Positions 1 through 50,485 of a DNA stretch of 50,485 nucleotides are shown in pieces. This DNA comes from an endosymbiont of Lamellibrachia barhami. Lineage in GTDB: Bacteria; Pseudomonadota; Gammaproteobacteria; Chromatiales; Chromatiaceae. Positions within the stretch are counted from its first letter, which is position 1, and each line of letters starts with the position of its first letter. The notes under the pieces are model-generated. The model worked only from the letters and a program-made list of their open reading frames with translations, ran no database searches and was not told where the DNA came from. A program made the position numbers and the translations under genes. The stretch covers positions 4,011,422 to 4,061,906 of the forward strand of contig NZ_JAAVSH020000001.1 of assembly GCF_011947365.2 (NCBI RefSeq). The letters run 5' to 3'.

Positions 1-150
1 CAATTTATTGAACAGAGGAATCCGAAAAACCGATTGGTTATTCCCATTGACAGTAGACTCCATCACGTCGGGTTCAGGATTGCAGTTTCGCTTAGTTCAA
101 AGATTTGATTCTTTCCCAATTATTATTTCTCCCTATCTAATCAGCGGTAG

Positions 151-546
151 CTACGAAATCGACCTCAACAGATTGACCAACATCGGACGATCCACCACCC
201 CTTCCGAGGTAGCCGTCAGGCGGTAGATCGCCACGATCATCCGTGCCTTCTTTTCCGCGGCCATTACCTGTCCGGAGGATTCCAGGAACTCATCGACGAT
301 CTCGATTGACGTGCGCAGGATTACCTCCTCGATCGATGCCTTAGTTGTCCGTCGTTCCCAGGCGATATCCCGCCACAGAATCAGTTCGTCCTCCGTAACC
401 TGCTCGATGTCGGCGATCTTGCCGATTTCCAGGAGGCCGGCGTTGTACTCCTTCACGAATGTCTTGATGGCCGCGCGGGCCATGTCCGGCCGACGTTGTG
501 CGTAACGTTCGAACTCCAGCACAACCGCCAGTTGTGCGGGCGTCAT
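151..546 (-). CDS. Small helical protein of unknown function
   Basis: This 131-residue protein is not recognised. It is predicted to be soluble and largely helical, rich in charged residues, with no signal peptide, membrane segment or cysteine. The ATG is preceded by a GGATG ribosome site about seven bases upstream, which supports the start. It is transcribed divergently from the putative cysteine peptidase that starts at 656, with about 110 bp between the two starts. The pairing is compatible with an effector and accessory or immunity partner, but nothing in the sequence itself proves this. It could equally be an unrelated accessory gene. I am fairly confident it is coding (clean start, helical amphipathic pattern, no better competing frame) and have no confident function. 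Confidence 0.55.
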   Translation of the reverse strand: MTPAQLAVVLEFERYAQRRPDMARAAIKTFVKEYNAGLLEIGKIADIEQVTEDELILWRDIAWERRTTKASIEEVILRTSIEIVDEFLESSGQVMAAEKKARMIVAIYRLTATSEGVVDRPMLVNLLRSIS

Positions 547-655
547 GAATTCATCCTGTCCGACACCCTCCTTTGTTTTTCACGGAGAGCCCGCCGAGTG
601 GAGGTCGAGGCGGGGCGTTTGCAAAGAACGCAGACCGACACACTGGAGTGTCGCA

Positions 656-1753
656 ATGGGCTACTGTTTTAAGCACATTCTGTTCTATCGTTACGGTCGC
701 TGTCCGAAGTGCCTCGAATCGGAGGTTCGGGCTCTGCCCGCTGCCGCGAAGTATCAGCTGATCGGTCGCGAGAATGCACTTCTGGCAAATCCCTGGAAAC
801 TCAACCAGGATCAATTCGGTGTGTGTGGGTTGGCGACACCCGTATACCTGATCATGCGATCGGCTAAAGACAAGGCCCGCCAGCTCTTCGAAGCAACCTT
901 CGCCGACGTGATCCCTGATTTTGCCAATACGAAGTTCCTCACCAGCAACTATGGTCCCCAGTCAGTCAAATTCAGATACCTGGCCCGAGGGTACCGGCTC
1001 AAGCAACGCGACTGGGAAAAGGAAAGGCCGAAGAAGCTGAAGCAGACAATGGAGCGGTACGAGCCGAAATTGAGACAAGTGTATTCGACCGAGCAGACAC
1101 TCAACGTAGGTAGAGAGGAACTGAGGAAAAAAGTCGATGAACAACTGGGACAGTGGCACGGCGAACTCCTCGTGGATTACTGTTTGAGCCGGGCGTTGGG
1201 CTACATCATGAAAAACACGGCACCCAGCAGATATACCAGTGAGAAGATCAATTTCAACAGCGAATTCACCGATACCGGGAACTATCGTGATGTGACCCGG
1301 ATGGGGCACCTGGCGTTGAGGACCAACAACGCAGCCTTCGTTTTGACCGAAATTCTTGGTGCCAAAGGTGTGCATATCGCCAAGCAGAAGATCGAGGCCT
1401 CCGTGCCATTGGCGCCGCCAGTCAGCGGTGTGACCGAAACGCAATTCGAAACCGTGGCCCGATTGCACAATTTGTTTCAAACTCACGCATCGGGACGCGG
1501 ATCCTTCGCCATGGCGGCCGTGTACGCCGGACTCCTCAAGCAAAAGCAAGGTCTCATGGTCATCAAGAAAAGTGGTGGTGATGCGAGGTTCCCAAGGCTC
1601 TCCTATAACCACTGGGTCAATATCGAGAAATTCGATCTGACCACCAACAACGTCGAATTGCTGGTCTGGACCTGGGCGAAGTTTTGGCGGGTGCGCGTGG
1701 ACAAAAACGTCTTTCTCTCATATATTCAGGATGTTATTTTCGGACATTTTTGA
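656..1753 (+). CDS. Putative papain-like cysteine peptidase with N-terminal zinc knuckle
   Basis: The frame is open from 545, but I prefer the ATG at 656 (365 residues), because the upstream part is arginine/serine rich and unlike a protein N-terminus. The N-terminus carries a C-x2-H and C-x2-C pattern (C4, H7, C16, C19), likely a zinc knuckle. Around residue 54 the motif FGVCGLA places C57 at the start of a helix, as in papain-fold and C39/C58-like peptidases. Near the C-terminus NHWV supplies H319, followed about 19 residues later by a W-T-W strand, the usual arrangement of His and tryptophan-rich strand in this fold. The middle is lysine/arginine rich. No signal peptide or membrane segment is visible. 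Such proteins are often effectors or toxins delivered by contact-dependent systems, but no secretion gene lies nearby. The peptidase call is motif-based inference; the family is not identified. Confidence 0.5.
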   Translation: MGYCFKHILFYRYGRCPKCLESEVRALPAAAKYQLIGRENALLANPWKLNQDQFGVCGLATPVYLIMRSAKDKARQLFEATFADVIPDFANTKFLTSNYGPQSVKFRYLARGYRLKQRDWEKERPKKLKQTMERYEPKLRQVYSTEQTLNVGREELRKKVDEQLGQWHGELLVDYCLSRALGYIMKNTAPSRYTSEKINFNSEFTDTGNYRDVTRMGHLALRTNNAAFVLTEILGAKGVHIAKQKIEASVPLAPPVSGVTETQFETVARLHNLFQTHASGRGSFAMAAVYAGLLKQKQGLMVIKKSGGDARFPRLSYNHWVNIEKFDLTTNNVELLVWTWAKFWRVRVDKNVFLSYIQDVIFGHF

Positions 1754-1800
1754 ATATTGGCTATCTTTGGGGATCTCGCCCCAAGCTCTTTAGAAAACCC

Positions 1801-2688
1801 TCAGCGTGGTGGGCCGTCCAGGCATCTCCGAAAAAATGCCACCAGCGATCCTCCATGTGTGGAGATGGCTTGCCTGGAGTCATGGCCAGTTTCTGGCAAG
1901 ATGAGCAGTTCCACTTGATCGTCCGGGCTGTTGGCATATATCTGCTGTGCATCCGCCAGCGGAACGCTCCTGTCTTCCTCTCCGTGTACCAGCAATATCG
2001 GACAGGTTGCCTGCTGGATGGTGTTGCAGGGGGCGATATCATCGAAGCTGGCCTTGATAGTGCGCTCAATATAACGCAGTAGGAGCCAGCCGATGGGCAG
2101 GTAGGGAATATGGTGTGATCGCATCTGTCTGCGCATCAGTGTTTCGGGGTGGGCAAAGGTGGAGAGACTCACCACACCAGCAAGATCCGGTCGGCGGGAG
2201 GCCACCAGGAGCGATGCGGCTGCTCCTACGGAATGGCCGAGGAGAAACAGCTGCTGTGGATCAATGTGCGGTTGGTCGCCTAGCCAGTCGAGCCCGTGTT
2301 CGAGATCTTCGGCGAAGCGTGGCATGGAAGAGAAGTTGTCAGCATCGCTGTTGCCGTGGTTGCGGGCGTCCAGCAGCAGGACCGCGTAACCTTCGCGGTG
2401 GAGTAGGGAGGCGAATGGCAGCATGTGCCCGGCGTTTCCGCCCCAGCCATGTATCACGGCTACTGCGGGGCCGTTATCAAGACCTTCCGGAAGTGGAATA
2501 AACCAGGCAAACAGGTGCTTGCCATTTGCTGTTGGGATGTGCGTGGTCTGGTAGGGCAGGTCCAGATCCGCCGGTGTTCTATGTTCTGGGACTCTCGGTG
2601 CGCGATAGGCGCGGCGAATCAGAAACGGCGCCAAGGCGCCCCCCGCCAATAAGGTGAGCACGATCAGGGTCAGGGTCAGGGTAGTCAT
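1801..2688 (-). CDS. Membrane-anchored alpha/beta hydrolase
   Basis: This 295-residue serine hydrolase of the alpha/beta fold resembles the YfhR/FrsA-like 'alpha/beta hydrolase' group. Residues 3-24 form one hydrophobic anchor, so the catalytic domain probably faces the periplasm. Visible motifs are the oxyanion-hole HGWGGN strand near residue 80, the nucleophile elbow GHSVGA near residue 150, an acid within GEEDRSVP near residue 237 and the catalytic histidine in GHDSRQ near residue 268. The protein has the family's usual length. The substrate cannot be told; esters or lipids are typical. It is convergent with the cysteine-peptidase gene and is followed on its 5' side by a long gene-free stretch, so it is probably transcribed alone. 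Confidence 0.85.
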   Translation of the reverse strand: MTTLTLTLIVLTLLAGGALAPFLIRRAYRAPRVPEHRTPADLDLPYQTTHIPTANGKHLFAWFIPLPEGLDNGPAVAVIHGWGGNAGHMLPFASLLHREGYAVLLLDARNHGNSDADNFSSMPRFAEDLEHGLDWLGDQPHIDPQQLFLLGHSVGAAASLLVASRRPDLAGVVSLSTFAHPETLMRRQMRSHHIPYLPIGWLLLRYIERTIKASFDDIAPCNTIQQATCPILLVHGEEDRSVPLADAQQIYANSPDDQVELLILPETGHDSRQAISTHGGSLVAFFRRCLDGPPR

Positions 2689-3119
2689 TTCAGGTTGTCG
2701 TTCTCAATTTCATATGAGATCACTGCGGCAGAGCTGGCTTGGCGCATCCTCATTTCGAAGAGGTTGTGTTATGTCAGGCCACTCCCATGAGCACGGGAGA
2801 TTTTAGCTGCATTTGTCCAAATGTCTAAAGTATTTCCTTTTCGCTGCCGATGACTTGGGCATCCATTACAAACAACAGGCACTCAGTGTCATGATGAAAA
2901 GTTTAAGCAACTGCCCTAAGCGCAATTAACGGGACAATTCAAATCATGCACAAATGAAAATGGCAGTCGGTGGCGATCACATCGTTTTCGTGGCGGTCAA
3001 AGTCGAATGACCTGGCCGCATTAGGATCAAGGTATCTGTATGATATCAAGCAGAAAATCGCATAAGGATGCGCTGATATACCCTTTCTGCATTGACTGTC
3101 ACCTTTCTACACAGGTGCA

Positions 3120-3149
3120 TTGGTAACTGGGTCGATGCATCTGTATTAT
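3120..3149 (+). promoter_or_regulatory. Candidate sigma-70 promoter for the chain-length gene
   Basis: TTGGTA (-35-like) and TATTAT (-10-like) are separated by 18 bp. A start near 3156 would give a leader of about 190 nt that contains the stem-loops at 3175-3219. This is based on consensus matching alone. Confidence 0.3.
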
Positions 3150-3174
3150 AGAGCGGCTTGATGGGCAGGGCTGT

Positions 3175-3219
3175 GCCGGTAGCTGGCGAAAGAAACCGGC
3201 TGTTACAGAATGCTAACAG
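3175..3219 (+). promoter_or_regulatory. Two adjacent stem-loops in the leader of the chain-length gene
   Basis: GCCGGT (3175-3180) pairs with ACCGGC (3195-3200) across a 14-base loop containing CGAAAG. Directly after it, CTGTTA (3200-3205) pairs with TAACAG (3214-3219). They could be a structured leader RNA or an operator palindrome. The first hairpin is only loosely like a c-di-GMP-I riboswitch and lacks its conserved blocks, so I do not call it one. Confidence 0.35.
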
Positions 3220-3349
3220 TGGCTGGTCATCCATCCCCGTGCTTACCTAACGAATCGGGTTGCGTTCTTTTTATGCAAGGATATATTTTCTCGCATCGAT
3301 GAACGGAATCTGGAAATTAGGATATTAGAGACCTCTAGATACTCATGTC

Positions 3350-4915
3350 ATGAAAGATTTAATCAATATCATCAAGAATCAGATTCGCTCCGCATGGCGG
3401 TATCGCTGGTATGCGATGATCGCAGCTTGGCTGATTGCTATTGCTGGCTGGGCTGCAGTTTTTGTCATGCCCGACAAGTATGAGGCGAATGCCAGAGTTT
3501 TTGTGGATACAGACTCGATCCTGCGTCCCCTCTTGAAAGGGCTGGCAGTGGAGACCAATCTCGCGCAACGGCTTCAGTTGATGACCCGTACGCTTTTGAG
3601 CCGGAAAAACCTTGAAAAGGTGATGCGCGAAACGGACATGGATCATGATGCTATATCCGTGACAGAGAAAGAGTACCTGCTTGAAAAGCTTAAAAGTGAG
3701 ATTTCGATTGAGACTCAAAGGCGGCAGAATTTCTACACCATAGCCTATAGTGCGAATGATCCCTATGTTACGAAAAAAGTGGTGGAGACACTGCTGAATA
3801 TCTTTGTGGAGTCGGCACTGGGCGATACGCGGGTTGAGTCGGATACGGCACAAAGGTTTCTGGAACAACAGATCAGGGAGTATGAATCCCGGCTTGTTGA
3901 GGCTGAGAATCGGCTGACCGATTTCAAAAGAAAGTATATCGACACCTTGCCAGGCCAGGATGGTGGTGTTTTTGCGAGACTGCAAGATGTGGGGGTTACG
4001 TTGCAGGATCTCAATCTGGAGCTGAAAGAGGCAAGGATTCGACGTGGCGAGTTGAGGCGCCAATACGAAGCCGCCGAGAGGGATGAGAGAAATCGCCGGG
4101 AGGCAGAGGGACGTTTGTCAATGGCTACGACCCCAGGTGAACAGCGTATTCTGGCCATGGAGACAAGGCTCGACGACCTTCTTCTGAGATACACTGAAGC
4201 CCATCCAGATGTTAAGGAGGCAAGGCAGACGATAGATGAGCTGAAGAAACAAGAGAGGGAATTACAGGAGAGTCGAGCTGCTGGCGACTCCAATGTCAAT
4301 GTAACCTCGATCGCGGTGGAGGAGTTGAAACTGGCTTATCGCCAATCAGAAGTTACCTTAACCGGGATTCGCGTCAGAACGAACGAATATGAAAAGAGAA
4401 TTAAAGCGCTGAGGGAGAAGCTGGATACCTTGCCACAGGTAGAGGCTGAACTGAAGAAGCTCAATCGGGATTACAGCATCAACAAAGAGACCTATGAGCA
4501 GTTGGTGCAGCGCCTGGAATCTGCCCGCATGTCGGAACAGGCAGACGAGGCGGGTGACAATGTAAAGTTCCGGATAATTGATCCACCTAAGGTTCCGTTG
4601 GTTCCCGCCGGCCCCAAGCGGGTGGTTTTCAGCGTGGTCATCCTGGTGTTGGCTCTCGCTGCCGGTGGGGGGCTGGCATTTCTTATCGCGCAGTTCAAAC
4701 CCGTCTATTACGATACGACATTGCTCAGGAAAGGGACGGAAATACCTGTGCTTGGTCAGGTCTCCAGAGTCTGGACCAGTAGTGTGGCGATGAAGCGCAG
4801 GCTCGAAGTCAGTGCCTTTGTAACGGTTGGGGCGATGCTCGTGACTGTGTTCGTCGCTATCATGATCGTATACAGCATTGGTCTGCGTGGCGAGATTATT
4901 GCCCTCATTAAATAG
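3350..4915 (+). CDS. XrtA-type polysaccharide chain-length determinant (Wzz/GumC family)
   Basis: This 521-residue inner-membrane protein sets the chain length of exported polysaccharide. The N-terminus has a Wzz domain with a first membrane helix at about residues 19-39, followed by the segment YEANARVFVDTDSILRPLL typical of the variant associated with the XrtA/PEP-CTERM exopolysaccharide system. A long periplasmic coiled-coil (about 150-410) leads to the PAGPKR segment and a second helix near 424-449. Unlike short Wzz proteins it has a further helix near 484-511. It lacks a C-terminal BY-kinase domain, so a separate kinase is expected. The only neighbour of the same pathway is the glycosyltransferase downstream; XrtA itself, kinase, Wzx/Wzy and EpsH genes are not in the window. 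Confidence 0.85.
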   Translation: MKDLINIIKNQIRSAWRYRWYAMIAAWLIAIAGWAAVFVMPDKYEANARVFVDTDSILRPLLKGLAVETNLAQRLQLMTRTLLSRKNLEKVMRETDMDHDAISVTEKEYLLEKLKSEISIETQRRQNFYTIAYSANDPYVTKKVVETLLNIFVESALGDTRVESDTAQRFLEQQIREYESRLVEAENRLTDFKRKYIDTLPGQDGGVFARLQDVGVTLQDLNLELKEARIRRGELRRQYEAAERDERNRREAEGRLSMATTPGEQRILAMETRLDDLLLRYTEAHPDVKEARQTIDELKKQERELQESRAAGDSNVNVTSIAVEELKLAYRQSEVTLTGIRVRTNEYEKRIKALREKLDTLPQVEAELKKLNRDYSINKETYEQLVQRLESARMSEQADEAGDNVKFRIIDPPKVPLVPAGPKRVVFSVVILVLALAAGGGLAFLIAQFKPVYYDTTLLRKGTEIPVLGQVSRVWTSSVAMKRRLEVSAFVTVGAMLVTVFVAIMIVYSIGLRGEIIALIK

Positions 4916-5006
4916 ATTGACGGCTATTAAGGAAGGTTTTCCCCAGGAAATTTCCTTCAAATACTTCGCCTGTCAATCTGAATCCTATGGTTCGTGTGAG
5001 TACCTT

Positions 5007-5147
5007 GTGCTCCTTCAACGTGATAATTACGGATTCAGCGCTCCTGTGGTGTTTCGCAGCAAGGCGCAGCGTGCAGGGAATGGCTATTTCCTTTCCATGA
5101 ACGCAGACAAGCTCACTGAACCCGCAAGTATCACATTGAAGGAACAC
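5007..5147. repeat. Imperfect 34-bp inverted repeat before the glycosyltransferase
   Basis: The left arm at 5007-5040 and the right arm at 5114-5147 are reverse complements with about 28 of 34 positions matching; most mismatches are transitions. The arms are 73 bp apart. Both include TCCTTCAA-type and GTGATA blocks. The right arm contains the AAGGA ribosome site (about 5139-5143) of the glycosyltransferase that starts at 5152, so folding of the transcript would hide it. The element could also be a small MITE-like insertion, since arm ends lie close to both genes. Confidence 0.6.
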
Positions 5148-5151
5148 TAGA

Positions 5152-6270
5152 ATGACAATAAAAATTTCTCTCGTGGCGCACAATGCCTATGGCGCTATAT
5201 CAGGCGGGAGCGCCGGGCATGTGGGTGGCGTCGAGCGTCAGACCAGCATGATGGCTTTCTGGCTGCAGAAGAAGGGTTTCGACGTCTCGATCATTACCTG
5301 GGATGAGGGTCAGGAACAGGACTTTGTCATTGATGGTGTAAGGCTCATCAAGTTGTGCCGGAAGGACGAGGGTCTTCCCGGGATGCGTTTTTTTCATCCG
5401 CGCTGGAGCAGTCTCAATGCCGCACTCAAACGTGCTGATGCCGATGTCTACTATCAAAATGGCGCCGAGTATGTAACCGGTCAGGTTGCCTTGTGGTGTA
5501 AGCGGAACCGTAAGAAATTCATCTTCTCCTCTGCCAGTGACGCTGATTGTCAGCGAAATCTGCCCTGTCTGGATTCCTTCAGAGAGAAGTACCTCTACAA
5601 GAAAGGGTTGGAGTTGGCGGATCATTTGATTGTGCAGACTGAAAAACAGGCTGTGGCCCTGTTGGATGCTTTTGGCATGACGTCAACCGTATTGCCTATG
5701 CCCTGTCCCGACTTGTTGTCGGATGAACAACCGGCGCCAAAGGATTTTCATGAACGTAAAGGAGTAATCTGGGTTGGTCGGATAAGTGAGGAGAAACGCC
5801 TGGAGTTCCTGCTTGAAGTGGCGGCTAAAACTCCAGAAATCACCTACGATGTTCTGGGAAAACCCAACAGAGACTCCGAGTATGCGCGTAGTGTGCTCGA
5901 TGCGGCGGAACAGGCGGAGAACGTCAATATTCGCGGCATGGTCGAGCGGGACAGAATTCGGGATTTCTATGCGAACGCCAGAATTCTATGTTGTACCTCC
6001 TCCTTTGAAGGTTTTCCCAATACCTTTATCGAGGCATGGAGCGAGGGACTGCCTATCGTCACAACCTTCGATCCTGATGATCTCGTGCAACGGAAGCAGT
6101 TGGGTTTTGCCGGTTCGGAGATATCAGATCTTGCCGGGAAAGCAGCTCATCTGCACAGTAATGAGGATGAGTGGACGCGGATGTCCCGGAACGCCCGGCA
6201 GTATTTCGTGGAAAATCACGAACTGGATGCTGCGATGGAGAGGTTTTCTGCTCTCTTCAGGGACGTTTGA
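5152..6270 (+). CDS. Glycosyltransferase family 4 (GT1-fold) protein
   Basis: This 372-residue GT-B enzyme transfers a sugar from a nucleotide donor, probably onto a growing surface polysaccharide or lipid carrier. The N-terminal half has a glycine-rich acceptor-domain loop (GGSAGHVGGVERQ, residues 18-30). The C-terminal donor domain starts near GVIWVGRISEEKR (about residue 203) and carries the family's E-x7-E motif in FEGFPNTFIE near residues 285-293. There is no signal peptide or membrane helix, as expected for a cytoplasmic or peripheral enzyme. It follows the chain-length gene on the same strand after 236 bp that contain a large inverted repeat, and the ribosome site AAGGA lies inside that repeat. 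The donor sugar and acceptor cannot be told. Confidence 0.85.
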   Translation: MTIKISLVAHNAYGAISGGSAGHVGGVERQTSMMAFWLQKKGFDVSIITWDEGQEQDFVIDGVRLIKLCRKDEGLPGMRFFHPRWSSLNAALKRADADVYYQNGAEYVTGQVALWCKRNRKKFIFSSASDADCQRNLPCLDSFREKYLYKKGLELADHLIVQTEKQAVALLDAFGMTSTVLPMPCPDLLSDEQPAPKDFHERKGVIWVGRISEEKRLEFLLEVAAKTPEITYDVLGKPNRDSEYARSVLDAAEQAENVNIRGMVERDRIRDFYANARILCCTSSFEGFPNTFIEAWSEGLPIVTTFDPDDLVQRKQLGFAGSEISDLAGKAAHLHSNEDEWTRMSRNARQYFVENHELDAAMERFSALFRDV

Positions 6271-6290
6271 TATTCTCTAGAGCGAAGTGC

Positions 6291-6322
6291 CGGCCCGCTG
6301 AGGCCGATCAATCCGTTTTTTT
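6291..6322 (+). terminator. Weak candidate terminator between convergent genes
   Basis: CGGCC (6291-6295) pairs with GGCCG (6302-6306) and a run of seven T ends the stretch at 6316-6322. The nine bases between stem and T run make it a poor rho-independent terminator. The sequence also loosely resembles one unit of the REP-like family described elsewhere in this window. Confidence 0.3.
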
Positions 6323-6324
6323 AC

Positions 6325-7104
6325 CTACATCAATGCCGCATACATGCCGGTAATCTTATTCATCGCGACGAGAATCTTGTCCAGTGAACGGATGACCAGA
6401 GAGGGGACAAAATTGCCGTCCTCCAGATTGTTGCCAAGGCTGAACAAATCCCATTGCTCCTTTACCCCCGTCAGTGCCTGATCAATCTCGGGTGTATTCT
6501 CGGGTGCCGTCCTTAACTGCAGCAGTGCGCTGTCGAAATCTGCTACCGCCTTTTTGTAATCGGATTCGTAGAGGGGTTGTTGGAATTTCCAGCTGCGCAG
6601 CATATATAGATTGGCCATGCGTTGGGATAGCATACGCTGGCGTCCGGCCATATTGACCAATTTTCCGGTGGACGTGCCGGAGGCGGTCTCGAGCAACACA
6701 ACAATCCGGTGTGATGCATTCAGCAACTCCTCCCCGGCCTGACGTACTGCTTCGGCAGAGGCGCGGTTGGGTTTGCCTGCCGCGAGCTGGTGAAAAGGGG
6801 TCCAAAGTGTGGAGACCTGCGCTAATGCCTGGGTGACACTGCTGTTCACCTTGAATTTTTTCAACTCGGCAAGTTGCGCAGCAAAGAGATCAAGTGAAGC
6901 TTTGCGCTGTTTTTTGGCGATGCGATAGCGGATATCCTGGCCCATCTGGCAATAGGTCTTGATAATCCGTTGGGTCAGCATGCGCTGCCGGCCAGCCTTA
7001 TTGATCGCCTTCCCCATGCTCAATTCGACGGCGGGTGCCTGTACCGGAATGAAGAGCAGCGCCAAGAGAACGAGCAGAATGGTCTTTGCCGATACACGAC
7101 GCAT
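6325..7104 (-). CDS. Exported protein with two PilJ-type sensor modules
   Basis: This 259-residue protein has a cleavable signal peptide (hydrophobic core at residues 8-20, ending in APA) and then two copies of the 'type IV pili methyl-accepting chemotaxis transducer N-terminal' (PilJ-N) module. The diagnostic AGRQRML(T/S)QR motif occurs at residues 37-46 and again at 153-162. In NarX/PilJ-type receptors this four-helix module is the periplasmic ligand-sensing part. Here no transmembrane helix, HAMP or signalling domain follows, so the protein is a free periplasmic module. Its partner is unknown. It is divergent from glyA, with about 220 bp between them, and convergent with the glycosyltransferase. 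Confidence 0.8.
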   Translation of the reverse strand: MRRVSAKTILLVLLALLFIPVQAPAVELSMGKAINKAGRQRMLTQRIIKTYCQMGQDIRYRIAKKQRKASLDLFAAQLAELKKFKVNSSVTQALAQVSTLWTPFHQLAAGKPNRASAEAVRQAGEELLNASHRIVVLLETASGTSTGKLVNMAGRQRMLSQRMANLYMLRSWKFQQPLYESDYKKAVADFDSALLQLRTAPENTPEIDQALTGVKEQWDLFSLGNNLEDGNFVPSLVIRSLDKILVAMNKITGMYAALM

Positions 7105-7328
7105 GGAGAATACCCCTTAAGTTTTACTTCAAAAGTGCCAAGCTGATGAATGTAATTATTATCCTCGTTAAAATAACGGCTTGGGCAACAGCCGTAAAGG
7201 GAAAAACTGCGATTTTCCGTGGAGAGTGAAAATCTTTTTCTGTCTTTCGAGCCGGTGAACTGGTTTAGAGACCGGTTTGCTTTTTTTTGCTATATTAGTT
7301 CGTTTTTTATTGGCGGGGGAATGGCCTG

Positions 7329-8582
7329 ATGTTTAACAAGAACATGCAAATCCAAGGGTATGACGATGAGTTGTGGTCGGCAATGCAGGCCGAAGAGACG
7401 CGCCAGGAAGAGCATATCGAGCTGATCGCCTCTGAAAACTATACCAGCCCCCGCGTAATGCAGGCTCAGGGTAGTGTGCTGACGAACAAATATGCCGAGG
7501 GCTATCCCTACAAACGCTACTATGGCGGCTGTGAGAATGTCGATGTTGCCGAGCAGTTGGCCATTGACCGCGCCAAGGCGCTGTTTGATGCGGACTACGC
7601 GAATGTCCAGCCTCACTCCGGTTCTCAAGCCAATGCGGCGGTTTATATGGCGCTCTGCCAGCCAGGCGACACCATACTTGGCATGAGCCTGGCTCATGGT
7701 GGCCATCTGACTCACGGCGCCAAGCCCAATTTCTCCGGCAAGCTTTACCATGCTGTGCAGTATGGTCTCAATACCGAGACCGGTGAGATCGACTATGAAG
7801 AGGTCGAACGTCTTGCCCGTGAGCACAAGCCAAAAATGATCATCGCTGGCTTTTCCGCCTACTCCCGCGTTGTCGATTGGCAGCGTTTCCGTGATATTTC
7901 CGATGAGGTGGGTGCCTATCTGTTCGTTGATATGGCGCATGTTGCGGGCTTGATTGCAGCCGGTCACTATCCGAGTCCGGTAAATATTGCCGATGTGACC
8001 ACTACGACCACGCACAAAACCCTGCGAGGTCCCCGCGGCGGCCTGATTTTGGCAAAGGCCAACGCAGAGATTGAAAAGAAGCTGAATTCTCTGGTCTTTC
8101 CCGGCATTCAAGGTGGCCCCCTGATGCATGTGATTGCCGCCAAGGCCGTGGCCTTCAAGGAGGCGATGGAGCCTGAATTCAAGACCTATCAGGGACTGGT
8201 GATCAAAAATGCCCAGGCGATGGCCCAGGTTTTCATGGATCGCGGCTACGACGTGGTCTCCAAGGGTACCGATGACCATCTGTTTCTGGTCAGCTTCATC
8301 GAGGCGGGTCTGACCGGCAAGGATGTTGATGCCTGGCTGGGTGCTGCCAACATCACCGTCAACAAGAATGCAGTACCGAACGATCCTCAATCCCCCTTCG
8401 TAACTTCGGGCATTCGGGTCGGCACACCGGCCATCACCACCCGGGGTTTCGATGAGGCCGATGCCGCTGAACTTGCGGGCTGGATGTGCGACGTAATCGA
8501 TAGCCGTGGAGATCAGGCGGTGATTGATGGGGTTAAAGAGAAGGCTCTGGCTATCTGCGCCAAATATCCGGTCTACGCTTGA
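7329..8582 (+). CDS. glyA: Serine hydroxymethyltransferase
   Basis: This 417-residue PLP enzyme converts serine and tetrahydrofolate to glycine and methylene-tetrahydrofolate in the cytoplasm, feeding one-carbon metabolism. The N-terminal [10 protein letters not shown] motif, the [10 protein letters not shown] segment and the PLP lysine K230 in [14 protein letters not shown] are present. The length is that of the bacterial family. The ATG is preceded by a strong GGGGGA ribosome site eight bases upstream. It is the first gene of the glyA-nrdR-rib series, a common gammaproteobacterial order. The 220 bp upstream hold a partial palindrome (ACTGGT / ACCGGT at about 7259-7276), a T-rich run and a TATATT at 7291-7296 that may be a promoter, but no convincing -35 is seen. 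Confidence 0.97.
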
Positions 8583-8588
8583 TATAAT

Positions 8589-8675
8589 AGGGCCAAGGAG
8601 ATAGGGCCGAGGGCCAAGGTTTGAATGAAGATGACATTGCGCAATATATTCCCTCGGCCCTCGGCCCTCGGCCCT
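8589..8675. repeat. GGGCCRAGG nonamer cluster forming a long hairpin
   Basis: Between glyA and nrdR, three GGGCCRAGG nonamers (8589-8619) face complementary CCTYGGCCC copies (8651-8675) across about 31 bp. The arms can form a very GC-rich stem, and because each arm is itself made of repeats, register-shifted pairings are possible. It may act as a transcript stabiliser or attenuator ahead of nrdR. Confidence 0.6.
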
Positions 8676-8687
8676 TGGCCCTAGCCG

Positions 8688-9200
8688 ATGCGCTGTCCTT
8701 TTTGCGGAGCGCAGGATACCAAGGTCATCGACTCCCGCCTGGCGGGAGATGGCGATCAGATTCGACGTCGTCGTCAGTGTGCAGTCTGCCAGGAACGGTT
8801 CACCACTTATGAAGCCGCCGAGCTGAACCTGCCCAGGGTCGTCAAGCACGACGGTAGCCGCACGCCCTTCGATGGCCGCAAACTGCGTTCCGGCATGATG
8901 CGGGCGCTGGAGAAGCGCCCGGTCAGTACCGAACAGGTGGAGGCGGCAATCAACCACATCACCCGCAAGTTAACGGCCAGTGGGGAACGAGAAGTCGCGT
9001 CGCTGCAAATCGGGGAGATGGTCATGGATGAACTGAAGACGCTGGACCAGGTTGCCTATGTGCGCTTCGCATCTGTCTACCGCAAATTTGAGGATGTTAA
9101 CGCTTTCCGGGAGGAGATTGACCGCCTGGAGAGTCAACCCGGCCCCGAGGCGCGCAGACAGCAGATGGATCTTCTAAGTCGCGATAAAAAGGACAAATGA
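8688..9200 (+). CDS. nrdR: Transcriptional repressor NrdR
   Basis: This 170-residue protein is the ATP/dATP-sensing zinc repressor of ribonucleotide reductase genes. The N-terminal zinc ribbon is complete (C3, C6, C31, C34, with the RRRRQC segment) and is followed by the ATP-cone domain, including the [16 protein letters not shown] segment. The length is slightly above the usual 150-160 because of a polar C-terminal tail. The ATG lies directly after the hairpin at 8589-8675. Its last bases overlap ribD by four (ATGA), which implies translational coupling and one operon. Confidence 0.97.
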
Positions 9201-10321
9201 GTAGCGGCAGCGACCACGACTATATGGCCAGAGCGATTCGTCTGGCGGAGCGGGGACGTTATACCACCCACCCCAATCCCAGGGTTGGCTGTGTGTTGGT
9301 GAAGGGGGATGAGATTGTCGGTGAAGGCTACCATCGCCGTGCCGGAGAACCCCACGCCGAACGCAATGCCATCGCCATGGCGGGTGCGCGGGCCGAGGGA
9401 TCGACGGCTTATGTCACACTGGAGCCCTGCTGCCACCATGGGCGTACCCCACCCTGTACAGAAGGACTGATCGAAGCGGGTGTCACGCGTGTTGTGGCGG
9501 CGATGGAAGATCCCAATCCCCAAGTGTCAGGGAAGGGTCTGGCGCAGTTACAGCAGGCCGGAATAACTGCTGAGGTGGGGCTGATGCGGCTCCAGGCCGA
9601 GGCGCTGAATCCGGGCTTTATCAAGCACATGCATTACGGCAAACCCTTCGTGCGCTGTAAGCTGGCCATGAGTCTGGATGGGCGTACGGCAATGGCCAGT
9701 GGTGAGAGCAAGTGGATCACTTCGTCTGCGGCGCGCCATGATGTGCATTTGCTGCGCGCCCGCAGTAGCGCAATTCTGACCGGCATCTCCACGGTACTTG
9801 CTGACGATGCATCGATGAATGTACGGCTGACTTCCCAGGAGTTGGGGCTGGACGAAGGGCTGCAGACGCCACATCCGGTGAGGGTCGTTTTGGATCCGCA
9901 GTTGGAGATGTCACCCGCTGCAAAGATGCTGGCTCTACCGGGGAAAACGCTGGTACTGGGCAGTGATGACCATCCCCGGCAGGCGGCCGCCCTGGAGGCT
10001 GCGGGAGCCGAGGTGGTGCTGGTGACGCCCCGGGACGATGTGCTGGACCTGACTGCAGTGATGGCGCAGCTCACAGCGCGGGAACTGCATGAGGTGATGC
10101 TTGAGTCAGGTGCTGTGCTGGCCGGTGCAATGCTGGAGCAGCAGTTGATCGACGAACTGGTGATCTATGTTGCGCCCCACATCATGGGAGATGGGGCGAG
10201 GGGACTCTTCCATCTGCCGGGTCTGAAGAAGATGGAGGATCGTCTAGAACTCGATATCACCGACTTGCGCCAAGTGGGCGAAGAGATCCGTATCACTGCC
10301 CGCCCGCTATATCGGGAATAG
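9197..10321 (+). CDS. ribD: Bifunctional riboflavin deaminase/reductase RibD
   Basis: This 374-residue enzyme catalyses the second and third steps of riboflavin synthesis: deamination of the pyrimidinone and reduction of its ribosyl side chain. The N-terminal deaminase has the zinc ligands H53 and E55 (HAERNAI) and C78, C87 ([12 protein letters not shown]). The C-terminal reductase part starts near [13 protein letters not shown] (about residue 154). The length matches the family. The start overlaps the nrdR stop by four bases. A REP-like element lies between its stop and ribE. Confidence 0.96.
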
Positions 10322-10338
10322 AATCTGAAGCCACACGG

Positions 10339-10416
10339 TAGGCCGGTTCAAGCGTAGCGGAACCGGCAATCCGTAGACTCTGAAATGCCCGATCCGCTGA
10401 GCTTGATCGGGCCTAC
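10339..10416. repeat. REP-like element, copy A (two inverted units)
   Basis: The first unit (10339-10368) has a GGTTC/GAACC stem around the loop AAGCGTAGCG and starts with TAGGCC. The second unit (10386-10416) is in reverse orientation with a CGATC/GATCG stem and the loop CGCTGAGCTT. It sits at the 3' end of ribD, before ribE. Confidence 0.85.
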
Positions 10417-10442
10417 AGTTTGAGCAAGATAGCGAAATCAAT

Positions 10443-11102
10443 ATGTTTACAGGCATCATTCAATCGGTCGGCACGCTTGCTGGTCAGGAGCCTAAGGGCG
10501 GAGACGTGCGCCTTTACATCCACACTGGTCAGTTGGATTTGGCTGACGTTGCGCTTGGCGACAGTATCGCCACCAACGGTGTCTGTCTGACAGTGGTCGA
10601 GTTGCCTGGGGATGGTTTTCTGGCGGATGTCTCCCGCGAGACACTTTCCTTGACTACACTCCACAACCTCAAATCGGGCAGCCCAGTGAATTTGGAGAAG
10701 GCCTTGACCCTGAACTCCCGTCTTGGCGGCCACCTGGTGAGCGGACATGTGGATGGCGTGGGGAAGGTGGTGGGTCGCCGGGAGGATGCCAGATCCATCC
10801 GTCTCGACATCGAGGCACCCAAGGCGTTGGCGAAATATATCGCCCACAAGGGTTCTATCTGTGTAGATGGCGCCAGCTTGACGGTGAACGGCATCGACGG
10901 TAGTCGCTTCGATCTCAATATCGTTCCTCATACCCTGCAGGAGACGACCCTCGAAGGGATTCAGGTGGGGCATGAAGTGAACCTGGAAGTCGACTTGATC
11001 GCCCGCTACCTCGAACGGCTGGTGCTCGGGGAGAAGGCGTCTGAATCAGCGGCATCAGGTGTCACCGAAGCGTTGTTGATGGAACGGGGGTTTATCCGCT
11101 AA
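10443..11102 (+). CDS. ribE: Riboflavin synthase alpha subunit
   Basis: This 219-residue enzyme dismutates two lumazine molecules to riboflavin and the pyrimidine precursor. It shows the internal duplication of the family: MFTGIIQ at the very N-terminus with the SVNGVCLTV-like segment (here ATNGVCLTVV near residue 44), and the second barrel with GHVDGVGKV near residue 100 and CVDGASLTVNG near residue 139. The length is typical. The ribosome site is weak. The gene is followed by the remains of a duplicated ribB/A start instead of the intact gene. Confidence 0.95.
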   Translation: MFTGIIQSVGTLAGQEPKGGDVRLYIHTGQLDLADVALGDSIATNGVCLTVVELPGDGFLADVSRETLSLTTLHNLKSGSPVNLEKALTLNSRLGGHLVSGHVDGVGKVVGRREDARSIRLDIEAPKALAKYIAHKGSICVDGASLTVNGIDGSRFDLNIVPHTLQETTLEGIQVGHEVNLEVDLIARYLERLVLGEKASESAASGVTEALLMERGFIR

Positions 11103-11127
11103 AGGCTTAAACCTGGTCTGACAACGT

Positions 11128-11155
11128 TTGTTGTTAATCCCGCCTCTGTTACAAT
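11128..11155 (+). promoter_or_regulatory. Duplicated copy of the ribB/A promoter
   Basis: TTGTTG and TACAAT are separated by 16 bp, identical in both boxes to the promoter at 13844-13871. The duplication starts at 11122. If active, it now drives only the decayed copy and the RCK fragment. Confidence 0.5.
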
Positions 11156-11191
11156 TATCTGTTCGCTTCGCCGATAATCAAGACTGGATAT

Positions 11192-11720
11192 ATGTCCCTA
11201 ATACTACAGAAGAAATCACGTTTGTCTGAAACAGGAAGATGGTTGTCATCATGGATGATGAGGATCAGAGAACGAGGGCGATCTCATTATGGCTGCCGAG
11301 ATCGCACTGAGCGGTCAATTTATGGCCCAAGCGGCCGTGGCCTGATTCGCCTTTACGCTCACCAAAGAGAGCGCAGCCAGTTACGCCTGCCCCTTGATGG
11401 TGCCTACTTGTCTATTTGTTGGTGGCACTACTCTACAGTCTCTATCGAGGCCGCCGAAGGGTGGACCACCGGAATCTCACGCAGATCGGGCCACCAATTA
11501 TTTTGCCGCAGTGGCAGAGGACGCACAACCTCGTGATATCATAACCGGGACACATCTTCCGCTGATGGCGCAGCCTGGTGGTGCTGGTGCGTGCCGGCCA
11601 TGCCTCGAAGCGGGTGATCTGGCCTGCATGGTGGGCTTACGCTTCCGTCATCGTGTGGAGACTCTCAACGATGACGGGACCAGGCGCGCCGGTCGGACCT
11701 TGAGAAGTTTGCACAAGAGC
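11192..11720 (+). pseudogene. Decayed 5' copy of ribB/A
   Basis: This stretch is collinear with 13908-14460, the first half of the intact ribB/A gene; the homology, including the promoter region, begins at 11122 and 13838 respectively. Many one- to several-base deletions and insertions break the frame repeatedly, while long stretches between them remain identical, for example around VSIEAAEG and the segment encoding DEDRENEGD. The copy is about 25 bases shorter than its source. It stops abruptly after GCACAAGAGC at 11720, followed by unrelated sequence. It cannot make a functional DHBP synthase. The excess of indels over substitutions is odd and could reflect recent decay or read error. Confidence 0.9.
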
Positions 11721-11740
11721 AATACGTAACTGAAACGTAG

Positions 11741-12184
11741 TACCCCGATCTGAAGATCATCTGTGTCTCAGAGTCTCCCCAGTCCGGGCAGAAGTTGTTT
11801 GCGGCCGGTGCCAGCAAGGTCATAGATCCCTACGAGATCAGCGGGCGTAAGGTGCATGAACTGATCGCCCGGCCGATGATCGTCGATATGCTCGAACACA
11901 CGGTCTTCGGCAAACATCTCGACATTGCCGAGATCGAGATACCATTGGGCTCCTGTCTCTCAGGCAACCCTCTCAGCGCCCTGGATTTGGGCGGGCGCTA
12001 TAATGTGGTTCTGATGGGGGTGGTGGATATCGAGATGAGTGACAGCCTTATCTTCAGCACCAGTGGCGTCGACCATAAACTGGATGCCGGGGATATGCTT
12101 GTGGTAATTGGCCCGGCGGTCGAGATCACCCGCCTGAAGGGTGATCTCGAAGAGGATAGAACAGACCAGTTATTGGGGGGCTGA
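11741..12184 (+). pseudogene. Fragment of a TrkA/RCK-domain potassium channel or transport gene
   Basis: The reading frame is open from 11741 just after a stop; 11795 is the first possible (TTG) start. It encodes the end of an RCK-N domain (the segment KLFAAGASKVIDPYEISGRK) followed by a complete RCK-C domain with AEIEIPLGSCLSG and MLVVIGP. In Kch-like or TrkA-type proteins these regulate K+ flow by binding nucleotides or ions. The channel part and most of RCK-N are missing. The fragment is joined to the decayed ribB/A copy; a shared CGATCTGAA string near the join suggests microhomology. It ends overlapping the convergent small gene at 12170-12442. It is probably not expressed as a useful protein. 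Confidence 0.7.
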
Positions 12185-12442
12185 CAGGAGGTTTGCCAGG
12201 GTTGCTGATGCATTGCCTGTCTGTGCCTGCATCACCGTTTGCGGTGTCGTGCCCAAACGTTCCAGCACCTGATCCAACAGTGAACGTGCCTGCTCAGGTG
12301 TTTCCAGTGCGCCTTCCGGCCGGTTCTGTTCCAGCTCAAAAAGTTGGCGCGCCCCATCAATCTGTACATCGCTCGCCGTTGGCTCTGTATCTTGGACTCT
12401 TGCAGGAGTCTCTCCAGCTCCCCCCAGTCTATTCCAATCCAT
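12170..12442 (-). CDS. Small unknown protein, possibly cut by the insertion sequence
   Basis: This 90-residue reading frame is not recognised. It is acidic and glutamine/leucine rich, with two helical stretches (residues 30-50 and 52-70) and no signal peptide. The ATG directly abuts the end of the insertion sequence at 12443, so the true 5' part may have been cut off or displaced. Its 3' end overlaps the convergent RCK fragment by about 15 bases, which suggests it came with that fragment as part of one transferred piece of DNA. It may be a remnant. Confidence 0.45.
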   Translation of the reverse strand: MDWNRLGGAGETPARVQDTEPTASDVQIDGARQLFELEQNRPEGALETPEQARSLLDQVLERLGTTPQTVMQAQTGNASATLANLLSAPQ

Positions 12443-13786
12443 AAATGAGTCTGAAACAGGGTAGTTGAAAGTCAGTCAGAGAAGCCATTCAGCCGACTTT
12501 CTTATTCTGTTCAAAGATGGCCTTGAAGAGTTTACGTTTGGCCACGTTCATCTGTTTGGCTGCTTCATTGTCGCTGATAGCGAGTGCAATTGCATCCAGT
12601 TGCTTAAAGGTGATGCATGGCTTGAGTAAAGTGTCTGCCTTAGGCAGGGATTTGAGCTTGTCATAGGGGGTGTTCATCTCCTCGTAGGGATAACGTTTTT
12701 TCACCCTGCCCTTACTGTCGATGTGTGGAACAGGAAAGAGGCAGGGGCGGTGGAAATTGATGTAGGGATTAAAGTGTTGACGATGGAAGTCATTGAGCTG
12801 TGGAGCCCATCGACCGGGGATGTGGTCATAGCCCAGGTGTTTACGGATCACAGTGCCATTCTTTGACTCAGCCAGCGCATTATCATTGGAATGGCGTGGG
12901 CGTGATTTGGTGAACTCGATGGTCAGTTTATTGAGCAACTTTGCCACGGTCTGATTGATGTATTCCGAGCCGTTATCAGCATGAAAACCCAGAATGGGAA
13001 AGGGCAACGTCGCCATGATCTCTTTCAGTGCCGGGATCATGAAGCGTTCACTGATGCGCTCCACGGAAAAGACACACTGGAATTGAGTAACCTCGTCTAC
13101 CGCATTGATATGATAGACCCCTTTGATACCGTCCAAATCCCCCTGATGGACGGTATCGACCCGCAGATAGCCCGGCTGTCCCTTGGGGTTTGGTTTGCGC
13201 CGCTCCCCAATCTGCGAACGGGTGGGACGCGTCTTGTCGAAGTGGCGTCGTTGGCGTTGGTAGCCGGTAGAATGACGCAGGTTGTAAAGGTGGGAAACCG
13301 AGATATGGGAGAGCTGTTCAAAACGCGCATCCCCATGGACACGGTACATCCGTTCACATAGCTTTTTCGCGGCTGCTCCGCAGGGTGTGCCATGCAGTTC
13401 ATCGAGTTCTGCCAGCAGCAGGGCATCTTGGGTTGTGTAATAACGCTGGAAGCCAGTCACAGTGCGTTGGTGGCGTTGAATCTTTCCTGTCTTCCGGTAC
13501 TGAGCTACCAGCCTGGTCACCGTTTGGCGTGAGTAGCCACTGACGTGCTCCAGATAGCGCAATACCACTCCACACTCACATCGGCTAAGGGAAAGGTATT
13601 TGAACCGCACCAAGGTTTTTCTGATCCACCGGTAGCGCTCGTCTTTACCCTCAATGGAAAACTCAATTTCCGTGGTCCCATTCAGGAAGGCACGGACATC
13701 GTCCAGGGTCTGAATCTTCTTGTCGTTCATATAAGTCACCATGGGTGACCATCATGAACAGGAACTCCCTCTTTTCAGACTCATTT
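12443..13786 (-). mobile_element. Insertion sequence with a rve-type DDE transposase
   Basis: The left end starts AAATGAGTCTGAAA at 12443 and the right end has the inverted form, ending TTCAGACTCATTT at 13774-13786; the similarity continues inward as AGGG(T)AGTT. The element is about 1.34 kb and holds one transposase gene. A third copy of the terminal motif lies at 13809-13821. No clear target duplication can be assigned; a 3-bp CAT flanks the left end and the outer right copy. The IS family is not certain; it is one of the rve/integrase-core types. Confidence 0.75.
12489..13742 (-). CDS. Integrase-core (rve) DDE transposase
   Basis: This 417-residue transposase moves the surrounding insertion sequence. 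An N-terminal helix-turn-helix (GYSRQTVTRLVAQYRKTG, residues 69-86) is followed by an integrase-core domain with the catalytic triad D196 (RVDTVHQG), D256 (FHADNGSEY) and E292 (NALAESKNG); 35 residues separate the last two, as in the D-D-35-E class. The C-terminal region is basic. The frame is intact, so the element may still be active. IS481 or IS1202-like assignment is possible; I cannot choose between them from sequence reading. Confidence 0.88.
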   Translation of the reverse strand: MVTYMNDKKIQTLDDVRAFLNGTTEIEFSIEGKDERYRWIRKTLVRFKYLSLSRCECGVVLRYLEHVSGYSRQTVTRLVAQYRKTGKIQRHQRTVTGFQRYYTTQDALLLAELDELHGTPCGAAAKKLCERMYRVHGDARFEQLSHISVSHLYNLRHSTGYQRQRRHFDKTRPTRSQIGERRKPNPKGQPGYLRVDTVHQGDLDGIKGVYHINAVDEVTQFQCVFSVERISERFMIPALKEIMATLPFPILGFHADNGSEYINQTVAKLLNKLTIEFTKSRPRHSNDNALAESKNGTVIRKHLGYDHIPGRWAPQLNDFHRQHFNPYINFHRPCLFPVPHIDSKGRVKKRYPYEEMNTPYDKLKSLPKADTLLKPCITFKQLDAIALAISDNEAAKQMNVAKRKLFKAIFEQNKKVG

Positions 13787-13808
13787 CACGCTGGAATCGA
13801 GCCCTTCG

Positions 13809-13821
13809 TTCAGACTCATTT
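13809..13821. repeat. Extra copy of the insertion-sequence end
   Basis: TTCAGACTCATTT repeats the right terminal motif 35 bp outside the inner end. It may be the real end, or the remnant of an earlier insertion at the same place. Confidence 0.55.
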
Positions 13822-13843
13822 CATATTGGACAAGACTCAACGT

Positions 13844-13871
13844 TTGTTGTTAATCCCTCCTCTGTTACAAT
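13844..13871 (+). promoter_or_regulatory. Candidate promoter of ribB/A
   Basis: TTGTTG and TACAAT are 16 bp apart, about 40 bp before the ATG. The same arrangement is duplicated at 11128-11155. No FMN riboswitch is visible in the short leader. Confidence 0.5.
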
Positions 13872-13907
13872 TATCTGTTCGCTTCGCCGATAATCAAGAC
13901 TGGATAT

Positions 13908-15023
13908 ATGTCCCTTAATACTACAGAAGAAATCATTGCCGACCTGAAACAGGGGAAGATGGTTGTCATCATGGATGATGAGGATCGTGAGAACGAGGGC
14001 GATCTCATTATGGCTGCCGAGATCGTGACCCCGGATGCGGTCAATTTTATGGCCCGTTACGGCCGTGGCCTGATCTGCCTTACGCTCACCAAAGAGCGCT
14101 GCAGCCAGTTACGCCTGCCCCTGATGGTGCCCACTGACGATGAGCTGGCGGCGACCAATTTCACAGTCTCTATCGAGGCCGCCGAAGGGGTGACCACCGG
14201 AATCTCAGCCGCAGATCGGGCCACCACCATTTTGGCTGCAGTGGCAGAGGACGCACAACCTCAGGATATCGAGCAACCGGGACACATCTTTCCGCTGATG
14301 GCGCAGCCCGGTGGTGTGCTGGTGCGTGCCGGCCATACCGAAGCGGGGTGTGATCTGGCCCGCATGGCGGGCTTCTGCGCCGCTTCCGTCATCGTGGAGA
14401 TTCTCAACGATGACGGGACCATGGCGCGCCGGTCGGACCTTGAGAAGTTTGCACAAGAGCACGATCTGAAAATCGGCACCATCGCCGATCTGATCCAGTA
14501 TCGGGTGAAAAATGAGCATACGGTGGAGCGGGTCAGTGAATGTGCATTTCCCACCAAATATGGGAATTTTCGCTTGGTTGCCTATCAGGACATGGTGGAT
14601 AACGAGTTGCATCTGGCGCTGGTGATGGGGCATCCGAAGCCGGATAAGCCGACACTGGTTCGTGTTCACATGCAGAACAGCCTGTGTGATTTGTTCAGTT
14701 CAACCGCTGGTGATTGTGGTTGGCCACTTGAAAATGCCATGAAGCAGGTGGGTAAAGCGGGGCAAGGCGTGATCGTGGTGCTGCGCAATCACGATACCGC
14801 CCGAGAGATCGTGCAGCGTATGATGGAACTGCAGCTGCAGAGGCCGCAAGGCGAGTCGTTCGTTAAACAGGACAACAGTAAGGAGCTACGCACCTACGGT
14901 GTCGGCGCGCAGATTCTCTCTGATCTTGGTGTGCGCAAGATGCGCGTGCTCAGTGCGCCGAAGAGTATCCACGGCCTCTCCGGCTTCGGCATGGAAGTGG
15001 TTGAATACGTCGATTGTGAATAA
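13908..15023 (+). CDS. ribB: DHBP synthase with degenerate GTP cyclohydrolase II domain (RibBX type)
   Basis: This 371-residue protein makes the four-carbon DHBP unit of riboflavin from ribulose 5-phosphate. Residues 1-205 are a complete RibB domain: [17 protein letters not shown], and the [13 protein letters not shown] and [12 protein letters not shown] segments with the metal-binding histidine. The C-terminal half resembles GTP cyclohydrolase II but lacks the zinc-binding C-x10-C-x-C block; the region reads [15 protein letters not shown], with only two spaced cysteines. It is therefore unlikely to hydrolyse GTP. Such RibBX-type fusions are known in gammaproteobacteria, where a separate ribA supplies that step. 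It is followed by ribH after 62 bp. Confidence 0.92.
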
Positions 15024-15085
15024 CCAATAGCTGGAACGCGAGCGCGCGTTTTTGATAATAGATCTATTTTTTCAGGGTAAAGAAC

Positions 15086-15559
15086 ATGACCATCAAAACC
15101 ATTGAAGGCGCACTGACGATTGAGAATGCGCGGTTCTGTGTAGTGGCTGCGCGTTTCAACAGCTTTGTTGTGGAGAGTCTGGTGGACGGGGCGATTGACA
15201 CCCTGAAACGCCACGGCGCGTCTGAGGACGATATTACGCTGGTCAGACTGCCCGGCGCCTTTGAGATGCCGGTATTACTGGAGAAGATCGCCGCAAAGGG
15301 CGAATATGATGCCATCATCGCGCTGGGCGCAGTGATTCGTGGTGGCACCCCCCACTTTGAATATGTGGCCGGCGAGTGTGTGAAAGGGATGTCTCAGGTC
15401 AGCCTGAAACACGGCGTCCCCATCGCCTTCGGCGTATTGACGGTCGACACCATCGAACAGGCCATCGAGCGAGCAGGGACCAAGGCCGGCAACAAGGGTG
15501 CCGAAGCGACGCTCTCCGCTATCGAGATGGTGAATCTGCTGCGTCAGATCGAGGCATGA
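15086..15559 (+). CDS. ribH: 6,7-dimethyl-8-ribityllumazine synthase
   Basis: This 157-residue enzyme joins the RibB and RibD products into lumazine, the penultimate riboflavin step, usually in large capsid-like or pentameric assemblies. Visible motifs are [14 protein letters not shown] near residue 23, PGAFEMP near residue 56 and the [12 protein letters not shown] segment near residue 86 with the catalytic histidine. The ribosome site CAGGG is eight bases upstream. The stop overlaps the nusB start by four bases. Confidence 0.96.
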
Positions 15560-15993
15560 GCCGCAGCCGCAAACGCAGTCAGGCGCGCCGGCATGCGGTT
15601 CAGGCCGTCTACCAGTGGCAGATGGCCGGTCAGGATATCGGTTCCATCATCGACCAGTTTTTGGCGGAGCAGGATATCAAAAGCTTCGAGGTGGCCTATT
15701 TCCAGGATCTGCTGCGCGGTGTTCCCAGACATCTGACTGAGCTGGATGAACTGCTGAAGCCTGTCCTCGATCGCGCTATCGAAAGCGTCGATCCAGTGGA
15801 GCGGGCGGTGCTGCGCCTCGGTGTCTATGAATTAAACTACCACCCGGAGGTGCCCTATCGGGTGGTAATAAACGAATCGGTGGAGTTGGCCAAGGTGTTT
15901 GGGGCGGAGCAGGGCCACAGGTTCGTCAATGGTGTATTGGACAAAGTGGCCAGAGAGATTCGTAAGGTAGAGATGAAGGCTAAAAAGGCCTGA
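15556..15993 (+). CDS. nusB: Transcription antitermination factor NusB
   Basis: This 145-residue RNA-binding protein works with NusE (S10) in rRNA antitermination. I chose the ATG at 15556, which overlaps the ribH stop (ATGA), rather than the upstream start in the same frame, because the family begins with an arginine-rich helix as in [20 protein letters not shown]. The all-helical C-terminal part with [11 protein letters not shown] and [15 protein letters not shown] is typical. It is convergent with psiE, with only one base between the stops. Confidence 0.96.
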
Positions 15994-15994
15994 A

Positions 15995-16408
15995 TTAGAA
16001 CTCATCCTGCTGGCTGCCGAGTTTCGAATTGCCATACCTCAGTACCAGGATGGCAAATGTCAGCATCAATATTGCGCCGGTCAGAGTGAAAATGGTCTCG
16101 TTGGACATGGCCTTGATGTCGATGGTCAGCAGGCGCGTAAGCGCTGTGACGGCGATATAGATCAGGAACTGCACCGGCATGCGGCGGGTCTTGAAATAGA
16201 TGCCGACCATCGCGCCCAGTTCCAGATAGATGAAGAGCAGCAGGATGTCCTTCAGTGTGGCGTGACCGTGAGAGATCATCTCCAGATAAACGGTTACACT
16301 CGACCAGATTACAGTGGCTCCGATCACGAACAGACCGATGGTGTGGAACAGTTCGACCATGAGGTCTCCTGCCTTCTCAATCTTGTTAAAATGTTCGTGT
16401 TCGCTCAT
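15995..16408 (-). CDS. psiE: PsiE-family inner-membrane protein
   Basis: This 137-residue protein belongs to the phosphate-starvation-inducible E family, whose biochemical role is unknown. It has four predicted membrane helices (about 20-42, 52-72, 78-96 and 103-124) and the family segments LELGAMVGIYFKTRRMPVQF and ITALTRLLTID-like (here VTALTRLLTIDIK). A short charged N-terminus precedes the first helix. It is divergent from thiL with about 100 bp between; no clear Pho box was seen there. Confidence 0.85.
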   Translation of the reverse strand: MSEHEHFNKIEKAGDLMVELFHTIGLFVIGATVIWSSVTVYLEMISHGHATLKDILLLFIYLELGAMVGIYFKTRRMPVQFLIYIAVTALTRLLTIDIKAMSNETIFTLTGAILMLTFAILVLRYGNSKLGSQQDEF

Positions 16409-16511
16409 CTTTGATACCTGTCACCATAATCCGCATACTTTAAACTGCGCAAGCTACACTGATATTGTCTCGATAGGCAAGCCTTCTTTCGTAATAAACC
16501 ATTGAAAATTC

Positions 16512-17486
16512 ATGGCCTTATCCGAATTTGATCTGATTCGACGCTATTTTTCCGAAGTGGTGGTCATGCGTGATGACGTGGTGCTCGGCATCGGCGATGA
16601 CTGTGCCCTGTTGCGGTTGCCTCCAGATCATGAGCTGGCGGTCACTGTGGATACCCTGGTGTCCGGCGTGCATTTTTTCCCCGATGTGGATCCGGAAGCG
16701 TTAGGTCATAAGGTGCTGGCGGTCAATCTCAGTGATTTGGCGGCGATGGGGGCGCAACCTGCCTGGGTGACATTGGCCCTGACTCTACCCACAGCAGACA
16801 GCAACTGGCTGGCGGCATTCAGCAAGGGTTTTTCAGCGTTGGCGAAACGCTATGGTGTGCAACTCATTGGCGGAGACACTACCCGTGGGCCGCTCTCCAT
16901 CACGGTTCAGGCCCAGGGTTTTTTGCCCTCTGGCAGTGCATTGACCCGATCCGGTGCTCATCTGGATGACCTGATCTGTGTCACCGGCAATCTTGGGGAT
17001 GCCGGGCTCGCACTCTCCGCAAAGCAGGGACACAGGTTGCTGCAAACCTTTGACTTGCGTGATGTCCTACAACGGCTGGAACGTCCGGAACCCCGTGTTG
17101 GGATGGGGCTTGAGCTGCGTGAGCTTGCGACCGCCGCCATCGATATCTCTGACGGGCTCCTGGCCGACCTCGGACATATCCTGCAGGCTAGTGGGGTGGG
17201 TGGCAGATTGAATCTATCACAGCTCCCCATGACGCCACCGGTGGCAGCGGTTGTTGCTGAAACGGATGGATGGTCGCTGCCGTTGGCCGCCGGGGATGAT
17301 TATGAACTCTGCTTCACCCTGCCTGCCGAAAGGCTGCATGAGGTGGAGGCGATCAGTGGTCGCCTGGCTTTGCCAGTATCAGTGGTCGGCCGCATTGAAG
17401 CGGACTCCGGACTGCGCTGCGAGCGGGAGGATGGTACCCTTTGGCAACCACCTGCCGCAGGATTTGATCATTTTGCCGATGTCTGA
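16512..17486 (+). CDS. thiL: Thiamine-monophosphate kinase
   Basis: This 324-residue ATP-dependent kinase converts thiamine monophosphate to the active cofactor thiamine diphosphate. The N-terminal FDLIRRYF, the metal-binding GIGDDCAL near residue 27, the TVDTLVSGVHF segment and LGGDTTRG-type motif (here IGGDTTRG near residue 119) are all present, as is the late AAGDDYELCF near residue 258. The length matches the family. The stop overlaps the pgpA start by eight bases. Confidence 0.96.
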   Translation: MALSEFDLIRRYFSEVVVMRDDVVLGIGDDCALLRLPPDHELAVTVDTLVSGVHFFPDVDPEALGHKVLAVNLSDLAAMGAQPAWVTLALTLPTADSNWLAAFSKGFSALAKRYGVQLIGGDTTRGPLSITVQAQGFLPSGSALTRSGAHLDDLICVTGNLGDAGLALSAKQGHRLLQTFDLRDVLQRLERPEPRVGMGLELRELATAAIDISDGLLADLGHILQASGVGGRLNLSQLPMTPPVAAVVAETDGWSLPLAAGDDYELCFTLPAERLHEVEAISGRLALPVSVVGRIEADSGLRCEREDGTLWQPPAAGFDHFADV

Positions 17487-17967
17487 CTCAACCGCCAACC
17501 CCGCCCCTAATCTGCGTAACCCGGTACATCTGTTGGCTTTCGGTTTTGGTAGCGGCGCCATGCCCTTTGCGCCGGGTACTTTCGGCACCCTGGTCGCAGT
17601 CCCGATCTATCTGTTGATGACCCCACTGGCACTGACCGCCTATTTGGTCACTGTGTCGCTGATGTTCGTGGTGGGGATCTGGCTCTGCGAGCGAACCTCC
17701 CGTGATCTCGGTGTACACGATCATGGCGGTATCGTTTGGGATGAGATTGTCGGGTATCTGATTACCATGATTATGGCGCCCGCAGGCTGGCAGTGGCTGC
17801 TGCTCGGGTTTGTACTGTTTCGCCTCTTCGATATTTTCAAGCCCTGGCCCATCAACTCCATCGACCGCAAGGTGGGCGGGGGACTGGGCATCATGCTGGA
17901 TGATGTGGTGGCAGGTCTCTTCGCGCTGTTGGTGATGCAGTTGATCCGAATTTCGGGGCTTATCTGA
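17479..17967 (+). CDS. pgpA: Phosphatidylglycerophosphatase A
   Basis: This 162-residue inner-membrane phosphatase converts phosphatidylglycerophosphate to phosphatidylglycerol. I chose the ATG at 17479, inside the end of thiL, because the upstream extension in the same frame is only the thiL shadow. The family's GFGSGAMPFAPGTFGTL segment lies near residues 19-35, and the acidic VWDEIVGY near residue 86 and FRLFDIFKPWPI near residue 114 are the metal and substrate motifs. It has three to four membrane helices. It overlaps the next gene by one base (TGATG). Confidence 0.95.
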   Translation: MSDSTANPAPNLRNPVHLLAFGFGSGAMPFAPGTFGTLVAVPIYLLMTPLALTAYLVTVSLMFVVGIWLCERTSRDLGVHDHGGIVWDEIVGYLITMIMAPAGWQWLLLGFVLFRLFDIFKPWPINSIDRKVGGGLGIMLDDVVAGLFALLVMQLIRISGLI

Positions 17968-18611
17968 TGCTGAGACGGCTGGCCTTCCTGCTGATTGCCA
18001 TACTGTTTCCTGTAGCCGCCATCGCGGTTGACAGGATTACTGTCGAGGCGCTTTTTTCCAACAAGGTAATGGTCACCATCGATGGTACCCGTCGTTTGTT
18101 GAAACTCGATCAGCCCTCGCCGGAGGGCGTGGTCTTGATCGACGCGGACAGCCGTGAGGCGGTGATAGAGGTGGATGGAGAGCGGCAGATATACCGACTC
18201 GGCAATCATGTCTCCAGCCAATTCAGCAAGCCGGAAACGACCACCGCCAGGATCCAGCGGGATCTGAACAACAGTTACTCGACGGTAGGCAGCATCAATG
18301 GCCGTAACGTGCGCTTTTTGGTCGATACGGGGGCGTCGGCGGTGGCCATGAATTCACGGGTTGCCAAGCGCCTTGGGGTCTCATATAAGCTGGATGGCAA
18401 GCGTATTTCGGTCAGCACGGCGTCCGGCATAACACCGGCCTATGAAGTGATGCTGGATCGGGTGCAGGTGGGGGATATCAGGCTGAACCAGGTACGAGGG
18501 TTTGTTATCGAAGGGGAGAGTCCACGACAGGTATTGTTGGGTATGAGTTTCCTCAGCCGGGTGAAGATGGAGGATCAGGGGGCGGTACTGCTGTTGCACA
18601 GCAAGTACTAA
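17967..18611 (+). CDS. Exported retropepsin-like aspartic protease (clan AA)
   Basis: This 214-residue protein belongs to the single-domain retropepsin-like family found in proteobacteria (TIGR02281-type). An N-terminal signal peptide or anchor (residues 1-20) indicates a periplasmic location. The catalytic FLVDTGASAVAMNS motif places the active aspartate at D120; a homodimer would complete the site. The C-terminal VLLGMSFLSRVKM segment is the second hallmark. Its start overlaps the pgpA stop by one base, so it is translated as part of the thiL-pgpA unit. Its substrate is unknown. Confidence 0.85.
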   Translation: MLRRLAFLLIAILFPVAAIAVDRITVEALFSNKVMVTIDGTRRLLKLDQPSPEGVVLIDADSREAVIEVDGERQIYRLGNHVSSQFSKPETTTARIQRDLNNSYSTVGSINGRNVRFLVDTGASAVAMNSRVAKRLGVSYKLDGKRISVSTASGITPAYEVMLDRVQVGDIRLNQVRGFVIEGESPRQVLLGMSFLSRVKMEDQGAVLLLHSKY

Positions 18612-18614
18612 CAG

Positions 18615-18637
18615 ATAAATCTGAATGACAGATTTAT
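18615..18637. terminator. Perfect 9-bp hairpin just after the retropepsin gene
   Basis: ATAAATCTG-type arm (18615-18623) pairs with its exact complement (18629-18637) across a five-base loop, four bases after the stop codon. It is AT rich and lacks a T run, so termination is uncertain; with the REP-like element that follows it forms a double hairpin between convergent genes. Confidence 0.4.
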
Positions 18638-18643
18638 GAGCTG

Positions 18644-18706
18644 TAGGCCCGATCAAGCTTGCGGATCGGGCGTATACTGCCGGTTCCGCAAGCTTGAACC
18701 GGCCTA
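18644..18706. repeat. REP-like element, copy B (two inverted units)
   Basis: The first unit (18644-18671) has the CGATC/GATCG stem; the second (18678-18706), in reverse orientation, has the GGTTC/GAACC stem. The loop is AAGCTTGCG-type, a variant shared by both units of this copy. It lies between the convergent retropepsin and folE2 genes. Confidence 0.85.
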
Positions 18707-18720
18707 CGATTTGCTGGTAG

Positions 18721-19536
18721 CTAACTACCCGCCGCCTTATCCCGCTCGATCAGTGCATAGGCCGAGTGGTTGTGGATCGATTCGAAGTTCTCCGATTCAA
18801 TGACATAGGCACTGATGCGATCCTCATTGTTTAGGCGCACCGCCACGTCCCTAACCATGTCCTCGACGAACTTTGGATTGTCGTAAGCGCGTTCGGTGAC
18901 ATGTTTCTCATCCGGTCGCTTGAGCAGTCCGAAGAGTTCGCAGGAGGCCTCCTGCTCGACCATGTCGATGATCTCCTCAATCCAGATAAATCCTCTGGTG
19001 CGTGCCTGTATCGTGACGTGAGAGCGCTGGTTGTGAGCGCCACGATCGGAGATCTTTTTCGAGCAGGGACAGAGGCTGGTGACTGGCACTACTACCTTGA
19101 TGTCGATGTTGGCAACGCCTCTGTGGATCTCTCCAATCAGGGTGACATCGTAGTCGAGCAAGCTCTGTACATTGGAAACCGGCGCGGTTTTATTGATGAA
19201 GAAAGGGAAGCTCATCTCGATGTGACCCGACTCGGCTTCCAAGCGCTCCGCCATCTCCGTCAGCATGTCCTTGAAGGATTCAACGGTGATCTCGTAGTCG
19301 TGGCTGTTGAGGATCTCCACAAAACGGGACATGTGAGTGCCCTTGAAATTGTGGGGCAGGTTGACGTACATATTGAAGTTGGCAATGGTGTGCTGTTCGC
19401 CCTCACTGCGATCTTTGATGCGCACCGGGTGGCGGATATCCTTGATGCCCACCTTATCTATGGCGATTCTGCGGGTATCTTCGCTGCTCTGGACATCCGC
19501 AATCTGGGTGCCGGTGTGAGGGGTGTTTTCTGCCAT
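18721..19536 (-). CDS. folE2: GTP cyclohydrolase FolE2 (type IB)
   Basis: This 271-residue enzyme makes dihydroneopterin triphosphate from GTP, the first step to folate and queuosine, with a flexible metal requirement that allows activity when zinc is scarce. I chose the ATG at 19536 (AGGA ribosome site eight bases upstream) over one 42 bases further out. The family motif [19 protein letters not shown] near residue 143 and the C-terminal IHNHSAYA are present. No FolE1 is visible in the window. No recognisable Zur site was found upstream. It is transcribed alone, convergent with the retropepsin gene across a REP-like element. Confidence 0.93.
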
Positions 19537-19721
19537 GTCTGGGATCCTGCTTCGCCAACCTTGTGCGAAGTCATGCAAATACTGAGTCGGGAAGTCGGAG
19601 GATAGTCTGCCACCTTTTCAGGGACAACCGACAGAACCTCTGGTTTTTCCGTATATTCCTCATTGGGAAGACGGCCAGCGTAAAACGGCTAATTATCCCA
19701 AGCAGAAGGGAGGGGTGCAAG

Positions 19722-20624
19722 TTAATGATTTCGGCCGATGATGTAATCGGCGATCCAGCGTAACGGTGCAGCCTCTTCTCCAAAACCCTCCAGGCTCTGT
19801 AAGGCATTCTGTCGGAACTCCTCCGCTTTCTCGCGGGCACCTGTGAGGCCGAGTAGAGAAGGGTAGGTGGATTTGTTCTGGGCCTGGTCCTTGCCCTGGG
19901 TTTTTCCCAGGGTCTCGGTGTCGCCCTCCACATCCAGGATATCGTCCCGGATCTGAAATGCCAGCCCGATACATTTCGCAAAGTGGCTGAGTTTGCGGAC
20001 TATTTCAGAATCGAGATCGGGATTCAATAGTGTGCCCATGCGGACGCTGGCGCAGATCAGCGCCCCCGTTTTGTGGATATGCAGATTTTCCAGTTCGGTA
20101 AGATTCAGCTCGCGTCCGGTCGCACCCAGATCCAGCGCCTGGCCACCGGCCATGCCTCTGGAACCGCTGGCACGGGCAAGTGTCTCCACCATCTTCAGCC
20201 GGGTTTCGGTATTCGCTTCCAGAGTGTTATCGGTGCAAAGGATCTGGAAGGCCAGAGTCTGCAGGGCATCGCCGACCAGGATAGCGGTGGCCTCGTCGAA
20301 TGCTTTGTGGCAGGTGGGGCGCCCACGGCGCAGGTCATCGTCATCCATTGCCGGCAAATCGTCATGCACCAGTGAGTAGGCGTGGATCATCTCGATCGCA
20401 CAGGCGGCGGTATCCAGTCGTTCCATCTTGACGCCGGTGGCCTGTCCCGCAGCGTAGACGAGTACCGGTCGGACACGTTTGCCTCCGCCCAGGGCGGCAT
20501 AGCGCATTGCTTCATGCAGTAGTGTGGGCGTGGTGCCGGTCGTGGGCAAAGTGCGATCGAGGGCGTGCTCCACCCGTGCCTGGCAGAACTGCATAAAGTC
20601 CCTAAGATGGGTTTCACCCGTCAT
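19722..20624 (-). CDS. ispA: Farnesyl diphosphate synthase (polyprenyl synthase)
   Basis: This 300-residue prenyltransferase condenses isoprenyl units to farnesyl (or geranyl) diphosphate, feeding undecaprenyl and quinone synthesis. The first aspartate-rich motif DDLPAMDDDDLRRG near residue 92 and the second, RDDILD near residue 232, are intact; GGGKRVRP near residue 50 binds isopentenyl diphosphate. The start at 20624 overlaps the end of xseB by eleven bases; an in-frame ATG at 20651 is possible but less likely. dxs, the usual third gene of this cluster, is not here; the downstream side holds 185 bp and then folE2. Confidence 0.93.
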   Translation of the reverse strand: MTGETHLRDFMQFCQARVEHALDRTLPTTGTTPTLLHEAMRYAALGGGKRVRPVLVYAAGQATGVKMERLDTAACAIEMIHAYSLVHDDLPAMDDDDLRRGRPTCHKAFDEATAILVGDALQTLAFQILCTDNTLEANTETRLKMVETLARASGSRGMAGGQALDLGATGRELNLTELENLHIHKTGALICASVRMGTLLNPDLDSEIVRKLSHFAKCIGLAFQIRDDILDVEGDTETLGKTQGKDQAQNKSTYPSLLGLTGAREKAEEFRQNALQSLEGFGEEAAPLRWIADYIIGRNH

Positions 20625-20850
20625 GCTGGAAAGGCTCCAATTCAGCGTCATTGGAATCGCCGGTCAACAGACGAACTTTCTGTTCCGCCGCGTCCAGCGC
20701 CTGCTGGCAGGTACGGGTCAGTTCCACCCCCCGTTCAAAGGATTTCAGTGACTCATCCAGGGATAAATCGCCCTGTTCCAGGGTCTCGACCAGGGATTCC
20801 AGCTCGCTCAGCGCCTCTTCCAGGGGCGGGCTCTTCTTTTTTCTCGGCAC
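20614..20850 (-). CDS. xseB: Exodeoxyribonuclease VII small subunit
   Basis: This 78-residue coiled-coil protein is the small subunit of exonuclease VII, which degrades single-stranded DNA together with XseA. The family signature is clear: FEEALSELESLVETLEQGDL-like sequence at residues 9-28 and SLKSFERGVELTRTCQQAL after it. The lysine-rich N-terminus is usual. It is the first gene of an xseB-ispA operon, translationally coupled by overlap. xseA is elsewhere. Confidence 0.93.
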   Translation of the reverse strand: MPRKKKSPPLEEALSELESLVETLEQGDLSLDESLKSFERGVELTRTCQQALDAAEQKVRLLTGDSNDAELEPFQHDG

Positions 20851-20992
20851 GGTTTGGCTCTATAACGGATGTCTGTGTGGATTGAATATCAACTATTAGA
20901 CCACACGGTAAAGAGATAAAGCCAACCTATGCGGGATTGAAACCTCGCCACGGGCTATCGGGGTGTGTAAACTTCCTGGCTTCGTATATTTC

Positions 20993-21006
20993 CAAGTTTA
21001 AACTTG
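20993..21006. promoter_or_regulatory. 14-bp perfect palindrome before parE
   Basis: A perfect palindrome centred on TTTAAA with CAAG/CTTG ends lies 20 bp before the parE start and just after a TATATT at 20985-20990. A related half, TAAACTT, lies at about 20968-20974. An operator is possible; no regulator can be named. Confidence 0.35.
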
Positions 21007-21007
21007 A

Positions 21008-22912
<1,905 letters not shown>

Positions 22913-22969
22913 GTGACTCGGGTTTTGTTGGATTTTGAACTGTTTGAGGGTGCTCCCCGGATATTGAAT

Positions 22970-23524
22970 ATGTATAAACAGGGTCTTTCACTGATTGTCC
23001 TGACAGTTGTTCTGATGTCGTCGGTCGTTATTGCCGCGCCGGCAGATAATGAGCGTTTATCCAGCAACGGTGTAACGAAAACAGAGTTGTTGGATACGGC
23101 CGATCTGCGCCAGCTGCAGAGTCAGCTTGATCAAGTAAGGAAATTGGCCCCGTCATTACGGGTTCAGCTACGAAATCTACGTCATCAGGCAGGTTTCAGA
23201 CGGTTCGATCCTTTTGAGATCGAGCTTCATATGAGCCGCGCCCAGAGCGGCATCGAACGTCTGCTTCGTCTCCACCAGCGCCCGACAGCCTCCTCTATGC
23301 AGATCCATTTTATTGCAGTGGATCTGCAGCGGCAATCTGTGGGACTGACACGTCAGCTGGAAAAAGTGGAAATAGTGATTGAAAGGATTGATGAGTCGCT
23401 GGATGAAGATATCAAGCAGGAGAGTGTGGTCATTGAAAGGAATGAGAAGTTTCTGGATACGCTCACTTTATTTGCCGAAACTGTTCAGGATGCCTCAAAG
23501 CTGATCGGGCAAAGAAGCGAATAG
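22970..23524 (+). CDS. Exported helical protein of unknown function
   Basis: I do not recognise this gene. The frame is open from the parE stop, but I prefer the ATG at 22970 because a signal peptide starts there (KQG, then a hydrophobic core, ending VIAAPA). The mature part of about 160 residues is rich in leucine, glutamine and charge, and is predicted to be three to four long helices; there are no cysteines. It lies 57 bp after parE and 49 bp before the SCO gene, so it may be co-transcribed with either. It may be a periplasmic chaperone-like or scaffold protein, but this is speculation. Confidence 0.6.
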   Translation: MYKQGLSLIVLTVVLMSSVVIAAPADNERLSSNGVTKTELLDTADLRQLQSQLDQVRKLAPSLRVQLRNLRHQAGFRRFDPFEIELHMSRAQSGIERLLRLHQRPTASSMQIHFIAVDLQRQSVGLTRQLEKVEIVIERIDESLDEDIKQESVVIERNEKFLDTLTLFAETVQDASKLIGQRSE

Positions 23525-23573
23525 TGGCCGATTCGCTTTAGCCACTCAATCTATACCGAAATCGGAAGTCATC

Positions 23574-24197
23574 ATGCAGCGTATCTTCCTATTGGGCGTC
23601 ATTGTGTTGTTGAGCGGCTTGCTGATATGGGTGGCGCTGTTCTGGGCTCCTCAGTCTGACAGTGTGCCCAGTCACGAACAACTCTCCATCTCCGCAACAC
23701 CCGTTGGCGGCAATTTTGCGCTTGAATCACATCTGGGGCCTGTATCGCTGAACGATTATCGGGGTAAGGTTGTCATCCTCTATTTTGGCTATACCTGGTG
23801 CCCGGATATCTGCCCGACGAGTCTGGGTTTTCTCAGCATGGCCCTGAACGAACTGACTGAGGATGAGCTTGCCGGGGTACAGCCGCTGTTCATCAGCGTC
23901 GATCCCAAGCGCGATTCACTGGAGCGGCTCAGGGTGTATGGGGAGTACTTCCATCCAAGCATTTTAGGTGTCACAGGTTTGCCGGAAGCCGTGGAGGAGG
24001 CCGCAGAGAAATATGGCGCAGCCTATAGCATCGTAGAACAGCTCACTGAATCCAATTATGTGGTGGATCACTCGGCGGATACTTACTTTATCGACCGGGA
24101 GGGAGAGCTGACGAAAGTGATGCCTCATGGTACACCACCCGAAGAGATGTTGGCCCTGATGAGACGAATGCTGTCAGAAGGGGCGGCGAATCAATAG
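23574..24197 (+). CDS. SCO1/SenC/PrrC-family copper chaperone
   Basis: This 207-residue thioredoxin-fold protein delivers copper to, or reduces, the CuA site of cytochrome oxidase or other periplasmic copper enzymes. An N-terminal anchor (residues 4-24) holds it to the inner membrane. The copper ligands are the two cysteines of YTWCPDICPT near residues 77 and 81 and the histidine of VVDHSADTYF near residue 166. No oxidase genes adjoin it. The last codon and stop (TAG) lie in the first bases of a REP-like element. A second SCO domain occurs in the window at 46459-47892. Confidence 0.92.
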   Translation: MQRIFLLGVIVLLSGLLIWVALFWAPQSDSVPSHEQLSISATPVGGNFALESHLGPVSLNDYRGKVVILYFGYTWCPDICPTSLGFLSMALNELTEDELAGVQPLFISVDPKRDSLERLRVYGEYFHPSILGVTGLPEAVEEAAEKYGAAYSIVEQLTESNYVVDHSADTYFIDREGELTKVMPHGTPPEEMLALMRRMLSEGAANQ

Positions 24198-24262
24198 GCC
24201 GGTTCAAATAGAGTGGAACCGGCACTTCCTAGTGCCTGATCCGCTGCGCTTGATCAGGCCTA
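24195..24262. repeat. REP-like element, copy C (two inverted units)
   Basis: The first unit (24195-24224) has the GGTTC/GAACC stem with a diverged loop; the second (24233-24262) has the TGATC/GATCA stem and the loop CGCTGCGCTT. The TAG that opens the element is the stop codon of the SCO gene. It lies between convergent genes. Confidence 0.85.
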
Positions 24263-24278
24263 CTGATCCTGTTCTGGA

Positions 24279-25793
24279 TTATTCGAAAGAGAGTCCGAAG
24301 CCAGTGGCTTCAAGATAGTCCGCTTCCTGTTTTAACTCGGCGTGGGTCAGTGGATGAGACTCCAGCCAGCCTTGCGGGAACTCCAACAGCAGATGATTTC
24401 CCTCGACCTCCAACAGGGCGTGCGGCTTGGTTACCGCTGAGCGGCTGCGATGCAGCAATACTGCAAGACGCAGCAGAATGCAAAGCTGTTTTGTACAGTG
24501 CACCACATCCTTGGGTAGCGCCTCGAAGGTGGAGGAGGGGAATTTGCGCCGGTGTCCCCGCACCAGCGCGGCAATCACACACTGCTCCTGCCGGGTAAAT
24601 CCCGACATGTCGGAGTTTTCCAGCAGATAGGCGCCGTGCTTGTTGAACTGGCTGTGGGAGACGGTGAGACCGATCTCATGCACAAGTGCGGCCCAACTCA
24701 GCATGTTGGAGTAGCTGGGATCGCCCATCTTCCAGGCTTTGATGACTTGGTTGAAGAAGGCCAGGGCAGTGGCTTCGACACGCGCTGCCTGGTCGGCGTC
24801 TATATTGTAGCGTTTGGATAGAGATTTGATGGTGCGTTCGCGGGTGTCTTCGTGACGGCTGCGGCCGACCATGTCGTAGATCAATCCCTCTCGCAGCGCC
24901 TCGTCGGAGACCTGCATCTGCTCAATGCCGATATGGCGAAAGACTGCCAGGAGGACCGCGACGCCACCAGAGAAGACAGGTTTCCGTTCCGCTGACAGTC
25001 CTTTCAGGTTGAGTGCTTCTACGCTGCCCGCAGCAATCATCGCCTTTTGCAGTTTTTCCAGGGATCTTAGAGTGATGCCCTGCTCACTCCAACCCTCTTC
25101 CAGAACCACTTTTTGGATCGCTTTGATGGTGCCGGAACTGCCGATGGCGAGAGCCCAGTTACCGTCGCGAAACCAGGCGCGTACAGGACGGATCTCGATG
25201 GCGCAGGCAAGCTCTGCCTTTTTCATCGCCTTAGCGGTGATATTACCGTCTTTGAAAAATCCCCTGCTTATGCTGACGCAGCCCATGTGCAGGCTCTCGC
25301 GCTGGCGGGTGGTGAAGCCTTCGCCGATGATGAGTTCAGTACTGCCACCACCGATATCCACCACCAGACGGCGTTCATCCCCTGCGGCAAGGCCGTAAGC
25401 CACGCCGAGATAGATCAGGCGGGCCTCTTCGCGACCGGCAATGACCTCGATGGGATGGCCCAGCGCCTGCTGGGCGGTCTCCAGGAAATTGTCTGCTGAA
25501 CTTATCTGGCGTAGGGTGTTGGTGCCGACGGCGCGGACATTTTTAGAAGGGATAGAACCCAATCGCTGGCCGAATCGCTCAAGGCAGGCGATGGCCCTTT
25601 CTGCCACCTCGGGTTTAAGCTGTTTGGTTTTGGTCAAACCTTCGCCAAGTCGCACCATCTCCCGTAATTTGTCGATGATCTGCAGATGGCCGTCGGTAAC
25701 GCGGACGACAATCAGGTGGAAGCTGTTGGAGCCCAAATCGATGGCAGCAACAGTTTCCTGGAGGCCTGTGGTTGGTGGCGTATTGTCCTGCAT
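24279..25793 (-). CDS. ppx: Exopolyphosphatase (Ppx/GppA family)
   Basis: This 504-residue enzyme removes phosphate from the ends of polyphosphate, or converts pppGpp to ppGpp; the two activities are hard to separate by sequence. The ASKHA ATPase-like phosphate loops are AAIDLGSNSFHLIVV near residue 16, and VVDIGGGSTELIIGEG near residue 142. The C-terminal HD-like helical region (about 320-500) has the length of long Ppx forms. The start has a GGAG ribosome site. ppk is not in the window. It is divergent from the NUDIX gene across 289 bp in which I see no definite signal. Confidence 0.92.
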   Translation of the reverse strand: MQDNTPPTTGLQETVAAIDLGSNSFHLIVVRVTDGHLQIIDKLREMVRLGEGLTKTKQLKPEVAERAIACLERFGQRLGSIPSKNVRAVGTNTLRQISSADNFLETAQQALGHPIEVIAGREEARLIYLGVAYGLAAGDERRLVVDIGGGSTELIIGEGFTTRQRESLHMGCVSISRGFFKDGNITAKAMKKAELACAIEIRPVRAWFRDGNWALAIGSSGTIKAIQKVVLEEGWSEQGITLRSLEKLQKAMIAAGSVEALNLKGLSAERKPVFSGGVAVLLAVFRHIGIEQMQVSDEALREGLIYDMVGRSRHEDTRERTIKSLSKRYNIDADQAARVEATALAFFNQVIKAWKMGDPSYSNMLSWAALVHEIGLTVSHSQFNKHGAYLLENSDMSGFTRQEQCVIAALVRGHRRKFPSSTFEALPKDVVHCTKQLCILLRLAVLLHRSRSAVTKPHALLEVEGNHLLLEFPQGWLESHPLTHAELKQEADYLEATGFGLSFE

Positions 25794-26082
25794 GATCTGA
25801 CCATCTCCGGTGTGAAGTCCGGATGATTTTACCGGGAGCTATGGCGATTATCTAACCTTCGTTTTCTTTATCGGTCAGTGGCCGCTGATTGTCGCTTTTG
25901 CCGGCGCGTGTAAAACTGATGCGTTCTCAGAGGATTGCATATCTTACTATTACTGTTTGTATGGAAAATCGCTGTGTTTGGGGGTTCTTAGGTGATAATG
26001 GCAGGCAGCCTTGGGTAAATACAATGGTTTGAAAAGATTGGCCGAAGGTCTGTTGGAGCAGGAAAAATATGAGAGTTGATCG

Positions 26083-26652
26083 ATGAAGTATTGCAGCCAG
26101 TGCGGCGCTGAGTTGGAAATTAAAGTGCCGGATGGAGACAATCGGCCCAGGCACATCTGCGCTGAGTGTCTGACGGTCCACTATCAGAATCCCAAGATGG
26201 TGGTGGGTTGTATTCCGATGTGGGAAGACAAAGTGCTGCTCTGCCGCCGAGCGATCGAACCCCGTTACGGACTATGGACACTGCCTGCGGGTTTTATGGA
26301 AAACGGCGAGACCAGCCAGGAGGGCGCAGCCAGGGAGACCCTGGAGGAGGCGAATGCCAGAGTGGAGGTGGAGACGTTGTATGCACTCTTCAATCTTCCT
26401 CACATCAGCCAGGTTTATATGTTGTTCAAAAGCCGTCTGATGGATCTCGACTTTGGACCGGGCAGCGAGAGTCTGGAGGTCGCTCTGTTTGCTGAGCAGG
26501 AGATCCCCTGGGATGAGATTGCCTTTCCGGTGGTCCATGAGACCCTGCGGCTTTTTTTCGAGGATGCCAGGCGTAATCACTATGAATTGCGCAGCGGGAC
26601 GATTGTTCGTCTGTCAGACAATCCCCGCCGCTACCACACCCAACTGCTGTAG
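26083..26652 (+). CDS. NUDIX hydrolase with N-terminal zinc ribbon
   Basis: This 189-residue protein hydrolyses a nucleoside diphosphate linked to another moiety, perhaps NADH or FAD. A zinc ribbon (CSQC at residues 4-7 and CAEC near residue 28) precedes the NUDIX domain, whose box reads G-x5-E-x7-R-E-T-x-E-E in GFMENGETSQEGAARETLEEAN near residue 68. The layout is that of the Zn-ribbon NUDIX group related to NudC but shorter. The partner gene on the other strand ends 16 bp downstream. Substrate unknown. Confidence 0.88.
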   Translation: MKYCSQCGAELEIKVPDGDNRPRHICAECLTVHYQNPKMVVGCIPMWEDKVLLCRRAIEPRYGLWTLPAGFMENGETSQEGAARETLEEANARVEVETLYALFNLPHISQVYMLFKSRLMDLDFGPGSESLEVALFAEQEIPWDEIAFPVVHETLRLFFEDARRNHYELRSGTIVRLSDNPRRYHTQLL

Positions 26653-26668
26653 AGTCAGCAGGCGTAAG

Positions 26669-27508
26669 TCATAGACCATGATTTCCATAGGTGGGCACAA
26701 GACGAACATTGTTGGCAACCATGCCGTCGCCCTTCTCACTCTTTTCGATATAGAATTCGAGTACGGTCTCCCGGTTTGACAGGAGTTCGTCGGTGACACC
26801 GTCGGCCAGCTCATTGGCATGGCAGAATACGCTCTCATAGGGGGATTCCGGATCACGTGGATCCGTAATCCACAAGTTCGGATCGATGCGCTTGATGAAG
26901 CGCAGAAAGCCATATCCTTTGTCGGGAAACCATTTCGAGCAGATGCCACGGACGCAGGAGCCAGGGGAGCCCCACTCGTTACGTGGTTCATAGGAGATCG
27001 GTAACAGGTCGGGAATCAGAAAACCGGAAAAAAAGTCATCGACCCGCCGTTGCAGTTCCTTGGAGACGTTGCGGAAACCGAGCAGTTCCACACGGCAGCC
27101 CCGGTCCTGCAGGGCAGTCACCACCTGTAGGAAGTCGCCGTCTCCGGTGACCAGCAGCACCAGATCGAGTTTTTCCGACTGCAGCATGGCATCGACCGCC
27201 AGATCGAGATCCGCATTGGCCTTGGTTGTGACATTGCCCTCTTCATCGGTGTAGCGGCGTACTATTTTAACGATGATCTTCCAGCCGTAATCCCGTACCA
27301 TCTGCTGATATGAACGTGCCCGTTTGGCGTATTCGTAATCATCCTTTGCCCGTTCCTGGTCAAAGGCAATATAGGTGTTCATGCGCAATAAATTACCGCC
27401 AAAACGTGCGGCAAAGCGGCGTAGAATATCGTATCGAAGTTGGTAACCGCCGTTGTAGCGGATGTTTTCGGCGTCCACGAAAACGCCTATCTTGAGGTTA
27501 TTATTCAA
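26669..27508 (-). CDS. NYN-domain (LabA/DUF88) protein fused to a cold-shock domain
   Basis: This 279-residue protein joins a PIN-like NYN domain to a cold-shock domain. The NYN part (residues 5-160) has the acidic residues of a metal-dependent RNase: D12 in VFVDAENI, D100/D102 in ANADLDLAVD, and D123/D125 in LVTGDGDFLQ. The C-terminal part (about 186-272) has an RNP1-like KGYGFLRF and an RNP2-like VFCHANEL followed by VLEFYIEKSEKGDGMVANNV, typical of cold-shock folds. A role in binding and cutting RNA is inferred. The start is a TTG preceded by AGAGAG. It is convergent with the NUDIX gene and divergent from the TSUP gene. Confidence 0.85.
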   Translation of the reverse strand: MNNNLKIGVFVDAENIRYNGGYQLRYDILRRFAARFGGNLLRMNTYIAFDQERAKDDYEYAKRARSYQQMVRDYGWKIIVKIVRRYTDEEGNVTTKANADLDLAVDAMLQSEKLDLVLLVTGDGDFLQVVTALQDRGCRVELLGFRNVSKELQRRVDDFFSGFLIPDLLPISYEPRNEWGSPGSCVRGICSKWFPDKGYGFLRFIKRIDPNLWITDPRDPESPYESVFCHANELADGVTDELLSNRETVLEFYIEKSEKGDGMVANNVRLVPTYGNHGL

Positions 27509-27751
27509 TGTAGCTCTCTAAACAAAAAAATGAATGATATAGATTCGGCAATATAAATACGTGACTCATTAATGGTGGATTAGGTTTCCATTTGCAGTCT
27601 TTATATTAAGATGAATAATGATTGTTAAACAGGCCTTGCTTTGAAGTGAGCCTATGGAATTGCAGGGTAACTGAAATTTGAAAAGGATTCGAATGACAAT
27701 ATCCGTTTTCAGATGTTATTAACCCTATTGTTAATAGGATAATCCAGGCCA

Positions 27752-28735
27752 TTGATCTCCAGACGAGCCCTTTTGTTTCATAGTGTGATGGCGATCGCCA
27801 TCTGGTCCGCATGGTATTTGATCGCTGGGGAAGATGTGATTATCGCCGCCATGAAGGATCATTGGCAAGTGACCCTGACAATGGCGTTCGGTTCTTTTAT
27901 CGCAGGGGCCACCAGCGAAGGTGGCGGTGCGATAGCTTTCCCTGTCTTTACCAAGGTGCTGCAGATCGACCCTGCAAGTGCAAAGATTTTTTCACTCGCT
28001 ATTCAAAGTGTGGGAATGAGTGCAGCATCCCTGATGATTATAGCGATGGGCGTGCGTGTAGAGTGGCGGGTAATTCGTTGGGCCGGAATTGCAGGTATTC
28101 CCGGGATGGTTATAGGTGCGACTGTGGTGGCGCCGTTGCTGACATCAGCCATGATCAAAATGAGCTTTACCTTCATGGTGACGAGTTTTGCGGTTACGCT
28201 GTTCATGCTGAACCGCCGCATGCGACTCTGCCACGACCGGCTGCCGGATGAGAGTGGCTACGAGTCTTGGATTATCGCTCTTGCAGGTTTCGTTGGCGGT
28301 GTGATGTCTGGTCTGGTGGGGAACGGTATCGACATCATTACCTTCTCTGTCATGGTGCTGTTATTCAGGGTGAGTGAAAAAATTTCAACACCCACCTCAG
28401 TGATTCTGATGGCATCGAATTCGATTGTCGGTTTTCTGCTACATATTTTCGTGATCGATGGTTTTACGCCAGAGATCAGGGAGTGGTGGCTTGCCGCCAT
28501 ACCTGTCGTAGTGGTTGGTGCGCCTTTGGGGGCGATGTTCTGTAGTCTGCTGGATCGTGAGGTTATCGCGAAAGGGCTGATTTTGCTGATCCTGATTGAA
28601 TTTATCAGCTCACTCTGGCTGATCCCCATGACACCGTCTGTTGTATCGGTCAGCCTGATCATGCTGGTGATATTTTCACTGCTCTACTATGGTATGTACA
28701 GTGTAAGACGTTACGAACCCATGGGATCAGATTGA
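27752..28735 (+). CDS. TSUP (TauE/SafE) family permease
   Basis: This 327-residue membrane protein has about eight to nine helices and belongs to the sulfite/organosulfonate exporter family. The repeated family motif is seen as SFIAGATSEGGGAIAFPV near residue 48 and VGGVMSGLVGNGIDIITF near residue 182. Export of sulfite or uptake of a small sulfur compound would suit a sulfur oxidiser, but family members also carry other anions. The frame starts at a TTG at 27752; an ATG at 27788 is an alternative that would shorten the first helix. The 243 bp upstream are AT rich and hold no identified signal. A halogenase-like gene follows after 69 bp. Confidence 0.85.
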   Translation: MISRRALLFHSVMAIAIWSAWYLIAGEDVIIAAMKDHWQVTLTMAFGSFIAGATSEGGGAIAFPVFTKVLQIDPASAKIFSLAIQSVGMSAASLMIIAMGVRVEWRVIRWAGIAGIPGMVIGATVVAPLLTSAMIKMSFTFMVTSFAVTLFMLNRRMRLCHDRLPDESGYESWIIALAGFVGGVMSGLVGNGIDIITFSVMVLLFRVSEKISTPTSVILMASNSIVGFLLHIFVIDGFTPEIREWWLAAIPVVVVGAPLGAMFCSLLDREVIAKGLILLILIEFISSLWLIPMTPSVVSVSLIMLVIFSLLYYGMYSVRRYEPMGSD

Positions 28736-28804
28736 CCTGAGTTTGATCGAGTCAAAGACTTATTAGTCAAAGGTATACTGCTAAAGAAAAACGGGGACGG
28801 GGAG

Positions 28805-30337
28805 ATGAATGAGAGGATCGATGATATCACCATCGTGGGTGGCGGTGCGGCAGGCTGGTTGATGGGTCTGTTCCTGACCACGATGCTGAACAAGGGGGAG
28901 TCCAAAGTCAAGGTGACCCTGATAGAGTCGCCAAATATTCCGACCATCGGCGTTGGCGAAGGGACGGTGACGGGTTTTCCCCGCTTGCTCCAGCAACTGG
29001 GCATCAAGGAGAGCGAATTCCTGCGTAAATCCGATGCCACCTTCAAATGCGCAGGAAAATTTGTAGGCTGGAATCTGGATGCCCAGGGCAAACCGACCAC
29101 CTTCTATAATCCCTTTAACGTGGGTGGATACGTCGGCGGTTTTGAAACAGGTTATTACTACCAAAAATATGGCAACGCACCAGGTGCGAGCAGTTTTGTC
29201 GATAGCATCATGCCGACTCAGATGGTGGTGGAAAACCAGCTTGGTCCAAAATTGATAGGCGCAAAGGATTACGAGAGTCCCGTACCCTATACCTACCATC
29301 TGCACGCCCACGACTTTTCCAGGCAGATCGCAAATATTGCGAAAAAGAGGGGGGTCGTACATATCCTGGACGAGATGGTGGACGCGGAACAGGATGAGAA
29401 CGGCTATATCACGGCGCTCAACCTGAAAGAGAAGGGACGTGTGCCGGTAAAACTGGTGATCGATTGTACCGGTTTCAGAGGGCGTATATTGCAGCAGGTG
29501 TTGAAAGAGCCCTATAACGAATTTGGTAACCACTTGCTGTGTGACCGTGCCATCCCCATCCCTCATCCCCATGAAGATCCTAAGAGACTGACTCCGTGCA
29601 CCACCGCAACGGCGATGAAGGCGGGTTGGACGTTCGATGTGCCACTCTATAGCAGAATGGGTACGGGTTACGTTTACTCAAGTCGTTTCATCTCCGATGA
29701 TGAAGCATTGGATGAACTGATCAGACACATCGGCGATGAATCCCTGCGGGAAAGAACGCCACCGGTGATCAAGATGCGGGTAGGCCGGGTACGCAACACC
29801 TGGGTAAAGAATGTTATCGCCACCGGCCTTTCAGCAGGCTTTGTGGAGCCACTGGAGGCTTCCGCGATCTATACCATCGAGATGACGGCGCGCATGCTGC
29901 TGACCTATTATCCTGAGCAGGGCATCGAGCAGAAGACAGTCGACCGCTTCAATGAAGTCATGAACCGGATGTATAATGAGATTCTCTCCTTCATCGTCAT
30001 GACCTACTACACTTCCAACCGTACCGAGCCCTTCTGGGTTGCCGCCCGTGAGGATATCGATCTGCCAGACAGACTGCGGGAAAATCTTGAGATGTGGCAA
30101 TCATTCATGCCGTCACCTCATGATGTCGAGGGCAAATTTCTCTTCAGCCACTGGAACTATATCTATGTCCTGCTCGGTAAAGGTTATTTCGAGGGACGCC
30201 ATTTTCCGGCTGAACGTTTCCTTGTCAAAAGTGACTGGACGCGTTTTTCCAATCATATAGCAGAGGTCAAACGACAGATGAAACAACAACTGCCTTCGCA
30301 TTATGATCTGCTTAAAGCGATTCGGAGTGGGAGGTAA
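28805..30337 (+). CDS. Flavin-dependent tryptophan-halogenase-family protein
   Basis: This 510-residue FAD protein belongs to the tryptophan halogenase family. The dinucleotide motif VGGGAAGW (residues 11-18), the GVGEGTV loop near residue 54 and TFKCAGKFVGWN near residue 80, which covers the catalytic-lysine region, are all present. The WxWxIP signature of classical halogenases is replaced by GWTFDVP near residue 275, so the chemistry or substrate may differ. GFVEPLEAS near residue 345 is typical of the family. No biosynthetic cluster or flavin reductase adjoins it. It is preceded by the TSUP permease and followed by zwf. A halogenase role is probable but not proven. Confidence 0.85.
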   Translation: MNERIDDITIVGGGAAGWLMGLFLTTMLNKGESKVKVTLIESPNIPTIGVGEGTVTGFPRLLQQLGIKESEFLRKSDATFKCAGKFVGWNLDAQGKPTTFYNPFNVGGYVGGFETGYYYQKYGNAPGASSFVDSIMPTQMVVENQLGPKLIGAKDYESPVPYTYHLHAHDFSRQIANIAKKRGVVHILDEMVDAEQDENGYITALNLKEKGRVPVKLVIDCTGFRGRILQQVLKEPYNEFGNHLLCDRAIPIPHPHEDPKRLTPCTTATAMKAGWTFDVPLYSRMGTGYVYSSRFISDDEALDELIRHIGDESLRERTPPVIKMRVGRVRNTWVKNVIATGLSAGFVEPLEASAIYTIEMTARMLLTYYPEQGIEQKTVDRFNEVMNRMYNEILSFIVMTYYTSNRTEPFWVAAREDIDLPDRLRENLEMWQSFMPSPHDVEGKFLFSHWNYIYVLLGKGYFEGRHFPAERFLVKSDWTRFSNHIAEVKRQMKQQLPSHYDLLKAIRSGR

Positions 30338-30399
30338 GGGTCCCTCAATACTTGAAACGGCCTGCTTTTTCAGAGTAATAAGATAGAGGAATTACATCG

Positions 30400-31929
30400 G
30401 TGTTACCCGTTGACTATGCAATACGGCCAGAGGCCGAGGAACCTTTTCTACAGGCGGACAGGTCGACTCCCTGTCTTCTGGTCATCTTCGGTGCGGCGGG
30501 AGACCTGACTCGCCGTAAATTGATACCCGCGCTCTACAATCTTCTTTGCGAACGCGTGATTGATGAGCGGTTTGCGGTCATCGGCTACAGCCGAACCGAG
30601 CAGGAGAGCGAAGCGTTTCGGGCGATGTTGGAGAGTGCGGTCAAGGAGTATTCCCGCACGCAGCCCGTCGATCCGCTGGTCTGGCAGAGCTTTGCGAAAC
30701 GCATAGAATATGTGCGCGGATCGTTTGAGGATCCTGAAGGTTACAATGCATTACGGGAACGAATCGATGTTCTGGAGCAGGGCATTGGTACAGGTGGCAA
30801 CCGGCTCTTCTATCTGGCTACTCCACCCGCGGCTGCACCGCAGATACTGCATCGTCTGCAGGAGACGGGGGTGCTTTACGATAGTAGTGATGAAACCCCT
30901 TGGTCACGGGTGATCATGGAGAAGCCCTACGGTCGGGATTTGACCTCGGCTCAGGAGCTCAACCGTATTGTAGGCGAAGTGCTGGATGAGAGTCAGGTCT
31001 ACCGTATCGATCATTATCTAGGTAAGGAGACAGTGCAGAATATCCTGGTGACCCGTTTTGGCAATACTATCTTTGAACCTCTCTGGAACCGAAAATATAT
31101 CGATCATATCCAGATTACTGCGGCGGAGTCGATCGGTGTCGAGGGAAGGGGACGCTTCTATGACCAGACCGGGGTGATTCGAGACATGGTGCAGAGCCAT
31201 CTTTTGCAGGTGCTGTCGCTCTGTGTCATGGAGACGCCGATCTCTTTTGCGGCGGACGATATCCGTGATAAACGGGTTGAAGTGCTGCGTTCCCTGCGCC
31301 CCATATCCGCTGATGGTATCGAAAAACATGTCGTGTTTGGTCAGTACCGGGGTTACCGTGATGAGGAGAATGTCGACAAGGACTCCCGTACCCCCACCTA
31401 TGTGGCGCTCAAGTGTTTTATCGACAACTGGCGCTGGCAGGGGGTGCCCTTCATGTTACGGGTCGGGAAGCATCTCAAAGCGCGGATGACTGAGATCTCT
31501 GTCGTTTTTCGTCCTGTGCCGCACTGTCTTTTCGGACGTGACGATGTCTGCCAGACCCTCGACTCCAATGTGTTGACGATCCGCATCCAGCCGGATGAGG
31601 GAATCGATCTCAAAATTATCAGTAAACAGCCGGGGGATTCACTGCAGGTGGGAACAGTGGAGATGGATTTCAGCTACTCAGATGCCTATAACCATCCGAT
31701 CAAAGATGCCTATGAGCGCCTCTTGCTTGATGCCATGCGCGGCGATGCCACCCTGTTTGCGCGTCGTGACGAAGTGGAGCATGCCTGGCGATTCGTAACG
31801 CCGATTCTGCAAGCCTGGGAACGGGCGACAGATCGCTATCCGGCCTTCTATGCTGAAGGCGGTGCGGGTCCTGTGGAGGCGGATAAACTTATGCACCGAT
31901 ACGAGCGAAAATGGCGGGAGATCGTTTAA
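30400..31929 (+). CDS. zwf: Glucose-6-phosphate 1-dehydrogenase
   Basis: This 509-residue enzyme oxidises glucose 6-phosphate to 6-phosphogluconolactone and makes NADPH in the oxidative pentose-phosphate or Entner-Doudoroff route. The nucleotide-binding GAAGDLTRRKLIPALY near residue 31, the catalytic RIDHYLGKE near residue 205 and the EKPYGRD segment near residue 175 are intact. It starts with GTG, preceded by a GAGGA ribosome site. pgl follows without a gap, so the two are one operon. Confidence 0.96.
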   Translation: MLPVDYAIRPEAEEPFLQADRSTPCLLVIFGAAGDLTRRKLIPALYNLLCERVIDERFAVIGYSRTEQESEAFRAMLESAVKEYSRTQPVDPLVWQSFAKRIEYVRGSFEDPEGYNALRERIDVLEQGIGTGGNRLFYLATPPAAAPQILHRLQETGVLYDSSDETPWSRVIMEKPYGRDLTSAQELNRIVGEVLDESQVYRIDHYLGKETVQNILVTRFGNTIFEPLWNRKYIDHIQITAAESIGVEGRGRFYDQTGVIRDMVQSHLLQVLSLCVMETPISFAADDIRDKRVEVLRSLRPISADGIEKHVVFGQYRGYRDEENVDKDSRTPTYVALKCFIDNWRWQGVPFMLRVGKHLKARMTEISVVFRPVPHCLFGRDDVCQTLDSNVLTIRIQPDEGIDLKIISKQPGDSLQVGTVEMDFSYSDAYNHPIKDAYERLLLDAMRGDATLFARRDEVEHAWRFVTPILQAWERATDRYPAFYAEGGAGPVEADKLMHRYERKWREIV

Positions 31930-32601
31930 GTGGCGGGAGAGATAATCATTGTCGACGGTGCGCGTTTTGTTCTCACTGCATCACAGTGGATTCTGGATAC
32001 CATAAAGACGGTGTTACAGCATAACGAACGTTGTCATCTGATGCTGGCGGGGGGTGGAACACCGATGCCGGTTTATCGGAAACTCTCTCAGCAGGAGATT
32101 CCCTGGGAGAGGATGGTGATCTTCTTCGGCGATGAACGCTGTGTGCCCCCAACCCATGAGGCCAGCAACTATCGTGCGGCGGTTGAGGCACTCTTTCCTA
32201 GTGGTCTGCCGGATGATCTGATACTACATCGCATGCATGGTGAGGATGATCCTGAAACCGCTGCTGAGGCATACGAGGCGATTCTGCCGGAACAGATCGA
32301 CATCCTGCTGTTGGGTTTGGGTGAGGATGGACATACGGCCTCCCTGTTCCCCGATTCGGATGCGCTGGAAGAGTGGCAGCGGCGGATCATTCCTGTGGTC
32401 GGCAGTAAACCGCCACCACAACGTTTGACCATTACCCCTGCTGTTGTCAGGTCGGCGAAACATACCCTGATGATGGTGGAGGGTGACGCTAAAGCTGATG
32501 CCGTGCGGCGGGCGCTTGAAGTTGGTGATGTACCGGCTACCCTGGCCAGCGAAGCTACCTGGTTGATTGACAGGGCAGCTGCATTGGCTCTGTCAGAATA
32601 A
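31930..32601 (+). CDS. pgl: 6-phosphogluconolactonase
   Basis: This 223-residue enzyme hydrolyses the lactone made by Zwf to 6-phosphogluconate. Family motifs are AGGGTPMPVYRKL near residue 39, GDERCVPPTHEASNY near residue 64 and LGLGEDGHTASLFP near residue 129, which holds the catalytic histidine. The GTG start follows the zwf stop directly. A REP-like element lies after its stop. No edd/eda or gnd gene follows in the window. Confidence 0.95.
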   Translation: MAGEIIIVDGARFVLTASQWILDTIKTVLQHNERCHLMLAGGGTPMPVYRKLSQQEIPWERMVIFFGDERCVPPTHEASNYRAAVEALFPSGLPDDLILHRMHGEDDPETAAEAYEAILPEQIDILLLGLGEDGHTASLFPDSDALEEWQRRIIPVVGSKPPPQRLTITPAVVRSAKHTLMMVEGDAKADAVRRALEVGDVPATLASEATWLIDRAAALALSE

Positions 32602-32655
32602 GGGGCCAACATTATGCCTTTATTCAATTGTGGATAAAATATACGGAAGAATGCG

Positions 32656-32742
32656 TAGGCCTGATCAAGCGTAGCGGATCGGGCAACATCGAGTGCCGAA
32701 GCAGGAGTAGTTGCCGGTTCCGCTGCGCTTGAACCGGCCTGC
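32656..32742. repeat. REP-like element, copy D (two inverted units)
   Basis: The first unit (32656-32685) pairs TGATC with GATCG, using one T-G wobble around the loop AAGCGTAGCG; the second (32712-32742) has the GGTTC/GAACC stem and the reverse loop CGCTGCGCTT. It lies between convergent pgl and the FimT-like gene. Confidence 0.85.
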
Positions 32743-32757
32743 TTTAACGGCGAAGTA

Positions 32758-33243
32758 TCAATAAAGGACAATGCTTCCATCGGCCTGGTATTGGATGTAA
32801 GCGAGGTTGCTCTGCAGGCCCAGATGATCTCCACTGTTACGGAACTTGCTCAACACAATGTCGCTGCTGCCGAGATCGCCTTGTGCGCCATCCACCTCGA
32901 TGAAGACGATACAGCCCTCTCCCCAGTACTCTGCATCGTTACAGGTTTCCCCGTCTCCTGATGCGCAGACAGTGACAGGAAGCCCACGGCGAATCGCTTC
33001 CTGATGTGCGAACTGAAGGTGGTCTGTTATGGAACCGGCCGCTTTGGCCGTGGCTTCATTTTCGTTCAGCTGACTAAAAGCCGGGACACCGGCAACGATC
33101 AAAAAAAGAAATACTGCCGCTGCCATCAGCAGCATTGTAGATCCTGTGCCATTACATCGATTGATTCTATCAATACCCATTACGTTACTGACTCCATAAC
33201 TGATCTTGTTTCTCATTATCGGAAAGTCGTGCGATTTCTTCAT
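32758..33243 (-). CDS. FimT/GspH-like pseudopilin with degenerate prepilin signal
   Basis: This 161-residue protein resembles minor pilins: a hydrophobic helix at about residues 37-57 ending in AGVPAF, the segment ITDHLQFAHQEAIRRGLPVTVCASGDGETC that matches the FimT/FimU N-terminal domain, and a beta-rich C-terminus. The usual G-FTLIEL prepilin peptidase site is replaced by GTGSTMLL, preceded by a long polar leader of about 34 residues. It may therefore not be processed or assembled normally, or another residue may be the cleavage site. No other type IV pilus or type II secretion gene is nearby. The frame is otherwise intact. Confidence 0.65.
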   Translation of the reverse strand: MKKSHDFPIMRNKISYGVSNVMGIDRINRCNGTGSTMLLMAAAVFLFLIVAGVPAFSQLNENEATAKAAGSITDHLQFAHQEAIRRGLPVTVCASGDGETCNDAEYWGEGCIVFIEVDGAQGDLGSSDIVLSKFRNSGDHLGLQSNLAYIQYQADGSIVLY

Positions 33244-33486
33244 GCGAAAATGGAATCTAGTTCACGGAATGACAGGGATTGACCCTGAAAACCGCAATCT
33301 GAGTAATAGAAATCCCAGCCTGGGGAATGGCTTTCCGATTCCACGCCAGTTACTGTTTTGTTGCTGACAGATAGTTATCTGCATCATTCTGAAAAGCGTG
33401 AGAGGGTGGGGGATTACCGCTGCACCGGTATGAATTGTGATATATGCTAAGATTTATTATCCCACCGCCAGTTATTCGCAATAAAT

Positions 33487-34644
33487 ATGGACATCAATAA
33501 GATGAAGAAAGAGATGCTGCGTTTGCCCACGATTTTCCTTACTACAGTTGTGTTGATCTCTCTGTCAGGCTGTGCGCAGAAGGAAGCCCCTCCGGCAGAG
33601 GTAACCGCACGGCCGGTCAAGTCAATGTTAGTGGCAGCACCGGCGCAGGGGGGAGTACGAAACTTTCCCGGGCGGATCGATGCGGAACACAAGGCGGAAC
33701 TTTCGTTTCGGGTGGCCGGAAAAGTGATCAAGATGGAGGTCGCAGAGGGTGAACGGGTCAAGAAGGGGCAACTGTTGGCGAAACTCGATGCCACGGACTA
33801 CCAAGTGGTCGTGAAGGACCGTCAGGCCACTTACGAGAATTCCAAAAAAGACTTTAACCGAGCCAAGGAGTTGGTGGATAAGGGGCATATCTCCCGGCGT
33901 GATTACGACAAACTCGAAGCCTCATTCAAAAGCGCCTCTGCCGCTCTGGAAAAGGCGCGCCTGGATCTTGGTTACACTCAGTTGAAGGCGCCTTTTGATG
34001 GCAGCGTCGCCAGGCGTTATATACAACAGTTCGAGGAGGTGCAGGCCAAGCAGACAGTCTTTTCCCTGATGGACAATACCCAGTTGGAGGTTAAGTTCGA
34101 CGTGCCGGAAAACCTGATCTTGCGACTTGCCCCTGCCAAAAAAGATGCGGAGAAGGCTGGAAAAGTGTCTGTCTGGGCCGCTTTCGATACGGTGCCGGAT
34201 AGACGCTTCGATCTGGTATTTAAAGAGATCGCTACCAAAGCAGATGCCAAAACCCAGACTTTTCAGGTGACCTATACCATGCCTGCTCCGGTCGGACTGG
34301 TCGTATTGCCGGGCATGACGGCCAACGTCACTGCAGATCTCACCAAGGCGCTGGAAGAGAGGGTGGTCCACTTCGTGCCCATCAATGCGGTATCCGCTAA
34401 TGGCAAGCTCGATTCCCGGGTCTGGGTTGTGGATGAGACATCGATGACGGTTACAGCGCGAAAGGTATCACTGGGACGCATGAGGGGCGCCGAGATCGAG
34501 GTGACGGATGGGATAGAGCCGGGATTACGGATCGTTACCGCAGGTTCAGCCTATCTTGCCGAAAATATGAAAGTGACGCTGATGAAACAGACCGAGCAGG
34601 CTGAGCCCAGGGCGGAGGATATTCCCGTCATGGACAAACAGTAG
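33487..34644 (+). CDS. RND efflux periplasmic adaptor lipoprotein
   Basis: This 385-residue membrane-fusion protein links an RND pump to an outer-membrane channel. The signal peptide ends in a lipobox, SLSGC, near residue 29, so the mature protein is lipid anchored. The barrel-sandwich half motifs are AELSFRVAGKVIKMEVAEGERVKKG-type sequence near residue 69 and LDLGYTQLKAPFDGSVARR near residue 158; the helical hairpin lies between them. An ATG 15 bases further in (33502) is an equally good start. It is followed after 32 bp by the pump gene, forming an operon. No outer-membrane TolC-type gene is adjacent. The substrate is unknown. Confidence 0.93.
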   Translation: MDINKMKKEMLRLPTIFLTTVVLISLSGCAQKEAPPAEVTARPVKSMLVAAPAQGGVRNFPGRIDAEHKAELSFRVAGKVIKMEVAEGERVKKGQLLAKLDATDYQVVVKDRQATYENSKKDFNRAKELVDKGHISRRDYDKLEASFKSASAALEKARLDLGYTQLKAPFDGSVARRYIQQFEEVQAKQTVFSLMDNTQLEVKFDVPENLILRLAPAKKDAEKAGKVSVWAAFDTVPDRRFDLVFKEIATKADAKTQTFQVTYTMPAPVGLVVLPGMTANVTADLTKALEERVVHFVPINAVSANGKLDSRVWVVDETSMTVTARKVSLGRMRGAEIEVTDGIEPGLRIVTAGSAYLAENMKVTLMKQTEQAEPRAEDIPVMDKQ

Positions 34645-34676
34645 CAGCGGCCCCACGGACTGACAGGAATCAGCTA

Positions 34677-37600
34677 ATGAACATCGGTGAATATTCGATA
34701 GAGAAGAAGGTCGTCTCCTGGCTGCTGGTCATCATCATGGTGGCGGGTGGTTTTTACGGCTTCGAGAAGATGGGCAAACTGGAAGACCCCAACTTCACCA
34801 TCAAACAGGCCAAGATCATCACCTTCTATCCCGGCGCCACCGCCCAGGAGGTGCAGGATGAGGTGACCTACCATATTGAGGAGGCGCTTCAGCTGATGGG
34901 ACAGCTGAAGCGCATCAAGATGTCGATTGCGCGTCCTGGCATGTCCGATCTCAATGTCGAGTTCAAGGACGAGTATAAGGCGAAAGATTTTCCCGACATT
35001 TACGATGAGCTGCGGCGCAAGATCGCCGACATGAAACACAAGCTGCCACCGGGAGTCCAGGGGCCGATCATCGTCGATGATTTCGGTGATGTCTATGGTA
35101 TCTACCTTGCCTTGCAGGGGGAGGGTTATACCTATCGTGATCTCAAGGACGTGGCGGACGATCTCAAGAAACAGCTGGTGTTGGTGGATGGGGTCAAGAA
35201 GATCGTCATCGGCGGTGAGCAGCCGGAAGTGGTTTATGTGGAGATATCCCGTACCCGTATGGGCGAACTGGGTATCTCCCTGGAACAGATCGGCAGCGTC
35301 CTGCAGTCCCAGAATGTGGTCGAGGACGCAGGCAAGGTGCGGGTGGGACCCGACTATATCCGCATTCATCCGACGGGTGAGTTTGACTCAGTGCAGGCGA
35401 TCGGCGATCTGCTCATCAGTTCGGATAACAGGAAACTGATCTACCTGAAGGATATTGCCACTATCCATCGTGCCTACGAGGAAGTGCCCGGTAAACTGAT
35501 CTATTTCAATGGAAGGCCTGCACTCACCATGGGTATATCCATGCGCGGTGGCGAAAATGTCGTTGCGGTGGGTGAGACGCTGGTGCAACGCTTCCATGAG
35601 CTGCAGTCGATTATTCCTGTCGGCATGGATTTGAACATTATTTATGATCAGCCAACCGAGGTAAACAAGTCCGTCAACAGTTTCATCGTCAGTGTGGGGC
35701 AGGCGATCGGCATCGTGATTGCAGTCCTGCTGCTTTTCATGGGATTGACCTCGGGGCTGATAATTGGGGCAGTGCTTCTGATCACCGTATCTGGCACGCT
35801 GCTTGTGATGGAGTTGTATGGCATAGAACTGCAGCGAATTTCGCTCGGTGCACTGGTTATCGCGCTGGGTATGTTGGTGGATAACGCTATTGTGGTGGCG
35901 GAAGGCATGCTGGTTCGCATCCAGTCGGGAATGCCGGCAACCCAGGCGGCGAAAGAGGCGGTGGGAAAAACTATCTGGGCGCTGCTGGGGGGCACCATTA
36001 TCGGTATCCTCGCATTTTCCGCGATAGGTCTCTCCAGCGATAACACCGGTGAGTTTGCCAGCTCACTCTTCTATGTGATTCTGATCTCCCTGACGCTCTC
36101 CTGGGTTACGGCAATCAGTACGACGCCGCTCTTGTGCGCCCTCTTCATGCGTCCGAAAAAAGATGGGGCTGCGGATAACCCCTATGACAAAGGTTTTTTT
36201 AAAGTTTTTCGTACTTTTCTAAAAGCGGTCATCAAGGCACGCTGGCTGGCGGTTATTGTTGTGATTGGCTTGTTTGTGAGTGCCGTACTGGGGTTCGGCT
36301 ATATCAAAAACGCCTTTTTCCCCAGTGCCAGCACGCCGATGTTTTTTGTCGATGTCTGGGAACCCGAGGGAACCGATATTCGGGAGACCCGTGATGATGC
36401 TTTGAAGATCGCTGAATTCCTTCGCAGTCAGGCGGGTGTGGTCAAGACAACCACGCTGGTGGGCGGGGGGGATGCCCGGTTTGCGTTGACATACGAGCCC
36501 AAAGAGGCAAGTCCGGCCTATGCCCAGATCATCGTGCAGACAGAAGAACTGGAACAGATCTCCCAAGTCTGGCCGGCCGTCGCAGATTATATGCGCGACA
36601 ATTTTCCTGAACTCGATCCTATTATCAAGCCTTTCCGTATCGGTCCAGGCCGCGACGGCAAGATAGAGGCGCGTTTCCATGGGCCGGACGCGGCAATCCT
36701 GCGTGACCTGGCCGAACAGGCCAAGGCGATCATGCGGCAGGACCAGGAGGCCAAAGAGATCAACGACGATTGGCGCCAGCCGGTGGAACTCATCCGTCCG
36801 CTCTTCAATGAAAAGGTGGGGCGACAGTTGGGTATCACGCGCCATGACCTTGCTATTGCATTGAAGTCTGCATTTGAAGGCAAAAGCGTGGGTCTCTACC
36901 GGGACGGTATCCGGATGTTGCCGATCAAACTTCGACCACCGGTCGATGAGCGTGCGGACGTGGCTAATATTCAGGACATCCAGGTCTGGAGTCCCGCGTT
37001 GCAGAAGGCGGTGCCCGTGGCACAGGTTGTGAGTGGTTTCGAGACTGTGTTCGAGAATACGGTGATTCGGGGACGCAACCGGATACAGACCATCATCGCG
37101 GCCTGTAATCCAACGGGGGAATTGGCGACGCCGCTGTTCAACCGTCTGCGGGCGAAGATTGAAACGATTGAGTTGCCAGCGGGTTATGAACTTTCCTGGG
37201 GTGGCGAATACGAAGACTCCGCCAATGCCCAGGCGGGACTCTCCAAAGTGCTGCCGGCGGGTTTTATTATGATGATTCTGGTCAGTATCCTGCTGTTTGC
37301 CAAGGTGCGTCAGCCGTTGATCATCTGGTTGACCGTGCCACTGGCCATTGTCGGCATCACAGCCGGACTGCTTGGTTTCGACGGTGCCTTTGACTTTATG
37401 TCTCTGCTCGGCGCATTGAGTCTCATCGGCCTGTTGATCAAAAATGCCATTGTTTTGATCGATGAGATCGACCAGCAGATCGATGATGGCAAAGAGCATT
37501 TGGCGGCGATTCTGGACGCCACGGTAAGTCGGTTGCGTCCGGTGTTGATGGCAGCCGCCACCACCATTCTGGGATTGATCCCGCTGCTCTCTGATGTCTT

Positions 37601-37721
37601 CTTCGTCAACATGTCGATTACCATCATGGCGGGACTGGGTTTTGCGACGCTGCTGACACTGCTCTTTGTCCCGGTTCTGTACGCGGTTTTCTTCCGGGTG
37701 CCTTACTCCAAGGATGCCTGA
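34677..37721 (+). CDS. RND efflux pump permease
   Basis: This 1014-residue inner-membrane pump has the twelve helices and two large periplasmic loops of the AcrB/MexF-type family. The proton-relay region reads GMLVDNAIVVAEG near residue 398: the first acidic residue of the AcrB D-D pair is kept and the second is Asn. The relay lysine occurs in LIGLLIKNAIVLIDE near residue 919. It has an AGGA ribosome site and follows the adaptor gene. The final Ala codon and stop lie in a REP-like unit. Drug, metal or lipid substrates are all possible; there is no sign of the methionine-rich copper path of CusA. Confidence 0.94.
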   Translation: MNIGEYSIEKKVVSWLLVIIMVAGGFYGFEKMGKLEDPNFTIKQAKIITFYPGATAQEVQDEVTYHIEEALQLMGQLKRIKMSIARPGMSDLNVEFKDEYKAKDFPDIYDELRRKIADMKHKLPPGVQGPIIVDDFGDVYGIYLALQGEGYTYRDLKDVADDLKKQLVLVDGVKKIVIGGEQPEVVYVEISRTRMGELGISLEQIGSVLQSQNVVEDAGKVRVGPDYIRIHPTGEFDSVQAIGDLLISSDNRKLIYLKDIATIHRAYEEVPGKLIYFNGRPALTMGISMRGGENVVAVGETLVQRFHELQSIIPVGMDLNIIYDQPTEVNKSVNSFIVSVGQAIGIVIAVLLLFMGLTSGLIIGAVLLITVSGTLLVMELYGIELQRISLGALVIALGMLVDNAIVVAEGMLVRIQSGMPATQAAKEAVGKTIWALLGGTIIGILAFSAIGLSSDNTGEFASSLFYVILISLTLSWVTAISTTPLLCALFMRPKKDGAADNPYDKGFFKVFRTFLKAVIKARWLAVIVVIGLFVSAVLGFGYIKNAFFPSASTPMFFVDVWEPEGTDIRETRDDALKIAEFLRSQAGVVKTTTLVGGGDARFALTYEPKEASPAYAQIIVQTEELEQISQVWPAVADYMRDNFPELDPIIKPFRIGPGRDGKIEARFHGPDAAILRDLAEQAKAIMRQDQEAKEINDDWRQPVELIRPLFNEKVGRQLGITRHDLAIALKSAFEGKSVGLYRDGIRMLPIKLRPPVDERADVANIQDIQVWSPALQKAVPVAQVVSGFETVFENTVIRGRNRIQTIIAACNPTGELATPLFNRLRAKIETIELPAGYELSWGGEYEDSANAQAGLSKVLPAGFIMMILVSILLFAKVRQPLIIWLTVPLAIVGITAGLLGFDGAFDFMSLLGALSLIGLLIKNAIVLIDEIDQQIDDGKEHLAAILDATVSRLRPVLMAAATTILGLIPLLSDVFFVNMSITIMAGLGFATLLTLLFVPVLYAVFFRVPYSKDA

Positions 37722-37744
37722 TCCGCTGCGCTTGATCAGGCCTA
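37715..37744. repeat. REP-like element, copy E (single unit)
   Basis: A single unit with the TGATC/GATCA stem and the loop CGCTGCGCTT. It begins inside the last codons of the RND pump gene, whose stop TGA (37719-37721) is part of the stem. Confidence 0.85.
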
Positions 37745-37872
37745 CGAATCCAGTATGCCACTGGTTTTGATCGGTAGTAATAATTGCCCTTCTGATAGCA
37801 TGGTATCTGTTGGCTGTCAGGGGCAGACGCTGATCTATACTTCCTCTCATAACTCCAAAGGAGGAGATGGAC

Positions 37873-38238
37873 ATGTCGGATATACTGCAGCACATACGTA
37901 GCCCTGCTTCGAATCGGAATGATTCGGATGGCAACCTGCTGGAATTGGCTCCCTGGTCAGAAGATGCGGCAGTTGCAAGAGCCCAGGAGTTGGGTATCGA
38001 ATTGAGTAATGACCATTGGGATGTTGTCCTCTTCGTGCGTGATTACTATCGCGGACGAGGGGAGAAGGCCAAGGCGAGGGAGATCACAAAGGCGTTGGTG
38101 GAGGAGTTTGCCGAAGATGGCGGCAAAAAATGGCTCTATCAGTTGTTTCCCCGTGGACCAGTTACCCAGGCCAGCCACATAGCTGGTATACAGGTGCCTG
38201 GAGGCACAAACGATTCATCCTTCGGCAGTACCCATTAG
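37873..38238 (+). CDS. DsrC/TusE-family protein without cysteines
   Basis: This 121-residue protein has the DsrC/TusE fold: HWDVVLFVRDYYRGRG near residue 48, AREITKALVEEF near residue 68 and KKWLYQLFPRGPVTQASHIAG near residue 86. In sulfur-carrying DsrC the C-terminal arm has two cysteines (QAC and PTGCV). Here the first is serine (S101) and the arm ends PGGTNDSSFGSTH, so the protein has no cysteine at all and cannot carry sulfur as a thiol. A regulatory role, as proposed for cysteine-free homologues (RspA-type), is plausible. I chose the second ATG (37873) because GGAGG lies eight bases before it. It is convergent with the CoA-binding gene, four bases apart. Confidence 0.85.
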   Translation: MSDILQHIRSPASNRNDSDGNLLELAPWSEDAAVARAQELGIELSNDHWDVVLFVRDYYRGRGEKAKAREITKALVEEFAEDGGKKWLYQLFPRGPVTQASHIAGIQVPGGTNDSSFGSTH

Positions 38239-38242
38239 GCGG

Positions 38243-38617
38243 TCAGAAAACGCGGGTTCTCAGCATCACCAGGGTGCAGCCCTCCAGCCACTCGATGCCC
38301 GCCTTGTCCAGACGTGACATGAGTTCGCGGGATTCGGTGCCTGGATTGAAGATCACTCTGCCGGGTGCTGATTTGACGATCTCATCGAACGTGGGCACCA
38401 GGCGCTGTGGCCCGACATAGAGGGTCAGGGTGTCGATGGTTTTTGAGATCTTCCCTAATGATGGAAATACCTGCAGGCCTTCGACGCTCTCCAGTTTCGG
38501 GTGTACAGGCGTGACTTCATAGCCGAGTTCGTTCAGCAGTTTAATCGCCTGATTGGCGTAACGGTGCGGCTTGGCGCTGGCGCCAAGCACCGCGACATGG
38601 TGTTCTGACGGCTTCAT
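38243..38617 (-). CDS. CoA-binding domain protein (YccU family)
   Basis: This 124-residue single-domain protein has the Rossmann-like CoA-binding fold: [17 protein letters not shown] near residue 8, the [17 protein letters not shown] segment near residue 38 and VIFNPGTES near residue 88. The function of the family is not known; a redox or acyl-CoA-related role is often guessed. Its start overlaps the valS stop by four bases (ATGA), so it is translationally coupled to valyl-tRNA synthetase. Close to standard length. Confidence 0.88.
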
Positions 38618-41436
38618 AACGCCTGAATCTTTTCTGCCTGCGCCTGCAAATCCTCAAGCGCCTTACGGGCGACCTCCATCTTGTCCTTCTCTTTCTGCAC
38701 TACGGCCGCTGGCGCCTTGTCGACAAAGTTGGGGTTGGAGAGTTTTTTCCCGGTGCGTTCCACTTCCCCCTGTAGTTTGCCGATCTCCTTCTCCAGACGT
38801 TTGATCTCCGCGTCTTTGTCGATCAGACCAGCAAGGGGGATCAGCACTTTCATCTCGCCCACCAGCGCAGTGGCGGACTCCGGCCCCGCCTCTCCCGCAG
38901 GCAGGACTTCCACCGACTCTGTGCGGGCAAGGAAATCGAGGTAACGCCGGTTGGAGGTGAGCCAGGTCTGATCCTGTTCGGTGGCGTTGGCCAACAGCAC
39001 CGGAACTGGCTTGCCGGGGGCGATGTTCATCTCTCCCTTGATCTTGCGGATGCCGAGAATGAACTGCATGGTCCACTCCATCTCGGCGACTGCACGCTCG
39101 TCGATCAGTGATTGATCAGCCACTGGATAGCCCTGCAGCATGATGGTGTCACCCTGGGCATCGGTCATTGGTGCGACCCTCTGCCAGATCTCTTCGGTGA
39201 TGAAGGGCATGATCGGATGAGTGAGGCGAAGCAGGGTCTCCAGAATCTGAACCAGGGTGCGACGGGTGCCGCGTTTGGCAGCGTCCGAGGAGGTATCGTT
39301 CGTCAATACCGGCTTACAGAGTTCCAGGTACCAGTCACAGTAGTTGTTCCAGGTGAACTCATAGATCGCTTGGGCAGCGTGGTCGAAACGGTAGTTGTCG
39401 ATCGATTGGGTTACTGCAGAAATAGTCGACTGCAGTTGGGTGGTGATCCAGCGGTCGGCGACTGAAAGTTCCACCTCCGATGAACCTTTGCCGGTATCTT
39501 CGCCTTCGGTGTTCATCAACACGTAGCGAGTGGCGTTCCACAGCTTGTTGCAGAAGTTACGGTAGCCTTCGACCCGGCCCAGATCGAACTTGATGTCGCG
39601 GCCCCGGGAGGCCAGTGCGGCAAAAGTGAAGCGCATGGCATCGGTACCGAAACTGGGGATGCCGTAGGGGAAGTCCTTGCGGGTTGCCTGTTCGATCTTC
39701 TTCGCCAGTTGCGGCTGCATCATGCCGCTGGTGCGTTTCTCCACCAGTGGTTCCAGTTCGATACCGTCGATCAGGTCGATGGGGTCGAGCACGTTGCCCT
39801 TCGATTTCGACATTTTGTCGCCGTGGGAGTCGCGTACCAGACCGTGTACGTAGACCTCTTTGAAAGGCACATCGTCCATGAACTTGATGCCCATCATGAT
39901 CATGCGGGCGACCCAGAAGAAGATGATGTCGAAGCCGGTGACCAGCACTGAGGTGGGGTAGAAAGCCTTTACCCGCTCGGTATCCTCGGGCCAGCCCAAG
40001 GTGGAGAAGGGCCAGAGGGCGGAGCTGAACCAAGTATCGAGCACATCCTCATCCTGTCGCAGAGGATAGTCGATAGGCAGATCGTGTTTCTCCCGCACTT
40101 CCGCTTCGGAGCGGCCGACATAGACGTTGCCCTCGTCGTCATACCAGGCCGGGATCCGGTGGCCCCACCAGATCTGGCGACTGATGCACCAGTCCTGAAT
40201 GTTGCGCATCCACTCAAAATAGGTGTTTTTCCAGTTGTCGGGGACGAATTTGATGTCGCCGTTCTCCACCGCCTCGATGGCCGGTTTCGCCAGTGGCCCC
40301 ACCTTGACGTACCACTGGTCGGTGAGAAAGGGTTCGATAACCGCGTCGGAGCGGTCGCCCCGTGGCACCATCAGCTTGTGGTCATCGATCTTCTCCAGTA
40401 GTCCCTGGGCCTTCAGGTCGGACACGATCTGCTTGCGTGCAGCGTAGCGGTCCATGCCGATGTAGGCCGCCGGGATCAGGTTGTCCTCACCCTCATCGTT
40501 GTCACGGATAGCGGCATCGACGGTGAAGATGTTGATCAGGCCGCCGTGGGGCTCTTCAGAGATGACCTTCTCATCCCGGTGGCGCTGCCAGACCGCATAG
40601 TCGTTGAAGTCGTGGGCCGGTGTGATCTTCACGCAGCCGGTGCCGAACTCGGGATCGACATGCTCCTCGTCAGCGATGATGGGGATCTTGCGGCCTGTCA
40701 GCGGCAGCTCCAGCAGTTCGCCGATCATGTGCCTGTAGCGCTCGTCACCGGGGTTGACCGCCACCGCGCAGTCGCCAAGCAGGGTCTCCGGCCGGGTGGT
40801 GGCGACGATCAGGTGGCCCTGGCCGTTGGAGAGGGGATAGCGCATGTGCCACATGTGGCCGCTCTCCTCCTTGGAGAGAACCTCCAGATCGGAGACGGCA
40901 GTGTGCAGCACCGGATCCCAGTTGACCAGACGTTTGCCCCGGTAGATCAGTCCCTCTTCATAGAGGCGGACAAAGACCTCCTTCACCGCATCCGAGAGTC
41001 CCTCATCCATGGTGAAGCGTTCGTGCTCCCAGTCGAGGGACGAACCCATGCGCCGCAACTGGCGAGTGATGGTGTTGCCGGAGTGCTCCTTCCAGTCCCA
41101 GATCCGTTCGATGAATTTTTCCCGCCCATAGTCGTGACGGGTCTTGCCTTCGGCATTGATCAGCCGTTCCACCACCATCTGGGTGGCGATGCCCGCATGA
41201 TCAGAACCCGCCTGCCAGAGGGTGCGTTCCCCCTTCATGCGGTGGAAACGGGTCAGGGCATCCATGATGGTGTCCTGGAAGGCGTGACCCATGTGCAGTC
41301 TGCCGGTGACATTGGGTGGCGGGATCATGATGCAGTAGGCACCGCTCCCTTCGTCTTTGGGCGCAAAGTAGCCGCGCTCCTCCCAAGTTTGGTACCAGTG
41401 TTGTTCTATGGCGTGGGGATCGTAGGTCTTGTCCAT
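38614..41436 (-). CDS. valS: Valyl-tRNA synthetase
   Basis: This 940-residue class I enzyme charges tRNA-Val. I chose the ATG at 41436 ([15 protein letters not shown]), because the extra 67 residues available upstream have no family resemblance. The HIGH motif is HMGH in [17 protein letters not shown] near residue 50, and KMSKS occurs in [16 protein letters not shown]. The CP1 editing domain (about 190-350) and the C-terminal coiled-coil arm (last 65 residues, [19 protein letters not shown]) are complete. The CoA-binding gene is coupled to its stop. Confidence 0.97.
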
Positions 41437-41648
41437 GGGGTTCGTGATGGTTGGTCGCAAAAGGCGCCTAGTATAACCGGATGGACCGGATAAGGTGGAG
41501 GGCGGTTTTTCGCCGATTCTGCTCAACTGTGTGGAGAATCTGCCTTCAGTTACCGCTTTCGTGGCCGCCAAACAGGTATGGAACGGCTCGATTTCGGAGA
41601 GAATGGGAGCCATCTGAACTAGGATTGACTGAGACATATTGGCGAAAA

Positions 41649-42869
41649 ATGGACGCTTCTATAGATATACTGGCGATAGATGACGACAAGATAAGTCGAA
41701 AAATTATTGGCCGCAGTCTGGAGGCGGCAGGTATGGTGCCGAGGTTCGCCGAAAATGGCGAAGAGGGGCTTGCTGAAGCCCAGCGTCATATTCCCGATAT
41801 CGTCCTTCTCGATGTGGAGATGCCCGGCCTCAATGGTTATGAGGTCTGCGATCGTCTGCGCCACACTGAAGCGACCAAAGATGTCCCGGTTGTCTTCCTC
41901 TCCTCTCATAGTTCCCTGCGGGAAAGAATGCTGGGCTATGAAATGGGGGGGGATGACTATCTGGTAAAGCCTTTTGAGTCGAAAAACCTGATCGCCCGTA
42001 TCAGGGTGCTGATCAAATACAGGGAAGAGCAGCGGGAGTTGCAGGCGCAATACGAACTGGCGCAGAAAACCGCCTTTATCGCGATGACCGGGACCAGCGA
42101 ACTGGGCATGGCTGTGCAGTTTGTGGAGAAGAGTTACGCTCACAAAACCTACGAAGAGCTGGCAGATGAGCTTTTCGGAGTCATGGATCATCTGCAACTG
42201 GAGTGTTGCCTGATGATCAAGGATGAAAACACGCCTCTTTGGTTCTCATCGAAGGGCGGCATCAGTCCATTGGAAAAGGAACTGATCGAGATGGCCGATA
42301 AGGAGATGCGTTTTTTTGATTTTGGAGCCAATACCATCGTCAACTACCCCACGCTCAGTCTGTTGGTAAAAAACATGCCGCTCGATAATCCTGAACGTTA
42401 TGGGCAAATCAAGGATCTCCTGCCGGTAGTGCTGTCTGCGGCGAATGCAAAAAACAGCACCATTAGTGTCGAAATGGCCCTGCTGGGGCAGAGCCGTGAT
42501 CTGTTGAGTGCCTTTGGTCAGATCCGCACAAAGCTCTACTATCTTGCCCGGGGCATGCTGGACAAACAGGAAGAGAGTGGTGGATTGCTGCGGGAGATGG
42601 CGGAGCATATCAACTACGATCTGTTGGGCATGGGTCTGGAGGAAGATCAGGAGGAGTATCTGCTGACGCGAATCGATACTGCGATCGATGAGGCGATGGA
42701 GCGCATCGACTCAGGTGAGACCATTTACCATACGCTGTCAAATGTGCTGTCGAGCATTAAAGGGGTTATGCAGAATCAGGAGCATATCGTGGAGGCATTT
42801 GCCATGAGCCAGACAGTGGATAGTGATGCAGATAAGAAAAACTATGAAGGGGATATTGAGCTCTTTTAA
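41649..42869 (+). CDS. Response regulator with unrecognised helical output region
   Basis: This 406-residue protein begins at the ATG at 41649; the upstream extension is the complement of the valS 5' region. Residues 5-120 are a full receiver domain: acidic pocket D11-D13, phospho-acceptor D55 in LLDVEMPG, S85 and K107 in YLVKPF. A coiled coil (about 120-145) leads to a region of about 260 residues that I do not recognise. It contains [20 protein letters not shown] near residue 180, which may be a small GAF-like fold, and long helices at the C-terminus. No DNA-binding, GGDEF, EAL, HD-GYP or phosphatase signature was seen. No histidine kinase adjoins it. Confidence 0.8.
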
Positions 42870-43098
42870 ACACTGAAAATCCGCCACAAAAAACCGCATA
42901 AAAGCCTACTCTTCATTGCTGAATCTATCTTCTAGTCCCTCTTAGAATAAAGCGCCATTACCATGACCCGATAATAGGGGCATCCCGCTGTGTTCCGGGT
43001 AAATTCAGTAATGGTTCGGCAACAAAAAAAGACTATCATAACCGGATGATTCAATCAGGGTGGAGCAGGTTCCGCCTCCCGACAAAGGAAGGAAGTAA

Positions 43099-45885
43099 AT
43101 GAGTGGAAAAAGACAGGTTTTCTCTTTTGAAGAGGGTGACGGCAAGAATAAACAGCTGTTGGGCGGCAAAGGTGCGAATCTGTGCGAGATGACCCAGTTC
43201 GGTCTCAATGTGCCGCCCGGCTTTGTCATCTCCACCGAGGCCTGTCTCGACTATCTCGCCAACGAAGCCCAGCAGCTGCCGGATGGCCTGATGGACGATG
43301 TGAGAGAACACATGAAACGGGTCGAGGCGGCCACCGGCAAGGGTTTCGGTGATGCCAAGAATCCGCTGCTGGTCTCTGTACGCTCCGGCTCCGCGATGTC
43401 GATGCCGGGCATGATGGACACCATCCTCAACCTGGGGCTCAACTCCGAGACCCTGCAGGGCGAGATCGAACAGACCGGTGATGCCCGATTTGGATATGAC
43501 GCCTATCGCCGTTTCATCCAGCTCTTCGGCAAGGTCGCCCTCAATGTGCCCGACGAACTCTTCGATGCGGAGTTTGAGCAGGTAAAACAGAAGGCTCATG
43601 TTACAGAAGATGTGGGGCTCTCCGGAGATGACCTGAAAGAGATCAGCGAGCGTTTCCTGACTGTCTTTGAAAATCATACCGGACGACCCTTTCCGGAAGA
43701 CCCTTTCGATCAGCTGGAGATTGCCATCAAAGCAGTATTCGGCTCCTGGGGCGGCAAGCGGGCGGTGGATTACCGCCGTGAATTCAATATCACACCTGAC
43801 ATGGCCAATGGCACTGCGGTCAACGTCTGCACCATGGTCTTCGGGAATAGGGGTGACGACTCCGCCACTGGCGTTGGCTTCACCCGTAACCCCGGTACCG
43901 GTGAAAACAAGTTGTATGGAGAGTATCTGGTCAATGCTCAGGGCGAGGATGTGGTGGCGGGTATTCGTACGCCAAAACCCATCGACCATCTCACAGAAGA
44001 GATGCCGGAGATGGCGCGGCAGCTTGCGGAACTGCGCGAAAAACTGGAGACCCACTATAAAGAGATACAGGATTTCGAGTTTACCATCGAGCGCGGCATT
44101 CTCTACTGCCTGCAGACCCGCAACGGCAAGATGAACGCAATTGCCATGGTGCGTACCTCCGTGGAGATGATGGAGGAGGGGCTGATCGGCAAGGAGCAGG
44201 CTCTGCTGCGCATCGATCCCGCCCTTCTTGAGCAGATGCTCTACCCCCGCCTCGATCCTGACGCTAAGGCGGATGCGGTGGCCCAAGGCTTGCCCGCATC
44301 CCCGGGTGCGGCCAGTGGCCGGGTCGTTTTCGATGCGGACCGGGCGGAGATCATCGGCAAGGATCAGGGGCAGAAAGTGATCCTGATGCGCGAGGAGACC
44401 AAGCCCGAGGATATTCATGGCTTCTTTGCCGCAGAAGGTATCCTCACCAGTCGTGGCGGCAAGACATCTCACGCCGCAGTGGTGGCCCGTGGCATGGGCA
44501 AGCCCTGTGTGGCGGGTGCGGAGGGTATCTCTGTGGATGTGCAGCGCCGTGAAGCGCATATCGGCGGTTTGGTGATCCGGGAAGGCGATGTGGTCACCAT
44601 CGACGGCAGTAGCGGCAATGTCTATTTGGGTGAGATATCGATGGTGGAGCCCGACTTCACCGAGGAGCTGAACCGGTTGCTGCGCTGGGCCGACGATGTG
44701 GCCTACCTGCGGGTGGTGGCCAATGCCGATACCGGACCGGATGCCACGCGGGCGCTCAAGTATGGCGCCAAGGGTATAGGTCTCTGCCGTACCGAACGCA
44801 TGTTCAATGATGTCGACCGTCTGCCGGTAGTCATCGAAATGATCGTGTCGGAGACCGATGAACAGCGTGAGGCGGCGCTGGATAAGCTGTTGCCGATGCA
44901 GCGCGCCGACTTTAAGGCGATATTTGAAGTCATGTCGCCGTTTCCGGTCACCATTCGTCTGCTCGATCCGCCGATCCACGAGTTTCTGCCATCCGAGCAG
45001 CAGTTGCTGGCGGATCTGGAGCAGCTGCGCCATCTGCGCAATTCGGTGCGCGGCATGGAAGTGTTGGCCAGCAGCATGATCCTGCTGCACGATCCTGATC
45101 AGGCAAAGCAGGAAGCGGCTTCGATGCGCCAGATCGTGGACATCGACATGGTGGAAAAGACGCTGAAAAAGAAGGAGACCATGCTGAAAAAGGTACGCGC
45201 TCTGACCGAAACCAACCCGATGCTGGGGCATCGCGGCGTACGGTTGGGTATTACCTTTCCTGAGATCTATTCGATGCAGATTCGGGCAATCCTGGAGGCT
45301 GCCGCCGAGTGTGCCGCCAAGGATCTGGAGGTGCATCCGCAGATCATGGTGCCCCAGGTCTGTACCGCTGAAGAGCTGAAAAAGGTCAAGGAGACGGTTG
45401 ACCGGATTCGCGGTGAAGTCGAGAAGGAGTTCGGACATCCGCTCAACTTCCGCTTTGGCACCATGATCGAGGTGGTGCGTGCCTGTATGCGGGCTGATAC
45501 CCTGGCCGAAGAGGTGGATTTTTTCTCCTTTGGCACCAATGATCTGACCCAGGCCACCTTCTCCTTCTCCCGCGAGGATGCAGAAAACAAGTTCCTGCCC
45601 ATGTACAACCAGATCGGTATTCTTCAGGACAATCCTTTCGAGGTGTTGGACGAAAAAGGTGTGGGCAAGCTGATGGATCTGGCGGTGAAGTGGGGACGTG
45701 AAAAGAAGCCCGATCTGAGTGTCGGTATTTGTGGAGAACACGGTGGGCATCCTGCCTCCATCGCCTTTTGTCATAGGGCGGGGTTGAACTATGTCTCCTG
45801 TTCCGCGCCGCGGGTGCCGGTGGCAAGATTGGCTGCAGCCCATGCCAGTCTGCTGAATAAAAAAAGGTCGAAGGCTAAAGGCTAA
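43099..45885 (+). CDS. ppdK: Pyruvate, phosphate dikinase
   Basis: This 928-residue enzyme interconverts pyruvate, ATP and phosphate with PEP, AMP and PPi. The N-terminal ATP-grasp domain has LGGKGANLCEM near residue 22 and VSVRSGSAMSMPGMMDT near residue 93. The swivelling phosphohistidine is H458 in GGKTSHAAVVARGMGKPC. The C-terminal PEP barrel has GLCRTERMF near residue 559 and CGEHGG near residue 877. A GGAAGG ribosome site precedes the ATG. The lysine-rich last eight residues are encoded by a short AAGGCTA tandem and look like a recent extension. The enzyme is typical of organisms with PPi-dependent central metabolism. Confidence 0.97.
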   Translation: MSGKRQVFSFEEGDGKNKQLLGGKGANLCEMTQFGLNVPPGFVISTEACLDYLANEAQQLPDGLMDDVREHMKRVEAATGKGFGDAKNPLLVSVRSGSAMSMPGMMDTILNLGLNSETLQGEIEQTGDARFGYDAYRRFIQLFGKVALNVPDELFDAEFEQVKQKAHVTEDVGLSGDDLKEISERFLTVFENHTGRPFPEDPFDQLEIAIKAVFGSWGGKRAVDYRREFNITPDMANGTAVNVCTMVFGNRGDDSATGVGFTRNPGTGENKLYGEYLVNAQGEDVVAGIRTPKPIDHLTEEMPEMARQLAELREKLETHYKEIQDFEFTIERGILYCLQTRNGKMNAIAMVRTSVEMMEEGLIGKEQALLRIDPALLEQMLYPRLDPDAKADAVAQGLPASPGAASGRVVFDADRAEIIGKDQGQKVILMREETKPEDIHGFFAAEGILTSRGGKTSHAAVVARGMGKPCVAGAEGISVDVQRREAHIGGLVIREGDVVTIDGSSGNVYLGEISMVEPDFTEELNRLLRWADDVAYLRVVANADTGPDATRALKYGAKGIGLCRTERMFNDVDRLPVVIEMIVSETDEQREAALDKLLPMQRADFKAIFEVMSPFPVTIRLLDPPIHEFLPSEQQLLADLEQLRHLRNSVRGMEVLASSMILLHDPDQAKQEAASMRQIVDIDMVEKTLKKKETMLKKVRALTETNPMLGHRGVRLGITFPEIYSMQIRAILEAAAECAAKDLEVHPQIMVPQVCTAEELKKVKETVDRIRGEVEKEFGHPLNFRFGTMIEVVRACMRADTLAEEVDFFSFGTNDLTQATFSFSREDAENKFLPMYNQIGILQDNPFEVLDEKGVGKLMDLAVKWGREKKPDLSVGICGEHGGHPASIAFCHRAGLNYVSCSAPRVPVARLAAAHASLLNKKRSKAKG

Positions 45886-45905
45886 AGGAGGCTGTCCCAC
45901 CAGCG

Positions 45906-45992
45906 TAGGCTGGTTCAAGCGTAGCGGAATCGGCAACCAGGATTGTATTGCAAAAGTCTGGGTGCCTGCCCGCTACGCTTGATCGGGCCTAC
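45906..45992. repeat. REP-like element, copy F (two units, one degenerate)
   Basis: The first unit (45906-45935) pairs GGTTC with GAATC, with wobbles, around the loop AAGCGTAGCG; the second (45963-45992) keeps the reverse loop CGCTACGCTT and the right arm GATCGGGC but its left arm is eroded. It lies after ppdK. Confidence 0.8.
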
Positions 45993-46106
45993 CTGCGAAT
46001 AGTTACGCGTGTCATGAAATTCTTCATCACACCGCGAATTTGATCTAAAACAGTGACAGAAAGATCAGGTATGCCTAGAATGCCGCGCTTACTTGAGAGT
46101 GTCTGC

Positions 46107-46448
46107 ATGAAATTCAATCGAATCCCAGCTGTTCTGTTATTGACCTTGTTTTTTCAAGGTGCAACTGTTGCTGCGACTGATCAGCAGTTTGCAGCGATCA
46201 AGCGTCTGGGAGAGCTCAACGGTGTGGCCCTGCACTGCCGTTATCTGGAGCAGACCCAGAAAATGAAAAGAGTGCTGGTGATGACGCTTCCCAAACGCAG
46301 GCAGTTGGGAGAGTTGTTCGATATTGAAACCAATACCTCCTTCATGAGTTTTATGGCGGCACAGGCTACCTGTCCGGATGTGCATACATTCAAAAAGCAG
46401 GTGGATACCGCTATGCAGCAACTTGAAACTGTTTTTAGCAAACCCTAA
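46107..46448 (+). CDS. Small exported protein of unknown function before the nos genes
   Basis: This 113-residue protein begins at the ATG at 46107, where a signal peptide starts (KFNR, hydrophobic core, ending TVAA); upstream in-frame starts give a polar leader and are unlikely. The mature protein of about 90 residues has two cysteines (C44 in ALHCRYLEQ and one in QATCPDVHTF), probably a disulfide, and is helical. I do not recognise the family. Only ten bases separate its stop from the ZnuA-like/SCO gene, so they are almost certainly co-transcribed. A role in periplasmic copper-enzyme maturation is inferred from context only. Confidence 0.7.
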   Translation: MKFNRIPAVLLLTLFFQGATVAATDQQFAAIKRLGELNGVALHCRYLEQTQKMKRVLVMTLPKRRQLGELFDIETNTSFMSFMAAQATCPDVHTFKKQVDTAMQQLETVFSKP

Positions 46449-46458
46449 GCCGATTATT

Positions 46459-47892
46459 ATGTGGTTCAAACGTTACCTATTATCTCTGTGTGTCGCTTTC
46501 GGCCTTATTTTCTCAGGACAGACTCTCCTTGCGGATGACAGTTTTGATGTCGTTGTCAGTATCAAGCCGATCCACTCCATCTTGGCTGGCCTTATGGAAG
46601 GCACAAAAGGCCCGCAGCTACTTGTGAGTGGGGAGCAGAGCCCCCTTGAATTCAAACCAACTGACCAGCAGAAGCATGCTATGCAGTCTGCAGATCTGGT
46701 CATCTGGGTCGGCCCGGAGTTGGAGACGCATCTGGCGGAATCGATAGCCGCGCTTGAATCCCGGGTAAGGGTAATTGAGCTTTTGTCGAGCCAAAGCATG
46801 AAGATTCTGCTTTCGCGGGGTGATGATACACAACGTGACCCTTTTTTCTGGCTCGATGACCGGAATATCATCATTTTGTTGGATGATCTTACCCATTTGC
46901 TGGTGGAGGCAGACCCGCTCCGAACCCATATCTACCAACAAAACAGACGCAAGCTGATGCAGCGCCTCACCCGTCTCGACCGGGAGTACGAGTACGGTTA
47001 TCGAGGATTGAAGGCGGGATTGGGTGTGCAGTATTACGACACACTTCACTATTTTGAACAGGCTTATGCGCTGACGGTGCTCGAACATATGGGTATCTCT
47101 CCAAGGCAACCTGGGGATGCGGCTTCGCTGTTCAAGGTGCGGCAGCGCATCGTGGACGGTGAGGCAGTGTGCCTGTTGATAGAAGCAGGCATGCCTGCGG
47201 AGCATGCAGGGCTTTTGACTCAGGGGCAGGAAGTCAATGTCGGCAGGCTCGATAGCCTGGGCATCAATCTAAAGCCGGGTCCCGAGCTCTATTTCCAACT
47301 GATGGATCACAATACGGATACCATCAAGCGTTGTCTGAATGCGGATATGGGGGCAGCGGAACAGGCGCGTATCACCGCTGATAGTAGTGGTATTCCCGAT
47401 CAGGAGGGTATCGGTGGGCGTTTCATCCTGACCGACCATCTTGGTAGAACGCTCACCGAAGATGACATGCGGGGAGGTTATCACCTGCTCTATTTCGGTT
47501 ATACCTACTGTCCGGATATCTGTCCCACAACCCTGCAGGTGCTGTCACTGGCTTTGGACGAACTGGGTGAAAAGGCCAAGTTGATACAGCCCTATTTCAT
47601 CACCATCGATCCGGAACGGGATAGCGTCAAGGTGATGCGTAACTATGTAGAGTACTTTGATTCCCGGTTGATCGGGGTGACTGGTTCAAAGCCGATGATT
47701 GAGCGTGTTGCCGCCCAGTTCAAGGTAAAATATGAAAAGGTGGAGGAGGAGTTGGCTGATCCCAACTTCTACATTATGGATCACTCCGCCAGCCTCTATC
47801 TATTGGGACCGGACGGCCGCTTTATAAAAAAGTATGTCTATGGCATTACCGCTGAACAGTTGGCTCAGGCGTTGCTTGAGGTTCTGCCCTAA
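46459..47892 (+). CDS. Fusion of a ligand-depleted ZnuA-like domain and a SCO copper-chaperone domain
   Basis: This 477-residue periplasmic protein starts at 46459 with a signal peptide (residues 1-25). Residues about 28-305 follow the ZnuA-type metal substrate-binding fold: DVVVSIKPIHSILAGLMEG, then SADLVIWVGPELE, and VGRLDSLG. Yet the three zinc-ligand histidine positions are replaced: SPH becomes SPL near residue 62, DPHFW becomes DPFFW near residue 131, and the HD-x-YFE histidine becomes tyrosine in YYDTLHYFE near residue 193. Residues about 325-477 are a complete SCO domain with YTYCPDICPTT near residue 350 and IMDHSASLY near residue 440. It lies 155 bp before nosZ. A dedicated copper chaperone for NosZ is the likely role. 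Confidence 0.85.
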   Translation: MWFKRYLLSLCVAFGLIFSGQTLLADDSFDVVVSIKPIHSILAGLMEGTKGPQLLVSGEQSPLEFKPTDQQKHAMQSADLVIWVGPELETHLAESIAALESRVRVIELLSSQSMKILLSRGDDTQRDPFFWLDDRNIIILLDDLTHLLVEADPLRTHIYQQNRRKLMQRLTRLDREYEYGYRGLKAGLGVQYYDTLHYFEQAYALTVLEHMGISPRQPGDAASLFKVRQRIVDGEAVCLLIEAGMPAEHAGLLTQGQEVNVGRLDSLGINLKPGPELYFQLMDHNTDTIKRCLNADMGAAEQARITADSSGIPDQEGIGGRFILTDHLGRTLTEDDMRGGYHLLYFGYTYCPDICPTTLQVLSLALDELGEKAKLIQPYFITIDPERDSVKVMRNYVEYFDSRLIGVTGSKPMIERVAAQFKVKYEKVEEELADPNFYIMDHSASLYLLGPDGRFIKKYVYGITAEQLAQALLEVLP

Positions 47893-47940
47893 ATTCCACT
47901 TCTTCCTTGTGCTGATATAGAAAAATCTAATCTGTGTTAT

Positions 47941-47954
47941 TTGACCAAAATCAA
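47941..47954 (+). promoter_or_regulatory. FNR/DNR-type site before nosZ
   Basis: TTGAC, four bases, then ATCAA is one base from the FNR/DNR consensus TTGAT-N4-ATCAA. A -10-like TAGACT lies at 47975-47980, so a start near 47988 would place the site at about -40.5, the class II activator position. This suits oxygen-limited or nitric-oxide-dependent control of nosZ. Confidence 0.7.
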
Positions 47955-48047
47955 TGTGTCATATGACGTATTTTTAGACTATTCTCGTGTGAGTGCTTCG
48001 TGATTAGGCGGAGTGCAATCTGTCTCTAAACTTGGGGAAGGGGAATA

Positions 48048-50147
48048 ATGAAGAAAAGCACCAAACAGTTATGTACGGCGCTTGTGGGCCTGGGTATTGG
48101 GCTAGGAGCGGCTTCAAGCAGTTTCGCCCAGCAGTCTCTCAAAGATGTGATGCAGGCGCGTGGCCTGACTCAGAAAGACCTGCTGGCAGCAGCCAAGACC
48201 TACACGCCAACCGGTGGGCGCGATGAGTATCTGGCTTTCAGTTCAGGCGGCCAAAGCGGCCATGTGATCGTATACGGCATTCCGTCGATGCGCATCCTGA
48301 AATACATCGGTGTTTTCACCCCGGAGCCTTGGCAGGGTTATGGCTTCGATGATGAGTCCAAGGCAGTATTGGCTCAGGGTAATATCCAGGGTAAACAGAT
48401 CAACTATGGTGATACCCACCATCCGGCCTTCTCCGAGACCAATGGTGAGTACAACGGTAAATACCTGTTTATCAATGACAAGGCCAATCCGCGTATCGCG
48501 GTAATCGATCTGCATGATTTTGAAACCAAGCAGATCGTCGTAAACCCTTTCATGAGGTCCGATCACGGTGGTGCATTTGTCACCCCGAATACGGAGTACG
48601 TGATGGAGGCCTCCCAGTATGCTACTCCTGTCGGTGACGAGTTCGTGCCGCTGGAAGAGTTCAACGAGAAATATCGTGGCGCTCTGACCTACTGGAAGTT
48701 CGACATGAAGAAGGGCAAAATTCTGCCCGAGAAATCCTTCACCTTTGAATTGCCTCCCTACAGTCAGGATCTCTCTGATGCAGGTAAAGGCCCATCAATG
48801 GGATGGGGTTTCACCAACTCCTTCTGCTCCGAGCGTTATGTCGGTGGTATCGAGCGTGGACGTCCTCCTTTCGAGGCGGGTTGTTCGCAGAAAGATACTG
48901 ACTTCATGCACGTAACCAACTGGAAAAAGGCTGCGGAGCTGGTCGCTGCCGGTAAGGTGCACAAGGTCAATGGCGCTTACCAGATCACCATGAAACAGGC
49001 CGTTAAAGAAGGTCTGCTCTATTTGATCCCCGAGCCAAAAAGTCCCCACGGTGTTGATGTAAGCCCGGACGGCACTCACATCATTGTCTCTGGCAAGCTC
49101 GACAGCCATGCCTGGGTCTACAGCTGGCCCAAGATCAAGAAGGCCATCGACAGCAAGAAGTTCGAAGGCAAAGATCCCTATGGCATACCGATTATCGCCA
49201 TGAAGGATGCTCTGCATACGCAAGTGCAGGTGGGCCTGGGTCCGCTGCATACACAGTATGATTCCAAAGAGTGCGTGGTCTACACCTCTATCTATGTGGA
49301 TTCCATGGTCACCAAGTGGGACTACTGCAAAGGTAAGGTGCTGGATCAACTGCTGCATATCCACTACAACATCGGTCACTTGTTGACAATGGAAGGCGAC
49401 TCCGTCTCTCCTGACGGCAAGTATCTGGTCGCCCTCAACAAGCTGGCTATCGATCGCTTCAATCCTGTCGGTCCACTGCATCCGCAGAACCATCAGCTGA
49501 TCGATATCAGTGGCGACAAGATGCAACTGCTCTACGATATGCCGCTGCCGCTGGGTGAACCCCACTACGTTGTGGCAATCAAGGCCGACAAGCTGAAACC
49601 TGCGGTTCGCTACAAGTCCGGTTGGGACAGCCGTGCCAACAAGATATCACCCTGGAAGACCCGTGCCGGTCGCGAGAAGGTGGTTCGCAAAGATGGTGTA
49701 GTGCATATCTACGGTACCGTTATCCGTTCCCATATCACGCCTGAGATCATCGAGGTTGAAGAGGGTGAGACTGTCTCTATCCATCTGACCAATCTGGAGC
49801 GTGCAGAGGACGAGACCCATGGTTTCGCCATGTACGGCCAGAACGTCAATCTCTCGATTGAGCCTGGCAAGACCGTATCCGCCACCTTCGTGGCTGATAA
49901 GGCTGGTGTCTATCCCTACTACTGCACCGAGTTCTGCTCCGCGCTCCATCTGGAGATGCAGGGTTACCTGCTGGTCAAACCCAAGGGTTATGTGGCCAAA
50001 ACTGGCGCGAAGATGACGGAAGGTCAGAAGTACACCAAGGCTGATTTCGACAAGCAGGTCAAGGTCAATATCGACACCCAGGCTATAATCAACTCGGTGG
50101 TGGTTTTATCACTGCTCAATAACTACAAGGACTTCTTGAAGTTGTAG
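48048..50147 (+). CDS. nosZ: Nitrous-oxide reductase, Sec-dependent (clade II type)
   Basis: This 699-residue periplasmic copper enzyme reduces N2O to N2. The signal peptide (residues 1-27) has no twin arginine, so export is by Sec, a clade II trait. The seven-bladed propeller holds the CuZ histidines, including DTHHPAF near residue 123, RSDHGGAF near residue 173 and PHGVDVS near residue 336. The C-terminal cupredoxin domain has the complete CuA motif YYCTEFCSALHLEMQG near residues 625-638 and an upstream histidine in ETHGFAMYG. A GGGGAAGGGG ribosome site precedes the ATG. The frame stops at a TAG soon after the cupredoxin domain, and coding-like sequence continues in other frames to 50355. 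Confidence 0.93.
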   Translation: MKKSTKQLCTALVGLGIGLGAASSSFAQQSLKDVMQARGLTQKDLLAAAKTYTPTGGRDEYLAFSSGGQSGHVIVYGIPSMRILKYIGVFTPEPWQGYGFDDESKAVLAQGNIQGKQINYGDTHHPAFSETNGEYNGKYLFINDKANPRIAVIDLHDFETKQIVVNPFMRSDHGGAFVTPNTEYVMEASQYATPVGDEFVPLEEFNEKYRGALTYWKFDMKKGKILPEKSFTFELPPYSQDLSDAGKGPSMGWGFTNSFCSERYVGGIERGRPPFEAGCSQKDTDFMHVTNWKKAAELVAAGKVHKVNGAYQITMKQAVKEGLLYLIPEPKSPHGVDVSPDGTHIIVSGKLDSHAWVYSWPKIKKAIDSKKFEGKDPYGIPIIAMKDALHTQVQVGLGPLHTQYDSKECVVYTSIYVDSMVTKWDYCKGKVLDQLLHIHYNIGHLLTMEGDSVSPDGKYLVALNKLAIDRFNPVGPLHPQNHQLIDISGDKMQLLYDMPLPLGEPHYVVAIKADKLKPAVRYKSGWDSRANKISPWKTRAGREKVVRKDGVVHIYGTVIRSHITPEIIEVEEGETVSIHLTNLERAEDETHGFAMYGQNVNLSIEPGKTVSATFVADKAGVYPYYCTEFCSALHLEMQGYLLVKPKGYVAKTGAKMTEGQKYTKADFDKQVKVNIDTQAIINSVVVLSLLNNYKDFLKL

Positions 50148-50355
50148 CCTTGGTTGAGGACGCATTCGACCAGCTTACTTTTGCTGAAGAGTCCAAGAAG
50201 AAGTCTGAGGGGCTATGCCGCAAGGGGTGACTACCAAGAACGCGACGCTTTGGTAGGTCAGCACTGGCAGTACCAGGTCAGACCGCGAACGCATGGGTCT
50301 GCGTGCCAAAACCTTCCTTGAGGAGCATGGCGCCATATCAGTAAAAGGCAAATAA
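50147..50355 (+). pseudogene. Frame-disrupted C-terminal tail of nosZ
   Basis: Downstream of the nosZ stop three successive frames read as coherent helical protein: LVEDAFDQLTFAEESKKKSEG (part of it, 50150-50210), then GYAARGDYQERDALVGQHW (50211-50267 and on), then RERMGLRAKTFLEEHGA (50284-50334), ending at a TAA at 50353-50355. Small shifts join them. Together they add about 70 residues, bringing the protein close to 770. It may be the decayed or mis-sequenced end of nosZ. An independent small gene is less likely because no frame is open throughout. Confidence 0.6.
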
Positions 50356-50372
50356 TTGCTGAGAAGCAATTA
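50353..50372. other. 8-bp hairpin with GAGA tetraloop after the nosZ tail
   Basis: TAATTGCT (50353-50360) pairs with AGCAATTA (50365-50372) around GAGA, a stable GNRA-type loop. The TAA that ends the tail reading frame is within the stem. It may protect the transcript 3' end. Confidence 0.55.
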
Positions 50373-50381
50373 ACCTGAAGG

Positions 50382-50405
50382 AGGGGACCTAACGGTCCCC
50401 TTTCA
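50382..50405 (+). terminator. Rho-independent terminator of nosZ
   Basis: AGGGGACC (50382-50389) pairs with GGTCCCCT (50394-50401) around TAAC, followed by a T-rich TTTCATTT. A strong GC stem with a T run. The remaining 80 bp of the window show no feature I can support. Confidence 0.8.
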
Positions 50406-50485
50406 TTTATAGATGGTAATTTGGCCGAGAATTATAACTGTATGGTTAGCTGGATTTTCTCCTGATAGCGATAGCAATACGTAAT

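What the first reader, a model, noticed from the sequence alone, without database searches (positions are those of the whole stretch)
46459..47892. ZnuA-like domain stripped of its metal histidines, fused to a SCO copper chaperone beside nosZ
Seen: an N-terminal half with the ZnuA backbone pattern but with Leu, Phe and Tyr at the three zinc-histidine positions, followed by a SCO domain with both cysteines and the histidine intact. Known: ZnuA-type proteins bind zinc with those histidines; SCO proteins place copper into CuA sites; NosZ needs copper for CuA and CuZ. Inference: the ZnuA-like half no longer captures zinc and may act as a docking platform that presents the SCO domain to NosZ or to a partner, making a single-chain metallochaperone for N2O reductase. 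I do not know this fusion as a described nos maturation factor.
Basis: partly seen in the sequence, partly recalled or inferred. Interest (0 to 1): 0.72.

Follow-up and report, generated by a model that had tools for sequence, protein, structure and literature searches.

The report
Fused copper chaperone for N2O reductase
A tubeworm-symbiont bacterium and its relatives carry a protein that joins a zinc-carrier-like domain, usually without its zinc-binding residues, to a copper-delivery domain, and because it is found mostly in genomes with the enzyme that destroys the greenhouse gas N2O, it is probably a part used to build that enzyme.

Summary
Window 46459-47892 is one 477-aa ORF: Pfam ZnuA at 31-292, SCO1-SenC at 319-455. 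The three zinc-histidine positions of ZnuA are L63, F129 and Y193; D265 remains; the SCO ligands C351, C355 and H442 are intact. The architecture is conserved: 60 of 194 sampled family genomes and some of other families carry it. All three histidines occur in only 2 of 64 distinct fused sequences.

Only 24 of 62 fusion genes lie within 10.2 kb of nosZ. Genome-wide, 52 of 60 carriers have a nosZ match (50 over the clade II cut-off), and 5 of the other 8 keep NosD or an adjacent NosY. The tie to cytochrome oxidase is weaker, and the window's genus shows no CoxB.

A two-cysteine secreted protein of no known family is encoded just upstream in 62 of 62 cases and is fused to SCO in two genomes.

Best reading: a soluble NosZ maturation factor; SCO serves the CuA site, the ZnuA-like half is a metal-blind docking module replacing the membrane anchor. 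My searches found no published description.

The parts
46459..47892 (+). ZnuA-like/SCO fusion protein, 477 aa, predicted secreted and soluble
   Evidence: highest 19-residue hydropathy after residue 30 is 1.17; signal peptide judged by eye
46549..47334 (+). ZnuA-like domain (residues 31-292)
   Evidence: Pfam PF01297, E 4.5e-36
46645..46647 (+). L63, at the first ZnuA metal histidine
   Evidence: alignment with canonical ZnuA
46843..46845 (+). F129, at the second ZnuA metal histidine
47035..47037 (+). Y193, at the third ZnuA metal histidine
47251..47253 (+). D265, retained acidic residue of the ZnuA site
47413..47823 (+). SCO1/SenC domain (residues 319-455)
   Evidence: Pfam PF02630, E 5.5e-46
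47509..47523 (+). CxxxC motif of SCO, C351 and C355
   Evidence: invariant in 16 aligned fusions; residues checked
47782..47784 (+). H442, SCO histidine ligand
   Evidence: invariant in 16 aligned fusions; residue checked
46107..46448 (+). SMALL: secreted 113-aa protein of no known family with two invariant cysteines (C44, C89), 10 bp before the fusion
   Evidence: alignment A2; upstream on the same strand of 62 of 62 fusion genes in the family sample, gap 12-203 bases between matched stretches; no significant Pfam, NCBIfam or PDB match
48048..50147 (+). nosZ, clade II (Sec-type); its 3' end departs from relatives near an assembly gap
   Evidence: TIGR04246 873 bits, cut-off 625
47941..47954 (+). 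FNR/DNR-like box TTGACCAAAATCAA, 107 bp before the nosZ start
   Evidence: 1 mismatch to TTGATN4ATCAA; the window-wide count (2) is no more than chance (mean 1.84), but boxes with 0-1 mismatch lie at -95 to -110 in 8 of 9 loci compared
46040..46053 (+). weak FNR-like box upstream of SMALL
   Evidence: 2 mismatches; same or nearly the same in the three other loci of the genus compared
23574..24197 (+). paralogous SCO protein with an N-terminal hydrophobic segment, for contrast
   Evidence: Pfam SCO1-SenC E 1.5e-37; 19-residue hydropathy 2.88 near the N-terminus

Best explanation
The protein is a secreted, soluble maturation factor dedicated to clade II N2O reductase. Its SCO domain binds copper through C351, C355 and H442 and supplies copper, or reduces the cysteines, for the CuA site of NosZ, most importantly when copper is scarce. 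The ZnuA-like domain is a former zinc-binding protein whose metal site has been filled, in most members by aromatic residues; it no longer takes up zinc and serves as a docking module in place of the membrane anchor of ordinary SCO proteins. The small two-cysteine protein encoded just upstream is a third part of the same module, probably a partner of the SCO domain. Shown by sequence: the domains, the residue changes, the conserved upstream partner, and the genome-wide link with nos genes. Inferred: copper delivery to CuA, docking, and interaction with SMALL and NosZ.
For: Family sample (194 genomes): 52 of 60 fusion carriers have a nosZ match (50 over the clade II cut-off, G454 and G545 as fragments); over the cut-off it is 50 of 60 against 28 of 134 non-carriers, Fisher p 1.4e-16. 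Of the 8 carriers without a nosZ match, G536 and G551 have NosD over cut-off, G440 and G460 have NosD pieces, and G011 keeps a NosY (73% identical) beside SMALL and next to a transposase-like gene; G480, G483 and G500 (72-82% complete) show neither nosZ nor NosD. Genus level, counted by hand: 16 of 18 fusion genera have nosZ, 15 of 43 others, p 1.6e-4. Class sample: all 9 fused or split carriers are among the 21 of 369 genomes with nosZ over cut-off. Outside the class: G638, and G656 (fusion cut at a contig end), have clade II nosZ. Genus g310: nine genomes listed with CoxB; the fusion is in four, of which three have nosZ and one NosD; the other five have no nosZ match. The six genomes of the window's genus have nosZ and no CoxB match; G021 has neither CoxB nor ccoN match yet has fusion and nosZ. 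The fusion sits at nos loci in different ways: upstream of nosZ (window, L164), downstream of nosY (L112, L115, L165), divergent from nosZ (L039). SMALL is upstream of 62 of 62 fusion genes and fused directly to SCO in G406 and G351. No His, Met or Cys is newly fixed in the ZnuA half, while about ten other positions are. The review PMC7558416 (passages) says deletion of senC2, pcuC and Pden_4445 in P. denitrificans lowers N2O reduction at low copper.
Against: 38 of 62 fusion genes are not within 20 kb of nosZ, two of them megabases away on the same contig; draft contigs may hide some links. 28 family genomes with nosZ over the cut-off lack the fusion, so it is not generally needed. Fusion also associates, more weakly, with CoxB (33 of 60 against 31 of 134, p 2.7e-5). 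A second, membrane-type SCO in the same genome could serve NosZ. Six genomes of genus g23, G406 and G158 have nosZ, SMALL and SCO with no ZnuA-like half found at the threshold used, so that half is not essential to the module. Conservation around the old metal site is not significantly higher than in the rest of the domain (p 0.28). No structure, copper-binding or mutant data. Genomes in the counts are related, which inflates the p-values.
Confidence: 0.6

Rival explanations
1. The ZnuA-like half still binds a ligand, not zinc: a copper complex, another metal held by fewer protein ligands, or a small organic molecule. The fusion then gathers that ligand and passes copper to its own SCO domain.
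For: The disulfide-type cysteines C238 and C292 are kept, D265 is mostly kept (D in 54 of 64, N in 10), and residues such as D127, W131, D133, R135, N136 and Y198 to A204 are nearly invariant. Two members of genus g8 have all three histidines in the same nosZ-adjacent setting.
Against: No newly conserved metal ligands. The pocket residues vary between H, L, F, Y, W, Q, G and D. Conservation there is not significantly above the rest of the domain (p 0.28). No ABC-3 (ZnuB-type) permease was seen among the selected neighbours scanned.
Confidence: 0.2
2. The fusion is a general periplasmic copper or thiol-redox factor for heme-copper oxidases and goes with nosZ only because both work in low-oxygen respiration.
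For: SCO proteins serve cytochrome oxidases; fusion and CoxB co-occur somewhat (p 2.7e-5); 23 of 24 CoxB-less carriers tested have ccoN of cbb3 oxidase.
Against: 24 carriers with nosZ have no CoxB match. In g310 CoxB is in all nine genomes listed and ccoN matches in all nine (G551 as pieces), but the fusion is in only four. G021 has neither oxidase subunit match but has fusion and nosZ. 14 of 19 genomes tested that lack fusion and nosZ have ccoN.
Confidence: 0.12
3. The ZnuA-like half is a vestige: a decaying zinc-binding gene fused to a neighbouring SCO gene and kept only as a secretion leader.
For: SMALL with SCO and no ZnuA-like half occurs in relatives (g23, G406, G158); pocket residues drift.
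Against: The half is full length in all 64 fused sequences (at least 263 of 271 query residues aligned) and keeps many invariant residues; about ten positions became fixed only in the fusion family. Where it is separate (G047, G351) it persists as its own open reading frame.
Confidence: 0.08

Closest known systems
SCO1/SenC copper chaperones (Pfam PF02630; SenC2 of Paracoccus denitrificans)
   Same: Same domain over the curated cut-off, with CxxxC and histidine; role in CuA assembly of oxidase, and proposed for N2O reductase (reviews PMC9145763 and PMC7558416, passages).
   Different: No membrane anchor found; carries a ZnuA-like domain instead; goes with nos genes more than with oxidase genes.
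ZnuA zinc-binding proteins (Pfam PF01297)
   Same: Same domain by sequence, over the Pfam cut-off, similar length, cysteine pair kept.
   Different: Metal histidines replaced in nearly all members; no ABC importer genes beside it in the window; below the NCBIfam ZnuA cut-off (106 against 268 bits); fused to SCO.
NosL
   Same: Copper chaperone for N2O reductase encoded in nos operons.
   Different: No NosL match in the fusion; NosL is reported to serve CuZ (PMC6530538, passages). This genome has its own NosL-like gene in the nos operon (PF05573, 25.4 bits against 24).
SCO family gene upstream of clade II nosZ in other phyla
   Same: PMC13122619 (passages) describes a SCO gene upstream of nosZ in an acidobacterium and in Opitutus terrae.
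   Different: The passages read name a SCO family protein and say nothing of a ZnuA-like half; I did not examine those genes.

Membership tests
SCO1/SenC | Domain match over curated cut-off | tested here: met
   156.3 bits against 22.8
SCO1/SenC | CxxxC and distal histidine | tested here: met
   C351, C355, H442 invariant in 16 aligned fusions. In 64 fused sequences a CxxxC pattern was found in all; the histidine pattern was missed in three: L052 has SHT with H kept, L132 ends right at its histidine and L142 before it, both at contig ends
SCO1/SenC | Membrane anchor (transmembrane segment or lipid) | tested here: not met
   Signal-peptide-like N-terminus by eye and no hydrophobic segment after residue 30 by a simple hydropathy scan; the paralog at 23574-24197 has one
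SCO1/SenC | Binds copper and acts on a CuA site | not testable with these tools
   needs purified protein or a mutant
ZnuA | Domain match over Pfam cut-off | tested here: met
   125.1 bits against 29
ZnuA | Three metal-binding histidines | tested here: not met
   L63, F129, Y193; all three H in 2 of 64 fused sequences
ZnuA | NCBIfam equivalog cut-off | tested here: not met
   106.2 bits against 268
ZnuA | Gene beside ZnuB and ZnuC | tested here: not met
   Neighbours are SMALL and nosZ; the genome's canonical ZnuA lies beside an ABC-3 permease and an ATPase
nos accessory factor | Genome-wide co-occurrence with nosZ | tested here: met
   50 of 60 carriers against 28 of 134 non-carriers over the cut-off, Fisher p 1.4e-16; 9 of 9 in the class sample
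nos accessory factor | Consistent gene linkage to nosZ | tested here: inconclusive
   24 of 62 within 10.2 kb; the rest far away, on another contig, or in genomes without a nosZ match
nos accessory factor | Required for active NosZ | not testable with these tools
   needs a deletion strain
FNR/DNR regulon | FNR box upstream of the operon | tested here: inconclusive
   Good box before nosZ in 8 of 9 loci; before SMALL only a weak box in the window and three others of its genus, a perfect one in L027 and L029, none in L025, L026 and L034

The most novel reading that the evidence does not exclude
A previously undescribed three-part CuA maturation module for clade II N2O reductase: a new family of small two-cysteine secreted proteins (SMALL), a SCO domain, and a zinc-binding-protein fold that has lost metal binding and become a soluble docking arm. 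The parts are naturally found as ZnuA-like-SCO, as SMALL-SCO, or as separate genes in nosZ-bearing genomes.
Probability: 0.35. Interest if true: 0.75.

Novelty: new variant of a known kind. Interest (0 to 1): 0.6.

Why it matters
NosZ is described as the only known enzyme that reduces N2O to N2 (abstract of PMC13122619), and how its CuA site is filled, above all in clade II organisms, is poorly known (my reading of the passages cited). A fusion that goes with clade II nosZ names a specific candidate, plus an unnamed partner protein, that can be deleted and assayed. It would also be a clear case of a metal-uptake binding protein recruited as a metal-blind module of a chaperone.

Tried and rejected
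Rejected: frameshift or assembly origin of the fusion (same ORF in dozens of genomes). Rejected: histidines at shifted positions. Rejected: nosZ adjacency as the rule. Tried without result: naming SMALL (no significant Pfam, NCBIfam or PDB match, best E 0.0061, 0.031 and 0.41; no match in plasmids at E 0.01). Tried with a negative answer: higher conservation around the old metal site (p 0.28). No place covering at least 80% of the query was found in 72,556 plasmid records. Literature searches found no description of the fusion (two searches asked other things); the library holds open-licence papers only. Papers were seen as passages only: PMC6530538, PMC7558416, PMC9145763, PMC11218638, PMC7787665, PMC13122619, PMC6152468, PMC11409646, PMC6769254, PMC5387054; other papers as search listings.

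Rows dropped before counts: in the family sample 70 genomes matched the fusion profile; I dropped seven with the SCO half only (G027, G406, G439, G469, G517, G529, G553) and three with canonical-type ZnuA only (G014, G017, G028), leaving 60. In the class sample 17 matched; I dropped G158 (SCO only) and seven ZnuA-only genomes, whose ZnuA keeps all three histidines, leaving nine. Nine nosZ genomes were classed as clade I by score, by hand. Limits: the group searches used evenly drawn samples (194 family, 369 class, 299 phylum genomes) and a fusion threshold of E 1e-60, so distant fusions would be missed. The tool cut its lists of non-matching genomes, so g310 genomes without CoxB would not be seen, and the five fusion-negative g310 genomes were not searched for NosD. 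With nosZ alone the g310 contrast is 3 of 4 against 0 of 5, p 0.048; the p 0.008 counts NosD for one side only. The trees are quick ones without bootstrap.

Full report
What is there. Window 46459-47892 (+) encodes 477 residues. Pfam finds ZnuA at residues 31-292 and SCO1-SenC at 319-455, both far above cut-off. The N-terminus looks like a cleavable signal peptide (by eye) and no membrane segment follows (hydropathy scan), so the product is probably soluble in the periplasm. Ten bases upstream ends a 113-aa secreted protein (46107-46448), called SMALL here. nosZ of clade II starts 155 bp downstream (TIGR04246, 873 bits against 625). Beyond the window follow a cytochrome c-type protein, a 398-aa protein without a family match, NosD, NapG- and NapH-like proteins, an ABC ATPase, a NosL-like protein and an ABC-2 permease. 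I call the last set NosG, NosH, NosF, NosL and NosY by position and resemblance; those names are recalled.

The zinc site. The same genome has an ordinary ZnuA beside an ABC-3 permease and an ATPase. Aligned with it and three other canonical copies, the fusion has L63, F129 and Y193 where they have histidine, and keeps D265. That these histidines are the zinc ligands is established knowledge of ZnuA, recalled here. In 64 distinct fused sequences site 1 is Y 23, F 17, W 8, L 7, H 5, Q 2, G 2; site 2 is F 43, Y 14, H 3, W 3, L 1; site 3 is Y 25, F 19, H 16, L 2, D 1, Q 1. Two sequences, G432 and G515 of genus g8, have all three histidines and lie within 0.5 kb of nosZ like their siblings. In a quick tree the ZnuA-like halves form one group apart from canonical ZnuA (support 100), and the two three-histidine sequences are nested inside it. 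Fewest-change counts give 5, 3 and 8 changes at the three sites; whether histidine was regained or repeatedly lost is not settled. Against a still-working pocket: the flanks of the three sites are not significantly more conserved than the rest (p 0.28). Among 46 sequences under 80% alike, no His, Met or Cys became newly fixed, but by my reading about ten other positions did: K36, K115, R135, E178, Y181, R182, Q201, A202, A204, and position 225, which is L in 45 of 46 but F in the window's own protein.

The SCO half. C351, C355 and H442 are invariant in the 16 sequences of A1. In the 64 fused sequences a CxxxC pattern was found in all; the histidine pattern was not found in three, one of which keeps the histidine in another context and two of which end at contig ends.

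Where it occurs. The closest named relatives, at 92-93% identity, are endosymbionts of the tubeworms Escarpia and Lamellibrachia; further ones are Sedimenticola MAGs, symbionts of Ctena orbiculata and unnamed gammaproteobacteria. In 194 sampled genomes of the family, 60 carry the fusion, counting five that are cut or frameshifted. In a class sample of 369, nine carry it fused or split. In a phylum sample of 299, two genomes outside the class match, G638 in full and G656 cut at a contig end.

Link with nos. 24 of 62 fusion genes are within 10.2 kb of nosZ; two are 1.8 and 2.3 Mb away on the same contig; 28 are on another contig than nosZ and 8 are in genomes without a nosZ match. Yet 52 of 60 carriers have a nosZ match, 50 of them over the clade II cut-off and two (G454, G545) as fragments; over the cut-off it is 50 of 60 against 28 of 134 non-carriers (p 1.4e-16). 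Of the eight carriers without nosZ, two have NosD over cut-off and two have NosD pieces; G011 has SMALL and the fusion directly beside a NosY 73% identical to the window genome's, next to an integrase-core gene, which looks like a broken nos locus; G480, G483 and G500 (72-82% complete) show neither nosZ nor NosD. At genus level, counted by hand, the figures are 16 of 18 against 15 of 43 (p 1.6e-4). In the class sample all nine carriers are among the 21 of 369 with nosZ over cut-off, and both genomes from outside the class have it too. The fusion lies upstream of nosZ in the window and L164, downstream of nosY in L112, L115 and L165, and divergent from nosZ in L039, so the association comes in more than one arrangement. 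In seven sampled nosZ loci of family genomes without the fusion (L096-L098 and L100-L103) no SCO match was seen within the stretch. Relatedness of genomes weakens all these p-values, and 28 family genomes have clade II nosZ without the fusion.

Link with oxidases. CoxB is found in 33 of 60 carriers and 31 of 134 others (p 2.7e-5), a weaker association. 24 carriers with nosZ have no CoxB match, among them all six genomes of the window's genus. In genus g310 nine genomes are listed with CoxB, and ccoN matches in all nine (G551 as pieces); the fusion is in four, three with nosZ and one with NosD, and the other five have no nosZ match but were not searched for NosD (nosZ alone p 0.048). ccoN was found in 23 of 24 CoxB-less carriers, 9 of 9 g310 genomes and 14 of 19 genomes tested without fusion and nosZ. 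So NosZ is the better candidate target, and in the window's genus it is the only CuA protein that these searches found.

SMALL and other arrangements. SMALL lies upstream on the same strand of 62 of 62 fusion genes, 12-203 bases away. It also occurs in nine genomes without the fusion: six of genus g23 and G406 have SCO beside or fused to it, and the hits in G019 and G547 are partial, at contig ends. It has two invariant cysteines, C44 and C89, and no significant match in Pfam, NCBIfam or PDB. In G406 and G351 SMALL and SCO are one ORF; G351 also has a separate ZnuA-like gene without the histidines. G047 has SMALL with SCO and a ZnuA-like gene on different contigs. In G638 the run is DsbB-like, DsbA-like, SMALL, fusion, which fits thiol chemistry. 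These recombinations suggest that the three parts work together; that is inference.

Regulation. A box one mismatch from the FNR consensus lies 107 bp before nosZ. Window-wide such boxes are no more frequent than chance (2 found, 1.84 expected), but boxes with 0-1 mismatch lie at -95 to -110 in 8 of 9 loci compared; before SMALL a good box is present in L027 and L029 only.

How it probably works. The SCO domain is taken to do what SCO proteins do at CuA sites. A review passage reports that senC2, pcuC and Pden_4445 mutants of P. denitrificans reduce less N2O at low copper (PMC7558416). The ZnuA-like half, having lost metal ligands and gained fixed charged and polar residues, most likely binds a protein partner and takes the place of the membrane anchor.

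Known or new. A SCO gene beside clade II nosZ is in print (PMC13122619, passages). The fusion with a ZnuA-like domain, its genome-wide link with nos, and SMALL were not found in print by the searches named, which cover open-licence papers only. I rate it a new variant of a known kind.

Noticed in passing
window 48048-50147 and just beyond the window (L035:5908-6198, then L035:6290-7423): nosZ of the window stops matching relatives after about residue 696; an N gap and a second nosZ C-terminal piece follow. It looks like an assembly seam rather than a real truncation.
   Followed up: partly
L042:9028-12554 (genome G011): SMALL and fusion sit beside a lone NosY-like gene and an integrase-core gene in a 99% complete genome with no nosZ or NosD match: a possible lost nos operon.
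   Followed up: partly
L094 (G515) and L121 (G432): Fusions with all three ZnuA histidines, nested among siblings without them; a natural comparison pair for metal-binding tests.
   Followed up: partly
L105:9027-9884 (G406) and L066 (G351): SMALL and SCO fused in one ORF, an alternative joining of the same parts.
   Followed up: partly
L162:9468-12577 (G638): DsbB-like and DsbA-like genes directly before SMALL and the fusion, same strand.
   Followed up: no
window 28805-30337: Tryptophan halogenase-type flavoprotein (PF04820, E 8.4e-120), next to glucose-6-phosphate dehydrogenase.
   Followed up: no
L045:7891-10476: Canonical ZnuA divergent from ABC-3 permease and ATPase genes: apparently the genome's ordinary zinc uptake set.
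   Followed up: yes
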